Below are positions 1 to 50,579 of a stretch of DNA of 50,579 nucleotides, piece by piece. Both the position numbers and the translations under genes were made by a program. The stretch is from positions 1-50,579 of IMG/VR virus record IMGVR_UViG_3300035698_010217; one strand, 5' to 3'. Position 1 is the first letter of the stretch; the number at the start of each line of letters is the position of its first letter. Under the pieces are notes generated by a model. The model saw nothing but the letters and a program-made list of their open reading frames with translations. It made no database searches and was not told the origin of the DNA. The DNA comes from a virus.

Positions 1-178
1 CAGATAGGAGGATTTCCACTATTCCTTTGTGGCCAAACCGAGCTGCATAGTGCAGAGGCGTCCAACCATCCATACCAGTTGTATTGATATTCGCCCCTTT
101 GGATATAAGAAGTTCGACTGTTTTTGTACAGCCATTCGAAACTGCTTTGTGCAATAGTGGTGTTTTACCTTTACTCAT
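1..178 (-). CDS. Ankyrin-repeat protein, partial (runs off left edge)
   Basis: The first 59 codons of a second ankyrin gene, read leftward from ATG at 178. It begins MSKGKTPLLHKA, the same 12 residues as the complete ankyrin protein immediately upstream, followed by ankyrin signatures (ELLISKGANIN, DGWTPLHYAA). Its ATG overlaps the TGA of the upstream gene (ATGA), so the two are translationally coupled and clearly arose by tandem duplication. Ankyrin repeats bind proteins; the target is unknown. The C-terminus lies outside the window, so total length and any extra domain cannot be judged. Confidence 0.85.
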   Translation of the reverse strand, partial: MSKGKTPLLHKAVSNGCTKTVELLISKGANINTTGMDGWTPLHYAARFGHKGIVEILLS

Positions 179-765
179 TGTTTACCTCCATGTTTTTCAA
201 GAAGTTTAACTGTTTTTGTGTGGCCATTCGAAGCTGCATAGTGTAAAGGTGTTTCACTATACTCATTCTTTGCATTAACATTCGCACCTTTGGATATAAG
301 CAGTTCTGCTATTTTTATATAGCCATTCGAGGCTGCAATGTGCAGAGGTGTCCAGCCATCATCGTCCTTTGCATTGACGTCTGCATCCTTGGATATGAAA
401 AGTTCTGCTGTTTTTGTGCGGCCATCCCAAACTGCATAGTGCAGAGGAGTCCAACCAGACATATTCTTTGCGTTAACATTCGCACCTTTGGATATAAGCA
501 GTTCTGCTATTTTTATATAGCCATTCGAGGCTGCGTTGTGCAAAGGTGTCCAACCATACTTATCTGTTGCATTGACATCTGCACCCATGGATACAAGAAG
601 TTCTGCTGTTTCTTTGTGACCATTCGAAGCTGCAATGTGCAGAGGTGTCCAGCCGTCATCGTCCTTTGCCTTGACATCTGCACCTTTGGATATGAGCAGT
701 TCTGCTGTTTCTGTGCGGCCATCCCAAATTGCCTTGTGCAATAGTGGTGTTTTGCCTTTACTCAT
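175..765 (-). CDS. Ankyrin-repeat protein (about six repeats)
   Basis: A 196-aa protein made almost entirely of 33-residue ankyrin repeats. WTPLH/ETPLH motifs recur every 33 residues, each followed by AASNG or similar, AELLISKGA and DVNAK/NVNAK. I count six repeats, the first a capping variant (TPLLHKAIWDG), with no signal peptide or added domain. The ATG at 765 is preceded by AGAGGAGA. Ankyrin proteins are protein-binding scaffolds. In phages they are sometimes proposed to act on host or eukaryotic partners (the 'ankyphages' of sponge symbionts), but no target can be read from this sequence. Its stop overlaps the start of a downstream paralogue. Repeat-to-repeat DNA identity is high (see the 62-bp repeat), suggesting recent internal duplication or gene conversion. 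Confidence 0.92.
   Translation of the reverse strand: MSKGKTPLLHKAIWDGRTETAELLISKGADVKAKDDDGWTPLHIAASNGHKETAELLVSMGADVNATDKYGWTPLHNAASNGYIKIAELLISKGANVNAKNMSGWTPLHYAVWDGRTKTAELFISKDADVNAKDDDGWTPLHIAASNGYIKIAELLISKGANVNAKNEYSETPLHYAASNGHTKTVKLLEKHGGKQ
275..534 (-). repeat. 62-bp exact internal duplication in ankyrin gene
   Basis: Bases 275-336 and 473-534 are identical over 62 bp. The offset of 198 bp is exactly two 33-residue ankyrin repeats. Identity includes synonymous positions, so it reflects recent duplication or gene conversion rather than protein-level selection. A weaker pair near 340 and 637 has an offset of three repeats. Confidence 0.85.
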
Positions 766-901
766 TGTTCTCCTCTTTCTGGTTTCCCTCTTTTGAACTA
801 TACCCGACTACCCAGCCGAGGTAATAGTTTGTGAGTAGGATTGTTGCAATACACAAGCCCGACTTATCAGCAAGTACCAAATCTACTATGAAATCTAGCA
901 T
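758..901 (-). CDS. Small putative membrane protein (47 aa)
   Basis: Start ATG at 901 is chosen because AAGGAGG sits 5 bases upstream. A longer reading from 1012 would overlap the NADAR gene by 100 bases and lacks such a site. The protein (MLDFIVDLVLADKSG...) has one hydrophobic stretch, roughly residues 15-34 (GLCIATILLTNYYLGWVVGY), followed by a charged tail KEGNQKEENNE. It looks like a single-pass membrane peptide. The stop lies a few bases before the ankyrin start, so it belongs to the same leftward operon. No family recognised. Confidence 0.65.
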   Translation of the reverse strand: MLDFIVDLVLADKSGLCIATILLTNYYLGWVVGYSSKEGNQKEENNE

Positions 902-911
902 ATTGTCCTCC

Positions 912-1469
912 TTATAAAGGCTTAGTGTTCTTGCACTCAGGATAGTTTGAACATCCCAAGAATGGACCAAACTTGCCTTCTCGTCTGACCATGTGGAAAC
1001 CACACCTACCACAAATTACATCTTCTACGTCCTGTAGCTCTATATTATGAAGTTTAGCCAGGTCATGTCGTACTTTCATGAGAATTTTACCTAGGTGGTT
1101 TTGGCCGGTGCCTTTGCATGCTCCCCAGAAGGTATCACCCCAGTGATTACCTTCTATCAGCTCATGTTTATTTGTAGAGAGTAGCAGTTCCTTATATGTA
1201 TCACGATTAAACTTCTGGGTAACAAGACCTTTCATAATGTCTAATTTGACATCATTCCAGTCTGGTCGTAATACGACATTGCCACCCATAGCCTTAGCAC
1301 TAGCTGCTGTAGGTGCTGATGCAATAAGTTTTCTAGTATCAACATCAGTTGTTTTGGCAGCTTGGTATGCATGCTCTACCGAAAAGTAGGACACGCCATC
1401 ATATTCCACTTCCACAGGTGCAAAGTTGCTAAGCCACGAATTGTCTCCCCTGAACGATGATATCGTCAT
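912..1469 (-). CDS. NADAR-domain protein with C-terminal topoisomerase-type zinc ribbon
   Basis: 185 aa. Residues 1 to about 145 match the NADAR/YbiA fold: an N-terminal F-x-G-D-x-S-W-L-S-N-F segment, VSYFSVEHAYQAAKT, and a late block with NHWGDTFWG and GQNHLGKILMKVR. NADAR enzymes cleave N-glycosidic bonds of ADP-ribose-type compounds; some reverse guanosine ADP-ribosylation of DNA, and YbiA-like members act on riboflavin intermediates. Residues about 152-185 form a zinc ribbon of the topoisomerase I C-terminal type (C-x2-C, then GKFGPFLGCSNYPEC). The ribbon probably recruits the enzyme to nucleic acid. Start ATG at 1469 follows AAGGAGGTAAT. In a phage, a counter-defence or NAD-metabolism role is plausible; that is inference. 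Confidence 0.87.
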   Translation of the reverse strand: MTISSFRGDNSWLSNFAPVEVEYDGVSYFSVEHAYQAAKTTDVDTRKLIASAPTAASAKAMGGNVVLRPDWNDVKLDIMKGLVTQKFNRDTYKELLLSTNKHELIEGNHWGDTFWGACKGTGQNHLGKILMKVRHDLAKLHNIELQDVEDVICGRCGFHMVRREGKFGPFLGCSNYPECKNTKPL

Positions 1470-1492
1470 ATTACCTCCTTGGTATTTTCCTC

Positions 1493-1777
1493 TTATACAA
1501 GATTCTCAATAACATTTAAGGTTTTACCGGATTGTATATCCCTCCAGAAATCTCCGGAGGACTTAGCCAACTCTTTAGCAGAGAACTGCATCCCTTTGAG
1601 ACACCCTTCTCTTAGGCCACGGAGTACCTCAGGGTTATCTACATTAATACCTGCTTCCTTTAGCATATGAGCAGCTTGCATTGCTTGTAGTATCATACTA
1701 CGCCCAATAGCTCTGAGAGTAGTATTTTCAAGCGCTGAGATAGCCTCTCGCATTTCCTTGCTTCTTTTTGTTTCCAT
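1493..1777 (-). CDS. Hypothetical protein (94 aa), helical
   Basis: Start ATG at 1777 with AAGGAA nine bases upstream. The protein (METKRSKEMREAISALENTT...) is predicted helical by composition, with no Cys cluster, signal or membrane segment. It ends 23 bases before the NADAR start and is in the same leftward operon. No family recognised. Confidence 0.7.
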   Translation of the reverse strand: METKRSKEMREAISALENTTLRAIGRSMILQAMQAAHMLKEAGINVDNPEVLRGLREGCLKGMQFSAKELAKSSGDFWRDIQSGKTLNVIENLV

Positions 1778-1836
1778 GTAATAGTTCCTTTCTAGTGTAA
1801 GTGGGAGTGGGGTAGTTTATTTTACAGTGATTGAAA

Positions 1837-2022
1837 TTAACTATTCATATGGTTCAACTTCAAGTAGGTCGCCAATAGTGGCACCTGCCCCAGCAGATGA
1901 GTCAGAAGGCTCATAGCCATCTCATGATGGCCATCTAGGTACAATCTAACCGCAGCTTCACACTGCGGTATGTTTGCACTCATAGAATAGCCGAGAACTT
2001 CGAGAACTTGTTGATCCGTCAT
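1837..2022 (-). CDS. Hypothetical protein (61 aa)
   Basis: ATG at 2022 is preferred over the upstream ATG at 2046 because GGAAAGGGG lies just ahead of it and it forms an ATGA overlap with the stop of the gene at 2019-2327. The sequence MTDQQVLEVLGYSM...QCEAAVRLYLDGHHEMAMSLLTHLLGQ looks like a small all-helical protein with a tetratricopeptide-like feel. No confident assignment. Confidence 0.65.
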   Translation of the reverse strand: MTDQQVLEVLGYSMSANIPQCEAAVRLYLDGHHEMAMSLLTHLLGQVPLLATYLKLNHMNS

Positions 2023-2327
2023 CGTATTAACCCCTTTCCAGGACATTGGTAAGGGTTTGGGTTTGGCTTAAACTTCGATATGGCCCCATCGTCGGCGACC
2101 ACTACCGCATTAAAACCAAGGTCGTGGTACACAACTGGGTAGAGATTTATCTCCACCATGAAGATATAAGGGATACCCTTCAACATTTGGATATCCTGAA
2201 TTTGGAAGTCACTTGTGTGCTCCACAGTGATACAATCCCCTTTCTTTGGTAGTTTATCAAGCTCTACCGACTTGATATAATCGGGATCCCCAACGGAATC
2301 CCCTAACACTACATACAGTGCTTTCAT
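2019..2327 (-). CDS. Hypothetical protein (102 aa)
   Basis: Start at ATG 2327, preceded by AAAGGAGG at good spacing. The longer open frame back to 2426 would overlap the zinc-ribbon gene and is rejected. The N-terminus MKALYVVLGDSVGD is followed by a beta-rich, SH3-like pattern: a KLPKKGDCITVEH block, then a hydrophobic strand (IPYIFMVEINLYPVV) and a K/P/N-rich tail. Its stop overlaps the start of the 61-aa gene. Function unknown. Confidence 0.72.
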   Translation of the reverse strand: MKALYVVLGDSVGDPDYIKSVELDKLPKKGDCITVEHTSDFQIQDIQMLKGIPYIFMVEINLYPVVYHDLGFNAVVVADDGAISKFKPNPNPYQCPGKGLIR

Positions 2328-2344
2328 ACTATACCTCCTTTCGA

Positions 2345-2418
2345 CTAAGGGCAGCCTAAGCTGCCCTTCCTCTTTATCGGATACCAATTGGGCCCTACGA
2401 TGAACCCGAAGGTTGACG
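2345..2418. repeat. Diverged repeat copy A with hairpin, in leader of 102-aa gene
   Basis: Contains a perfect 7-bp hairpin, GGGCAGC-CTAA-GCTGCCC (2349-2366). About 40 bases further right lie ATTGGGCC-TACGA and CCGAAGG blocks. The same order of blocks occurs again at 4351-4424. Copy A lies between the zinc-ribbon stop and the RBS of the 102-aa gene, where it would form part of an mRNA leader on the - strand. No T-tract follows the hairpin, so it is a poor terminator. Confidence 0.5.
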
Positions 2419-2419
2419 T

Positions 2420-2563
2420 TTAGCACTCATCCAACTCAGTGCCACAATATGAGCAGTAATACTGCTCTTTGGGCACTGAGTAGTGAGTACCACAATTAGG
2501 ACACCATATACGTGGCTCTTCTTCATGAAGAACCTCTCCATCATAGATTATAATCATCTTCAT
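2420..2563 (-). CDS. Mini zinc-ribbon protein (47 aa)
   Basis: A short gene with a clear Shine-Dalgarno (AAAGGAGATAGAA) ahead of ATG 2563. The protein begins MKMIIIYDGEVLHEEEPRIW and ends with a two-knuckle zinc ribbon, CPNCGTHYSV...YYCSYCGTELDEC (Cys 21, 24, 37, 40). It is almost nothing but a zinc ribbon. Such phage proteins often bind nucleic acid or a host protein; the role here is unknown. Confidence 0.75.
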   Translation of the reverse strand: MKMIIIYDGEVLHEEEPRIWCPNCGTHYSVPKEQYYCSYCGTELDEC

Positions 2564-2600
2564 TTCTATCTCCTTTACATTATGTGAATACACAACTTCT

Positions 2601-3029
2601 CTATGGTGATGGGGTGAATGTTCTTCTCATGACAGCAGTTCCCACCTTTGATTTAACAAATCCGTATGCCTGAATGAACGGCATCGGAATTGCCTGCTCT
2701 TCTTCCAAAGCCCGGAGTTTTTGTACAACCGCAGCCCTTGAGGATACCCTATACTCATAGAAAGAGAACTTCTCTGGATGCCCTTTCGGGAAGGAGAATA
2801 TTATCTGCTTCCAGGCATTTCCATTCTCGACAGTAAGGAGAGCATTAACATAACCTCTCCTCTTACTTTCAATGAGCTCCCACGTTTGAGACTCATCAGT
2901 CAAGGATTCAGTATGTAGAGCCTTGACCTTGTCAAGTTCGGCCTGAATGCGTGCAGTTTCTTCCAGAACTGCTGCGAGCTTCATTTGTTGCGTCTTAACG
3001 GTAACCATTAATTGTGCTTTAGTAGCCAT
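2601..3029 (-). CDS. Hypothetical protein with N-terminal coiled coil (142 aa)
   Basis: Start ATG at 3029 with AGAAGGA upstream. Residues about 15-45 have a heptad-like pattern (KLAAVLEETARIQAELDKVKAL), indicating a coiled coil. This is followed by a mixed, more polar globular part (KQIIFSFPKGHPEKFSFYEY) and a basic tail. A perfect 7-bp hairpin (CTGCCCT-ATA-AGGGCAG, 3041-3057) lies in its leader just upstream of the RBS. No family recognised. Confidence 0.72.
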   Translation of the reverse strand: MATKAQLMVTVKTQQMKLAAVLEETARIQAELDKVKALHTESLTDESQTWELIESKRRGYVNALLTVENGNAWKQIIFSFPKGHPEKFSFYEYRVSSRAAVVQKLRALEEEQAIPMPFIQAYGFVKSKVGTAVMRRTFTPSP

Positions 3030-3070
3030 ATTAAATCCTTCTGCCCTATAAGGGCAGCTAAAGTAAAGGA

Positions 3071-3095
3071 GGGCGTTAGCACAATACTAACGCCC
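3071..3095 (-). terminator. 9-bp perfect hairpin between two - strand genes
   Basis: GGGCGTTAG / CTAACGCCC arms (3071-3079 and 3087-3095) with a 7-base loop, directly after the stop of the 61-aa gene at 3108. On the - strand it is followed by TCCTTTACTTTA, only moderately T-rich. It is therefore a probable weak terminator or RNA-stability element. Confidence 0.5.
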
Positions 3096-3107
3096 TTTGT
3101 TGACCAA

Positions 3108-3293
3108 CTATCCTATACGAGAGGCAAGCTCCTCTCGTAAGTCCCGATACTTGACCATAAGAGTCCGTCGATCGGACTCTCTCAGCCTGGGGTCTCTGTT
3201 AATAATAGCAGAGACTCCAACTCTGATCTCATCACTTGTAAGCTTCTTTACAGCTTGTATTGCAAGCACTTTACGTACTGGTCTATTTCTCAT
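3108..3293 (-). CDS. Hypothetical basic protein (61 aa)
   Basis: ATG 3293 is chosen (GAGGAG nine bases upstream); a TTG fifteen bases further out is less likely. The protein MRNRPVRKVLAIQAVKKL... is strongly basic, with many Arg/Lys and a RESDRRTLMVKYRDLREEL helix, compatible with nucleic-acid binding. The start overlaps the end of the upstream 54-aa gene. Function unknown. Confidence 0.65.
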   Translation of the reverse strand: MRNRPVRKVLAIQAVKKLTSDEIRVGVSAIINRDPRLRESDRRTLMVKYRDLREELASRIG

Positions 3294-3447
3294 GGTTCTT
3301 CTCCTCAATCTTGAGTTCCTGAATACGATCTCTCAGCTTCGCTGAGGACCCGAAATATTCACTCCCACTAACCATATGAAGGGAGCAGCTGGTCCAGTTC
3401 ACATACACTGGACCAGGATTTTTGCATCCTATAAAGAGTAATACCAT
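3283..3447 (-). CDS. Hypothetical protein (54 aa)
   Basis: A short gene supported by GAAGGAGATGTA directly before ATG 3447. It shares TAATG with the stop of the upstream membrane gene and overlaps the next start by eleven bases, which is tight operon packing. It reads MVLLFIGCKNPGPVYVNW..., then a charged helical end KLRDRIQELKIEEKNHEK. The two cysteines (8, 21) are not in a recognised motif. Confidence 0.62.
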   Translation of the reverse strand: MVLLFIGCKNPGPVYVNWTSCSLHMVSGSEYFGSSAKLRDRIQELKIEEKNHEK

Positions 3448-3719
3448 TACATCTCCTTCGTTCTGTTAACAATTGTCTTGCGGGCCGCTTTGACAGTCCT
3501 TCTCCACGTGTGCATGATCATTGGAATCACTACAACAGGCACCACCACTACAATTATAATGGGGGCGATGATACACAGTGGGATAAGTATGGTACCAATG
3601 AGAATGGTACTCACATCCATGACATGCCCCAATACAGAATTGGGGAAGACTCTCTTGGTGAGTCTTCCAACGGTGAAGGTGGTGATACACAGGACGCTAA
3701 TAATAATAACTACAGCCAT
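3447..3719 (-). CDS. Small two-segment membrane protein (90 aa)
   Basis: ATG 3719 with AGAAGGG upstream; the alternative in-frame GTG at 3764 is weaker. Two hydrophobic segments are visible: residues 2-17 (AVVIIISVLCITTFTV) and about 37-69, which includes ILIGTILIPLCIIAPIIIVV and VVPVVVIPMIM. A basic cytoplasmic-type tail follows (HTWRRTVKAARKTIVNRTK). It looks like an inner-membrane protein. Another of the same style is at 4918-5184. Function unknown. Confidence 0.68.
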   Translation of the reverse strand: MAVVIIISVLCITTFTVGRLTKRVFPNSVLGHVMDVSTILIGTILIPLCIIAPIIIVVVVPVVVIPMIMHTWRRTVKAARKTIVNRTKEM

Positions 3720-3828
3720 AATATGGCCCTTCTGCTCCCTAAGGAGCCTTAACAGTATGCACACTCTTAGTTACATATCCAACTCTAACCACGTGGAGGT
3801 GGTGTGCTCTAGAGTCTAAGCAGTTTAA

Positions 3829-3844
3829 AGACCTGCTCAGGTCT
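3829..3844 (-). terminator. Short hairpin after the 72-aa gene
   Basis: AGACCT-GCTC-AGGTCT, a 6-bp perfect stem just past the stop at 3851. On the - strand it is followed by TTTAAACTGC. It is a short candidate terminator, with low certainty because the stem is short. Confidence 0.35.
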
Positions 3845-3850
3845 ATAACA

Positions 3851-4069
3851 TTACTCAGACAGCTTATGGCGCTTGTTAAGAATGTCTGATGCTGAGATAG
3901 CACCCGACATCAAAGCATCCAAAATTGGATACTCTTTGTTGCCTCCCAGGTTACTAACATCGGAACAGAGTACGATCTCTATTCCTGGGAGTAGAGACTC
4001 TTCGTGAAGGAGCACTACTTCTTGGCAGAGCTTCCTCTGTTCTTCGTTTCCGTTAATGAAGTATAACAT
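3851..4069 (-). CDS. Hypothetical protein (72 aa)
   Basis: ATG 4069 is chosen because of AAAGGAGATTGCC directly upstream; the open frame to 4129 has no RBS. The sequence is MLYFINGNEEQRKLCQEVVL...LLPGIEIVLCSDVSNLGG..., ending SASDILNKRHKLSE. It is the first gene of this - strand block after the long control region, so it probably starts a transcript. Two leader hairpins precede it: one at 4090-4115 with 8-bp arms GGGTAAGT/ACTTACCC, and an imperfect one around 4116-4142. Function unknown. Confidence 0.7.
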   Translation of the reverse strand: MLYFINGNEEQRKLCQEVVLLHEESLLPGIEIVLCSDVSNLGGNKEYPILDALMSGAISASDILNKRHKLSE

Positions 4070-4235
4070 GGCAATCTCCTTTAAGTATAGGGTAAGTGGG
4101 TAACACGACTTACCCTGGGCATAGACCATCTATACCCTGGGGTAGGTCATCATGGGTGCTGTGATTGTATTGTATTGTAGTACTCACTACCTATAGTATA
4201 TACTAAAGCTCTATATACATATAGGAAGTCTGGTT
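4070..4235. other. Gene-free stretch, leader hairpins
   Basis: No credible gene. On the - strand this is the leader of the 72-aa gene, with a perfect 8-bp hairpin (4090-4097/4108-4115, 10-base loop) followed by an imperfect one made from CTGGGCATAGA and its near-complement. The part around 4180-4225 is TA-rich. I could not find a convincing promoter in it. Confidence 0.5.
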
Positions 4236-4332
4236 CCATTGAGTGGATATACTCAATCCATTCAATGGGTACACTCAATCCATTGAGTGAACTGTACAAG
4301 CTGATACAATGAACTGGACTCAGCTACTCAAT
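4236..4332. promoter_or_regulatory. Operator-like cluster of ACTCAAT/ATTGAGT half-sites
   Basis: Five exact 7-bp half-sites in both orientations lie at 4238-4244, 4251-4257, 4273-4279, 4282-4288 and 4326-4332. Two pairs form palindromes. One is ATTGAGT-N6-ACTCAAT (4238-4257). The other is the perfect CACTCAATCCATTGAGTG (4272-4289). The direct repeat ACTCAATCCATT occurs at 4251 and 4273, 22 bp apart (about two helical turns). This is typical of a dimeric regulator or replication-initiator site; the protein is not identified. Confidence 0.55.
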
Positions 4333-4350
4333 GGATGGACGTACTCTAAC

Positions 4351-4424
4351 AGACTGGCAGCCTCAGCTGCCTCACTTCTCGCCAGACACCTATTGGGCCG
4401 TACGAACACTCCGAAGGCTGGCTC
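4351..4424. repeat. Diverged repeat copy B with hairpin
   Basis: Same block order as copy A at 2345-2418: hairpin GGCAGC-CTCA-GCTGCC (4356-4371), then ACACC-ATTGGGCCGTACGA and CCGAAGG. Similarity by eye is about 70%, with the stem compensated. No gene occupies it. It may be a relic or a second copy of a structured RNA leader. Confidence 0.5.
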
Positions 4425-4576
4425 CTGCCCACAGAGGTGTGGACATGTGCCTACCGGCCCCTGTGCAGGGGCCTATACGGATATGTGTGCGTGCCCACCC
4501 CCATGCCCTAGCCTACGGCCATGTGCATACAGGGTGTGCCCACAGAGGGGGTGTGCGTACAGGGGTGCATATACGA

Positions 4577-4668
4577 GTGCCTATACAGGTGCATACAGGT
4601 GCCTATACAGATGCCTATACAGGTGCATACAGGTGCCTATACAGGTGCCTATACAGGTGCATATACAT
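4577..4668. repeat. Iteron-like tandem array, 12/10-bp units
   Basis: Eight contiguous units of GTGCCTATACAG or its 10-bp form GTGCATACAG, in the length order 12-10-12-12-10-12-12-12, giving a higher-order 34-bp period. Degenerate units (GTGCATACAGG, GTGCGTACAGG and similar) extend left to about 4440. No spacers exist, so this is not CRISPR. Next to a TA-rich tract, it resembles initiator-binding iterons. Confidence 0.75.
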
Positions 4669-4718
4669 AGTCCCTACTATGCACATACAGGTATATGGCT
4701 ATACACATACCCATATAC

Positions 4719-4805
4719 CTAGATATATACACATGTATATCCTAGATATATACTTATATATATATATATACTTATATATATATATATATTATAGTCTCTA
4801 TACAT
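4719..4805 (-). CDS. Repeat-encoded micro-ORF (28 aa), doubtful
   Basis: ATG 4805 has an excellent Shine-Dalgarno (GAGGAGGTGACT) that overlaps the end of the upstream 35-aa gene. The product is MYRDYN followed by alternating Ile/Tyr (IYIYISIYIYISIY) encoded by the TA microsatellite, then LGYTCVYI. It could be a real short beta-prone or membrane peptide, a leader whose translation matters, or a chance frame created by repeat expansion behind a decaying gene. Confidence 0.35.
   Translation of the reverse strand: MYRDYNIYIYISIYIYISIYLGYTCVYI
4746..4792. repeat. TA-rich low-complexity tract
   Basis: Nearly pure alternating TA with two CTTATATA interruptions, about 80 bp right of the iteron-like array. 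Such a tract melts easily and would serve as a DNA-unwinding element if the array is an origin. Confidence 0.7.
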
Positions 4806-4807
4806 AG

Positions 4808-4915
4808 TCACCTCCTCACTAGACCTACTACGGCAGCTATTGCCGTAGTTGTGACTACCACCATAATAGTCACACCAATTGATAACAGATATGAAATTAT
4901 GTTGATTATGTCCAT
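4808..4915 (-). CDS. Single-pass membrane peptide (35 aa)
   Basis: ATG 4915 with AAAGGAG seven bases upstream, two bases after the stop of the preceding gene. The product is almost entirely one transmembrane helix (MDIINIISYLLSIGVT, then IMVVVTTTAIAAVVG) ending LVRR, the positive-inside end. It belongs to a run of tiny membrane proteins in this operon. Function unknown. Confidence 0.6.
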   Translation of the reverse strand: MDIINIISYLLSIGVTIMVVVTTTAIAAVVGLVRR

Positions 4916-4917
4916 GT

Positions 4918-5184
4918 TTAACTCCTTTCATTGTGGGTGATTTGTTTTACTATTTGTTTTACTTTTGTTGTTTGTAGTACTTTCTGTACTACGACCTTAT
5001 GTAACTTCTGTATTACTATACACATAGTAATACAGAGGATAGTAATACAGAGCATTGTTATAGGGAATTGATAGATCCCTATAACAGTCATAATAGTATT
5101 AATTGCTTTTGTTCTACCTATAAGTATATAGGTAAGAGTAACAGCAACAAGCCAAACAACGATGAATAGAATGAATGAAAACAT
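4918..5184 (-). CDS. Small membrane protein (88 aa)
   Basis: ATG 5184 with AAAGGAGA upstream; the open frame to 5238 has no RBS. Two hydrophobic segments are visible: residues 2-22 (FSFILFIVVWLVAVTLTYIL) and about 30-56 (TIMTVIGIYQFPITMLCITI). A Lys-rich tail follows (KLHKVVVQKVLQTTKVKQIVKQ). It is the first - strand gene left of the divergent region. It may act on the host envelope or in superinfection exclusion, but nothing specific is visible. Confidence 0.65.
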   Translation of the reverse strand: MFSFILFIVVWLVAVTLTYILIGRTKAINTIMTVIGIYQFPITMLCITILCITMCIVIQKLHKVVVQKVLQTTKVKQIVKQITHNERS

Positions 5185-5428
5185 AGTGATTCTCCTTTCA
5201 AGAGAATGGTGATGGGGGTACCGTAAATGGATAAACATATATCCTATAGGTACCTTAACTTAACATCATCACTCACTTACCCTACCAAACCATACCGTAT
5301 ACTAACCATGTACCCCTCATGGGCAGGGGGATGAGGTCGATGTCAAACCAGGATCAAGGGGGTACCGTACTAAGCATGGGGTGGTTATGGGGGAGGGGAT
5401 GGGGTAGGTGTGAAACTTTATAATGGTC
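5185..5428. promoter_or_regulatory. Divergent intergenic region: direct repeat and G-run cluster
   Basis: No gene. It holds an exact 12-bp direct repeat GGGGGTACCGTA (5214-5225 and 5358-5369). It also holds four G-runs on the + strand (5378-5381, 5389-5393, 5395-5398, 5401-5404) with loops of 7, 1 and 2 bases, which fits the G-quadruplex consensus. The cluster ends 24 bases before the -35 of the rightward promoter. A leftward promoter must lie here too, but I could not define one. Confidence 0.6.
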
Positions 5429-5457
5429 TTGACATAAGGTTATATAAGTGGTATACT
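5429..5457 (+). promoter_or_regulatory. Consensus sigma-70-type promoter for the rightward late block
   Basis: TTGACA (5429-5434), exactly 17 bp, TATACT (5452-5457). Predicted start is about 5464, giving a ~50-base leader before ATG 5514. A second promoter with identical hexamers and spacing occurs at 18851-18879, and both have an AGGTT-like spacer start. Confidence 0.85.
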
Positions 5458-5513
5458 TGGTATGGTCTTAGTGATTATTTGAATTCAGTGTATAGTATGA
5501 ATAGGAGTAGGGT

Positions 5514-6344
5514 ATGACATGGCCGAATGATCATAGAGTATGGTTGGATGACTACAGAATAAATGCGTCCCATGCAAATGGAGCGTTTAAAGGAGTTAGG
5601 GATTGTATTGTAGAGATAGATGGTGTTGCTAATAACAATACTACTACGACTAAGACCAAGCCTTACTCTGTTAATACAGTACCTATTGAGCCTATACTTA
5701 GTATATTACCTACAAAAGGTTTCTGTGATGGGCTTTATTATAGTGTTGCTACTACACACACAAGAGCATCTTCTATAGGGGATATCAATGTAACCTATGA
5801 GTTCTGGCTTGTATATGATGGGGTAACTGATACTAGAGTTGGAGCTCCTGCAGCTTCTTTTCAGAGCTTTACCTTCTCAGTTATAAGTGCTGCCGCTGCT
5901 AACATAGCTGCTTTGGTTGCTACTCATGACGGTGGGATGAAGATCTGCCAGGCTAAATCTAACGGAGCAGTATGGAGTACCTATGTATATGAAGATACTC
6001 TTACCCCGGGTTTGTACACTGATGTTCTTACAGACGGTGCTGTATGGTCTGATCATCTGTTCGAACGTACATCAGGATCTGGTATAGATGCCGATGGAGT
6101 CCCACTCAAGGACGGTACTGTAGATGGTCTGGACGCTTCAATGGTGCGCTCTGCCTTCAGAGAGAACAGTTCTAATACATACGACTTTGATGTTAGTAAT
6201 GATTGGGTATCTGTTAATAAGACAGAAAATGCAGGTAATGCAGGGTTTTCTCTGCATGCTAATATAGAGACTGGTGCTTATGTTAGTGTTGCAGCCACAG
6301 CATCTGTGAACATGGGAGCTCCGGATACAATGGGTACTGGCTGA
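5514..6344 (+). CDS. Putative virion-associated protein (276 aa)
   Basis: First gene of the rightward block; ATG 5514 is preceded by AGGAGTAGGG. It is Ser/Thr/Ala/Asn-rich and beta-rich, with no membrane segment. The C-terminus (residues about 195-276) includes DADGVPLKDGTVDGLDASMVRSAFR and Gly/Ala/Val-rich strands, in the style of a decoration or fibre-like virion protein. It ends in TGA followed directly and in the same frame by a GTG-initiated 82-codon frame. Its first-in-operon position, ahead of a giant virion protein, supports a structural role; I recognise no family. Confidence 0.72.
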   Translation: MTWPNDHRVWLDDYRINASHANGAFKGVRDCIVEIDGVANNNTTTTKTKPYSVNTVPIEPILSILPTKGFCDGLYYSVATTHTRASSIGDINVTYEFWLVYDGVTDTRVGAPAASFQSFTFSVISAAAANIAALVATHDGGMKICQAKSNGAVWSTYVYEDTLTPGLYTDVLTDGAVWSDHLFERTSGSGIDADGVPLKDGTVDGLDASMVRSAFRENSSNTYDFDVSNDWVSVNKTENAGNAGFSLHANIETGAYVSVAATASVNMGAPDTMGTG

Positions 6345-6593
6345 GTGGGTATAAGAATAAAGTACAACGAGGTCGTTGTCTCAGAATCACGTAGCTGTAA
6401 GCCTCATGAGCTTTCATGGAATCTACTTACAGTGGTAGGGTCTTTCCAGAAGGTAGTTGCTGTGCAAAAGCTTCTAGTAGAAGTTCAGACAGATGTAGCG
6501 GTTGGTGAAGGTACTATACCTCATATAAAATACTGGCAGGCGCAGGTTATGACTGGATCTGTACAGGATACTATGTTGGATACCCTGGCATAA
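6345..6593 (+). CDS. Hypothetical protein (82 aa), in frame with upstream gene
   Basis: GTG at 6345 follows the TGA of the 276-aa gene with no gap and in the same reading frame. It has no Shine-Dalgarno of its own. It may be made by reinitiation, by TGA readthrough as a C-terminal extension (359 aa in all), or be the separated end of a once longer protein. The sequence is beta-rich (RIKYNEVVVSESRSCKPHELSW...). Its stop shares TAATG with the next gene. A fibronectin-like or capsid-binding extension would be a reasonable guess, no more. Confidence 0.6.
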   Translation: MGIRIKYNEVVVSESRSCKPHELSWNLLTVVGSFQKVVAVQKLLVEVQTDVAVGEGTIPHIKYWQAQVMTGSVQDTMLDTLA

Positions 6594-7222
6594 TGGAAGG
6601 TAAAGAAAAAGAACTCCTACCCATAACTGCCGACGCTCTTGATATAGTCAAGGCAGACTTAAGTGCAGAAGAGATAGAGGTGGTTCTCGACTACTTTGAA
6701 AAGACCAGGTTCCATCCTGTACACAATCTTATCATGCAGTGCAAGCAGGAGGCCTGTCAATATAAGGACAAGTGCCCCTTTGCAAAGCTTAATAAGTATC
6801 CAAAGTATGGAGAAGACTGCTATGTAGAGGTTATTCTGATCAGAGTATGGACTGAACAGCTGGTAGGAGAGCTAGAAATAGATCCTGAGAATACAGTTGA
6901 TCAGGCTCAAGTACGAGAGATAGTAGCTATGGGTGTGTTCGAGAACAGAGCTTATATGGGACATCTATCTAAGGATCCCCAGGTTCTTGAGGTTATAAAG
7001 AACATAGCCTTTGATGGAACTCCCATAGTAGAGAGAGAATTACACCCTCTCCTTAAGTACCTGGCCGAGAATAGCAAGGTTAAATCCAAGATAAGGGAAG
7101 AACTGATATCAACACGAGAAGCAAGGGCTAAGCATAATGTAGTCCAAGTGGATAATGTTCTTGATAGATTCAATAAGATGCTCGAGGGTAGGGAGGCTAA
7201 GGAGCTAGAAGCTCCTAAGTAG
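6593..7222 (+). CDS. Cys-cluster protein (209 aa)
   Basis: ATG 6593 overlaps the preceding stop (TAATG). Residues 36-80 hold a four-cysteine cluster, C50-x4-C55-x5-C61-x14-C76 (MQCKQEACQYKDKCPFAK...GEDC), suited to zinc or an Fe-S centre. The rest is helical and acidic at the start, and Lys/Glu-rich at the end (LDRFNKMLEGREAKELEAPK). Similar Cys-rich proteins sit near terminase genes in other phages, so a small-terminase or packaging-regulator role is possible. I cannot confirm that, and no helix-turn-helix is evident. Confidence 0.7.
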   Translation: MEGKEKELLPITADALDIVKADLSAEEIEVVLDYFEKTRFHPVHNLIMQCKQEACQYKDKCPFAKLNKYPKYGEDCYVEVILIRVWTEQLVGELEIDPENTVDQAQVREIVAMGVFENRAYMGHLSKDPQVLEVIKNIAFDGTPIVERELHPLLKYLAENSKVKSKIREELISTREARAKHNVVQVDNVLDRFNKMLEGREAKELEAPK

Positions 7223-7224
7223 CT

Positions 7225-10200
7225 ATGTTAGGTATACCGTCAAACGAGTACGAACTACCTAGCGAAACGTCATTAACCAAGTATTATAACAGGTTAATGC
7301 CTTCGTACCATGAGAGGTCTAGAAACGCCAGACCTACTCGTGTATATGACGCTGCCCGTAAGATGGGTATGACCTCTAAAGACCTTTTAAGCCAACTACC
7401 TGACCCATACACTCACCATCTTAATATGGTACCTCCTGATATACTCGCTCAAGTTAGGGGCAGACAGAGAGCAGAAAAGGTTACTGGACCTTTGTCCGGA
7501 GACAGAACTGGACAGGCTCTAAGACCCCTTGTAGACAAAGCAAGTAAGATACCAGACTCTGGAAAGTCTACAGCTCAGTCTCTAACTAAGTACCGCAAGG
7601 GTGACATAGGGGTATATGAGACAAGCAATGGCCTGGTTACATTTGATGGAGGTCAGTCAAGCCTACTATCTAAACCTCAAAGTAATGGTAAGGTAGCACC
7701 CTCTATACTTACTACACTAGAACCTAAGACATACAATCGGTCAAGATCGATAGGTCTGCCTGCTACTCAAGCTCAGTTACTCTACGATAAGATGTACGAT
7801 AGAGCTCCTGAAAGACACGAGAGAGTTGCGGACATAGATAAGATTATAAATAGAAATTCATCGGATGCTGCTCTTAAAACAGAAAAGACTATAAGTAAGG
7901 TGGTACAAAAGGGAGTAGATGCCAAGGTTAGATTAAAGAGAAGTCTATCCCAGGGCTTTATGAATGTACCTGATCAGTTGTTCTCATTGAGTAATGACCT
8001 TACGAAGAAATACCCACGAGCTGCTCCTTATATGAAAGCAGCAGCAGCTCTGTTCATGACAGCAGGTCTTCTAGGAACTACCAGACCTCCTGAGCCTGAT
8101 AGGAGTAACTTTATACCCGGGAGGAAGACTGCGCACTGGAAGTGGGCAGAGGCTCATGGTATAGACCCTTCTACTCCAGAGGGGACTGACTTTGGATCTG
8201 GTCTCATACCCTGGCCTGTAAGACTGGAGAGGGCTAAAGAGTTTACTCAATTTACAAGACAGCTTAAGCCAGAGATATCAGAAACCGGTACAACCTTCTT
8301 ACATGCAAGGACTGTAGCAAGACAGGATGCACTAGGGGGTATATACGGAGATAAACTCGCAAAGATAGATAAGTACCCTCATACAGATGCTGTGGCTCAG
8401 ATAACAATGAAACAACAGTTAGCTAGGACTGCTAAAGAGCCTCTGACTATGATGGAGACTCAGTATGCTCAGCCTGCTCCTTCAGTAAAAGCTCTTCTTG
8501 GTGTTCCTGCCAGGTCTGTACCACGTACAGAAATGACTGAGATACTTGGTAGACCTATGTACCCTCAGTATGGTAAGTTTGTAGATATGAAGGGTAGAGA
8601 CAGAGCTCCTTCCCGTATAACTGAGAGTCCTACTATAAAAGCCACACAGGACGCAGTAAGACAAAGCTTGGCTGTAACCTCTTCTGACGGCCATTACGCT
8701 CCTAGTATACATACTTATGAGATGTTAATGGCTCCAAAACCTGAGTTCTATAGAGAGATGCCATCTATAAATATAGGTAGGACAAGGTATAAACATGATA
8801 TAAAGATACCTGAAGTATCTTATTCCACACCTTCCTCCATGCCTGACTACTTCGATGCCGCACAACATAATGCTAGTAGGATGACTGGCTCTGCCAGAGT
8901 AGATCCTATTCCTATTGAACCAGGTATAATGAGTAAGGAAGTAACTCTTAGTAGAGCTACTAGAGATGTAAGATGGATGGCTTCAAATATGGCAGCCTCC
9001 AGGACTATAGCTCATAATGATCCAAGGCCTTTCTTGATATCCAGAAGAACTGCTGTAGATACTAACCTCCATAGATACCCCACTCCAGACATTAGATCCA
9101 GATGGGGAGGAATGGACAAGGAGTCCCACACTACAATAACTGCTATAAAGGGTAGAATGGGGCTTATACCTACTGAGCAAGGTATGCAACCTGGCATGTT
9201 GTCTTCTGGCCCCATGGAGCAATGGGCTTATAGTTCAAGGAAGACTTACGATCTTAGGAAGGGTATGCCTTCTGTAGGTAAGAATAGCAAAGACCGTGTA
9301 ATGGGTCGTGTGCGTAAAGAAGAATTCTATAGTATAAGAAACAACATGGGTCCTTCTACCCAACCAGGTAGCAGGCGTATAGTACAGGATCCTGAAAGAT
9401 ACTCTCATGTACCTCAGATGCCCGGGTCTGTACATAGTACAGATGATGAAATAGCTCGTGTAGTAAGAGCCCAAGAGCGGGCTAACCTAACATCAAAGAA
9501 GTCTGTAGCTAAAAGGCAGCGTAAGCAGAGTGAGAGGGACAAGGGCAAAAGACAGAAGCCTGTAGGTCATAAGCAATCCAGAAGAGCTAAAAAGATACTT
9601 AATAAGTATAACCCCGCTAAGGTCAAGACCACAGCAGACTATATAGAGACCCTTGCCAGGCTTGATAAGCTAGAAAAATTCCATTATGAGGCTCTTGAAG
9701 ATGATAGAGTACTCAAAAAATGGATAGGAAGAAAAGATGTAAAGAAACGCGGGGCTGCTCGTAAGCTACTAAAAGATGTAATGTTGCATGGACCTCAAGG
9801 CTCTAAGAACGATGAAAAAGAGTATATCAACAGTATATGGAGTAAAGTAAGGAACAAGCTTAACGACTCTTCAGCTACTGACAGCTTTATAAAGACCTTC
9901 TCAGAGATGCAGCAAGAGGGTATCAGTAAGAAAGAACAGAAGCTACTACATACTCTTAGGTCTGAATATGATGATATAAGATCTACCATGGCTTACTATG
10001 ACATAGCCTATAAGCGTGGAAAAGTACCTCCACGTATGATGAAGAGACTTAAGAAAGAAGGCTTAACAGCTCAAGGAGTAATGGATCAGGTAAAGTATGA
10101 GATCGGCTCCATGAGAATGATGGCCTATTCCTATAATGAGTTACTTAATGCAACTAGAAAAGTAAACTCTATGCAGAAGGCTGGTGCTAACTGGCTGCCT

Positions 10201-11697
10201 GCTGTAATAGGAAATGACATGACACTCAATTCACACTTTACATCCAAGCAATATGACGAGTTGGTAAAGGATGTAATGGGGCAGACCGGACAGTCTAGAA
10301 CTGCTGTTGAGAGTCTTATGAGAACAAGAATGCTTATCTCTCCAGTTCCTTCGAACGATATACTTAGTGCTTACAATATGAAAGGCGCATCTAAGCTACG
10401 CAGAGGATGGGGGTTAGCAAACAATATTATGGAGCGGGGCGCACAAGAGGCTAAGTTCTTCTTTGGCACTATGTCCCATGGGCCTCGTATAGGTGTGGAT
10501 ACTATAAAGTATGCTTACCATGAAGCTAGACTACTTCCTTCTCTCTTAAAGAATGTATGGAAAAACAAGAGTAGCAGATTTGCTCGTATATGGACTACAG
10601 GCTCTATTCTGTTCAGTTGGGCTGGGGACAATCCCCCATCCGCAATGAATAGCGCTATGGAGATCTCTAATAGAAGAGGGTATTCTCTAGATGATGAGTT
10701 ACCAGAGACAGTTATAGGTCGTAGTGAGAAGTTCAGAAACATACAAAGTTGGAAAGCAAGAACTGGTAGAAAGATGATGGAGTTTGGGGATAATGTTGTA
10801 GCAGGTGCAAAAGGTAGCAGAGTTATCAAGCTATTTGGCCATGGGTCAAAGACCTTTGGGACTATGCTACAACGTGTAAAAGGTGCTACTATACTTAATG
10901 CTGTAGCATACGCAAGCTTTCTATCTGAAGCTAAGACCTATAGAAGTAGAATTGGTGGTGCGGTAACTGAAACAGCTGCGTTCGCAGCTGAGCAAGCTGG
11001 CTTTGCTGTGGGTCAGTCTATAGTTACAAACGCATTCGGCGCTGCTGTAATGGGTGTACACGAGCACTCTATAGCTACTAAACTTTCTACTAATATTATA
11101 ATGAGAGACTCTTCAGCACTTGCGGGGTCAGTAGTTGCAGAGGGTGCTACTACTAAAACTTCTTCAAAGATAGCCTCACGCCTATTACAGTCAGCTGCCA
11201 AGGGGGCAAAAATGCCCGGGTGGCTTGGTGTAGGTTTCTTTATTGCTGGTTGGGCAGTGGGCGGTGTTGTAGCATCGTTCCTATCTTCTAATGTAAGAAA
11301 GGGAGGTAAAGCTCTCTTTGGTCATGCAGCTGCATATGGAGGAGTTAAACCAGGACTGTCATTCCCTAATCCAAACTACTGGGAGAACAATACTGTTACT
11401 GCTACTTCAGGTACAAGCTTTACCGGTATGGATGTCTCAGGTCCTAATATGACACCATTTGGATCAGAGTACGATCCTGATAATGACCCACTACTAGACC
11501 CGCCAACTGCACAAAAACAGAAACGAAAGTATAAAAGGCCCTTGAAACCTGGGGCAATTACGTTTAGAATGTACGAAAACAGAAACGCAGCTAAGATAGG
11601 ACAGCAAGCATTTAGGCTTGCAGACGCACAACACCGTCCTATCTATATGAAAACATATAATTCAGGACAGCGCGTAGACAGAGGTGCTGTAGCCTAA
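7225..11697 (+). CDS. Giant putative internal/ejected virion protein (1490 aa)
   Basis: Starts two bases after the previous stop without a clear Shine-Dalgarno, so coupling is likely. It is basic, and rich in Ser, Arg, Lys and Tyr. It has a hydrophobic segment near residues 266-287 (PYMKAAAALFMTAGLLG) and a strongly basic stretch about 753-795 (KRQRKQSERDKGKRQKP). A Lys-rich helical region of about 800-1000 follows. The C-terminus is Ala/Gly-rich, with hydrophobic stretches near 1255-1310 and 1329-1352 (GWLGVGFFIAGWAVGGVVASF). Long, basic proteins with membrane-active ends are typical of proteins packaged in the head and ejected with DNA. Two Gly-rich membrane-type proteins follow it. No enzymatic motif was found. 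Function inferred only. Confidence 0.75.
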   Translation: MLGIPSNEYELPSETSLTKYYNRLMPSYHERSRNARPTRVYDAARKMGMTSKDLLSQLPDPYTHHLNMVPPDILAQVRGRQRAEKVTGPLSGDRTGQALRPLVDKASKIPDSGKSTAQSLTKYRKGDIGVYETSNGLVTFDGGQSSLLSKPQSNGKVAPSILTTLEPKTYNRSRSIGLPATQAQLLYDKMYDRAPERHERVADIDKIINRNSSDAALKTEKTISKVVQKGVDAKVRLKRSLSQGFMNVPDQLFSLSNDLTKKYPRAAPYMKAAAALFMTAGLLGTTRPPEPDRSNFIPGRKTAHWKWAEAHGIDPSTPEGTDFGSGLIPWPVRLERAKEFTQFTRQLKPEISETGTTFLHARTVARQDALGGIYGDKLAKIDKYPHTDAVAQITMKQQLARTAKEPLTMMETQYAQPAPSVKALLGVPARSVPRTEMTEILGRPMYPQYGKFVDMKGRDRAPSRITESPTIKATQDAVRQSLAVTSSDGHYAPSIHTYEMLMAPKPEFYREMPSINIGRTRYKHDIKIPEVSYSTPSSMPDYFDAAQHNASRMTGSARVDPIPIEPGIMSKEVTLSRATRDVRWMASNMAASRTIAHNDPRPFLISRRTAVDTNLHRYPTPDIRSRWGGMDKESHTTITAIKGRMGLIPTEQGMQPGMLSSGPMEQWAYSSRKTYDLRKGMPSVGKNSKDRVMGRVRKEEFYSIRNNMGPSTQPGSRRIVQDPERYSHVPQMPGSVHSTDDEIARVVRAQERANLTSKKSVAKRQRKQSERDKGKRQKPVGHKQSRRAKKILNKYNPAKVKTTADYIETLARLDKLEKFHYEALEDDRVLKKWIGRKDVKKRGAARKLLKDVMLHGPQGSKNDEKEYINSIWSKVRNKLNDSSATDSFIKTFSEMQQEGISKKEQKLLHTLRSEYDDIRSTMAYYDIAYKRGKVPPRMMKRLKKEGLTAQGVMDQVKYEIGSMRMMAYSYNELLNATRKVNSMQKAGANWLPAVIGNDMTLNSHFTSKQYDELVKDVMGQTGQSRTAVESLMRTRMLISPVPSNDILSAYNMKGASKLRRGWGLANNIMERGAQEAKFFFGTMSHGPRIGVDTIKYAYHEARLLPSLLKNVWKNKSSRFARIWTTGSILFSWAGDNPPSAMNSAMEISNRRGYSLDDELPETVIGRSEKFRNIQSWKARTGRKMMEFGDNVVAGAKGSRVIKLFGHGSKTFGTMLQRVKGATILNAVAYASFLSEAKTYRSRIGGAVTETAAFAAEQAGFAVGQSIVTNAFGAAVMGVHEHSIATKLSTNIIMRDSSALAGSVVAEGATTKTSSKIASRLLQSAAKGAKMPGWLGVGFFIAGWAVGGVVASFLSSNVRKGGKALFGHAAAYGGVKPGLSFPNPNYWENNTVTATSGTSFTGMDVSGPNMTPFGSEYDPDNDPLLDPPTAQKQKRKYKRPLKPGAITFRMYENRNAAKIGQQAFRLADAQHRPIYMKTYNSGQRVDRGAVA

Positions 11698-11707
11698 GGA
11701 GGTAATA

Positions 11708-12265
11708 ATGGCAAGAGGTTTAGGAATAGGGCCAGGAGGGCTGAAGAAGTCACTTAGCTCTCCCGCTCAACAGATGCAAAATACAGGACTGGTAATGAAT
11801 ATGTTTTCAGGTGCACGCAGCTTTGTAAAAGGCATGGTAACTGGGGACTTCACCGGTTCAATGAGGCAAAGTTTGTGGGACACTAAACATAACCAAGCTG
11901 GTCGTACGTTTATGAGCAGACTATCTGCAGCCGAAAAAACAGGCTGGGGTGGTATGACTGTTAATCAAAGAAGGGTGCTTAGTAGAAGTGCCAGTACTGC
12001 AATGAAGTCAGTAACAGGACAGCGTACTGGATTTAGAGCTGCTATGAACAGAAAGGCTACCATGATGAGAGCAGGTCAAATAGGTGCTGGGGTAGCTGCT
12101 TATGCTGGTATAACCTCTTTGACAGACACAGACTTTACTACCAAGCTTGGTTTTGGAGCAGGGTATGCTTATGGGCTACGTAAGTTTGGCGGAGGTAGAT
12201 TTGGCGGTTTGAGAGCTCTAGGAATGGGAGCAATATCAGGTGCTGCTACAGCGCCTATATTCTAG
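11708..12265 (+). CDS. Basic Gly/Ala-rich protein (185 aa), membrane-active looking
   Basis: AAGGAGGTAATA precedes ATG 11708. It is basic and rich in Gly, Met, Arg and Ser. There is a hydrophobic helix near residues 120-136 (IGAGVAAYAGITSL) and a C-terminal Gly-rich tail (GFGAGYAYGLRKFGGGRFGG...GMGAISGAA). It sits between the 1490-aa giant protein and the glycine-zipper protein, so it probably belongs to the same virion or ejection group. No known family recognised. Confidence 0.7.
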   Translation: MARGLGIGPGGLKKSLSSPAQQMQNTGLVMNMFSGARSFVKGMVTGDFTGSMRQSLWDTKHNQAGRTFMSRLSAAEKTGWGGMTVNQRRVLSRSASTAMKSVTGQRTGFRAAMNRKATMMRAGQIGAGVAAYAGITSLTDTDFTTKLGFGAGYAYGLRKFGGGRFGGLRALGMGAISGAATAPIF

Positions 12266-12276
12266 GAGAATAATAA

Positions 12277-12669
12277 ATGTACGATGCATATTGGTCAGCT
12301 AAAGGTGCTACTCCAGGGAGATCAGCAACTGGAGCTGTTGGGGCTATACTTAGCTCTGGTGTTCAATGGGGAGCCATGGGAGCCTTTGCAGGTTTTGCAA
12401 TTGGAGGAGGCCCTTTCGGTGCTCTTGTAGGAGGTGCTATAGGTACTGTAGGTGGGCTATTAGGAGGAGCCCTTAGCTACTTCTGGGATGATATTAACAA
12501 AGGATTGTTTGGTGACAGCAGACTTATATCAGGGTTTGACTTTAGAAGACCTGTTGTTAATACAAGACTAGCTGCTACTATGAGACAGGCTGCTATGCAA
12601 AGCATACTATCTTCTGGTAGCAACTACAGACAGTACCTAGGAAAGGAAGCAGCTCAGCTGCATGCATAA
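12277..12669 (+). CDS. Glycine-zipper membrane protein (130 aa)
   Basis: AGGAGAATAATAA precedes ATG 12277. Residues 35-70 form a glycine zipper (GAFAGFAIGGGPFGALVGGAIGTVGG in overlapping G-x3-G steps), typical of membrane-inserting, oligomerising helices. The C-terminus is a separate amphipathic helix (RLAATMRQAAMQSILSS, then NYRQYLGKEAAQLHA). A pore-forming or DNA-ejection helper is plausible given its neighbours, and a holin is less likely in this position. The stop shares TAATG with terL. Confidence 0.72.
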   Translation: MYDAYWSAKGATPGRSATGAVGAILSSGVQWGAMGAFAGFAIGGGPFGALVGGAIGTVGGLLGGALSYFWDDINKGLFGDSRLISGFDFRRPVVNTRLAATMRQAAMQSILSSGSNYRQYLGKEAAQLHA

Positions 12670-14507
12670 TGGAAGATACTAAACTACTAGCTTCAGAGGT
12701 TATGCAGGAACGTCGAGAGAGACTAAAATACCTAGAGTCTTTAAACATACCTGAAGATCATATGTGCCATAACTGTATCAAATACTATAAGGAAACCTTG
12801 GGCTATATGCCATGCTCCTGTAAAGGCGGTTTAGATCTACTTATAGAGAGAGATATTGTTAAGCTCGGTCTGGCTGATGAGGAAAAGGATATCTATAGAA
12901 CCATAAAGAATCCTGTTCTGTGGGCAAAAGAGTTTCTTACCGATGTAGATAAAAATGCCTGGACTGCCCGGTGGTACCAAGAAGAACTGTTACTTTGTAC
13001 ATCTACTAAAAAGGCAGTAAGAGCCGGTAGGCGTATTGGTAAAACAGAAGCTCTCGGTATAGACGCTACATGGTCTTGGCATACTATACCTAATAGAAAG
13101 ATAATGATTATCGCTCCTTTTCAGGACCAAGTAAACCTTATCTTTAATAACATAAGATTCTATATAGACGGGTCTCAAGAGTTATCTTCTGCAATGGGTA
13201 GAAATACACGTAGTCCTCAGAGAATAGAGAATAGGGTTAATGGATCCTTTATGCACGGCATAACAGCAGGTACCAGATCTGGTATGAAAGGGGATAAAGC
13301 CAGAGGCCAAGACGCTACTGATATGTACTGGGACGAAGCAGACTACCTAGACGAAGCCACTATGGACTCTCTTATAGGTATCCGTGCTTCCAGGAAAGAC
13401 CTTAGACTATGGGCTTCTACTACTCCAACAGGTGCCCGTGAGTTCTTCTATAGCTGGTGTAACGATAAGAAACAAGGGTATAAAGAGTTCCACTATAAAT
13501 CTAATGTAGGCCCAAACTGGACTAAAGAGACTGAGTATGAAGTGCGTCAGACTATGTCAAATACCAGTTACCTACATGAATTCGAGGCTGAGTTTGCTGA
13601 CTCTGAGGTCGGTGTTTACCAGCAATCTCATATAGATGCATGTATACGTGACTACGATCCTAACAAATGGGAGCGTAACTGGAACCAAGGCTACCTCTAT
13701 ACTCTAGGGGTAGACTGGAATGAAGCTAAGAACGGGGTTAGACTGATAGGTCTTGAGTACAATCCTGAGACTACGAAGATTAGAGTTTGTAGTCTTATAT
13801 CTATTCACAGTGCTGAGTTTACTCAGCTTAAAGCTGTTGCTGCTATACGCGATCTAAATGCTCTTTGGAAGTTTGATGCTATTTATGTAGACCAGGGTTA
13901 TGGAGAAACTCAAATACAGATACTCCATAAGATGGGATTGAGTGATCCTAAGTCTAGACTGGGTAAGATAGTAAAAGGTATAAAGATGGGAAGCAAGACT
14001 TCCATGTACGATCCTATCTCTAAACAAGAAGAGAAGTACCATACCAAGCACCTTATTGTTGACATGTCAGCTAGGCGTATAGAAGTTCATCAATGTATAC
14101 TGCCTGCTTCTGAGGATGAAAAAGGAGGCCTGGTAGATGAGATGCGCAACTTTAGAGCTGAAAGAGTCAGTGCTGACGGTATACCAACATACAGTACAGA
14201 GAATGACCACTCTATAGTAGCCTGGCAACTAGCTCTGTTCGCACTGATCTATGAGTTCTCTCCTATCAATAGAAGGTCTCATGCTACAAAAGTTGCCTTT
14301 GCAGATGTGTTTAATACCCACGAGGAGATGCCTATGGGTACTAGAGACATGAAACAAAAGGCTTTAGTCAATCCAAGGACTGCAGCTGAGCCTCGTATAG
14401 TACTAAGTAATGGGCTTCAGTTTGTGTCAGCTGGGTTCAGAAAGGATCCGGTTGCTAGACAAGGGAGAGCTTTCTTCCGCCCAACAGAAGGGAGACGTAG
14501 CTTCTAA
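12669..14507 (+). CDS. terL: Terminase large subunit
   Basis: 612 aa; the ATPase-nuclease that pumps and cuts phage DNA into proheads. The ATPase domain has Walker A GRRIGKTE (residues 120-127), Walker B MYWDEAD (219-225, D222-E223) and coupling motif WASTTPTG (248-255). The RNase H-like nuclease domain begins near 343, with acidic residues in LGVDWNEAKNG (D349), IYVDQGYG (D408) and STENDHSIVAW (D513). Unusually, the N-terminus carries a CHNC...PCSC cluster (C33, C36, C49, C51) that could bind zinc. The start overlaps the previous stop. It is followed directly by a 653-aa gene and the portal. Confidence 0.97.
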   Translation: MEDTKLLASEVMQERRERLKYLESLNIPEDHMCHNCIKYYKETLGYMPCSCKGGLDLLIERDIVKLGLADEEKDIYRTIKNPVLWAKEFLTDVDKNAWTARWYQEELLLCTSTKKAVRAGRRIGKTEALGIDATWSWHTIPNRKIMIIAPFQDQVNLIFNNIRFYIDGSQELSSAMGRNTRSPQRIENRVNGSFMHGITAGTRSGMKGDKARGQDATDMYWDEADYLDEATMDSLIGIRASRKDLRLWASTTPTGAREFFYSWCNDKKQGYKEFHYKSNVGPNWTKETEYEVRQTMSNTSYLHEFEAEFADSEVGVYQQSHIDACIRDYDPNKWERNWNQGYLYTLGVDWNEAKNGVRLIGLEYNPETTKIRVCSLISIHSAEFTQLKAVAAIRDLNALWKFDAIYVDQGYGETQIQILHKMGLSDPKSRLGKIVKGIKMGSKTSMYDPISKQEEKYHTKHLIVDMSARRIEVHQCILPASEDEKGGLVDEMRNFRAERVSADGIPTYSTENDHSIVAWQLALFALIYEFSPINRRSHATKVAFADVFNTHEEMPMGTRDMKQKALVNPRTAAEPRIVLSNGLQFVSAGFRKDPVARQGRAFFRPTEGRRSF

Positions 14508-16468
14508 TGTTTGAGAAGCCGAATATAAACCATAAAAAAGACAGAAGAGTTCGCCCTTCAGGAGATAGAGAGATACCTGTCGGTTCTGTTGAAGTAACCC
14601 CAGGTTCAATATCAGAATCAGATCTACATGCTCTTATAAATGACGCTAGTGGGGTACGAGACAAAGCGCAGAGATTAGCAAATGCTATAGCTGCTAACCC
14701 CAACAAAAGGTATATGCCTGTAGTTGAAGAGGCTACAGCAGTACGTAAAGCTGTTGCTAATTTAGATCCCTCAGAGCCTAATGGAGAACGTATCTCATAT
14801 GAACTATATCTATCTGAGATAGAAAAGGCTACTACTCCAATTACTAAGGATCAAATAGCAGACTTTGTAGGTAGTCTTACTGGTATACCCTCCATAGACT
14901 CTGTACGTACCAAGGTAGTTGAGTCTGGGGATATGGGGGATGAAGAGAACTCCTATATGCTCAACTCAGCAATGCACGCTGCTCTTCTATATTTACTAGG
15001 CCAACTTATGGCTGGCCATACAGCCAATGAATCAGCTAAACAAGGAGGTGAAACAGTATCTACTGGAGTTACTTCCAGTTGGGCAGTAGCGTTTGCCATG
15101 CTATATATGCAACATGCAGGAGGCGATAAGAAGATAGCTGAGTTCATGTCAGAGTTTATGGGCGGGGATAAAAAGACTTCCATGGGCACTGCTAACGACT
15201 TAATGGATGCTTTCGCAGAAGGCAATGCTACCCCAGACAGCTTTATGAAAGAGGTAGAGGAGTATGATGCTGGTAAGGCGGCGGATGTACAGCGCAACAT
15301 GGTACAAAGTAAAGACTATGCTGCTATAAGAGAGTACGTCAGTCAGATGAAAGCAGAAAACTCTTCCTACGCAGACTGGGATCTTGGGACTGATGCTGTT
15401 GATACAGTAAAAGAGATGGATAGAACAATTGGAGAGCTTACAGAGTGGGGAGATACTACCAAGGCTGCAGCTGGGCTTCCTGTAGATCTATACAAAGTTA
15501 CAAAATGTAACGTAGATGGATCTAATCTAAATCTAGATATGACAGCTTCTTTACTATCCTCACACTATGCAGCCGATCTAGTCTGTTGCTTAGTTAGATG
15601 GCTAGGTAGTGACGGTTTCAGTACTGACGCTCTTAAGACTATGCGATCTCTTCTTAAGTTTGCAGCTAACGGTATGACCGTCGATCTTAAGAAGATTAAT
15701 AAAGCTCTACAAGATAACTATAGGAAAAAGATTGAGAAGCTAGTATTAGAGCCTATAATACACTCCATAAGAAGAGTGTTTAAAAAGTGGACTAAAGAAA
15801 TAACAGAGTGGATAGACCCTAAATCTCATGTGGATGAAGGTGCAGATGAAAGAACACAGAAGAAGCAAATGGAAAACTGGAAACAGCTTTTTACTTGTAC
15901 TCCTATAGATGAGATGCTACGTCATCTGATAGTCGCTTTAAGAAAGATGGAGAAGTTCATCATAAAGCTTATCAAGATGCTGTGGGCGTCTACCAAGACT
16001 AAGAACAAAGGGTGGAGACTGAAACTCGAAACTCTAGGTGATAAGAAGAGTATAGATTCCCAGATAAAAGTACTTGATGCAGTAATAAAGGCTATAGAAA
16101 AGGGAAAGCTATGCGATGTTAAAGATACTAAATACCCCGGTGAGGATACAGTACGGGAACTAGCACGTGGTATACTCAACGATACACCACCCATGCTACC
16201 CCTGGATGCACCAGAAGGAAAGGAAGACGACCCTTACTGGAGGTACAATCCGGTAGCATTTGATACCCCATCCGGGCTACGTATTGCCTCGTGGGAAACG
16301 TCAGCAGGTCAAGAACGCGACGTAAGTAAAGTAACGGCAAAGGACTGCATCAAGGGTCTTACAGATGAGAATGTAATACCTTATCCAGTAGATCCGTCAC
16401 ATACGGAGGTAACACGAAATGTCCGAGAACTTAGAGAAGGCCTTGGCAAAGGATTCTTTGGGTCCTAG
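14507..16468 (+). CDS. Hypothetical helical protein between terL and portal (653 aa)
   Basis: Shares TAATG with terL and overlaps the portal start by 50 bases. It is mostly alpha-helical and acidic at the N-terminus. It has Ala/Gly/Met-rich helices about 145-245 (AALLYLLGQLMAGH, WAVAFAMLYMQHAGG), which could be amphipathic or membrane-touching. A Lys-rich helical segment spans about 400-520 (KKIEKLVLEPIIHSIRRVFKKW, ending RKMEKFIIKLIKMLW). No catalytic motif seen. By position it may be a portal-associated or internal head protein. Function unknown. Confidence 0.72.
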   Translation: MFEKPNINHKKDRRVRPSGDREIPVGSVEVTPGSISESDLHALINDASGVRDKAQRLANAIAANPNKRYMPVVEEATAVRKAVANLDPSEPNGERISYELYLSEIEKATTPITKDQIADFVGSLTGIPSIDSVRTKVVESGDMGDEENSYMLNSAMHAALLYLLGQLMAGHTANESAKQGGETVSTGVTSSWAVAFAMLYMQHAGGDKKIAEFMSEFMGGDKKTSMGTANDLMDAFAEGNATPDSFMKEVEEYDAGKAADVQRNMVQSKDYAAIREYVSQMKAENSSYADWDLGTDAVDTVKEMDRTIGELTEWGDTTKAAAGLPVDLYKVTKCNVDGSNLNLDMTASLLSSHYAADLVCCLVRWLGSDGFSTDALKTMRSLLKFAANGMTVDLKKINKALQDNYRKKIEKLVLEPIIHSIRRVFKKWTKEITEWIDPKSHVDEGADERTQKKQMENWKQLFTCTPIDEMLRHLIVALRKMEKFIIKLIKMLWASTKTKNKGWRLKLETLGDKKSIDSQIKVLDAVIKAIEKGKLCDVKDTKYPGEDTVRELARGILNDTPPMLPLDAPEGKEDDPYWRYNPVAFDTPSGLRIASWETSAGQERDVSKVTAKDCIKGLTDENVIPYPVDPSHTEVTRNVRELREGLGKGFFGS

Positions 16469-18827
16469 AATTATAGCAGCTGAGGACCAGCTAGCCCCTC
16501 TACCAGAAGCTGTGTATAACAGTAAGAAGGCCCCTAAATACCCTAGTGCTGTGGTAGCTAACACTACCTACCAGTACGCCCGTAAGGGTACTGTACGTGA
16601 GAAGTTTGCTAAGCTAGAATACAACCTAACTGAAATAGCTAAGTCAGAGCATACTGAATCATATGTTATGAGGTCATTTCAGAAGCACGTTACTCTTATG
16701 CTTAAGGGAGGCTGGCATCTAGATGGACGTAACCCTAAGACTATAGCCTACATATATGACCGTATTAGAGAACTAGAGGTTAATGCAAACCTACCGTTTG
16801 ATGAGCTTCTGCAGGAAACTGTGCAGTCTCTAGTTGCATACTCAAATGCATTTATCGTATTTGTGAGAGAGAATAAACGCTCTTCTGGTAAGCGCCTGCG
16901 TAGATATGGTACAATGCTAGCTCCTATAGCAGCAGCATTTCCAGCTGACCCCACTACATTTAAAGCTAGAATAGATTCAAGGGGTAGGGTAGAGGGATGG
17001 AAACAAGACCCTTCTGGTACTTACTCTAGTACAGATGAGTACTCCTACGCTAATCATAGTGTGCTCCATGCATACTATAATAGGAAGCCTGGCTTTATAG
17101 CTGGTACTCCATGGATTGTACCTGCACTTGATGACATTAGATCCTGGAGAAGACTGGAAGAGCTATCTGAAATAATGTCAAATAGATTCTCTTTCCCTCT
17201 GCTACATTATAAGATAGGTAATGATAAATACCCAGCTGAAGAGTATGATAGAGGTCCAACTGAGATACAACAAGCTAAGGAAAAGATACAGTCTTTACCC
17301 TCAGATGGTGTATTTATAACACCACACAGACATGATATATCAGCTGTGGGTACCGACCAGGCTATGCTTGACTTGGAACCCTATATGAAGTACTGGGAAG
17401 CTCGTGTGATATCAGGACTGAATCTATCTGCTCTTGACTTAGGTAGAGGTGATTCTGCTAATAAGGCAACAGCACAGCAGCTCAGTAAAGGACTTGCCGA
17501 CTTCTGTACTGACCTACAAAGAGCTTTGAGCCGCTTCTTTAAGTTTGGTCTGTTTGACAAACTACTAGAAGAAGGGGGTTATAAACTTACAGCTGAGAAC
17601 AGGATAGAGATAAAGTTCCCAGTCATAGATACAGCCGACTACGTACTTCTCGAGAAACACAATCAGCATATGTTCTCTATGAATTCTATAACTGAGAGTG
17701 AAATGAGGCGTAGACTAGGTCTACAACCCATTACTGAAGCTATGCGGAAAGAGATGTACTTCGCTCTATATGATATAAAAGCCGATGAGCTAGCTCATAA
17801 ACAGAACATGGAGGTAGCTAAGGTATCAGGTAATTCTACAGGTCAGTCTTCTTCTCCCTCTCGTACTTCACAGATAAAAAGGAAGAATAAGGCTGAGAAC
17901 GTTAACAGACCAACTAACCAGGAGGGTAAATTGACATCCAAAACTAAACCCGTAAGGGATGCCGTGCTAAATGAGTGGCTAAGCATTTCTTCTAAGGAAG
18001 ACACTAAGCAAGCAAAAGACGCCTTCCTTTCAAAGTGTATCGAACTCATAACACCCGTTTACACAGATAGTTTAAAAGCAGGTATGGACGCCTGTGGTGC
18101 TTTGGTAGGTGACTCCTATGACTTTGTAGGAGATTCCCTTAAGGATAGGTTTATTAATACTATACTTAAAGACAAGTTTATCCAAGTATTTGATGCTATC
18201 CATCTAGAGAGGCATGAGACTAGTAAACTAGTTCGCATTAGTCTACTGGAAATGTCTGCAGCTTACATTGAAAGGATACTTGATTCTGCTGATTCTGTAG
18301 CCTATAACTGTGGCTTCCTGTTTGCTGCGAATCTAAACAAAGATGTTGACTCTGTTGTTTGGAAGAACTACGGAGGACCAAAGCATCAGGTACAACTACA
18401 CGAAGCTTGTTTTGACACTCTCAGTCTTCTAGAAGGAGACAAAGACATCCTCGTACTTAACTTCAAAGAGGATTCAGATTCTATTATGACAGACCGAGAA
18501 TTTGGTCTATGGCACGTAGCAAAGTCCCTAGTAGATAACGGGTCTCTTAATATGGATACAGATAAATATCTGAGTCTACTTTCTGAGATTGCTACTATTG
18601 GAGATAAGAGGCTTACTACTAAACAAAGGGAGACTCTTAAGTCCAGTACGTTCTGTGGTCCGAATCGATCTTTCCCTGTAAGTGATTGTAATCATTACAC
18701 TACCGCTCTTGAAATGATCGACCACTATAAGGGGCCTGGGGACAAGTCTTCTATACGTGCCCGTATAGATAAACGAGGCAAAAGTTTAAAGTGCAGTTCA
18801 TCTAAAAGCACTAAGAATAGTAGGTAA
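16419..18827 (+). CDS. Portal protein with long C-terminal extension
   Basis: 802 aa. ATG 16419 follows GGAGGTAACACGAA inside the end of the previous gene. Residues about 45-470 look like a portal: N-terminal helices, a PADPTTFKARID strand block, SVLHAYYNRKPGFIAGTPWIVPALDDI, and a late helical region GLNLSALDLGRGDSANKATAQQLSKGL, typical of portals of the A118/SPO1-like kinds. Residues about 480-520 are a polar linker. The remaining ~280 residues are an extra helical domain ending in CGPNRSFPVSDCNHY...KGPGDKS, a motif I associate with other phage head proteins. The portal forms the dodecameric vertex ring for packaging and neck assembly. What the C-terminal domain does is unknown. Confidence 0.88.
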   Translation: MSENLEKALAKDSLGPRIIAAEDQLAPLPEAVYNSKKAPKYPSAVVANTTYQYARKGTVREKFAKLEYNLTEIAKSEHTESYVMRSFQKHVTLMLKGGWHLDGRNPKTIAYIYDRIRELEVNANLPFDELLQETVQSLVAYSNAFIVFVRENKRSSGKRLRRYGTMLAPIAAAFPADPTTFKARIDSRGRVEGWKQDPSGTYSSTDEYSYANHSVLHAYYNRKPGFIAGTPWIVPALDDIRSWRRLEELSEIMSNRFSFPLLHYKIGNDKYPAEEYDRGPTEIQQAKEKIQSLPSDGVFITPHRHDISAVGTDQAMLDLEPYMKYWEARVISGLNLSALDLGRGDSANKATAQQLSKGLADFCTDLQRALSRFFKFGLFDKLLEEGGYKLTAENRIEIKFPVIDTADYVLLEKHNQHMFSMNSITESEMRRRLGLQPITEAMRKEMYFALYDIKADELAHKQNMEVAKVSGNSTGQSSSPSRTSQIKRKNKAENVNRPTNQEGKLTSKTKPVRDAVLNEWLSISSKEDTKQAKDAFLSKCIELITPVYTDSLKAGMDACGALVGDSYDFVGDSLKDRFINTILKDKFIQVFDAIHLERHETSKLVRISLLEMSAAYIERILDSADSVAYNCGFLFAANLNKDVDSVVWKNYGGPKHQVQLHEACFDTLSLLEGDKDILVLNFKEDSDSIMTDREFGLWHVAKSLVDNGSLNMDTDKYLSLLSEIATIGDKRLTTKQRETLKSSTFCGPNRSFPVSDCNHYTTALEMIDHYKGPGDKSSIRARIDKRGKSLKCSSSKSTKNSR

Positions 18828-18850
18828 TGACAACTATTCTAATTTTGGCC

Positions 18851-18879
18851 TTGACACAGGTTGTGTATTTGGCTATACT
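18851..18879 (+). promoter_or_regulatory. Consensus sigma-70-type promoter ahead of head genes
   Basis: TTGACA (18851-18856), 17 bp, TATACT (18874-18879), in the only sizeable gap between portal and protease genes. The hexamers and spacing are identical to those of the promoter at 5429. It would boost transcription of the protease-scaffold, decoration and capsid genes, which are needed in high amount. Confidence 0.83.
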
Positions 18880-18912
18880 AACCGCTGTATAAGTATATTA
18901 AAGGAGATATCT

Positions 18913-19116
18913 ATGGCTAGCACAGGCGTAACGGGGAGTAATCCCCATCCTAATCGTCCTTCAGATCTAACCCCACAGATACAAAAGAATATAAACGAGA
19001 AGGAAGCTAAGTGGAACAAAGCCCGTGGTGGCGAAAAAGGCCGCACCATGGGTAATGTAAAGAGGCTTACATCCCTTCCTCCTATTAGAATGCCCGGTGG
19101 AGGTTTTCAAAAGTAA
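18913..19116 (+). CDS. Small hypothetical protein (67 aa)
   Basis: AAAGGAGATATCT precedes ATG 18913; it is the first gene after the internal promoter. It is polar, basic and probably disordered (TGSNPHPNRPSDLTPQIQ...KARGGEKGRT). It ends PPIRMPGGGFQK and shares TAATG with the protease gene. It may be a minor head protein. No family recognised. Confidence 0.68.
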   Translation: MASTGVTGSNPHPNRPSDLTPQIQKNINEKEAKWNKARGGEKGRTMGNVKRLTSLPPIRMPGGGFQK

Positions 19117-21110
19117 TGACTACTCCTATTAATGCATGGTCTTTTGATTGTACCACCATTCAACTTCCCGAATCTCCAGTAGCAATGAGAGACGGGAAAA
19201 GAGTAGATTTCTCTTGGGACAAGGCACTACCTAATTCAAAAGGTAAGACTAGCCTTGACATTGAGATTAGAGCAACACACTCAGGGGCACTTATCAACCA
19301 AAAGGTATATCCAGGTAAAGATATGAAAGATAGTATGCATACCTGGACAAAACCTTATAGTAAACTCATAACTGATGGACACCCTCAATCATCCTTCTTC
19401 GCTTCTGCCTCACAGCCAGAACAACTTGGTAGGGTACTTAAAGCTGAGTATGTTAGAACTGAGAATGATGACGCTAAGTTCAAGGATGACTGGAAAGAGC
19501 CAAAAGAAGGAGAAGGTTCCGGATATGCAAAGCTAGTTGCTAGGATATCGGACCCGGCTTCCATAGAAAAGATTCTTGACGAGAGGTTCCTAACTGTATC
19601 CCAGGGAGCAAGACTGCATCGTTTAGTCTGTTCTATATGCGGTGCTGACTGGGTTAGAGCTGGAAGGCCCTGTGAACACGTGCCAGGGCAAGTATATGAA
19701 AAAGAAGGAAAGGACTCAAAAGGAAACGATAGTACCGACTACTACAGATGTTTCCAAATTGCAGGTCCTATGACTTACGATCATTGTGCTGTAGTCAATC
19801 GCCCAGCGGACGTGTATGCTACGATTTTAGGGCACGATTCGTTTGACAGCAGTGTATTTAAGCAGGTATCTGACGGTCAGGTGCCAATAGCGACGGTTTC
19901 CGCCATTGCTCTGATAGACGAGCTAGGGCCGACGCACCTCTTAATAGGTGATTCTGGAACTACAGTACCACAAGAGACCCAAGAGCCGCTTCATGCTACT
20001 TTTGTGTCACTACCTACGTTCGGGATTCACCCTGTGGCTAACATCGATACGGAGAACCCTATGGGAGATCTTAAAAAGTCGAAAGACAAAGATGTAAAGC
20101 CTGCAGAGAGCACGCCTAAGGAAGCCGACAACGGTCCTGAAAAGGAAGACGGCACCAAGACGAAAGCTACTGCGGAAGAAACCAAGAGTAGCCCTGAGAA
20201 GGATCCGAAAGGACCCGAGAAGGAAGTAACCGAACCTGAACCCAAAGAGGCCCCTTCTGCTCCTAAGGAGAAAGAAGAGGAAGAGGGTAAAGATGAAGAA
20301 CTTCCGGAAGAAAAGAGTTATTCTGATTCACAGCTGATCCAGTTTGGATCGATTCTTACCTCAGAATCTGTTGAGATGAACTGGACCTCTGCTGGCCTCG
20401 ACGAAAAAGACCTTGAGATTATCAAGAAGCTTGACGAAGAGAAAACTTCTGAACTACGGAACTCTTATGAGGATGATCAGAAGTGCGGGCCCTTTGTGGC
20501 CGCTACTCAAGAGCAAATCGATGCTGCCAAAGATCTACTTATCCACATGAAGGTAGAAGATAAGGCTAAGCTACTTATTTCTCTTGAGAATAAAGCTAAA
20601 GCTATCAAGTCTTCTAAGAGGCAAGAGAAGAATGAGAAAGGTGACGTTCAACGTCTTCAGAGCCAGTGCGATAATATGAAAGCTGCTTTGGAGTCACGTA
20701 ATGATGAGCAGAGGAAACTGTTCGATCAACTGGTCGCAGTAGACACTACTCTTCGTACGAGAACGGCAGAATCTATAGTCCTATTGAAGCAGACGCTGAA
20801 CAAGGAAGATGTTGATTTCAGTTCTGAGGACACCTGTAGAGAGTATATACAGGAACTAGCTTCAAGAGAGTGGGCCTATCTCGACGGGATATTCACTGAT
20901 CTAAGAAGTGAAGTAGGTACAGGTACTGGGTTTATGGTTCTAACTCATGAGCCTATCTCTGACCCTACTAGACCTGGATCTTTCGACGAGAAGGATAAAG
21001 ACGAGAATCAGGATGATTCTCTGCCCCCCAAGAAGCTCCTGAAACCAGGGAGCCGCGACTGGGAGGAAGATCAATTTGAAAATCTAATACGGAACCGAGA
21101 CAAGAACTAG
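19116..21110 (+). CDS. Prohead protease fused to scaffold-like domain
   Basis: 664 aa. The N-terminal ~240 residues fit a prohead serine protease. There is a TDGHP motif (H89) followed by LGRV, and a later FLTVSQGA strand (S162), the usual His/Ser pair. A zinc knuckle C172-x2-C175...C186-x-H188 (CSICGADW...CEHVPG) is inserted right after the serine strand. Residues about 315-400 are a Lys/Glu/Pro-rich linker, followed by helical, coiled-coil-like sequence about 400-570 that resembles a scaffold core. Such fusions deliver the protease into the prohead and then degrade the scaffold after assembly. It is immediately upstream of decoration and capsid genes. Catalytic residues are inferred by pattern, not alignment. 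Confidence 0.85.
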   Translation: MTTPINAWSFDCTTIQLPESPVAMRDGKRVDFSWDKALPNSKGKTSLDIEIRATHSGALINQKVYPGKDMKDSMHTWTKPYSKLITDGHPQSSFFASASQPEQLGRVLKAEYVRTENDDAKFKDDWKEPKEGEGSGYAKLVARISDPASIEKILDERFLTVSQGARLHRLVCSICGADWVRAGRPCEHVPGQVYEKEGKDSKGNDSTDYYRCFQIAGPMTYDHCAVVNRPADVYATILGHDSFDSSVFKQVSDGQVPIATVSAIALIDELGPTHLLIGDSGTTVPQETQEPLHATFVSLPTFGIHPVANIDTENPMGDLKKSKDKDVKPAESTPKEADNGPEKEDGTKTKATAEETKSSPEKDPKGPEKEVTEPEPKEAPSAPKEKEEEEGKDEELPEEKSYSDSQLIQFGSILTSESVEMNWTSAGLDEKDLEIIKKLDEEKTSELRNSYEDDQKCGPFVAATQEQIDAAKDLLIHMKVEDKAKLLISLENKAKAIKSSKRQEKNEKGDVQRLQSQCDNMKAALESRNDEQRKLFDQLVAVDTTLRTRTAESIVLLKQTLNKEDVDFSSEDTCREYIQELASREWAYLDGIFTDLRSEVGTGTGFMVLTHEPISDPTRPGSFDEKDKDENQDDSLPPKKLLKPGSRDWEEDQFENLIRNRDKN

Positions 21111-21121
21111 GAGGAATACCA

Positions 21122-21907
21122 ATGGCTTGGACTCCTACTACAAAAACTCCTCTCGGGTATGGCCGCCAGCCCATAAAGAACCTACAGGAGATTAATGAGG
21201 GAGAGAGACCCAATCTTCCCATTATGAAACCTGCTAAGTATCTGCCGGTTAAGACCCAAATGGAGAAGCTCAAAGAGTACTACGTTATTGAGGCAGGCGT
21301 TGTTCTGTCCCTCGATACCAGTGGGTACTTTACACCATGTAATGGCGGGGTAGCTCAGGACATTACATACGCAGCAGGAGATGTTGCCTATACTGTCGAC
21401 GCAGATGATGCAACTGCTTTTGTTTCCGCGGCTGGAACTGCTAGTGCACAACTAGGAGCAAACCTGCCTATAGGCTGGTGTAACGAGCATCTGCTCTCTA
21501 ACACTACAGCCGAACGCAACGTTAACTATTACATGCAAGACGCTATGCCAGTTCTATGCGACTACGTAGTTGAACTTCCACTTTTGTGGACAGCTCAAAC
21601 TACGGGAGCCACTGAAATAGTTGCTGGCTGTCTAGTAAAAGCTTACGGTGCGGAAATCGACGCTACTAATGCATGTGGAGCCCCCGTCAGGTGGCAACAC
21701 GGCGCAGACAGTGTTGATCAGATCATTGGACGTTGTCATTGGCTTGATTCCATTGCTGAAGTTGATAACCTCAGTATGGTCCGTGGTGTGAGAGGCCTAG
21801 GTCTTTCAGGCGACGGAACTAGTGGTATTGAGTCATGGCTCGTAGGTACCCATCAAGGCGGCGACGCTGCAACCACGCGTGTAAGAATTTCAATCACGCT
21901 AGCATAG
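21122..21907 (+). CDS. Putative head decoration protein (261 aa)
   Basis: AGGAGGAATACC precedes ATG 21122, and the gene lies nine bases upstream of the major capsid gene. It is beta-rich, with a conserved-looking N-terminal arm (PTTKTPLGYGRQPIKNLQEINE), then Gly/Ala/Val/Thr-rich strands (GVVLSLDTSGYFTPCNGG...YTVDADDATAF). It ends in RVRISITLA. Codon choice is enriched in C-ending codons like the capsid gene, as expected for high expression. Order protease-decoration-capsid is common in tailed phages. The exact fold is not confirmed. Confidence 0.78.
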   Translation: MAWTPTTKTPLGYGRQPIKNLQEINEGERPNLPIMKPAKYLPVKTQMEKLKEYYVIEAGVVLSLDTSGYFTPCNGGVAQDITYAAGDVAYTVDADDATAFVSAAGTASAQLGANLPIGWCNEHLLSNTTAERNVNYYMQDAMPVLCDYVVELPLLWTAQTTGATEIVAGCLVKAYGAEIDATNACGAPVRWQHGADSVDQIIGRCHWLDSIAEVDNLSMVRGVRGLGLSGDGTSGIESWLVGTHQGGDAATTRVRISITLA

Positions 21908-21916
21908 GAGGTAACA

Positions 21917-23332
21917 ATGCCTGAGATAACTGAAAAAGACCTCGAAGCTGTGCGTAAAGCAGCGATTAAAGAGGCAAAGAAGACCGCTCAGGACGAGATC
22001 AAGAAAGCCACCTCCCACGAGGACGCGAAAGATGCTTATGAGTATCTGTGCACATCCGACTCTGTTAGTTCTGATTCTATTATCAGAGCCAGCAGGCGGA
22101 TCTGGGGATCCAATGGATTTCCAAAGCCACTAAATGCTCAAAGGTTCTCTCGTAGACCCGAGGACAGGGAAAGGCATCGTCTAGGATTTGACGCCCTAAT
22201 TGACGTCATTAACAAGGCTTGTGTAAAGCTTCCTAAGGAAGAAGCGTTTGACAACGTAGGTCTTCCCACAAACGCAACCATACTGATCCCTCAAATGATC
22301 AGTGAAATAGTTAAGGAGCCTATTGAGCCGATTATGATCGGGCAATCACTCCTTAAAAAGATCAGCTACACCTTTGGTGAGCAGATCACTTTCCCAGCAG
22401 TCGGAGCGTACGCCGCTGCTGATATCGCGCCTGGTGGCGAATATCCAGAAAAGACTCTGGATTTCGGGGGCTATGTTACTGCGACTATCGGTAAGTCCGG
22501 TGTCAAGGTAAGAATCACTGAAGAGATGCTGCGCTATAGTATGTTCGATGTGATGTCCATTCACCTACGTGCCGGTGCTAATGCAATGGAAAGGCATAAA
22601 GAGACCAAGATCTTTAATATGATCAATGCTGAAGGTGCTACCATTTTTGATAACACTGGAGCAGCATCTCTACGTGGCAGAACTACAGGCCGTGACAGAG
22701 CTGGCGATGGTAACTATACGCTTACTCTGGATGACCTGCTTACCATGTACGCAGATCTGATGAATGCAGGGTTCATTCCTGACACTCTCATCATGAACCC
22801 CATGGGCTGGTTGGTGTTCGTTCTTAATGAAACTCTTAGGAGTTTCGGATTCACCAACAACGGTCCTCTCTGGGGTACCTGGTCTGGTACTCCCGCACAG
22901 GCCCCGAGTTGGGGGGGTTTGGGTGTTGCAGGTGCTCCGGCAGCTTCAGCTACTCCTGCTTCTATGCCCAATTCTAACCTGCAGGGTAACGTTCCTACGC
23001 TGTTCCCAGCACCACTGGACATCGCAGTTACGCCGTTCCAGAACTTCGACTCCGCTACTCAGACTACTACGCTTTCCATGTGTGCGCGTAGAGAGCTCGG
23101 GTACCTCATCGAGGACGAGCCTCTTGTAGTTGAGTCATGGGATGATCCCAAGAGGGACATCAGATCCACCAAATTCCGTGAGCGTTACGCAGTAGCCATC
23201 GACAACGAAGGTCACGCTATTGCTAATGCTAAGGGCCTTAAGATCGCCAAGGGTTACGATTTCGAAGACTTCCAAGTCACACGTCAAATCGGAACCGGAG
23301 AACTTGCGGCCATTACCGGAGAAGTAAGCTAG
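21917..23332 (+). CDS. Major capsid protein (HK97 fold)
   Basis: 471 aa; GGAGGTAACA precedes ATG 21917. A charged helical N-terminus (residues 1-60; EKDLEAVRKAAIKEAKKT) acts like the delta domain that protease removes. The mature core includes TILIPQMISEIVKEPIEP, ITFPAVGAYAAADIAPGGEYPE and a long spine-helix segment (RITEEMLRYSMFDVMSIHLRAG). Further on are LIMNPMGWLVF, a Pro/Ala-rich loop at about 310-360, and a C-terminal strand ending KGYDFEDFQV. These are typical of HK97-type capsid proteins of myoviruses. Its codon use differs from the surrounding AGA/ATA-rich genes. A strong hairpin follows the stop. Confidence 0.93.
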   Translation: MPEITEKDLEAVRKAAIKEAKKTAQDEIKKATSHEDAKDAYEYLCTSDSVSSDSIIRASRRIWGSNGFPKPLNAQRFSRRPEDRERHRLGFDALIDVINKACVKLPKEEAFDNVGLPTNATILIPQMISEIVKEPIEPIMIGQSLLKKISYTFGEQITFPAVGAYAAADIAPGGEYPEKTLDFGGYVTATIGKSGVKVRITEEMLRYSMFDVMSIHLRAGANAMERHKETKIFNMINAEGATIFDNTGAASLRGRTTGRDRAGDGNYTLTLDDLLTMYADLMNAGFIPDTLIMNPMGWLVFVLNETLRSFGFTNNGPLWGTWSGTPAQAPSWGGLGVAGAPAASATPASMPNSNLQGNVPTLFPAPLDIAVTPFQNFDSATQTTTLSMCARRELGYLIEDEPLVVESWDDPKRDIRSTKFRERYAVAIDNEGHAIANAKGLKIAKGYDFEDFQVTRQIGTGELAAITGEVS

Positions 23333-23339
23333 ATACCAT

Positions 23340-23399
23340 CTCAGCAGTAATACTGAGGTTTACGGTAATAGAGAGCACTCGGACATTCCGGGTGCTCTC
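23340..23399 (+). terminator. Strong hairpin(s) after the capsid gene
   Basis: The main stem GAGAGCACTCGG / CCGGGTGCTCTC (23371-23382 and 23388-23399) has 12 bp with one G-U pair and a 5-base loop. A smaller CTCAG/CTGAG hairpin precedes it (23340-23357). No T-tract follows, so it may stabilise the capsid mRNA 3' end or attenuate rather than terminate fully. Confidence 0.6.
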
Positions 23400-23425
23400 T
23401 CCACCGTACTAAAGGAGTAACCTAA

Positions 23426-24037
23426 ATGTTGAAAGAAGTAAGAGACCAGCTTACAAAAGTAGATGAAAGGCTTACTAACCTTGGTTTAGAGCCTATTGTT
23501 ACTTTTAGCAGGCACCTACTAAGTTTTCTTAGAAGCGTACCAGTTCCAAGCGAGAATGCAGAATTACAGAACATAACAAAAGAGATTAAGACTATACGCT
23601 CAGGACAAACTAGTATCATAGTAGAAGAAGCTAAGCAGAATGCCAATGTACAAAGACTTCACCTCTTGTATTCTAAGAAGAGGGACCTTGCTACATCTTT
23701 TTTAAGCAACGAGGAACTAAGGGGTTTCAAGAAATACGCTATGTATATACTAGAGCGCCTTACTGAAATCCTACTTTGTTCGCAGCTAGAAGACATGGCA
23801 CACAAGGTACAAATGGTAGACCAAGCTATAAGACAGCTTGAATACCTATGTAGCCCTGATGGCAGACCTATCCATGGCCTGGAACCTCAGGTAGATCACA
23901 TCGAATCAGTTACCTCTAAGATGATAGACTCTTCCATGGGAGTGATGGATGAGTTCAAAGCTAGTCTAGGTCAACTTAGTTTAGGTAGAGCTCCTGATGG
24001 TACTGCAGTAGGATCCTTCGAAGTCCATAAGGAATAA
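23426..24037 (+). CDS. Hypothetical helical protein (203 aa)
   Basis: AAAGGAGTAACCTAA precedes ATG 23426. It is largely alpha-helical and starts with a coiled-coil-like segment (EVRDQLTKVDERLTNLG). Another helical segment lies about 55-85. No Cys motif or membrane segment is visible. By position after the capsid it may be a head-completion or minor capsid protein, but I recognise no family. Confidence 0.72.
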   Translation: MLKEVRDQLTKVDERLTNLGLEPIVTFSRHLLSFLRSVPVPSENAELQNITKEIKTIRSGQTSIIVEEAKQNANVQRLHLLYSKKRDLATSFLSNEELRGFKKYAMYILERLTEILLCSQLEDMAHKVQMVDQAIRQLEYLCSPDGRPIHGLEPQVDHIESVTSKMIDSSMGVMDEFKASLGQLSLGRAPDGTAVGSFEVHKE

Positions 24038-24039
24038 AA

Positions 24040-25500
24040 ATGACTATACCGGCAGTAGTATCTATAACACCGACAGACCTTGCTACTGATGCTAGTATCA
24101 ATACCAGTGTTGTTCTTACTTTTAATACTGCTGTTGTTGCAACTACAGTAACCCCAGGGTCTATAGTAGTTTATAGACGCTCTACATACGAAGTAATAGA
24201 TGGTAGATATGTTGTAAGCGGAGCTACTGTTACATTCCAACCTTATAAAGGTTTATATGAAGATACTACCTATCAAATAGGTGTAATGGGTACTGATACC
24301 ACCAACCCTGGTGGATACGTGGGGTCAGTAGATACTGAAGACTCTGTACAAGCTACTCAACGCTACTCATTCACTACTACTACAGAACAATATGCTACAC
24401 TAGATCAAGTACAACAACGAGCTGATGTAACTTCAGATGGACCTGTACGTATAGCTGATCTAACAGAACCTGGGGGTTTGGAATTAGTAGGAATGTCCCC
24501 TAGGGGTTTCTCTTGTGGGAATGGCGTAGACCTAGATGAAGTAACATTTACCTTTTCCTCAGAGCTTGATGCAGATACGATTACTAGTACATCAGTACTT
24601 ATGGATGCTCACTGTGCTCTAGGTATGGATGAATACTATGCAACAACTGGAGTAGATGGTACGCCAGTACTACAGATAGCTGCATGCACTGGACTAGACT
24701 ATACACAGCCTACCGGTTCTTTCACAGTAACTGGAACTCAGCTAATATGGCAAAGAGGAGCCAGTGAGCCTAAGTTCAACTATAATACTGAAATAGAGTT
24801 CCTACTCACTCAAGATATACAAGATATAAATGGGCAGGGTATGCTAGGAGATACCCGTACTATAATGTCTACAGAATACTTTCCAAAGTATCTTGACGCC
24901 AGGGTAATAAGACTGGAATGTGGAGCCCTTGTTGCGGATAAGAACGACGATACTATCAACAGAATGATCTTTAAGAATAGTATTGAAGCATGGGATCAAG
25001 CTGGTTGGAACTTTACTGTAACAGAACCAACCCCAGCAGTAAGACGATGGGTTAGAAACAAAACTGTTATAGACCTATATGATATGATAAGAGCTTACGC
25101 AGACGCTCACGCAGGAGCTAAGAAGGTCCTTGCTGACCTGGAGATAAGTTACCCAGCCTCTGTAAAACTACCTGAGGGCATAAGAGCTTTAGCAGCCGCT
25201 GAGCTAGAGAAGTTGACCAGAGAACTTAGATGGTATAGGGGTCAAGGTGGGGCTAGAGTAGCTTCTGTTGGTGCTTATGACAGAAGTAGGGAACTTGAAA
25301 GATCTAGAACCTGGTCTATAGACTACAATACTAACTCTGTATTCTATGACCTATGCTCACCGAAGATACCAGCATCCAACCTAAGCTCTATGAGAGTAAA
25401 GAAGTTGCAGATGCAGGGGTCTGTAAACCTGTCTGCTACATACATATATGGTACTACATCATACGGCACAGATCTATTTGCTTACACGTGTCCAAGCTAA
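24040..25500 (+). CDS. Head-tail connector-region protein with two Ig-like domains (486 aa)
   Basis: AAGGAATAAAA precedes ATG 24040. Residues about 2-110 match the Big_5-type Ig-like pattern: an ITPTDLATDASINTSVVLTF start, TFNTAVVATTVTPGSIVVY, VTFQPYKGLYEDTTYQIGV, and a T-rich end FTTTTEQ. Residues about 145-285 hold a second such unit (LVGMSPRGFSCGNGVDLDEVTF...). The C-terminal ~200 residues are helical then beta (AVRRWVRNKTVIDLYDMIRAYADA...ELEKLTRELRWYRGQGG) and look like a connector domain. Ig-like domains on the capsid or neck surface may help adhesion. Position between capsid and sheath supports a neck role; the exact assignment is uncertain. Confidence 0.78.
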   Translation: MTIPAVVSITPTDLATDASINTSVVLTFNTAVVATTVTPGSIVVYRRSTYEVIDGRYVVSGATVTFQPYKGLYEDTTYQIGVMGTDTTNPGGYVGSVDTEDSVQATQRYSFTTTTEQYATLDQVQQRADVTSDGPVRIADLTEPGGLELVGMSPRGFSCGNGVDLDEVTFTFSSELDADTITSTSVLMDAHCALGMDEYYATTGVDGTPVLQIAACTGLDYTQPTGSFTVTGTQLIWQRGASEPKFNYNTEIEFLLTQDIQDINGQGMLGDTRTIMSTEYFPKYLDARVIRLECGALVADKNDDTINRMIFKNSIEAWDQAGWNFTVTEPTPAVRRWVRNKTVIDLYDMIRAYADAHAGAKKVLADLEISYPASVKLPEGIRALAAAELEKLTRELRWYRGQGGARVASVGAYDRSRELERSRTWSIDYNTNSVFYDLCSPKIPASNLSSMRVKKLQMQGSVNLSATYIYGTTSYGTDLFAYTCPS

Positions 25501-25516
25501 TGAGAAGGAAAAAGAG

Positions 25517-25825
25517 ATGCAGATGAATACACAGATATCTGAAAGCGCAAAGCAGGACCCAGAAGACTTTAAGTTCTTCAGAACTACAGACATAGACCTA
25601 GCTGCTGCTCTAAAGTCTGCAGGAGCTAAACTAGAAGATATGGGTCTAAAGCTGGAGAGATCAAAAGGACGCTCATTCAAACGTACAGAGTACTCGTTTG
25701 ACGCTGAAGGTACAAAAGAGCTTATAATGAAGTACATGAACAACGACCTGCAGGTGGATGCTCGTACGTTGCTACAAGAAAGAGAGTCATTTAAAAAGCA
25801 GAGGTTTAATAAAGGTGCAAGATGA
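25517..25825 (+). CDS. Hypothetical connector-region protein (102 aa)
   Basis: ATG 25517 is chosen because of AAGGAAAAAGAG upstream; the open frame back to 25448 would overlap the previous gene by 53 bases. Short, charged, mainly helical (ESAKQDPEDFKFFRTTDIDLAAALK...). It ends ERESFKKQRFNKGAR, with a basic tail, and has an ATGA overlap with the next gene. Probably a small neck protein. No family recognised. Confidence 0.7.
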   Translation: MQMNTQISESAKQDPEDFKFFRTTDIDLAAALKSAGAKLEDMGLKLERSKGRSFKRTEYSFDAEGTKELIMKYMNNDLQVDARTLLQERESFKKQRFNKGAR

Positions 25826-26436
25826 GTAACCTATTTGCTTCAAATTCAGTAGGGCCCTGGGGACAAAATAGAACAGTTCCCAATGTTACTACACAAGGCA
25901 ACCTTGGTACCGAAGACCTGTCTACGCAAGAAGACTTCATAAACCTACGTGAAGAGTTCGAAGGTATAATAGACAGGCACGGACACTGGGTATTTGTAAG
26001 AAAGACTACCGGTCTGAGATGCCCTAATTACAATAGAGCTTACCGTGACGATCATGCTAGAGACTGTCCCTACTGTATGGGTACAGGGTACCAATACAGA
26101 GACTATCTTATGAAGACTTATAATAGGCCCTCTGCTGTAATTGAGTCACAGGCTGGGGAACAGAGGCAAGATATAGGATTGATGTCTCATAATGTACAAA
26201 TATATTACTTGCCTGCAGAATGTAGAGACTCTGATTCAGGTAGTATGGTTAGGTTCAGGCCCAGTCCGGCTGACCACATAGTAGAGATAGATCTAGATCA
26301 TGATACTAATGAACCTATTCAATCCTATAGGTTTCAAGCGTTATTCAATATACAGATAGTACACCCTGCAAGAGATAGAAAAGGTAGGGTAGAGTACTAT
26401 ATATGTAAGACTACAGAAAGGCCTACCGGCGCGTAA
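25822..26436 (+). CDS. Head-tail connector-like protein with Cys knuckle (204 aa)
   Basis: Overlaps the previous stop (ATGA). Central residues about 66-92 read TTGLRCPNYNRAYRDDHARDCPYCMGTGYQY. That is C-x14-C-x2-C, a treble-clef/zinc-knuckle-like motif seen in head-tail joining proteins of phages with long tails. The C-terminal half is beta-rich (ADHIVEIDLDHDTNEPIQSYRF). The stop is followed at once and in frame by the ATG of the next gene. Neck or tail-completion role inferred from position. Confidence 0.75.
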   Translation: MSNLFASNSVGPWGQNRTVPNVTTQGNLGTEDLSTQEDFINLREEFEGIIDRHGHWVFVRKTTGLRCPNYNRAYRDDHARDCPYCMGTGYQYRDYLMKTYNRPSAVIESQAGEQRQDIGLMSHNVQIYYLPAECRDSDSGSMVRFRPSPADHIVEIDLDHDTNEPIQSYRFQALFNIQIVHPARDRKGRVEYYICKTTERPTGA

Positions 26437-27489
26437 ATGAGACCAGACGGTACACTTGAGAGGCCAGACCAACTAGGAGCTTCCATAGAGACCAATACAG
26501 GTCCTACTGGAAGAGCCTTTTGCTCTGCCGATCTAGTCAAACTCTATGACTACATAGAGGAAGGTCTACGTTACTATCAGGGATGGTACTATCCCCACCC
26601 TCTAGACCCATGGTCAGGTTATATGCCTTACGCATGGTATCTACATCAGGGTGCTAAACTTAGAAATATTGAGAATAATGATATATACACTATAGTAGAA
26701 GTTCCAAAGATAGGTAATAGAGCTACTGGTTATGTAAGACTTACTGGAAACGTGGCTCCTATAAGAACTGATAGACTTGTATTTGAGAATCCAGATGGAG
26801 ACCTATCAGCTACTAAAGACACTGAAACAGGCCTCTATGATGGGTATAAGAGCAAAGCAAACGAAGTAATGTTTATGTATGCGTATCCTAAAACATTCGC
26901 AGCTCCCTACAGTTTTAATGCGAATGGCGTCCTTATAGATCAAGGAGACTTTACAAACACTGTAACGTTTTCTGTCGCTAGACAAGAACCGGGAACTAGA
27001 GAAGGTTCCCCTTTTAAAGGTACTAGAGACTTACGTTCCAAGTTCCGCGCTTCAGGAAACTGGGCAGGGGATGATAGATATGGTAGTGAGACTAGAGGTC
27101 AGTGGTTTGACAATATGGTACAGTTTGATTGCTGGGCAAAGACTAATCAAACCTCAAACGAACTGATTGAATGGTTTCAACTATTTATGTCTCTTTTCCG
27201 CACAGTATTCGAAGCCAATGGTATCAATCTGGTTATCTACTGGGCAAGAAGATCAGATGGTATGACCACTAGGTGGAGGGACGATATAGTATATAGGTCA
27301 TGTACGTACTATGTACGTACGGAAGATGTGACCGTAACAGCACAGAAGAAGATACAGAGTATATTTGTAACAGCAGGCCTAGGAGCCTGCACCGGGGACT
27401 TTGATCCATGTGAGTTTTTCCTCACTGGATGGGACCCCCAAGGGACAGGTATAGATGGTTCTATTCCTGCCGAGATCTACCAAAGCTAA
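26437..27489 (+). CDS. Putative neck/tail-completion protein (350 aa)
   Basis: ATG 26437 directly follows the previous TAA, with AAAGG about 15 bases upstream; translation is probably coupled. It is Trp/Tyr/aromatic-rich (GLRYYQGWYYPHPLDPWSGYMPYAWYLHQG). The middle part is beta-rich, with a helical segment at about 230-265 (SNELIEWFQLFMSLFRTVFEANGI) that resembles tail-terminator or connector proteins. It ends before the sheath gene, which is where a tail terminator is commonly encoded. No catalytic motif. Confidence 0.73.
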   Translation: MRPDGTLERPDQLGASIETNTGPTGRAFCSADLVKLYDYIEEGLRYYQGWYYPHPLDPWSGYMPYAWYLHQGAKLRNIENNDIYTIVEVPKIGNRATGYVRLTGNVAPIRTDRLVFENPDGDLSATKDTETGLYDGYKSKANEVMFMYAYPKTFAAPYSFNANGVLIDQGDFTNTVTFSVARQEPGTREGSPFKGTRDLRSKFRASGNWAGDDRYGSETRGQWFDNMVQFDCWAKTNQTSNELIEWFQLFMSLFRTVFEANGINLVIYWARRSDGMTTRWRDDIVYRSCTYYVRTEDVTVTAQKKIQSIFVTAGLGACTGDFDPCEFFLTGWDPQGTGIDGSIPAEIYQS

Positions 27490-27519
27490 CTCTGACTAAT
27501 CATGGATTAGGAGGAAGTG

Positions 27520-28887
27520 ATGAGTCTATATGACATACCAAGTGTTCAGGCTGAGATAAATGACCTGGGCATGAGGATCATAGCTCCCGCCGCGAATCCT
27601 AAAGTTACCGTTCTCGGAGTCACCAACAACACTGCAGTAGATGTAAACAATCCTTATCTGCTTTCAAGTAATGCAGATATTCAGAAGTTTGCTAATGCTG
27701 ATGGATCTCCCTCTGAGTTTTCTAAAGCTCTTAGTGAGGTTTATGCCGGTGGCGGTGAGAATGCGAACGTAGAGGCAGTGATTGTAAGTACTACTACGGG
27801 TATAGATGCAGACGCTCGTTATGTTGCACTCGATACTACGTATGCTACTTTGCTTAACCATAGTCTGGATATTGTTAACCTTCCAGACGTAGGTGCAGAC
27901 ACTACTCTAACAGGAACCGGACGTAACTTTGCTTACCAACTTGCAAAGTTCTGCTATGATTCTACAATTAACTACCAAGGAGTCATTGGAACTATCGGAG
28001 TTGAGTCTCTGCTTGGAAACATTACTGGTGTTCCTACGCTAACTCAAACTGCCGACTGGGTCACAGCTCTTGCAGCTTTCGACACCAGCGGAATCCGAGG
28101 ATCTGATTTCACCATCTATGACGGTGTGACTGAAGTCACAGGAGATCATATTCCAGATACGTATGCGTTCTACGCTACGTCTGATGGAAGTATACCTGTT
28201 GGCACACCTCCAACAACAGACCCTGTAGTTGTAACTGATGTTAAGACTAATCCAGTTGATATCGGTGCTTACATATCAGTAACAGCTATGCACGCTGCAA
28301 TATCTTCACCGACAGCCAGAACGCTGTATCCAGAAGTGGGGTACTACTTCCATAATGGATCCTCAGCATATGCCGGTCTGATTTCATCTACTCCGTATTA
28401 TCAAGGTACTACAAACAGAGTACTTCCTGGATCCCAGCCTTCAAGAGACCTGTCTCTATCTCAACTGGAAACGTTGAGTCTTGCTCGTTTCGTAACTTTG
28501 AAGACAAGGCCTGATGGCTACAAGATCACAGAAGGTTGTACTGGTGCCTATAATATTTCACAGTACTACAAGTCAGACTTCACAAAGCTGTCAACTGTTC
28601 GAATAGTGCATGAGGCAATCGCTGAAGTCAGGCGAGTCGCTGATCCGTTCATCGGACTCAACAACAACGCTACCAATCGCGGTGCGCTTGAAGCTGAGAT
28701 CGATAACGCACTGCAGGATATGGTTAAGGTAGGAGCACTGAACTACGGTGACTTCGACCTCATATCCACGTCCTCGATGCAAGCCCTAGGTGCAATCCGA
28801 GTCGAGCTGGAGCTTGACGTAGCAATAGAGATTGACACCATAACCACTTCAATCGCTCTAGTTCCCCCGGGAACGATGGGCACATAA
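27520..28887 (+). CDS. Contractile tail sheath protein
   Basis: 455 aa. Start at ATG 27520, five bases after GGAGG; the GTG just before is too close to that site. The C-terminal half carries the classic sheath pattern: LARFVTLKTRPDGYKITEGCTGA, then SDFTKLSTVRIVHEAIAEVRRVADPFIG, and a final strand block (GAIRVELELDVAIEIDTITTSIALVP). The N-terminal part is the variable outer domain. The sheath contracts to drive the tube through the envelope. A small CTAATC-ATG-GATTAG hairpin (27496-27510) abuts the RBS and may tune translation. Codons are enriched in C-ending forms, as expected for a highly expressed structural gene. Confidence 0.93.
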   Translation: MSLYDIPSVQAEINDLGMRIIAPAANPKVTVLGVTNNTAVDVNNPYLLSSNADIQKFANADGSPSEFSKALSEVYAGGGENANVEAVIVSTTTGIDADARYVALDTTYATLLNHSLDIVNLPDVGADTTLTGTGRNFAYQLAKFCYDSTINYQGVIGTIGVESLLGNITGVPTLTQTADWVTALAAFDTSGIRGSDFTIYDGVTEVTGDHIPDTYAFYATSDGSIPVGTPPTTDPVVVTDVKTNPVDIGAYISVTAMHAAISSPTARTLYPEVGYYFHNGSSAYAGLISSTPYYQGTTNRVLPGSQPSRDLSLSQLETLSLARFVTLKTRPDGYKITEGCTGAYNISQYYKSDFTKLSTVRIVHEAIAEVRRVADPFIGLNNNATNRGALEAEIDNALQDMVKVGALNYGDFDLISTSSMQALGAIRVELELDVAIEIDTITTSIALVPPGTMGT

Positions 28888-28898
28888 GGAGGTAGGAA

Positions 28899-29510
28899 AT
28901 GACTCAGCAATCTCAAATGACCATGTCCTACCACACCGTTAGTGGTGTTGATATCCAGGCTACTTTTGGAGGCTATGAAATAGGAGCTCTGCAGGGTGTT
29001 TCGTACACCATTACCAGAGAGAAGGCCCCTGTGTATACCATGGGAAGTGCCAATCCTAGATCATTCTCTAGAGGTAAAAGAGGTATAGCCGGTTCTCTGA
29101 TCTTTGTTGTATTCAATCAATCTAACCTGATAGAGGCCATGAAAACTAAGGCTCTCTTCTGGGCTAAGAAGGGTGACTACATTAACAAAGAGATGTCTGT
29201 CGGCGCCAACCTGGACGTAATACCAAGAAGCGAAAGCGAGTATGGCAATGCCACGCTAAGCTACGCTTGGTACCACGACCAAATCCCACCATTCAACATT
29301 GTGCTCACTGCTTTAACTGAGTACGGTGCTGCTGCGCAGATGGAAGTACGTGGTGTCGAAATTCTGAATGCAGGTTCTGGTATTAGTGTCGACGACATTA
29401 CTACCGATGAGAACATGACATTCATTTGCAGGGAGATTAAACCGTGGGTTTATAAGAACGCCACGCCTCCTTCAGAGGCTAATCTTGGCCAGAATATCGG
29501 CTTTGCCTAA
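28899..29510 (+). CDS. Tail tube protein
   Basis: 203 aa; AAGGAGGTAGGAA precedes ATG 28899, 12 bases after the sheath stop. Sheath followed by tube is the invariant contractile-tail order. The fold has a TYxI-like N-terminus (GYEIGALQGVSYTITREKAPVY), then SFSRGKRGIAGSLIFVVF, and a C-terminal block (IPPFNIVLTALTEYGAAAQMEVRGVEILNAGSG, then SVDDITTDE). Two diverged paralogues follow. An intrinsic terminator lies right after it. Confidence 0.88.
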   Translation: MTQQSQMTMSYHTVSGVDIQATFGGYEIGALQGVSYTITREKAPVYTMGSANPRSFSRGKRGIAGSLIFVVFNQSNLIEAMKTKALFWAKKGDYINKEMSVGANLDVIPRSESEYGNATLSYAWYHDQIPPFNIVLTALTEYGAAAQMEVRGVEILNAGSGISVDDITTDENMTFICREIKPWVYKNATPPSEANLGQNIGFA

Positions 29511-29532
29511 ACAGCGGTGATAGGAGACGAAG

Positions 29533-29560
29533 AAGGGGCCGGTTTCGGTCGGCCCCTTTT
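29533..29560 (+). terminator. Intrinsic terminator after tail tube gene
   Basis: AAGGGGCCG / CGGCCCCTT stem (29533-29541 and 29550-29558), GC-rich, 8-base loop, ending in TTTT then CTATAG. This gives good hairpin energy but a short T-run. It lies 12 bases before the next start, which has no Shine-Dalgarno. Partial termination would make tube more abundant than downstream tail proteins. Confidence 0.78.
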
Positions 29561-29571
29561 CTATAGAATAT

Positions 29572-30285
29572 ATGGATAATAGACAAATACCACACTCAGA
29601 AGACTTTGATAAACTAAGGGATTTACATCATGGTATATCCCCTGAAGAGTATACTACATACTCTGGCTCTGACGTACAACCAGCTATACATGTACCGGGT
29701 TACGCCCCTATAGGTAGACCTAGTAGATTTGTCCCTATGAGGGACTTACAAACTATATCTGTATCCTCTGCCAGGTCTGTTTCTGCAGTTAGATCTCTTG
29801 GAGAGAGTAACGCAGATGAATATACAAGAGGGGCCAGAACCTATGCAGGTTCCATGATTCTTACTGATGGAAGCCAAAGCTCCTTCTCACAAGTACTCAC
29901 TATGGACGCAAATGAATCTGGGTACCCTCAAAGATTCTTTATCGATCAAATGCCTGAGTTCAATATAACACTTACCGCTATCAATGAATACGGCAACTCC
30001 GTAACAAGAACCGTACTAGGTATAACTCTAGTAAACTACGGGACTACCGTATCTGTTGATAATATGTTTACAGAGTCTCAATACACCTATGTAGCAAAGC
30101 ATGTAACTCCATTCCTACCTGGAGACCTATGGAGAAAACTCACACTTGTAGAGTATAAAGGCCAGAAACTAAACTTAGATACCTATCTAGATGGGCTATT
30201 TGATAGAGGGGTAGAAGATCTCCACTTCCCAGAGGGTGCCACTAAAGCTTCTGATCTACTTGATAGTGGGAGTGTGCCTCTATGA
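29572..30285 (+). CDS. Tail tube-like paralogue 2 (237 aa)
   Basis: Shares with the tube gene the GAxYxGSMIL block, the QMPEFNITLTAINEYGNSVTRTVLGITLVNYG strand block, and SVDNMFTESQYTYVAKHVTPF at the same distance from the end. The N-terminal 40 residues and C-terminal ~40 differ. ATG 29572 has no Shine-Dalgarno and follows directly on a terminator hairpin, so initiation is probably weak. It may cap the tube or join it to the baseplate. It ends in ATGA overlap with paralogue 3. Confidence 0.78.
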   Translation: MDNRQIPHSEDFDKLRDLHHGISPEEYTTYSGSDVQPAIHVPGYAPIGRPSRFVPMRDLQTISVSSARSVSAVRSLGESNADEYTRGARTYAGSMILTDGSQSSFSQVLTMDANESGYPQRFFIDQMPEFNITLTAINEYGNSVTRTVLGITLVNYGTTVSVDNMFTESQYTYVAKHVTPFLPGDLWRKLTLVEYKGQKLNLDTYLDGLFDRGVEDLHFPEGATKASDLLDSGSVPL

Positions 30286-31016
30286 GTCAAAGACAGTATG
30301 TAAGCGCTGCCCAATGTAGAGTATTTATAGGGTATCTTTTACTTGACGCTGCTGCCATGATAGAGTATAATGTAGTTTCTGGTAAAGAGGCTTACTATGG
30401 GTACCACAGTAAGTTCTTTGATGCAGTAGCTGATGGCAGAAGTATAGTATCAGGATCCTTACTACTAAACTTTAAAAATGTAGGGTACCTTACAAGAGCT
30501 ATAAGAGCTGCCTCAGCAGTATCATTTATGGTACCCGTAGGTACTACACTTAGTGAAATAACTAAGGTAAGAATCAAAGATAAAGATAGAGAATTGTATG
30601 AACTGCTTAAAGCAGGGTCTATTACTGAGGATAGTGCTTTGGCTGCTTTAGGAAAAGCACTTGAGAACGGTACGGAAGACAAGCTCATAAACGCTTTAGC
30701 TTCTGGTAACCCTAGTTGGGTAGAAAGAGAGAGGGTAGATACTTTCCTGGGTACAAATATGTTTTGGAAGAATGACGGTACCACGACATCTACACCTCCT
30801 GATCCTGTAACCTATTTTACAGGTGCTACAAGTTTAACAATACAGTATAAAACAGGGCCTAATGCTATAGGCTATAAAGAGATATTAAGAGATGTATACT
30901 TCACTGGAATGGGAAAACGTATTGATAACTCACGCGCGGAGCTGAGTGCAGCGCCTATTACAGAGAGGTACGAATTCTTGGCCAGGGACGTAAGCCCCTA
31001 CCCAAGATCTAAGTAA
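30282..31016 (+). CDS. Tail tube-like paralogue 3 (244 aa)
   Basis: Starts in ATGA overlap with paralogue 2. It keeps the tube outline. There is an N-terminal VSAAQCRVFIGYLLLDAAAMIEYNVVSG, then GRSIVSGSLLLNFKNVGYL, which is equivalent to the tube GSLIFVVF segment. It ends with ILRDVYFTGMGKRIDNSRAEL...ITERYEFLARDVSPY. A Lys/Glu/Ala helical stretch of about 85 residues is inserted in the middle, near 100-185. The divergence suggests a specialised ring at one end of the tube. Confidence 0.68.
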   Translation: MSQRQYVSAAQCRVFIGYLLLDAAAMIEYNVVSGKEAYYGYHSKFFDAVADGRSIVSGSLLLNFKNVGYLTRAIRAASAVSFMVPVGTTLSEITKVRIKDKDRELYELLKAGSITEDSALAALGKALENGTEDKLINALASGNPSWVERERVDTFLGTNMFWKNDGTTTSTPPDPVTYFTGATSLTIQYKTGPNAIGYKEILRDVYFTGMGKRIDNSRAELSAAPITERYEFLARDVSPYPRSK

Positions 31017-31027
31017 GGAGCAAGAAG

Positions 31028-31504
31028 ATGGAAGTAGACAAGAAGAAGCAAGAAGAGGATCGTCCTGAAGAGACCGCCAAAAAAGAAGTAGACCCCATAG
31101 TTGAGAGTCTCAATGATCTTGAGGCTAACAAGGCTGTGCAGCGTGAAAAGGCTACCAAACTACTCGCTTCCCAATGCAAGATAACTACAGAGCAGATAGC
31201 AGAGTGGAAGCGTAAGTGTGGTAGAATTGAAACGCAGTCTATTCGTGGGAAATGGTTTATCTACAGAGGCCTTAGTAGGCTTGAGTGGCAACAACTAACA
31301 GACGATGAAGCTAAGATTGAAACTGCAGGACTTGCTTCTGACACTCTTAAGAGAGAAGCAAGAATGGTTAACAAGTGCTTGCTGTTTCCTACTCAGCTAG
31401 ATATATCTGCTCCGGCTCAAGCAGGAGTGGCGTCTGTGCTGTTCGCACACATACTAAACTTTAGCGGCTTCGAACCTGATCTGCCAGAAGCTATAGAACT
31501 GTAG
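31028..31504 (+). CDS. Putative tail assembly chaperone 1 (158 aa)
   Basis: AAGGAGCAAGAAG precedes ATG 31028. It is acidic/basic-charged at the N-terminus (EVDKKKQEEDRPEETAKKEVD), then helical. It lies after the tube genes and before the first giant tail protein, where tail assembly chaperones are normally encoded. It ends in TAG, followed after one codon by ATG in the same frame. Assignment is by position; the sequence itself is not diagnostic. Confidence 0.65.
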   Translation: MEVDKKKQEEDRPEETAKKEVDPIVESLNDLEANKAVQREKATKLLASQCKITTEQIAEWKRKCGRIETQSIRGKWFIYRGLSRLEWQQLTDDEAKIETAGLASDTLKREARMVNKCLLFPTQLDISAPAQAGVASVLFAHILNFSGFEPDLPEAIEL

Positions 31505-31507
31505 ACC

Positions 31508-32368
31508 ATGGGTAGCCCCGAGCAGGCCCTAATAAGGACTCGGGCTGTTCTATCGAAGCTTCCTACCAATGTAAAAAAAGCAATACCTGAATGGAAGCAT
31601 GAGTACGGTATACTATACGTACAACCAATAGATGAACACACCTTTGTGTTCCGGCCCGCTACCTTAAAAGAACTAAGATACGCGGTTGCTCTTTCTCATT
31701 CTGAGTTGGATCCGGAGTATATAACTCCCGATAGAGTTGATTTTAGCAATGCAGGTGCTAGTATATATCTAGGTAATCTTGCCTATAAGATGACTCCTAA
31801 GAATCCATGTTTGATTCTTGCACAAGAGTACCTTCTAGGCAGAACTGTACTATACCCTACAGATCTAAGTGTGTTTGATAGTAAACCAGCATACATAATC
31901 AACTCACTGGTACGTAGGATATGGGACTATACCAGATTCTACAATATGGATGAAATGGCTGATCTAATGGAACAAGCCAGAGGAGTCCTTCCTACAGATC
32001 TGGGAGTTAATATGGTATCTTATGCATCAGCTCTTCTGCATATGTCTACAGATGAGCTAGAGAATAAGAGTGCTCTTGAGCTTGTAAAGCTTGTAGTACA
32101 AGCAGAAATGCTTGGAGTAAGAATGGGAATGGAGAAGTTCCCGTTAGCAGCAAGCAAAAAGAAGTTTGGACCCACTCAGGAACAGCTACAACTGTCAAGG
32201 GAGCGTTCTATGACAAAGCGGCAAGTTACTGAAGCCGCCGCCGCTCCTAAGACACAGTTAATGGCTGTAGACGGCAACCTTGACTTTATAGGACCTGCAG
32301 AGCAGCATAGTCTCGGAGCTGGCACTCTCAACATTGAGCGGGATAAAAAGCACTCGCTGACTTTATGA
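31508..32368 (+). CDS. Putative tail assembly chaperone 2 (286 aa)
   Basis: ATG 31508 is in the same frame as the 158-aa gene, one codon after its TAG, and lacks a Shine-Dalgarno. It is therefore made by coupled reinitiation, or as a 446-aa fusion by stop readthrough. It is mainly helical (ATLKELRYAVALSHSEL..., SALELVKLVVQAEMLGVRMGMEKFP), with a Lys/Gln-rich tail. The arrangement is like the paired G/GT-type chaperones, which usually use a frameshift; none is visible here. Chaperone role inferred from position. Confidence 0.63.
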   Translation: MGSPEQALIRTRAVLSKLPTNVKKAIPEWKHEYGILYVQPIDEHTFVFRPATLKELRYAVALSHSELDPEYITPDRVDFSNAGASIYLGNLAYKMTPKNPCLILAQEYLLGRTVLYPTDLSVFDSKPAYIINSLVRRIWDYTRFYNMDEMADLMEQARGVLPTDLGVNMVSYASALLHMSTDELENKSALELVKLVVQAEMLGVRMGMEKFPLAASKKKFGPTQEQLQLSRERSMTKRQVTEAAAAPKTQLMAVDGNLDFIGPAEQHSLGAGTLNIERDKKHSLTL

Positions 32369-32378
32369 GAGGCTAATA

Positions 32379-35300
32379 ATGCCTAACTCGAGAGACACAT
32401 ATATACAGGCGTCTATCCGACAACGCGAACTAGAAGATCGGGATGAGGCCCGTAATAGAGCTAGCACCCCTGCTATGCTATTAGCATCAGCAGCAATGGG
32501 TGCTACTTCTCTTGCTGGAAGTATTATACGCTCTGGACAAGTCAGACAGATGGCTGCAGACGTAGATGTATACTTAAGAAGGAATAAGTACTTTAAAAAG
32601 CTTATCCCTTCAATCTACGAAGGCACTGAGTCTACTATAAGAAAAACAGGCGTCACAAAGCAGATGGCTCGTGATGCTGTTAAAAATAGACATGTGCAAC
32701 AACTCGGAGACCTTGATTCAATATATGCAATAGCCCGTGGTAAGTCTCCGTTTGCCGGTGCAAAAGATGTTGCAGTGGGTGCCGCTCTTGAAGGTATGCT
32801 TAAGTATGCACCTCGAAAGTATACACACAATGTAAGGGACCTTACTATACAAGACCTGGTAGCAGGTGGTACTCGCCTTCAAAAACAGGTTGAATCCACT
32901 CTCGGTAGCGAGTCTGGACGTGTAGCAAGTGCATTTGATTCTATAATGAATACAGCTGCTGGTAGGACCTACTTATCCAAAAAAGGTATAAATAGGATGC
33001 AGTTGGCTAAAAGAATTAGGGTTGGGGATGGTTTACATGTAGGCAATGAACGCCTAATAGATACCGGTGTATTCCATCCCAATAACCTTGCCTCTTGGAT
33101 GGGGAACTTCAAGTTCCCATTTACCTCCTGGAAACCTTTTGAGCTACTCTTCCCAACCGAACTAGCTTACAGGCAACCGATAGTTCAAGAGATAAGAGGG
33201 GCCTTTACAGAAAACATGCTAAAAGGCCTGGGACGCAAAGAAGAAGAATTACTGTATGCTGGAGGACAAGCCTTCCCTATTATGAGAGAGGGGAGACGTA
33301 AAGTACTTGGAAATACACCTCTTCCTGGGGAGTACTATGTAGGTAGAACATCTTCAGGTATGTTTAAAGGGGCAAGGGCTCGAGCAGGCTTTGATCCAGG
33401 TTGGGCTACTCCAGAAGAGTACCTAAGACATGAGGGCGTACTTACACCAGAGATGGCTTCTAGAGTTAGAAAAGAAAGGCAAGAAGGCGCTAACATTACT
33501 TATAACCACCTTTCTGCTGTAGCTGAGAAAGGTCTATCTAGACTAGGTAAAGCTAAGATAAGGGCTGCTGTTATAGGGCATAAAGTAGGGGTAGGTCCGC
33601 AGTTTGCTACTAGAGAAAGTAAAGTAGCAGGGATGTGGAAGAACCTGCGTAATTCCTATGCAGGCAATTTAAGAACTACAAGTGAAGTATTGTCAGGAGC
33701 TGCAAAGACACCCTCTGCTCGCTTAACTGGTGACAGCTGGATGGATAAGATACGTACCCGTCTTGGTATGCCTAAGAAGACAAAGATACCTCTTACTCAG
33801 TTCACAATGATGGATAAAATAAAGTCTTACTTTGGTATAGAGCCAAAGAGAACTTTACAGATACATACAGAGTCTGGTAAAACACGTATAGAGAATATAC
33901 CCATAGCTAAGTTTGGAGGGGGGTCTGCTATGCCAGATCGTCCTAGAGGGCTTGGGGAATTCTACTTAACACCTAAATCTCCCGGTTCACTTAAGGCTGG
34001 TCAAGCTCTTGGGGACTGGTTCAACTATCAAATAATGAGACCTTCCTGGCTTTTAGAGGAGAGCCTCGGTATAAACATGAGGCCAGGCAAGACTGCTATA
34101 GGTACTACCGCTAACGTAGTAGGTAAGATAGCAGGTCCAGTAGCTCTTACAGCTGCTGCACTTAGCTATGTGGATTATAAATCCAGACAGTTCGAAGTAC
34201 CCGGTCCTATTACAACAGCAGTGAAAGGCTTTTCTAAAGCTAGAGTAGGCTTTCAAAACTTACTAGATGAAACTGGTATAACTGGAATGGCCCAGGAGTG
34301 GGAGGATAAGTACCCAGGTCTATTTACTTCTCCTCTATCTAAAGGTATTAGAGCAGGGGCAAGTACGCTTGGTGGTGTTGCTCTAGCCAAAGCTGGCTTT
34401 GGACTACCAGCTGTGCTAGGAGGCCTATCCGGAGCGTTCGTTAATGCCTTCACAGATATAACTGAAACTAGTACAGAGCTAGAAGCTATCTATGCTGGTG
34501 AGCAGGAGATACCCGTAAGAAAGGGTAGATGGTGGATGCTTGGCAGACATGGGTTCGAAGGGGAGAAAGTAGACTATTACCGTAAGCACTGGCTCCCACT
34601 AATGCTTGGTAAGTACAAAGACGTAGGTCTATACGGATCTGAAACTGGAGCATGGGAGCAGTCTTATCTACCCACACCAGAAAACAAGTTTGGACTAAGT
34701 AAGCTATTTGATCCTTATCGTACAGAAAGAGAGCATTATTACGATAGACCGTACCCAGTTACTGGGTCCCCGGGGAAGAACATACCCCTAGTAGGTCCTC
34801 TTCTAGGATCAAAGCTATCTCCTCTACACTATCTAAAGCCTCAATATAGAATGCATAAAGACGCTTGGGTAGGTAATCGCATGGTAGATAATGCTATATC
34901 CTCTCCTTCAGAGCTAGCCTCTAGATATATGGGTATAGCCCCAAGAATGACTCAAGAAGCTTCTGTACTAAAAACAAGGCTTGATCAGATGACTGGCGAA
35001 CAACTTTATATGCTAGCTCAATGGACAGGTATGACAGGCTTTATGGCAGGTCAGATAAAACAGGCCTTGACAGGATCTGATGATGCATTTGATAGAAGGT
35101 CTCAATTAGCAGATTCAAATGCTATGGCCTCTACTCAACGGGACTACTACGATAGAGAATTCGGAGGACTACTAGGCTTCACTGAATTCTTTAGGCGCTT
35201 TGTACCTAGAGGTAGAAGTCAAATACAGCAGATTAATCCAATAGCCAATACTATGCCTAACTGGCTACCAGGCTCTTCTTCTACGTTCGAAAGAGATAGA

Positions 35301-36911
35301 GATAATAGAATAGACTTTACACTAGGCGATGCTTATACGAAGGTCCAAATGGGAGAATCAAGGCTACCAGGAAGAGGGTATGAATCTCTTCATACACTAC
35401 ACTCAGGTGTATCCGGAGAGTATGATGCTCTTGATAGATTTAAAATACTAGCTGATGTAGCACCAGGATCTGAAAGTTACAGACACCATAAGCAACTAGT
35501 AGAGAGTATGGCACTATCGGGATCCTCTAAAACGCAGTATGAAAACCTACTGAATCAAGTAGATGAGAGGATGGGGTCTAGGTATGAAGAGAGAAAAGAT
35601 AAAACTGTGTTCCAAGACAAGGCTGTACAAGTAGCTGAGTCCATGGGTAGTACAAGGTTTAGAAGTGTAGAGGGTCAAGTATACTCTCTAGCCGGAGTAG
35701 AAGAGCGTAGCATGGCTCAACAGTGGAAGACTACACTACGAGAAAGAGACACAGAATCCCTAGCCACTAAGTACGACACATTGGCTATGCAGCTACAAAA
35801 CCTTGAAGGTAAAACTGTCCAGGTAAAGGCTGGTACTAGAGGCTTAAATGATACAATACCTGCTATAATCCCAGGTATAAATGACAATATGGCTAATGCA
35901 GCCGTAGCTAAAGATGCAAGAACTCCTGCTGATTATCAAGCTAAGTACGGCAGAGGAGCTATGACTAAGTTATGGGACAACGTACGTCACTTACAGATCC
36001 CTGGACCGGCAGGGTGGCTACCAACTAAGTCTTTTACTAAGAGAACAGCAGCTGAAGAATACCAAATGGCTGAGTTGGAAGGAGGAGGCTTTGCAGGATG
36101 GGACTCTCCTTACAAAAACTTTACAAGGTTTTGGGGTAGACAGGCTGAGAATACTCTACGTTCAGAACCAGCCATACCTACTGACGTACATGAAGCCCGG
36201 GCCTTAGATGAACATCTAAGTTATATGAAGTATACTAAAGGAAGACGTATGCAGAATGTAGCCATGGCAGCAGGTATGCAGGAGTCTGCTGACATATACG
36301 AACGTATGTGGCAAAGCTCTATGCCTGGTTTACAAGTACAGGGGTCTCAATTAACTAGAGATATATGGGGAGCTATGCCTAAGACTGAGAAACCCTACTT
36401 CAAAGCTTTCGCTAACGAGTCTGATCCAGTAGAACAAAAACGCATTATGGGCATGGTTCCAGCCTCTATGAAGAATGTGTACATGGGTATATGGAAATCT
36501 GGATCTCCTTTAACTGGAGACTTTTCTGCTGTTCCAAATCCAGTATTGAATGATCAAGTTGACCGTGCTATAATAGATCAGAAAGCTAAGGACTATTTTA
36601 GTACCTCATCTCTTGCTAGTCAAGACTGGCAGGGGTGGAATCCTAATGTAGATCCGGAAGATGTGCGCGTAGCTACTGTAGCGCACCACGCTTCTGACAT
36701 ACATCAACATTCTGTCTGGGAGTCACAAGTGAGATCAGTTACGGAACGAAACGTACCTTACGCTCCTTATGGACCTCCAACAGGACACGAAGAAGATGAG
36801 GATCTAATGTGGGACTCTTTGTCAGCTAGACAACGACGTCTATACTCATATAATAAGATGCATGCTTCCAGCAGTGGTACAGACTATTCACAGATGGTGA
36901 ACTATGGCTAG
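32379..36911 (+). CDS. Giant tail/virion protein, probable tape measure or ejected protein (1510 aa)
   Basis: Follows the chaperone-like genes, the usual tape-measure slot. It has hydrophobic, Ala/Gly-rich segments near residues 570-600 (VVGKIAGPVALTAAALSYV) and 655-690 (TLGGVALAKAGFGLPAVLGGL). The central block is distinctive: GRWWMLGRHGFEGEKVDYYRKH, then Y-DRPYPVTG (789-796) and IPLVGPLLGSKLSPLHYLKP. I have an impression of similar blocks in large virion proteins of other phages but cannot name a family. It lacks long regular coiled coils, unusual for a tape measure. Only a weak Shine-Dalgarno (GAGGCTAATA) is present. It overlaps the RNA polymerase gene by eight bases. Confidence 0.72.
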   Translation: MPNSRDTYIQASIRQRELEDRDEARNRASTPAMLLASAAMGATSLAGSIIRSGQVRQMAADVDVYLRRNKYFKKLIPSIYEGTESTIRKTGVTKQMARDAVKNRHVQQLGDLDSIYAIARGKSPFAGAKDVAVGAALEGMLKYAPRKYTHNVRDLTIQDLVAGGTRLQKQVESTLGSESGRVASAFDSIMNTAAGRTYLSKKGINRMQLAKRIRVGDGLHVGNERLIDTGVFHPNNLASWMGNFKFPFTSWKPFELLFPTELAYRQPIVQEIRGAFTENMLKGLGRKEEELLYAGGQAFPIMREGRRKVLGNTPLPGEYYVGRTSSGMFKGARARAGFDPGWATPEEYLRHEGVLTPEMASRVRKERQEGANITYNHLSAVAEKGLSRLGKAKIRAAVIGHKVGVGPQFATRESKVAGMWKNLRNSYAGNLRTTSEVLSGAAKTPSARLTGDSWMDKIRTRLGMPKKTKIPLTQFTMMDKIKSYFGIEPKRTLQIHTESGKTRIENIPIAKFGGGSAMPDRPRGLGEFYLTPKSPGSLKAGQALGDWFNYQIMRPSWLLEESLGINMRPGKTAIGTTANVVGKIAGPVALTAAALSYVDYKSRQFEVPGPITTAVKGFSKARVGFQNLLDETGITGMAQEWEDKYPGLFTSPLSKGIRAGASTLGGVALAKAGFGLPAVLGGLSGAFVNAFTDITETSTELEAIYAGEQEIPVRKGRWWMLGRHGFEGEKVDYYRKHWLPLMLGKYKDVGLYGSETGAWEQSYLPTPENKFGLSKLFDPYRTEREHYYDRPYPVTGSPGKNIPLVGPLLGSKLSPLHYLKPQYRMHKDAWVGNRMVDNAISSPSELASRYMGIAPRMTQEASVLKTRLDQMTGEQLYMLAQWTGMTGFMAGQIKQALTGSDDAFDRRSQLADSNAMASTQRDYYDREFGGLLGFTEFFRRFVPRGRSQIQQINPIANTMPNWLPGSSSTFERDRDNRIDFTLGDAYTKVQMGESRLPGRGYESLHTLHSGVSGEYDALDRFKILADVAPGSESYRHHKQLVESMALSGSSKTQYENLLNQVDERMGSRYEERKDKTVFQDKAVQVAESMGSTRFRSVEGQVYSLAGVEERSMAQQWKTTLRERDTESLATKYDTLAMQLQNLEGKTVQVKAGTRGLNDTIPAIIPGINDNMANAAVAKDARTPADYQAKYGRGAMTKLWDNVRHLQIPGPAGWLPTKSFTKRTAAEEYQMAELEGGGFAGWDSPYKNFTRFWGRQAENTLRSEPAIPTDVHEARALDEHLSYMKYTKGRRMQNVAMAAGMQESADIYERMWQSSMPGLQVQGSQLTRDIWGAMPKTEKPYFKAFANESDPVEQKRIMGMVPASMKNVYMGIWKSGSPLTGDFSAVPNPVLNDQVDRAIIDQKAKDYFSTSSLASQDWQGWNPNVDPEDVRVATVAHHASDIHQHSVWESQVRSVTERNVPYAPYGPPTGHEEDEDLMWDSLSARQRRLYSYNKMHASSSGTDYSQMVNYG

Positions 36912-39900
36912 AAAACCTATAGTAGAGAGATTTAGAATGGGTGGTGCAGAATGGCCAGGCATTGGTAGTAATATAAAAGGCATGGCCAACCCTAATTTAG
37001 CTTATAACAAAGGTATGCTAGGATTTATATCTAAAGAGTACGCTAAAGTAGGAGGGTTTGTAGAAGGTAAGCCCGCATTCCAAGTAGTACCAGGTCTAGG
37101 AGGCCAGGCCTTTAAAGTTATGGGCAAGAGTGCTACAGGAGCAGAACCCTGGACATCAGAGTATGCAAGAGATCTTATGGGAACTATAGGGTCTCGGGCT
37201 TCCTTTAGTAGTAAGGAAGCTCTTCTAGGTTCTCTAACAAGTGGCGGTGGCTTCACTAAAAGAGAGCTATCTATATTAAGACCCTATACAAGCGTAAACG
37301 TTCCTTCTACTGTACTTAAGAGAGTATTATCTAACGTACAAAGATTCACCGGTACTTACACTCCTACAATAGGAGTATCTCCTTTAACTGGAATAGATAT
37401 AGAAGGTATAAGGATACCTACTATATGGGGAAAAGGCGGAGAAGGAGATTGGGGAGTACAGTACGTAACAGGTCTACCAAAACCTGTTATGACAGAGCTT
37501 ATAAAGCAACAGGGAATTCAGTATAAAGGAGTGTCTGGAGCCAAGCTACCATCCTTCATACTAACTCCATCATTTCAAAATGTAGGTGGAAGAACTGGAA
37601 CTGTCCAAAGAACAAGCGTAGAGCATCTAATGCATGGGGCTCTAAGTGGTAAGAATATAGATGCAAGAACTATAAATCGTAGAATGTATGAGAACCTACT
37701 ACCTCATATGAGATACGAAGGCCAGCCTTACGCAGCTTCCTATTATGCTCATTCAGGAACATATAGCAGTGGCCCCAGTACTAAAGCTCAGGATACATTA
37801 CTAGGTAATATAGGCAAAGCTATTGGTAGGGCCAAAAATAAGGCAACCGCTAAGGGTTGGTCTGTACCAAGATTCCTACACGAGCAGCAGATAGCTATAG
37901 CTTCTACTGTTGGTAAGGAGATGGATGAAGCTGCCTTTTCTGAGAAAAGAAGGAGTAATTACGAAACTCCTATAAACATGAATGTGTGGGCAGTAAAAGA
38001 TCTACATGCTACTACTGACAGAGGCATGGTATTCTCCAAGGGTCTTGGCCAGATGTTTACATTTGGTCTATACGAAGACCCAGCCCGTGCTCCTATGCAA
38101 AGAGTTCGCGTAGGTAGGCTATCTAGTAGAGTTATGTCCAGAGTAAAGCATATGTTCCCATATGATATGCCTCTGGCAATGACTAAGATGGAAGAGGAAG
38201 CTGAGCTATTCCATCGTGCTGCTACTGGAGTTCCTTCTGGTGTAATGGTAAAAGCCGGTATGGTACTGGAAGAAGAGGGTAAGCTCCCTTACTTCCACAC
38301 TCTTAACTCGGGCCAAGGCGAGATAATAACAGATAAGCTTACTGCTCTGGCAATGACTAGAGACCTTACTATGGACTACAACCTGCAACAAGCAGGAATG
38401 GAAGGTCTAAAGTTTGGGCAATCTCCTGATGAGTACCTTAGAAAGAAGGGCTTACAAGGTATACATTACGAGTCTATGTTCCATAGAGGCAAAATACAAT
38501 TTGGCCCGAACGTCATGCTGGATAGTGTTAAGTCTACAGTAAAAGGAGTAGCTAATTTACCCGGTGGTCTAAACGTACTAATGTCACAGATGAACATACA
38601 TAGTAAGTACCCTGCTATGTATAGAAGGATGCTACTAGATAGTATTCTATCCTCTATAGGAACTAAGAGCTCTGACGTAAAAGTAGCTAAAGCTCAAACA
38701 GATCTAATGTACGGCCTATCTCGTATCTTCAGTGTTAATAAAAAGGGAAGAGACAACCTGTGGAGAGTAGATAAAGCTACTGGAGCTACAGTACCTAGTT
38801 TAAGACATATGGATAATGCTAGATTTGATCAGGGCATATATCAAAGAGTGGAAGGTACTGTAGAGAAGTATAATAGAAGCTTATCCAACATTGTAGGTCC
38901 TGATAAATATAAGAGGCATAGAGCACGTACTGGTATGAATATAGAAGAGTTACCTATTGACATGGTATCTCCACAAGGTAATGTAATTTCTCAAATGTGT
39001 AGAGTTCTTACCTTTAACTCAAAGCTAGCCCTAAGAGAGCATAGTCATACAGTAACAGGAATGCTTAATGCACAAGCACCTTCTACTTATGGTTTTAAAA
39101 TAGGAGCTAAGCACGGTCAAAAAGTAACAGACAATCTTATAGCTCACCTAAAAGGAATGTCCTCAGCACATGGTCAAGCTGTAGCCAGGCAACTAGAGGT
39201 ATTGAGAAATAAGGCTATGGAAGCACAGGCTGCTTCTATACAACATATAATAGCACCATTGGGAGGTAGCTCTACTACCACTCACTCTGCTATGATAGCA
39301 GATGCTATGGGAGAACTGGGGAAAGGTAAAAAACAAGGTAAGAGAGTAGCATTCAGAGGTTTGAAAGAACTAAGAAGAACACTAGCTCTTGTTCCCCTAC
39401 CAACCTCTGAAGAGATAAAGTCTATAGAGGATCTTACAAATACTATACTAGATCCTAAGGGAGACTTGTTTGATGCTTATGCTACTCTAAACTTAGACAA
39501 GCCCATGGAATTCAAATGGAAGCTTGGTGGCAGAGAAGAAACTACACTCATGTCTCAACTTCCTATTCCTAACATGAAAGAGTTTGAGTCTCTTGTAGCC
39601 CATGGTAAAGCAACCGGAGAGTTTCATTTAAGTGATCTAGTTCGTAAGTGGGACAGGTTCCTTAATGCAGCTAAGAATGCCAGAAAAGAAGAAGATGTAC
39701 ATGATGCTTATAGTACAGCTTTAAGGGCATCCCTTATGTCAACAGCAGGAAGAGAGGGTGCTTTAAGGAAGATGATTGAGCCTAGAGTATCAGGATCCTT
39801 CACAGGATCTATAACAGCTCAATTCTCTGATGTAGCAGCTTCTAAAAAGTTTAATAGAATTAACCCTCCAGGGGAGAGCAAGAGGTTAGGTAGAGTAGGC

Positions 39901-42069
39901 ATAAGCGAAGGTATGGCTAAGAACCTTGGAATATTAGATTTGCTTAAGTCTGGTAAAGAAGGGGATTCAATCTATGGATTAATGACTAGGTACCCTGAGC
40001 AGGCTGTAGGTAACACCTGGGCTGTTAAGATGTACCTGGACGAACGTGTAACTGGAAACGGAGTTAGCGTACTAAATGAAATGCTATCTATAGCTTATGG
40101 AGACTCTGACGCAGACCAAGCCGCCTTCTTAGTATCTCCATTTAAAGCAGGTACTAAAGAATTTGAGGAGTTCCAAAGACCTATCAAAGGTCTATTCGAA
40201 GAACTTGAATCTACCTATTATTCAAAGCAAGCAGCTGGGAAATCTGACCTTCGTAGAATGTCTAGAAGAGCTATAGAGAATCGGCAATTTCTTACAGATC
40301 CAAAAGCCTACTTTAAAGCTGAGGCTAGTACTTGGTCTAAGACAGCGGAAGAGTTTGACGACCTATTCAAATCTAATATAGAGGACCTGGATGCAAGGCA
40401 AACTGAAAGATTACAAGAGGGATTTAGAGCTGCTCTTGGCCATCAAAAAGCAAAGCTGTTTGAGAAAGTAATAGGAGGCCACTACGACGCTGGCTCAGCA
40501 GTAAGCACTATGATGCTGAGTAGACAGATGAGTACTAAAAAAGCTACTCCTCTTGTTGTATCTGCTATGGCTGCTCTAGGGGAATATACAGAGTACTCCA
40601 ACGTAGGGGCTATGAAAAACCTATTAAAGAGTACAGAGAAAGCTAAAACAGCTCGAGGTCGTATAAATGCTAGTATACTACAAGGCCTAGTTGTTCAAGA
40701 GGGCTCTATTCAAAAGGCAGAACTTTCTAAGCTGGACTTCTTTCAAGTAGCGGATGACTACTGGAAGATAGGTAATAAAGAAAAGGTCCGTGACTACGTC
40801 AAGACCTCAATGACCAACCAGATGTTTGATTATATACCTGGGGATAGTGCAGGCCTTAGATTCTTAACACCTGGCTTTCAAGATATGAGCGCTACTCTAG
40901 ATGCTCTTGAGGCTGATACAGGATCTATAGAAGGGGCTCGCAAGGCCTTTACTCAGCATCTAGCTTCTGGATCTACCAAAGAGTACAAATCTGTTATGGG
41001 GGAAATGGAAGCTACATCCAGTGCCGTCCTTAGGATGATGGATGCAGCTAGAGATGATCAAGTACTTTTCAGATCCTCAGGCTTAGACAAATTAATGGGT
41101 AGAAGCGTAGAGCATGCCATGGCAGAGAGGGGCGTTGGAGAAGGTCTTGCTGGTATGCAAGAACTTGTTAATATGCTGAAAGATTCTAAAAGAGATCCAG
41201 ATACAGGAGAGCTTCTTTTAGCCGGTGCTGATAAAAGAACAAAACATTTGATAACACTTATGAAGTCTGCTGGTCTAGACTTTAACGAGGACTTCTACCA
41301 AGATACAGCCTCAGACGTGCTAAGCAGAGCTAGTGATATAGCTCAAGAGGCAGCCGACCGTCCTGCTCTAAGAGAGTCCTTTGGGGACGCTATAAGAAAC
41401 AAAGGGTTTATGACCGCTCTGGGAGAGTCTCAGATGGGGTCCTCAGTTAAAGGCTTCTGGGACTGGATTACAAAAGGACCTGCCAAGGCTGATAAATACT
41501 ACGATCTTAAAAGAGCAGGAATTGTAGGAGGAGCTGCTCTATTTGGTGCTGCAGTAGTTAAGGCTGCATTCTGGCCTAACATAGTACCAGATGAACCTAG
41601 GGAGTCCTCTTATGTAGACATGGCCCCTCCAGAATCTCCTATGCTAACTGATAGAGCAGGTATGAACTCCTACCATAATACTGGCGGTAACATGCCTTCA
41701 GCTGCTCCTCTATTAGGAGAGTCTGTAGGAGACCCTCAAGTAGCTGTGGCTATGGGGGCAGGTATACGACCACAGCAGTATGCAGCAGCTCCGCCGGTAT
41801 CGAGAGGAATGGCCCCAATGCCTCCTCCACAAATGAATGATTCTATGGTAGCCTCCCTACCCCAGATAAATGCAGTACCTAGTATGTCTCCCAGAATGTC
41901 AGAGGATTATGGCATGTTTAATAGTCCTATACCTGGAGTATCCTCTACTAACCAACAGTCTACTATAGCTTCTAGATCAGACGGTAACATTATGATTGAC
42001 AGTGGAGCTTCAGTAGGTTATACTAAACCTCAATCATCGCTATCTATTAATGCGTATGAACTAACATAA
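36904..42069 (+). CDS. Putative single-chain virion RNA polymerase (two double-psi beta-barrels), 1721 aa
   Basis: Proposed DNA-dependent RNA polymerase related to bacterial beta and beta' subunits fused in one chain. The beta-like site KIGAKHGQK gives K732 and K740, spaced like E. coli beta K1065/K1073 (KMAGRHGNK). The beta'-like GREGALRKMIEPRV (949-962) resembles GKQGRFRQNLLGKRV, followed by GRVGISEGMAKNLG. R1029-Y-P1031 matches the RAP of beta', and 38 residues later GDSDADQ (D1067, D1069, D1071) matches DFDGDQ. KVIGGHYDA near 1188 may belong to a bridge/trigger-like part. The N-terminal ~700 residues and the Pro/Met-rich C-terminus (hydrophobic helix about 1540-1556) are unassigned. It lies in the tail operon next to other giant virion proteins, so it is probably packaged and injected. 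Motif-based; not aligned. Confidence 0.78.
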   Translation: MARKPIVERFRMGGAEWPGIGSNIKGMANPNLAYNKGMLGFISKEYAKVGGFVEGKPAFQVVPGLGGQAFKVMGKSATGAEPWTSEYARDLMGTIGSRASFSSKEALLGSLTSGGGFTKRELSILRPYTSVNVPSTVLKRVLSNVQRFTGTYTPTIGVSPLTGIDIEGIRIPTIWGKGGEGDWGVQYVTGLPKPVMTELIKQQGIQYKGVSGAKLPSFILTPSFQNVGGRTGTVQRTSVEHLMHGALSGKNIDARTINRRMYENLLPHMRYEGQPYAASYYAHSGTYSSGPSTKAQDTLLGNIGKAIGRAKNKATAKGWSVPRFLHEQQIAIASTVGKEMDEAAFSEKRRSNYETPINMNVWAVKDLHATTDRGMVFSKGLGQMFTFGLYEDPARAPMQRVRVGRLSSRVMSRVKHMFPYDMPLAMTKMEEEAELFHRAATGVPSGVMVKAGMVLEEEGKLPYFHTLNSGQGEIITDKLTALAMTRDLTMDYNLQQAGMEGLKFGQSPDEYLRKKGLQGIHYESMFHRGKIQFGPNVMLDSVKSTVKGVANLPGGLNVLMSQMNIHSKYPAMYRRMLLDSILSSIGTKSSDVKVAKAQTDLMYGLSRIFSVNKKGRDNLWRVDKATGATVPSLRHMDNARFDQGIYQRVEGTVEKYNRSLSNIVGPDKYKRHRARTGMNIEELPIDMVSPQGNVISQMCRVLTFNSKLALREHSHTVTGMLNAQAPSTYGFKIGAKHGQKVTDNLIAHLKGMSSAHGQAVARQLEVLRNKAMEAQAASIQHIIAPLGGSSTTTHSAMIADAMGELGKGKKQGKRVAFRGLKELRRTLALVPLPTSEEIKSIEDLTNTILDPKGDLFDAYATLNLDKPMEFKWKLGGREETTLMSQLPIPNMKEFESLVAHGKATGEFHLSDLVRKWDRFLNAAKNARKEEDVHDAYSTALRASLMSTAGREGALRKMIEPRVSGSFTGSITAQFSDVAASKKFNRINPPGESKRLGRVGISEGMAKNLGILDLLKSGKEGDSIYGLMTRYPEQAVGNTWAVKMYLDERVTGNGVSVLNEMLSIAYGDSDADQAAFLVSPFKAGTKEFEEFQRPIKGLFEELESTYYSKQAAGKSDLRRMSRRAIENRQFLTDPKAYFKAEASTWSKTAEEFDDLFKSNIEDLDARQTERLQEGFRAALGHQKAKLFEKVIGGHYDAGSAVSTMMLSRQMSTKKATPLVVSAMAALGEYTEYSNVGAMKNLLKSTEKAKTARGRINASILQGLVVQEGSIQKAELSKLDFFQVADDYWKIGNKEKVRDYVKTSMTNQMFDYIPGDSAGLRFLTPGFQDMSATLDALEADTGSIEGARKAFTQHLASGSTKEYKSVMGEMEATSSAVLRMMDAARDDQVLFRSSGLDKLMGRSVEHAMAERGVGEGLAGMQELVNMLKDSKRDPDTGELLLAGADKRTKHLITLMKSAGLDFNEDFYQDTASDVLSRASDIAQEAADRPALRESFGDAIRNKGFMTALGESQMGSSVKGFWDWITKGPAKADKYYDLKRAGIVGGAALFGAAVVKAAFWPNIVPDEPRESSYVDMAPPESPMLTDRAGMNSYHNTGGNMPSAAPLLGESVGDPQVAVAMGAGIRPQQYAAAPPVSRGMAPMPPPQMNDSMVASLPQINAVPSMSPRMSEDYGMFNSPIPGVSSTNQQSTIASRSDGNIMIDSGASVGYTKPQSSLSINAYELT

Positions 42070-42080
42070 CGGAGAGGTAA

Positions 42081-45000
42081 ATGTCCACTAACTTCTATAA
42101 AAGCTCTGCTCCAGAAGAAGTATCTAATACATCGGAAGCTGGGTCACCGCAAGATACGCCTACTGAAAAGATAGAGAACTTTATAAGTGAGATAAAAAGA
42201 AATTGCGAAGGGTCTGGGTACCAAATAGAATCCACCATGAACCTTGGTAGTGGCGATATGTATATAGGGTATACTAAGCTAACTGTACCCCCCATAAACA
42301 TATCTATAGTAAATGAGCTGGGTATACATACTATAGTAGGTCTAAGAACTAAAACCGATGCTTTACTCAAAACTGGTAGAGGGGAGTTGCAGATAAGACT
42401 TACTCTACGCTTTCCAGATGTTGAAACTATTAACAATGAACTACGGCCTCTCATAGCACAGTTTAAAACATGCCCTTTCATGTCTATCACCAACGATCTT
42501 ATAGCAAACTCTGTAATGAAAAGAGCAGTTACTGACATGAACTCAGAGAGGGAGGACTATCTAAAGGGTAGGTATATTAAAGACAACCTGCAAATAGCTA
42601 GCATAGTTAAATCTGTTAGAGAAAAACTAGGGCCACTTCTATCGGGCAAAAGAGGCCTTCCTGGACCATCAACTGCAGCGGATAATATAGCTAGAGCAAA
42701 TGAGTTACTTGGTGACCTGGCCTCATTAGCTAATGAAACCTATAATAAGTGGACCAATTCAAAGGACAGTACTAAGCATACTATTTCAGATATGCAGGGA
42801 CTATCTAGCATACTATATACACTATGGACTACTGCCACTTCCTCCTCAGACGCAGGGGCCATTGATACAGCCAGGCAGAACTTTGCAGAGGAAATGGGTA
42901 CACTTACTACTCTTATACAACAGAGAGACTCTACTATAAATTCTGTAAAGGATCTAGAAAGAGTAAGAGATCTAGAAAGTGCAGCTACTCCTGTTATACC
43001 AGTTGCTGCTGCAGAGATGGAAATAAGACCAGACCAAGATAGTAATGGAAATAGAATACCTAATGCTATACAAGTTAGCATGGTATTCTACTACTTCAAT
43101 TACTCTACCTGTTCTAAAGGGTTTCAATACAAGAACTACCTGGGCTTCCCAACTAAAGATCCTACAGAGGCTACTTACTATAGATGGTATGTAAATAGAA
43201 GACTTAATACAGACTCTGGCGTGTCTCTATCCTCTAAGGACTTATCTATAAATGGAGATATAAGTATACGAAAGTATATACCAGAACAGGCAAGTGTATT
43301 GGGATTCAGGTTCCCAACAACACTTACAGAGTCTGTACCAATAGTAGACCACATAGATAGATACCTAATGCCTACTAGAATAGTACGCACTGATCGTAAT
43401 GTAGAATACTTTCCAAGTGAGTATAAAGTACCTCTCTTAGAGAGTAGTAAAGGGGTAAGTATTCCACTATATGAGGATCTTGTATTTAATAATACACCCG
43501 GGCTAGTAATAGAGGGTTTAGGAATACAACTACGTAATAAACTTGCTACACAACCTTTAGAAGGACAAGCACATCCTAGCTACCAACTTATAGGAGGAGT
43601 GAGTGCTAGAATATCCGCTGTTGTTTCTATAGTTGGTACTGGTAGTAGTGAGGAAGACAAAAAGAACACGCATGATCAACTATTACGTAAGCTTATATAC
43701 ATGAAAGAGGAATCTGAGAGAGCTACTACCGTGCACCCCAGTATGAGAGTAAATCATCGTACTTTTATAGCTAACAGTCTTACTGCTTTAGCAGGAATAC
43801 AATCTGTACAGATACAAGGAGTTAGAGTAGTAGCACCTCCTCCTGGTAGACAAGGTGGTGCTTACCAGACTTCAGTAGCTTTAGACATGGTTGAGTTTTC
43901 TACATCCCAGGATTCTAGAGAAGCTATTTACAAAAACGGCCCTCCAGATATGGCTGAACTTAAGCTAGCCCTTACCTATCTTCCAAAAGTGTATAATGAT
44001 AGTATAGGAGGGTTACGCAGTTTGCCAGGTATGCTTAAAAACTTAGGCTTTATGGATGAGACCCATAAAGATAAGATAAAAGAAACTAGTAAGTTACGAA
44101 GATATGAAAAAGCAGCCGCACTAGGAGAGAAGCTATACGGGAACAAGTATTCAACATCGACAATATATGTACCCCTAAGTTCTATACCCTACGTAGATGC
44201 TGTATCTTATGACCGTACAGAAATATACTCAGGAAATGGAGCTCTTGCCATAAGCTTGGTAGCGGATGTATTGGAATATAGGCTTAGTAGGGGTGATCTA
44301 AAACCAATGATACCTTTTCTATCTATATGTTATGGAGTTAAAGAGTCAGACAGGCTATATCAACTACTAGCTATGGACTGCCTTAACTACTGGGCTACTG
44401 GTGAATCCTCTGTAGGGATAGACAAACTAGTAGGTAAGTACCCTTCTAAAAATATGGCAGAAGATATGCTAAGGCTGATGGATAAAGACAATCTTGGAGG
44501 AGCTATAATAGACCTTACCAAAAGCAAGGATAGAGCTGTGCAATATAAAGCTAAAGGTATATGTAACTCTGTTAAAGGCCTTCTTGATCTATCTAGATGG
44601 TATGCTGATATAGACCTAGAGTATGCAGAAATGGTTGCAAGTCTAAGGGGAAGACGTAACTACTTATCTACATATCCAGACCTCCCTTTGCCTACATACG
44701 GTGAGGTTTACGATCCTATTAAAAGAGCTCTATTAAGTTCTTTTGGTACAACAGATATAAATAGTTCTGACCTCCCTTCATCTGCGGTAGACTTTGTAGC
44801 CAACTTTATGCCTACTTATGAAGACTCTGGTACACGTCCAAATATACTATCCGACAACCCTGTATTTGTGAGGAGCTGGAATCATATAGTTGATCCTGAC
44901 TTCTTTATGATATTTGATAGAGTAAAGCCTCTTACTAAAGCCCTGGATGTTAAATACAATAGAGAATTCGATAGACTTCCTAGAAAAAAGGATAAAGAGG

Positions 45001-48000
45001 ATCTACTACCTTTTGCAAAGACTATACAAGCTGCAAAAAGGGAGGATGGCTTTGACCTAAGAGCTAAAGAATTACGTAGACACTCATATGAACAGCGTAA
45101 AGATAAGAAGTTGTCTAATAAGTTAGTAAAGACTGAACGAAAGTCCGCAGCTTTGCATACTCTTAACACTGACATAGGTAGTATCTTAGACTCAAGGAAT
45201 GACTACAGACCTGTACTAGAGGTAGCTAATGGCTTAATTCCTAAGTATGAGATGAACTCTAGGTCATTTAACACAACCCTATCTGCAGAGCTATCTAATG
45301 CCAGGAAAGACGATAGGTATAGAATAGCCACATGCTATCCAACATATCAATTATACTTTCTAGAGGAAGACTCTGAGTCATGGGGTCTTATGGACGATAT
45401 AGTAAAGTATATGTCAGTATCAGAGATACGCGTAAGACGTCATAAGAAACAGCCTGATACTGCCAGCATTATACTAAGCAACATATCTGGCAATCTAGAT
45501 GACGCCATGGCTAATGCAATAGAAAAGCGTAAGTACAGATATGATCCAGATCAATGGTATGACCACGTAGCATCTAACATGCTTGAAGATGACAAGGAGT
45601 CCACATTTACTAAAGCAACAAACGGTCCTAGTGAAGATTTAAAAGCTAGGTTGATGAGACGATCAGGCGACGATGATGACTACTACGAAAAAGTAACTAA
45701 GGAAGACAAAATCATAGACCACTTCTTCCTTAATGTAGGTTCTATGATTGCAGTTACAATGGGTTACTCATCCAACTCTGACGAACTAGAGCTCGTGTTT
45801 GTAGGGCAAGTACAAGAGATAGACCGTGGTCCTGTAATACGTATAGTAGCGCAAGATTATAGGACAGAGCTATCCAATGAAATAAATGCACTAATAGAGG
45901 GTAATAAGTGGTGGCTTCCGATATTCAGATGGGGAGCTTCTACCCCAAAAGTTGTGGAGACCATACTCAGTCAATCCGGTAACGATGCTGAGCACTTTGG
46001 TACGTTTGAGTACTACTCCTGGTTTGGCAGCTACTTAGGAGAATTGAGTAACTCAGATGCTAGATTTGGTGGACTGGCCTATAGAAATCCTTTAGTAGCA
46101 GATTACACTGACTCTGGTGTGTATAGTGTACCTGCAATTATAGGTAGGCTAGAAGCTGCCAATAGAGGTAGGCAACTTGAAAATGTATACGCCCCTCGTG
46201 GTACAGCCTTATATAAATGGACAGTTAAGGATGACTGGGCTATTACAGGACAGTCAGGACTAGAGGCCCTAAATGATTTAGTTATGCAGCACCCTGGGTA
46301 CGTAGCTGCAGCACTTCCTTATGACCTAAATGGTATGACTCTGTTTTTCGGCAAGCCAGGGCAGTACTACTTTTATACTGCTTATAAGAAAGACGAAGAA
46401 GCAGAATGGGCTAAACATGAAAAAAGAAGATATAATGCACAGCAGAATTATACATACTATAGTTCTACAGTAGAACAATTGATGGAAGAGTTCTTAAAAT
46501 CTAATCAAGGTAAGACCTTCTCTGGTATAAATAGTACACTAAGTAGTTACAATAGAAGTCACTTATACGGCAAATATAGAGACGTATACGACAATGCTCT
46601 ATCAAGATCTGTAACTACTCAGCTCATTGACATACAGAAACAAATAGGATCTTATGGAGTTAGAGCTCTAGCTGATGCTTTTATGAACTACATAAAAATG
46701 GATCCTCTAGATTTTAAGGGAGCTAGTCTAGGGCCTATATCTTACTATGAATGGATGCAACAGCCGAAGGTATTAAAGACCTTTAAACAACGCCTAAAAG
46801 AATGGATTAATAATGGTACTACCTCTGATACTAATAAGTATAACTCCTTACCTTCAAAGGCGGATGAATGTTATTTGGATAATATTGAAGGCGGAGTTCT
46901 TCCTATTATAACGGAAGAGATTGTATCTCGCTTAGAAGAGGTTCAAAATGAGCACCTTACTTCAGAGAATGTAACTACTATGGTAAATGGATTCCTTACT
47001 GCGCAAGCTATATCAAGTGACCTTTTTACTAGTAGGCTACTTAAGGTATTTAGTGAACTGATGGGTAACACATACCTAGCTGACGTAGATAGAAATGTAA
47101 ATAGGTCTACATATGAACCCGTGCTTGAGTATATACCAGAGTCCATAACCTGGTTGCATGATGTAAGCGCTATTATAAAAGACTCTCGTATAGCCAAGAT
47201 GCAGATCTTTGGATTAGAGGATAGTGAGACATGGTACACTCATGACTTAAGTTTATATGGTGCTATTGGTTGGGGTGATGAAGGAGGAGAGGGTAACTCT
47301 GAAACAACTCTAGGTAGGGTAATTACTAATGAAGACGTAAGGGTAATAGCAGAGGCGTTACTAAGTGCTGGAGGAAATGGAAAATGGAAGGTATTTATAC
47401 ACGCATTTAGATCATTCCTAATAGAACGCTCAGCTGTAGATATAGTAAAGGACCTTGTAGGTACTATAAATAAAGAGGGGGCTCTCTCTATGAACCCAAG
47501 AACTAAGCCCTTTAGAAGATACCACTTTGCAAACTCTACATGGAATCTTATTCGTAACACTATATATGTATCTGCTGAGGATTCTTACAATACTATAAAA
47601 CTATACTACCCTAGTTCCAAATCAATAACACAAAATACTAAAGATAATTATGGAGGCTCTTATGTAAACGTACAGTCAGAAGCTACCCAGAGCTCTTATA
47701 ATGAGTTCGTCATACCCTACCATAAAGAGCTACCCTTATCTGCATGGTCTGAAAAAACAGTAACGCACCTAAATGCCAATACTGTAAGAGAGGCTGAGAG
47801 GACTATATACTCTGAATTAGCAGAAGCTATGCGTCCTATGTATAGAGGGGAGTTAGTATTAAGGGGTAACCCAGAAATAAGACCTCACGATATAGTACAT
47901 ATATACGATGAGTACACAGGAATTGCAGGACCAATAGAGGTAGAAGAAGTAACACACCACTTCTCTCCTGCTGAGGGTTTTATAAGTGTAATTACTCCAC

Positions 48001-48425
48001 ATGCAGTAGTTATACCAAACGCCTCGTCTGACTATGTACACTGTTTTCATGAAGGTATTGTAAACGGACTACAAGCCATAGCCTCCAGCTTTGGCATAGC
48101 TCCTATGCCCTTTAAAATGAAAGGTGCTCCTTGGTTGGAAAAAATACCTATGGCTAAGATGCTTCTTAACTTGCCTGGCAAAGTTATGGAGTCAGAAACA
48201 GTTACTGGAGCTTGGGGTAATATAAAAGGTAGAGGAGTGTATGGGGCCAGAGTCCACCCAGTTGACTTTATACCCCTATCTATTAATGGTATACCTTATC
48301 TTCCAAGATTCCTTGATATAGCTCCAGGTCAATACATGACCAGAGGCCAGTATAAATGGAAACAGATTAAGCAAGCTACTGAATCTTTAGGGGAATATGT
48401 AGATATGCTAAGAGGAGGTAGCTAA
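42081..48425 (+). CDS. Giant baseplate hub-type protein (2114 aa)
   Basis: GGAGAGGTAA precedes ATG 42081. Two recognisable hub blocks occur. Around residues 1215-1270, FFLNVGSMIAVTMGYSSNSDELELVFVGQVQEIDRGPVIRIVAQDY matches the late-control-D/gp27-like hub pattern. Around 1915-1975, RGELVLRGNPEIRPHDIVHIYDEYTG...VEEVTHHFSPAEGFISVITP matches the hub C-terminal barrel. Hub proteins are normally 300-600 aa, so this one has over a thousand extra residues. The N-terminal part (residues 1-700) includes beta-rich repeats (LQIRLTLRFPDVETINNELRPL) of unknown role, and a central Lys-rich region (1000-1035) links the parts. I see no lysozyme or peptidase motif. It forms the tail tip and start point of tube assembly by family knowledge. 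Confidence 0.8.
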   Translation: MSTNFYKSSAPEEVSNTSEAGSPQDTPTEKIENFISEIKRNCEGSGYQIESTMNLGSGDMYIGYTKLTVPPINISIVNELGIHTIVGLRTKTDALLKTGRGELQIRLTLRFPDVETINNELRPLIAQFKTCPFMSITNDLIANSVMKRAVTDMNSEREDYLKGRYIKDNLQIASIVKSVREKLGPLLSGKRGLPGPSTAADNIARANELLGDLASLANETYNKWTNSKDSTKHTISDMQGLSSILYTLWTTATSSSDAGAIDTARQNFAEEMGTLTTLIQQRDSTINSVKDLERVRDLESAATPVIPVAAAEMEIRPDQDSNGNRIPNAIQVSMVFYYFNYSTCSKGFQYKNYLGFPTKDPTEATYYRWYVNRRLNTDSGVSLSSKDLSINGDISIRKYIPEQASVLGFRFPTTLTESVPIVDHIDRYLMPTRIVRTDRNVEYFPSEYKVPLLESSKGVSIPLYEDLVFNNTPGLVIEGLGIQLRNKLATQPLEGQAHPSYQLIGGVSARISAVVSIVGTGSSEEDKKNTHDQLLRKLIYMKEESERATTVHPSMRVNHRTFIANSLTALAGIQSVQIQGVRVVAPPPGRQGGAYQTSVALDMVEFSTSQDSREAIYKNGPPDMAELKLALTYLPKVYNDSIGGLRSLPGMLKNLGFMDETHKDKIKETSKLRRYEKAAALGEKLYGNKYSTSTIYVPLSSIPYVDAVSYDRTEIYSGNGALAISLVADVLEYRLSRGDLKPMIPFLSICYGVKESDRLYQLLAMDCLNYWATGESSVGIDKLVGKYPSKNMAEDMLRLMDKDNLGGAIIDLTKSKDRAVQYKAKGICNSVKGLLDLSRWYADIDLEYAEMVASLRGRRNYLSTYPDLPLPTYGEVYDPIKRALLSSFGTTDINSSDLPSSAVDFVANFMPTYEDSGTRPNILSDNPVFVRSWNHIVDPDFFMIFDRVKPLTKALDVKYNREFDRLPRKKDKEDLLPFAKTIQAAKREDGFDLRAKELRRHSYEQRKDKKLSNKLVKTERKSAALHTLNTDIGSILDSRNDYRPVLEVANGLIPKYEMNSRSFNTTLSAELSNARKDDRYRIATCYPTYQLYFLEEDSESWGLMDDIVKYMSVSEIRVRRHKKQPDTASIILSNISGNLDDAMANAIEKRKYRYDPDQWYDHVASNMLEDDKESTFTKATNGPSEDLKARLMRRSGDDDDYYEKVTKEDKIIDHFFLNVGSMIAVTMGYSSNSDELELVFVGQVQEIDRGPVIRIVAQDYRTELSNEINALIEGNKWWLPIFRWGASTPKVVETILSQSGNDAEHFGTFEYYSWFGSYLGELSNSDARFGGLAYRNPLVADYTDSGVYSVPAIIGRLEAANRGRQLENVYAPRGTALYKWTVKDDWAITGQSGLEALNDLVMQHPGYVAAALPYDLNGMTLFFGKPGQYYFYTAYKKDEEAEWAKHEKRRYNAQQNYTYYSSTVEQLMEEFLKSNQGKTFSGINSTLSSYNRSHLYGKYRDVYDNALSRSVTTQLIDIQKQIGSYGVRALADAFMNYIKMDPLDFKGASLGPISYYEWMQQPKVLKTFKQRLKEWINNGTTSDTNKYNSLPSKADECYLDNIEGGVLPIITEEIVSRLEEVQNEHLTSENVTTMVNGFLTAQAISSDLFTSRLLKVFSELMGNTYLADVDRNVNRSTYEPVLEYIPESITWLHDVSAIIKDSRIAKMQIFGLEDSETWYTHDLSLYGAIGWGDEGGEGNSETTLGRVITNEDVRVIAEALLSAGGNGKWKVFIHAFRSFLIERSAVDIVKDLVGTINKEGALSMNPRTKPFRRYHFANSTWNLIRNTIYVSAEDSYNTIKLYYPSSKSITQNTKDNYGGSYVNVQSEATQSSYNEFVIPYHKELPLSAWSEKTVTHLNANTVREAERTIYSELAEAMRPMYRGELVLRGNPEIRPHDIVHIYDEYTGIAGPIEVEEVTHHFSPAEGFISVITPHAVVIPNASSDYVHCFHEGIVNGLQAIASSFGIAPMPFKMKGAPWLEKIPMAKMLLNLPGKVMESETVTGAWGNIKGRGVYGARVHPVDFIPLSINGIPYLPRFLDIAPGQYMTRGQYKWKQIKQATESLGEYVDMLRGGS

Positions 48426-49093
48426 TGCCCAACTATGACGATTATAAATTAAAGAGAGCTGTGTACCATGGCTCTATAGTAGTACTGTATGGCATACCCT
48501 TCGACAAGGGCTTTCTAGGTCATAAGTGTGCTCCGTCTACTACTCGTATATATAATGAGGGTAGTAATCCATCAGTAGCTAAGTATGGATATCACCCAGA
48601 TGGATATCCTCCTACTCTAGATCTACTAGTACCTAACATAGTGTCAGACCATATATACACCATAAGTGATAAAAGAGACTGGGTAACCTTCTTTAATAAG
48701 GCAGCCACTGCAGGCCAAAAGATGGTAGCCTCGGAAGACAAAGAAGCTATCTTAGGTTTAAATAGGTACCTTATAAGTAGATATGTTATATCAGTAGAGA
48801 TAATTGGTACTGATATTACTAAACTGGGTAGGCCTGATTCAGAGATACATGACTATAAGATAGTAGGCAATTTATCTTCAGCTGGTACATTTGCTCCAAT
48901 GGTTATAGAGCAGCAGAAGAGAAACTCTTCTCACTATCCTACTATTTCTGCCCATGATGCAGAGACTACCAAGAAGGAGAAAGATGAGGCAAAAGGTTCA
49001 GGATCCCCTCCCACAACAGATAACTCTGAGCAGCTTATAGACATACCTGGAGGTAAATGTGAAGGAGCAGGTATCTTTAAGGGCCTGATATAG
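48425..49093 (+). CDS. Putative baseplate protein (222 aa)
   Basis: AGGAGGTAGCTA precedes ATG 48425, which overlaps the hub stop. N-terminal residues 10-70 are beta-rich with Gly and His (YHGSIVVLYGIPFDKGFLGHKC). Residues about 165-205 are a disordered polar linker (HDAETTKKEKDEAKGSGSPP) and a short C-terminal piece follows. It is located between hub and wedge genes, so baseplate assembly is likely. Family not recognised. Confidence 0.7.
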   Translation: MPNYDDYKLKRAVYHGSIVVLYGIPFDKGFLGHKCAPSTTRIYNEGSNPSVAKYGYHPDGYPPTLDLLVPNIVSDHIYTISDKRDWVTFFNKAATAGQKMVASEDKEAILGLNRYLISRYVISVEIIGTDITKLGRPDSEIHDYKIVGNLSSAGTFAPMVIEQQKRNSSHYPTISAHDAETTKKEKDEAKGSGSPPTTDNSEQLIDIPGGKCEGAGIFKGLI

Positions 49094-49103
49094 GAGAACT
49101 ACA

Positions 49104-49541
49104 ATGTATTCTAAAGAGCTAGATAATCATAACGTATCTACCATCAGTATGATGGGACGAATGGATCACTATAAAGAATCATCTGAGAACGTCATTGACT
49201 CTAACATAGAAATGTTCTATAATACAGATGATGTACAGTTTAAACAAGGTAGCGGACTGTACAACTTGGTCTTTCGAAACGACAGCGTTGAAACCAATGT
49301 GGATTACCCTAGTAACCCGGGTTTCACTTTCCAACCTGAGTCTAGTGAGCTAAGGACTGGAAAGCATCTTCATGTAACTACTGACATTGAAGAGATATCC
49401 TGGGGCCCTGAGAGCTGGTACATAAACCCTATGGTTAAGTACTTTCCTCCCACTGCGGCTTCTCCTTACAATCTGTTTGTTAGAAAGCCCTTAGAAGACC
49501 TGCAGCGTCTAGTGTCGCTTGCGAAAGAAGGGTTATTGTAA
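49104..49541 (+). CDS. Putative baseplate protein (145 aa)
   Basis: AGGAGAACTACA precedes ATG 49104. The central part is beta-rich (DVQFKQGSGLYNLVFRNDSVETNVDYPSNPG), and the end is helical (LEDLQRLVSLAKEGLL). Its stop shares TAATG with the gp25-like gene. Small baseplate proteins commonly precede gp25-like genes in this order. Function not established from sequence. Confidence 0.68.
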   Translation: MYSKELDNHNVSTISMMGRMDHYKESSENVIDSNIEMFYNTDDVQFKQGSGLYNLVFRNDSVETNVDYPSNPGFTFQPESSELRTGKHLHVTTDIEEISWGPESWYINPMVKYFPPTAASPYNLFVRKPLEDLQRLVSLAKEGLL

Positions 49542-49987
49542 TGTTACCCATATACATAGATGTAAAAACAGACGACGATGGCGATCTTACTATAAGTTCC
49601 TCTGGGGACCTAGAACTTGCAGATGCAAGCCGCACTCTACTACAAACAACTATGTTCCGTATCAAAACTTCCTATCAAGACTATGAAATCCAACCTATGA
49701 TAGGTGCTAATATAGATAGTATTATAGGATATAATAATACAAGGATAAACGGTCAGAAGATAGTAGACCTTATAATAAGATCATTTACACACGACGGATT
49801 CCTGTCCCCCTCTCAATTCACAGTCAAGCCAGCTCCAATAGGCCCCTCAACAATAGCTATAGCAATAAAGTTCGATATAATACCTGGAGTTGATACAGCA
49901 ACTGTATTACTAGTTACAATCAACTATGATACTGGAGACATAGAAATGATAGCTGGTACTGATCAACAAGGCAGCGGGTCCTTGTAG
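49541..49987 (+). CDS. gp25-like baseplate wedge protein
   Basis: 148 aa. It resembles the gp25/W family. There is an N-terminal LTISSSGDLELADASRTLLQTTMFRIKT with repeated I/L at register. Then comes YEIQPMIGANIDSIIGYNNTRINGQK, the usual G-s-x-l/i pattern, and IVDLIIRSFTHDGFLSPSQFTV plus the final strands IAIKFDII and TVLLVTINYDTGDIE. In baseplates, gp25 sits at the sheath-nucleating ring. It lies directly upstream of a baseplate J gene, the usual gp25-J order. Confidence 0.85.
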   Translation: MLPIYIDVKTDDDGDLTISSSGDLELADASRTLLQTTMFRIKTSYQDYEIQPMIGANIDSIIGYNNTRINGQKIVDLIIRSFTHDGFLSPSQFTVKPAPIGPSTIAIAIKFDIIPGVDTATVLLVTINYDTGDIEMIAGTDQQGSGSL

Positions 49988-49997
49988 GAGATATGTA

Positions 49998-50579
49998 ATG
50001 CCGATGTATAAAAGAACTGAACAGGAAATGCTAGCAGAGGCTATGGATGCTCTTATCCAAGAGGGCTCTATTACTAATCTTAGCCCTGGGGGAAGAGTCC
50101 GTACTCTACTAGAAGTTATGAATAGAGAGCTAGGCCTAGCCTATAGAAACCTAGAGTTTGATGAGGCTATGAGATTAGTATCTACATCTACTGGTCAGTT
50201 TTTAGACCTAGTAGGAGAGCTATTACAAGTAAATAGAGGCGAGCCTATTTCAGCTTACTCTGGACGAGCAGACCAGAATGTAAAGTTTTACACAACAGGG
50301 GCTCCCTTGATAACCTACCTGCCATCTGGTACCATACCAACTGGGACTACTATCAGTACCTCCGATGGTATACTATCCTATAGCGTGTCAGAAGCTACTA
50401 CCTTTTCAACAGTACAGACAGAAGTGTACGTAGCTATAGAAGCTTCTGGTACTGGAGTATCTAATAACGTAGGATCATATACCCTAACGGAGCATGATTT
50501 AGGTGTATCCCAAATAAGTGTAACTAACCTATATTCTATAGGTAACGGAGAAGACTCAGAATCTGATGAAAACTATAGA
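49998..50579 (+). CDS. Baseplate J-like protein, partial (runs off right edge)
   Basis: The first 194 codons from ATG 49998 (AGGAGATATGTA upstream; a second ATG six bases on is possible). The N-terminus EQEMLAEAMDALIQEG, then LSPGGRVRTLLEVMNRELGLAY and TSTGQFLDLVGELLQVNRGEP, are the J/gp47 signature. The later GNGEDSESDENYR, ending at the window edge, matches the conserved E-D/E-S-DE-x-YR of the family. It forms the wedge that connects hub to fibres. The rest lies outside. Confidence 0.9.
   Translation, partial: MPMYKRTEQEMLAEAMDALIQEGSITNLSPGGRVRTLLEVMNRELGLAYRNLEFDEAMRLVSTSTGQFLDLVGELLQVNRGEPISAYSGRADQNVKFYTTGAPLITYLPSGTIPTGTTISTSDGILSYSVSEATTFSTVQTEVYVAIEASGTGVSNNVGSYTLTEHDLGVSQISVTNLYSIGNGEDSESDENYR

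Follow-up and report, generated by a model that had tools for sequence, protein, structure and literature searches.

A possible replication-initiation region at the transcription divergence of a large uncultured phage, with a G-rich box shared by distant relatives

Genes and sequence features at the divergence

The window analysed here is the whole of an IMG/VR record of 50,579 bases, which is classed as linear and is therefore probably a fragment. Its source is a large uncultured phage of the myovirus type, of which this 50.6-kb fragment encodes the terminase, portal and major head proteins, and its distant kin are the large phages ME3 (Acinetobacter), KLEB27-3 (Bacillus) and MTATph1 (Moorella). 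Protein identity to these three, the nearest named relatives, is 27–32%, and ME3 is annotated in a way that suggests kinship with the Bacillus phage 0305phi8-36 lineage. No direct DNA relatives of the window were found in the phage collection, scans with p5514, terminase and capsid peptides gave no close relatives, and a portal-based scan of bacterial genomes returned nothing. An alignment of the terminases of the named relatives led to 140 relatives in IMG/VR, and 80 loci were kept; the near-complete relatives that were compared measure 177–244 kb, several others being fragments, and ORFs were called mechanically.

Genes of the window run leftward from about position 5184 (small genes, NADAR, ankyrin), and a rightward structural arm begins at 5514. 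Within the leftward set, the protein encoded at 912–1469 (minus strand) has a NADAR domain and, after it, a zinc ribbon of the topoisomerase type, and two adjacent minus-strand ankyrin-repeat ORFs (175–765 and 1–178) have the identical start MSKGKTPLLHKA and contain 99-bp DNA repeats. In the structural arm, the neighbouring genes 28899–29510 and 29572–30285 both match the head-protein family phrog_9206, probably as a result of duplication. A 72-aa minus-strand gene (4069–3851) starts at 4069 with a ribosome-binding site, directly downstream of a hairpin-forming leader (4089–4140) that includes an inverted repeat with 9-bp arms at 4089–4116. Three further minus-strand ORFs lie closer to the structural arm: an uncertain 28-aa ORF (4719–4805), a 35-aa hydrophobic ORF (4808–4915) with the ribosome-binding site AAAGGA, and an 88-aa membrane-type ORF (4918–5184) with long hairpins at 5007–5036, 5056–5086 and 5115–5134. 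The putative 28-aa product, which is encoded by a TA tract, is rich in isoleucine and tyrosine, and the 35-aa ORF ahead of it supplies, with its final codons, a strong ribosome-binding site (AGGAGG, 5-nt spacer). The 88-aa ORF holds four consecutive perfect hairpins between 4973 and 5134, with folding z-scores down to -7.7, and a 15-bp direct repeat that gives CITILCITM in the protein. The start of the rightward arm is marked by a sigma-70-type promoter with an extended -10 element (TTGACA-17-TATACT; 5429–5457, plus strand).

Upstream of the 72-aa gene, 5 of the 12 copies of ACTCAAT/ATTGAGT in the window are packed into 95 bp (4238–4332). The initial annotation had described these five sites as forming palindromes; their number was confirmed, and four of them, at 4238–4244 (minus), 4251–4257 (plus), 4273–4279 (plus) and 4282–4288 (minus), are used in the palindromes 4238–4257 (7-bp arms) and 4272–4289 (8-bp arms), the fifth (4326–4332, plus) standing alone. 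A 22-bp repeat (4235–4284) lies within the cluster. There follows a GC-rich stretch (about 60%; 4340–4563) with decayed copies of the array motif and the palindrome GGCCCCTGTGCAGGGGCC at 4456–4473, and then the tandem array itself (4564–4667, plus strand; TRF period 12 or 34). The described 12/10-bp repeat with its 34-bp higher period was recovered both by TRF and from the unit starts, and nine units were counted where eight had been reported: they begin with GTGC or ATGC at 4565, 4577, 4589, 4599, 4611, 4623, 4633, 4645 and 4657, with spacings of 12, 12, 10, 12, 12, 10, 12 and 12 bp and the consensus GGTGCCTATACA / GGTGCATACA. Units are purest in the centre and decay outward on both sides. 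Repeated 8-mers in the array number 59, against 4.2 in shuffles, and the array word GTGCCTATACAGGTGC has six copies with at most three mismatches there and none elsewhere in the window; across IMG/VR it was found in single copies only, in about the number expected by chance. Rfam gave only weak matches on the repeat region, below the family thresholds, and a coding origin of the array was rejected, the 34-bp period not being a multiple of three and the frames being of low complexity.

The TA tract, a possible unwinding element, is 48 bp long (4746–4793), one more than the approximate length first given. The accompanying statement that no protein gene explains this stretch holds for 4070–4718 and fails for the TA tract, which falls inside the putative 28-aa ORF. 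Both the array and the TA tract are spanned by a tract of alternating purines and pyrimidines (4430–4793), whose score (0.79 over 150 bp, at about 4640) is the window maximum against a window mean of 0.48. In the whole window, 7-mers recurring at least five times per 100 bp were confined to the ACTCAAT cluster, the array and the TA tract, and recurrence never exceeded four in 15 locally shuffled windows; all three features are thus confirmed, at a level that chance does not approach.

Composition reversal and a G-rich box in distant relatives

In the near-complete relatives, a leftward small-gene operon and a rightward structural arm diverge at the corresponding point. Whole-genome cumulative GC skew, which had been proposed as a check on an origin here, was computed for these genomes, and in most of them its minimum lies at the divergence. 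The two coincide in W03 and do so approximately in W01, W02 (ME3) and G008; in G006, neither the raw nor the detrended minimum lies there. The minimum of the window fragment is at 5318. Genes converge at the skew maximum, which in G001 (244 kb) lies 123 kb from the minimum and in G002 (178 kb) 84 kb from it, about half the genome in each case, as two replichores would give. The remaining genomes are less balanced, and a symmetric half-genome layout was discarded as a proof of an origin, ME3 being strongly asymmetric with arms of 64 and 170 kb.

Relatives were also scanned for alternating tracts and hairpins without using the window sequence. The strongest alternating tracts (L060, L062, L053/L054 and L066) were found next to the leftward small-gene operon, in the stretch upstream of the structural arm, and a tract occupies the corresponding place in G001, G002, G009, L053/L054 and L066. 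The strongest tract of the genome lies at 216,409 in G001 (244,052 bases; skew minimum at 215,686) and at 50,745 in G002 (177,611 bases; skew minimum at 50,694), and in G009 the strongest tract is at 64,657 and the skew minimum at 65,349. No such tract was present in G006, G007 or W01–W03, and with about two thirds of the relatives lacking one at the divergence it was rejected as a universal feature. In another relative, L050, the start of the structural arm is flanked by a large region (887–3346) that is mostly noncoding and contains a tandem repeat of 73 bp.

A G-rich box of the general form GGGGGTGGG-C-NN-YGAAM was first spotted by eye in the divergence regions of the relatives and tested later. 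Form one, GGGGGTGGGG-C-NN-CGAACG, is found in G007, G009 and MTATph1, and form two, in which a word containing GAAA comes after GGGGGTGGG, in G001 and G002. Scanning IMG/VR with form one gave 11 matches, five of which lie at or near a divergence, all in phages of the window's family (G007, G009 and three new records, in which the terminase was confirmed); the remaining six records show no terminase of this family. Form two gave three matches, two of them in records with a terminase of the family, namely L222, cleanly between divergent genes, and L223, which is on the contig of L037 and close to a contig end; the remaining match falls within coding sequence, in a record that lacks such a terminase. 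L031 and L072 gave further copies of the box, and a clear one is missing from W01.

The window's own box, GGGGTGGTTATGGGGGAGGGGATGGGGTAGGTGTGAAAC (5378–5416, plus strand), was recognised after the box had been defined in the relatives and is a version of the element found there at the skew minimum. Its core, GGGGTAGGTGTGAAAC, occupies 5401–5416 and is preceded by three further G-runs; the window has just one canonical G-quadruplex motif (0.34 expected), to which the box belongs, and the box is also its most G-biased 30-mer. A G-rich tract lies at the divergence, as would be expected of an R-loop or G-quadruplex primed origin. Box and skew minimum are within 2.2 kb of each other in ten of ten sequences tested, and within 250 bp in eight, these distances being measured to single-base minima of noisy curves: -83 bp in the window, 102 in G007, -167 in G009, 239 in W03, 129 in G001, -214 in G002, 53 in G020, 250 in G015, -991 in G021 and -2205 in G018. 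It was the box that led to the choice of G020, G021 and G018, which makes their skew an independent prediction, and in G015 the box was seen before the skew was computed. The corresponding locus is shown to be a transcription divergence and, in most relatives, a genome-wide reversal of composition, with the G-rich box sitting at the reversal. In the window, some 0.75 kb separates the array from the box on its right, and the alternating tract is to the left of the box by 763 bp in the window, 738 bp in G001, 859 bp in G009 and 164 bp in G002. A partner motif, ACCCC-NN-GCAAATTTTTT, follows the box at 30 bp in four relatives (more weakly in one) and at 32 bp in G007. Among individual loci, L195, L197, L198, L199 and L200 carry the box and its partner at this 30-bp distance (32 in L200), and in the same loci the first box and the bases after it can, as judged by eye, pair as a hairpin whose loop includes CGAAC or lies close to it.

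Replication, transcription and packaging at the divergence

The best-supported reading, at a likelihood we put somewhat short of even, is that the region of about 1.4 kb between the leftward operon and the rightward arm (about 4070–5513), of which the array stretch is the left half, serves as a primary replication-initiation region of this phage. The initial annotation had already placed a candidate origin in the array stretch, and had likened it to initiator-controlled origins, in which iterons adjoin an AT-rich unwinding element. The location gained support from the skew minimum at the divergence in most relatives; the anatomy was not supported by comparison with them. No comparable array was found in L053, L060, L062, L066, L067 or L072, all of them distant relatives. 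Repeated 8-mers are well beyond chance only in the window's tract (121 against 30 expected), those in the tracts of L060, L062, L053, L067 and L072 being within about two standard deviations of chance and those of L066 slightly above. To judge from these distant relatives, the locus is therefore shared and the array within it is peculiar to this phage. No DnaA-type box with up to one mismatch occurs in 4000–5600, and no Pfam or PHROG initiator was recognisable among the genes scanned around the locus, the fragment being part of a genome. The element that does recur at the skew minimum is the G-rich box, which is most likely the conserved part of the locus, with the array and the TA tract as the lineage-specific left half.

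The strongest rival explanation, which we nevertheless regard as rather unlikely, is that the locus controls the operon of small leftward genes, which is probably an early one. It would then comprise promoters, candidate ACTCAAT operators and a long structured leader, the skew reversal would be a mark of divergent transcription only, and the G-rich box would be a regulatory site of one operon. Its strength comes from the position of the tract directly upstream of the leftward genes and from the density of hairpins in the operon. Counting perfect hairpins with arms of at least 7 bp and loops of 2–12, 24 were found in 2401–5500 against 2.6 expected, an enrichment of about nine-fold; they lie in or between the small leftward genes (2255–5134), their stems differ in sequence from one another, and the structural arm is near the chance level. 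Hairpin density is likewise raised beside the corresponding locus in L062, L060 and L066, and the rightward promoter of the window begins 12 bp after the G-rich box. Furthermore, the skew reversal coincides with the reversal of gene orientation in nearly every genome; because gene direction flips at the skew minimum, skew alone does not decide between replication and transcription.

Only G007, which has the most counter-oriented genes, separates the two well. There, third-position skew follows the arm and not the gene strand in all nine counter-oriented genes of at least 200 aa (arm effect, t=4.1). When nine genomes were pooled, 18 of 22 counter-oriented genes fell below the co-oriented median (p=0.004), most of them from G007; outside it, such genes are too few to establish that skew is independent of strand. 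The arm coefficient was positive in 8 of the 8 genomes fitted with ORFs of at least 120 aa, reaching significance only in G007, and became slightly negative in G002 on refitting with ORFs of at least 150 aa. That third-position skew follows the arm favours a replication effect, short of proof. A further point against operon control is that the box stays at the skew minimum although the first rightward gene may start anywhere from about 110 to 470 bp away from it, unlike a promoter element.

Next in strength is a packaging site or genome end, in which the box would be the recognition or cutting site of the terminase and the small-gene operon would lie in a terminal repeat. In 0305phi8-36, transcription converges on the genome centre, small host-takeover-type genes lie toward the right end and the genome has a terminal repeat (PMC2147016), so that its ends lie at the equivalent divergence. 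This plan, with two oppositely transcribed arms and related structural genes, is shared with the relatives ME3, KLEB27-3 and MTATph1; it differs in that the comparative genome paper maps no origin (PMC2147016). The partner motif at a fixed 30-bp spacing in four relatives and the position of the box upstream of the structural and terminase arm would also suit a packaging function. However, in almost all relatives the contig continues across the box, which excludes a plain cos end in those, and only L037 begins close to it; nor does a cutting site alone explain a skew reversal that ignores gene strand. The packaging reading is considered improbable.

Slightly less probable still is that slippage in an intergenic gap has expanded neutral simple-sequence DNA to give the array and the TA tract, a reading that draws on the array's privacy to this phage and on units that lose 2 bp as slippage would give, and that is opposed by the recurrence of alternating tracts at the corresponding locus in several relatives and by the gap itself, noncoding gaps of such length being unusual in phages. 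It is possible that the neutral reading applies to the array alone, and an array that is cleanest mid-way and decays to both sides is consistent with slippage, whether or not a protein makes use of the repeats.

Comparison with known origins and a possible mechanism

The closest known arrangement to the window locus, by analogy of layout, is oriE of phage T4, which has evenly spaced 12-nt repeats of still undefined role (PMC3016281). T4 oriE, oriF and oriG are located where transcription and composition switch, and oriF and oriG have an A+T-rich unwinding element beside a promoter (PMC3016281). As in oriE, repeats in the window lie at a switch of gene strand and of base composition, the latter seen in the fragment and in most near-complete relatives, and not cleanly in G006. 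The window repeats differ in their 12/12/10-bp spacing, and the likeness drawn here is one of layout. Iteron-type origins of plasmids and satellites, exemplified by the PLE ori with RepA_N (PMC7145576), also have direct repeats in noncoding DNA next to A/T-rich DNA, as the window does, but the window locus has no recognised initiator gene nearby, its array is not conserved in relatives and its units are short (10–12 bp). Mitochondrial CSB2 and R-loop-primed origins have a G-tract on one strand beside a promoter, and the window box is a quadruplex motif (PMC5027508); here the analogy is one of sequence character only.

If the divergence is indeed an initiation region, forks would leave both ways from the neighbourhood of the G-rich box. 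Rightward transcription through the box would yield a G-rich RNA that may form an R-loop or a hybrid quadruplex and so provide a primer, by analogy with T4 oriF and oriG and with mitochondrial CSB2. The alternating and TA tracts could supply easily unwound DNA for helicase loading or, alternatively, could relieve supercoils between the divergent transcription units. The 12/10-bp array and the ACTCAAT palindromes may be lineage-specific sites for a phage protein that regulates either initiation or the adjoining operon.

We tentatively suggest, as a possibility that is on present evidence rather less than likely, that this family of large phages uses an undescribed type of origin, consisting of an R-loop- or quadruplex-prone box (GGGGGTGGG-C-NN-YGAAM) at the arm divergence, with a partner box 30 bp away in one subgroup, together with fast-turnover alternating DNA and private arrays on the left. 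To our knowledge, few large phages other than T4 have a known origin, since a short testable element does not emerge from skew and gene content by themselves. The G-rich box is a defined element of about 20 bp that is common to distant phages, whose terminases are about 30% identical, and since MTATph1, one of the phages that carry it, infects a named host, the origin claim is directly testable. If the claim were true, repeats like those of T4 oriE would be a replaceable part of such an origin and not its core.
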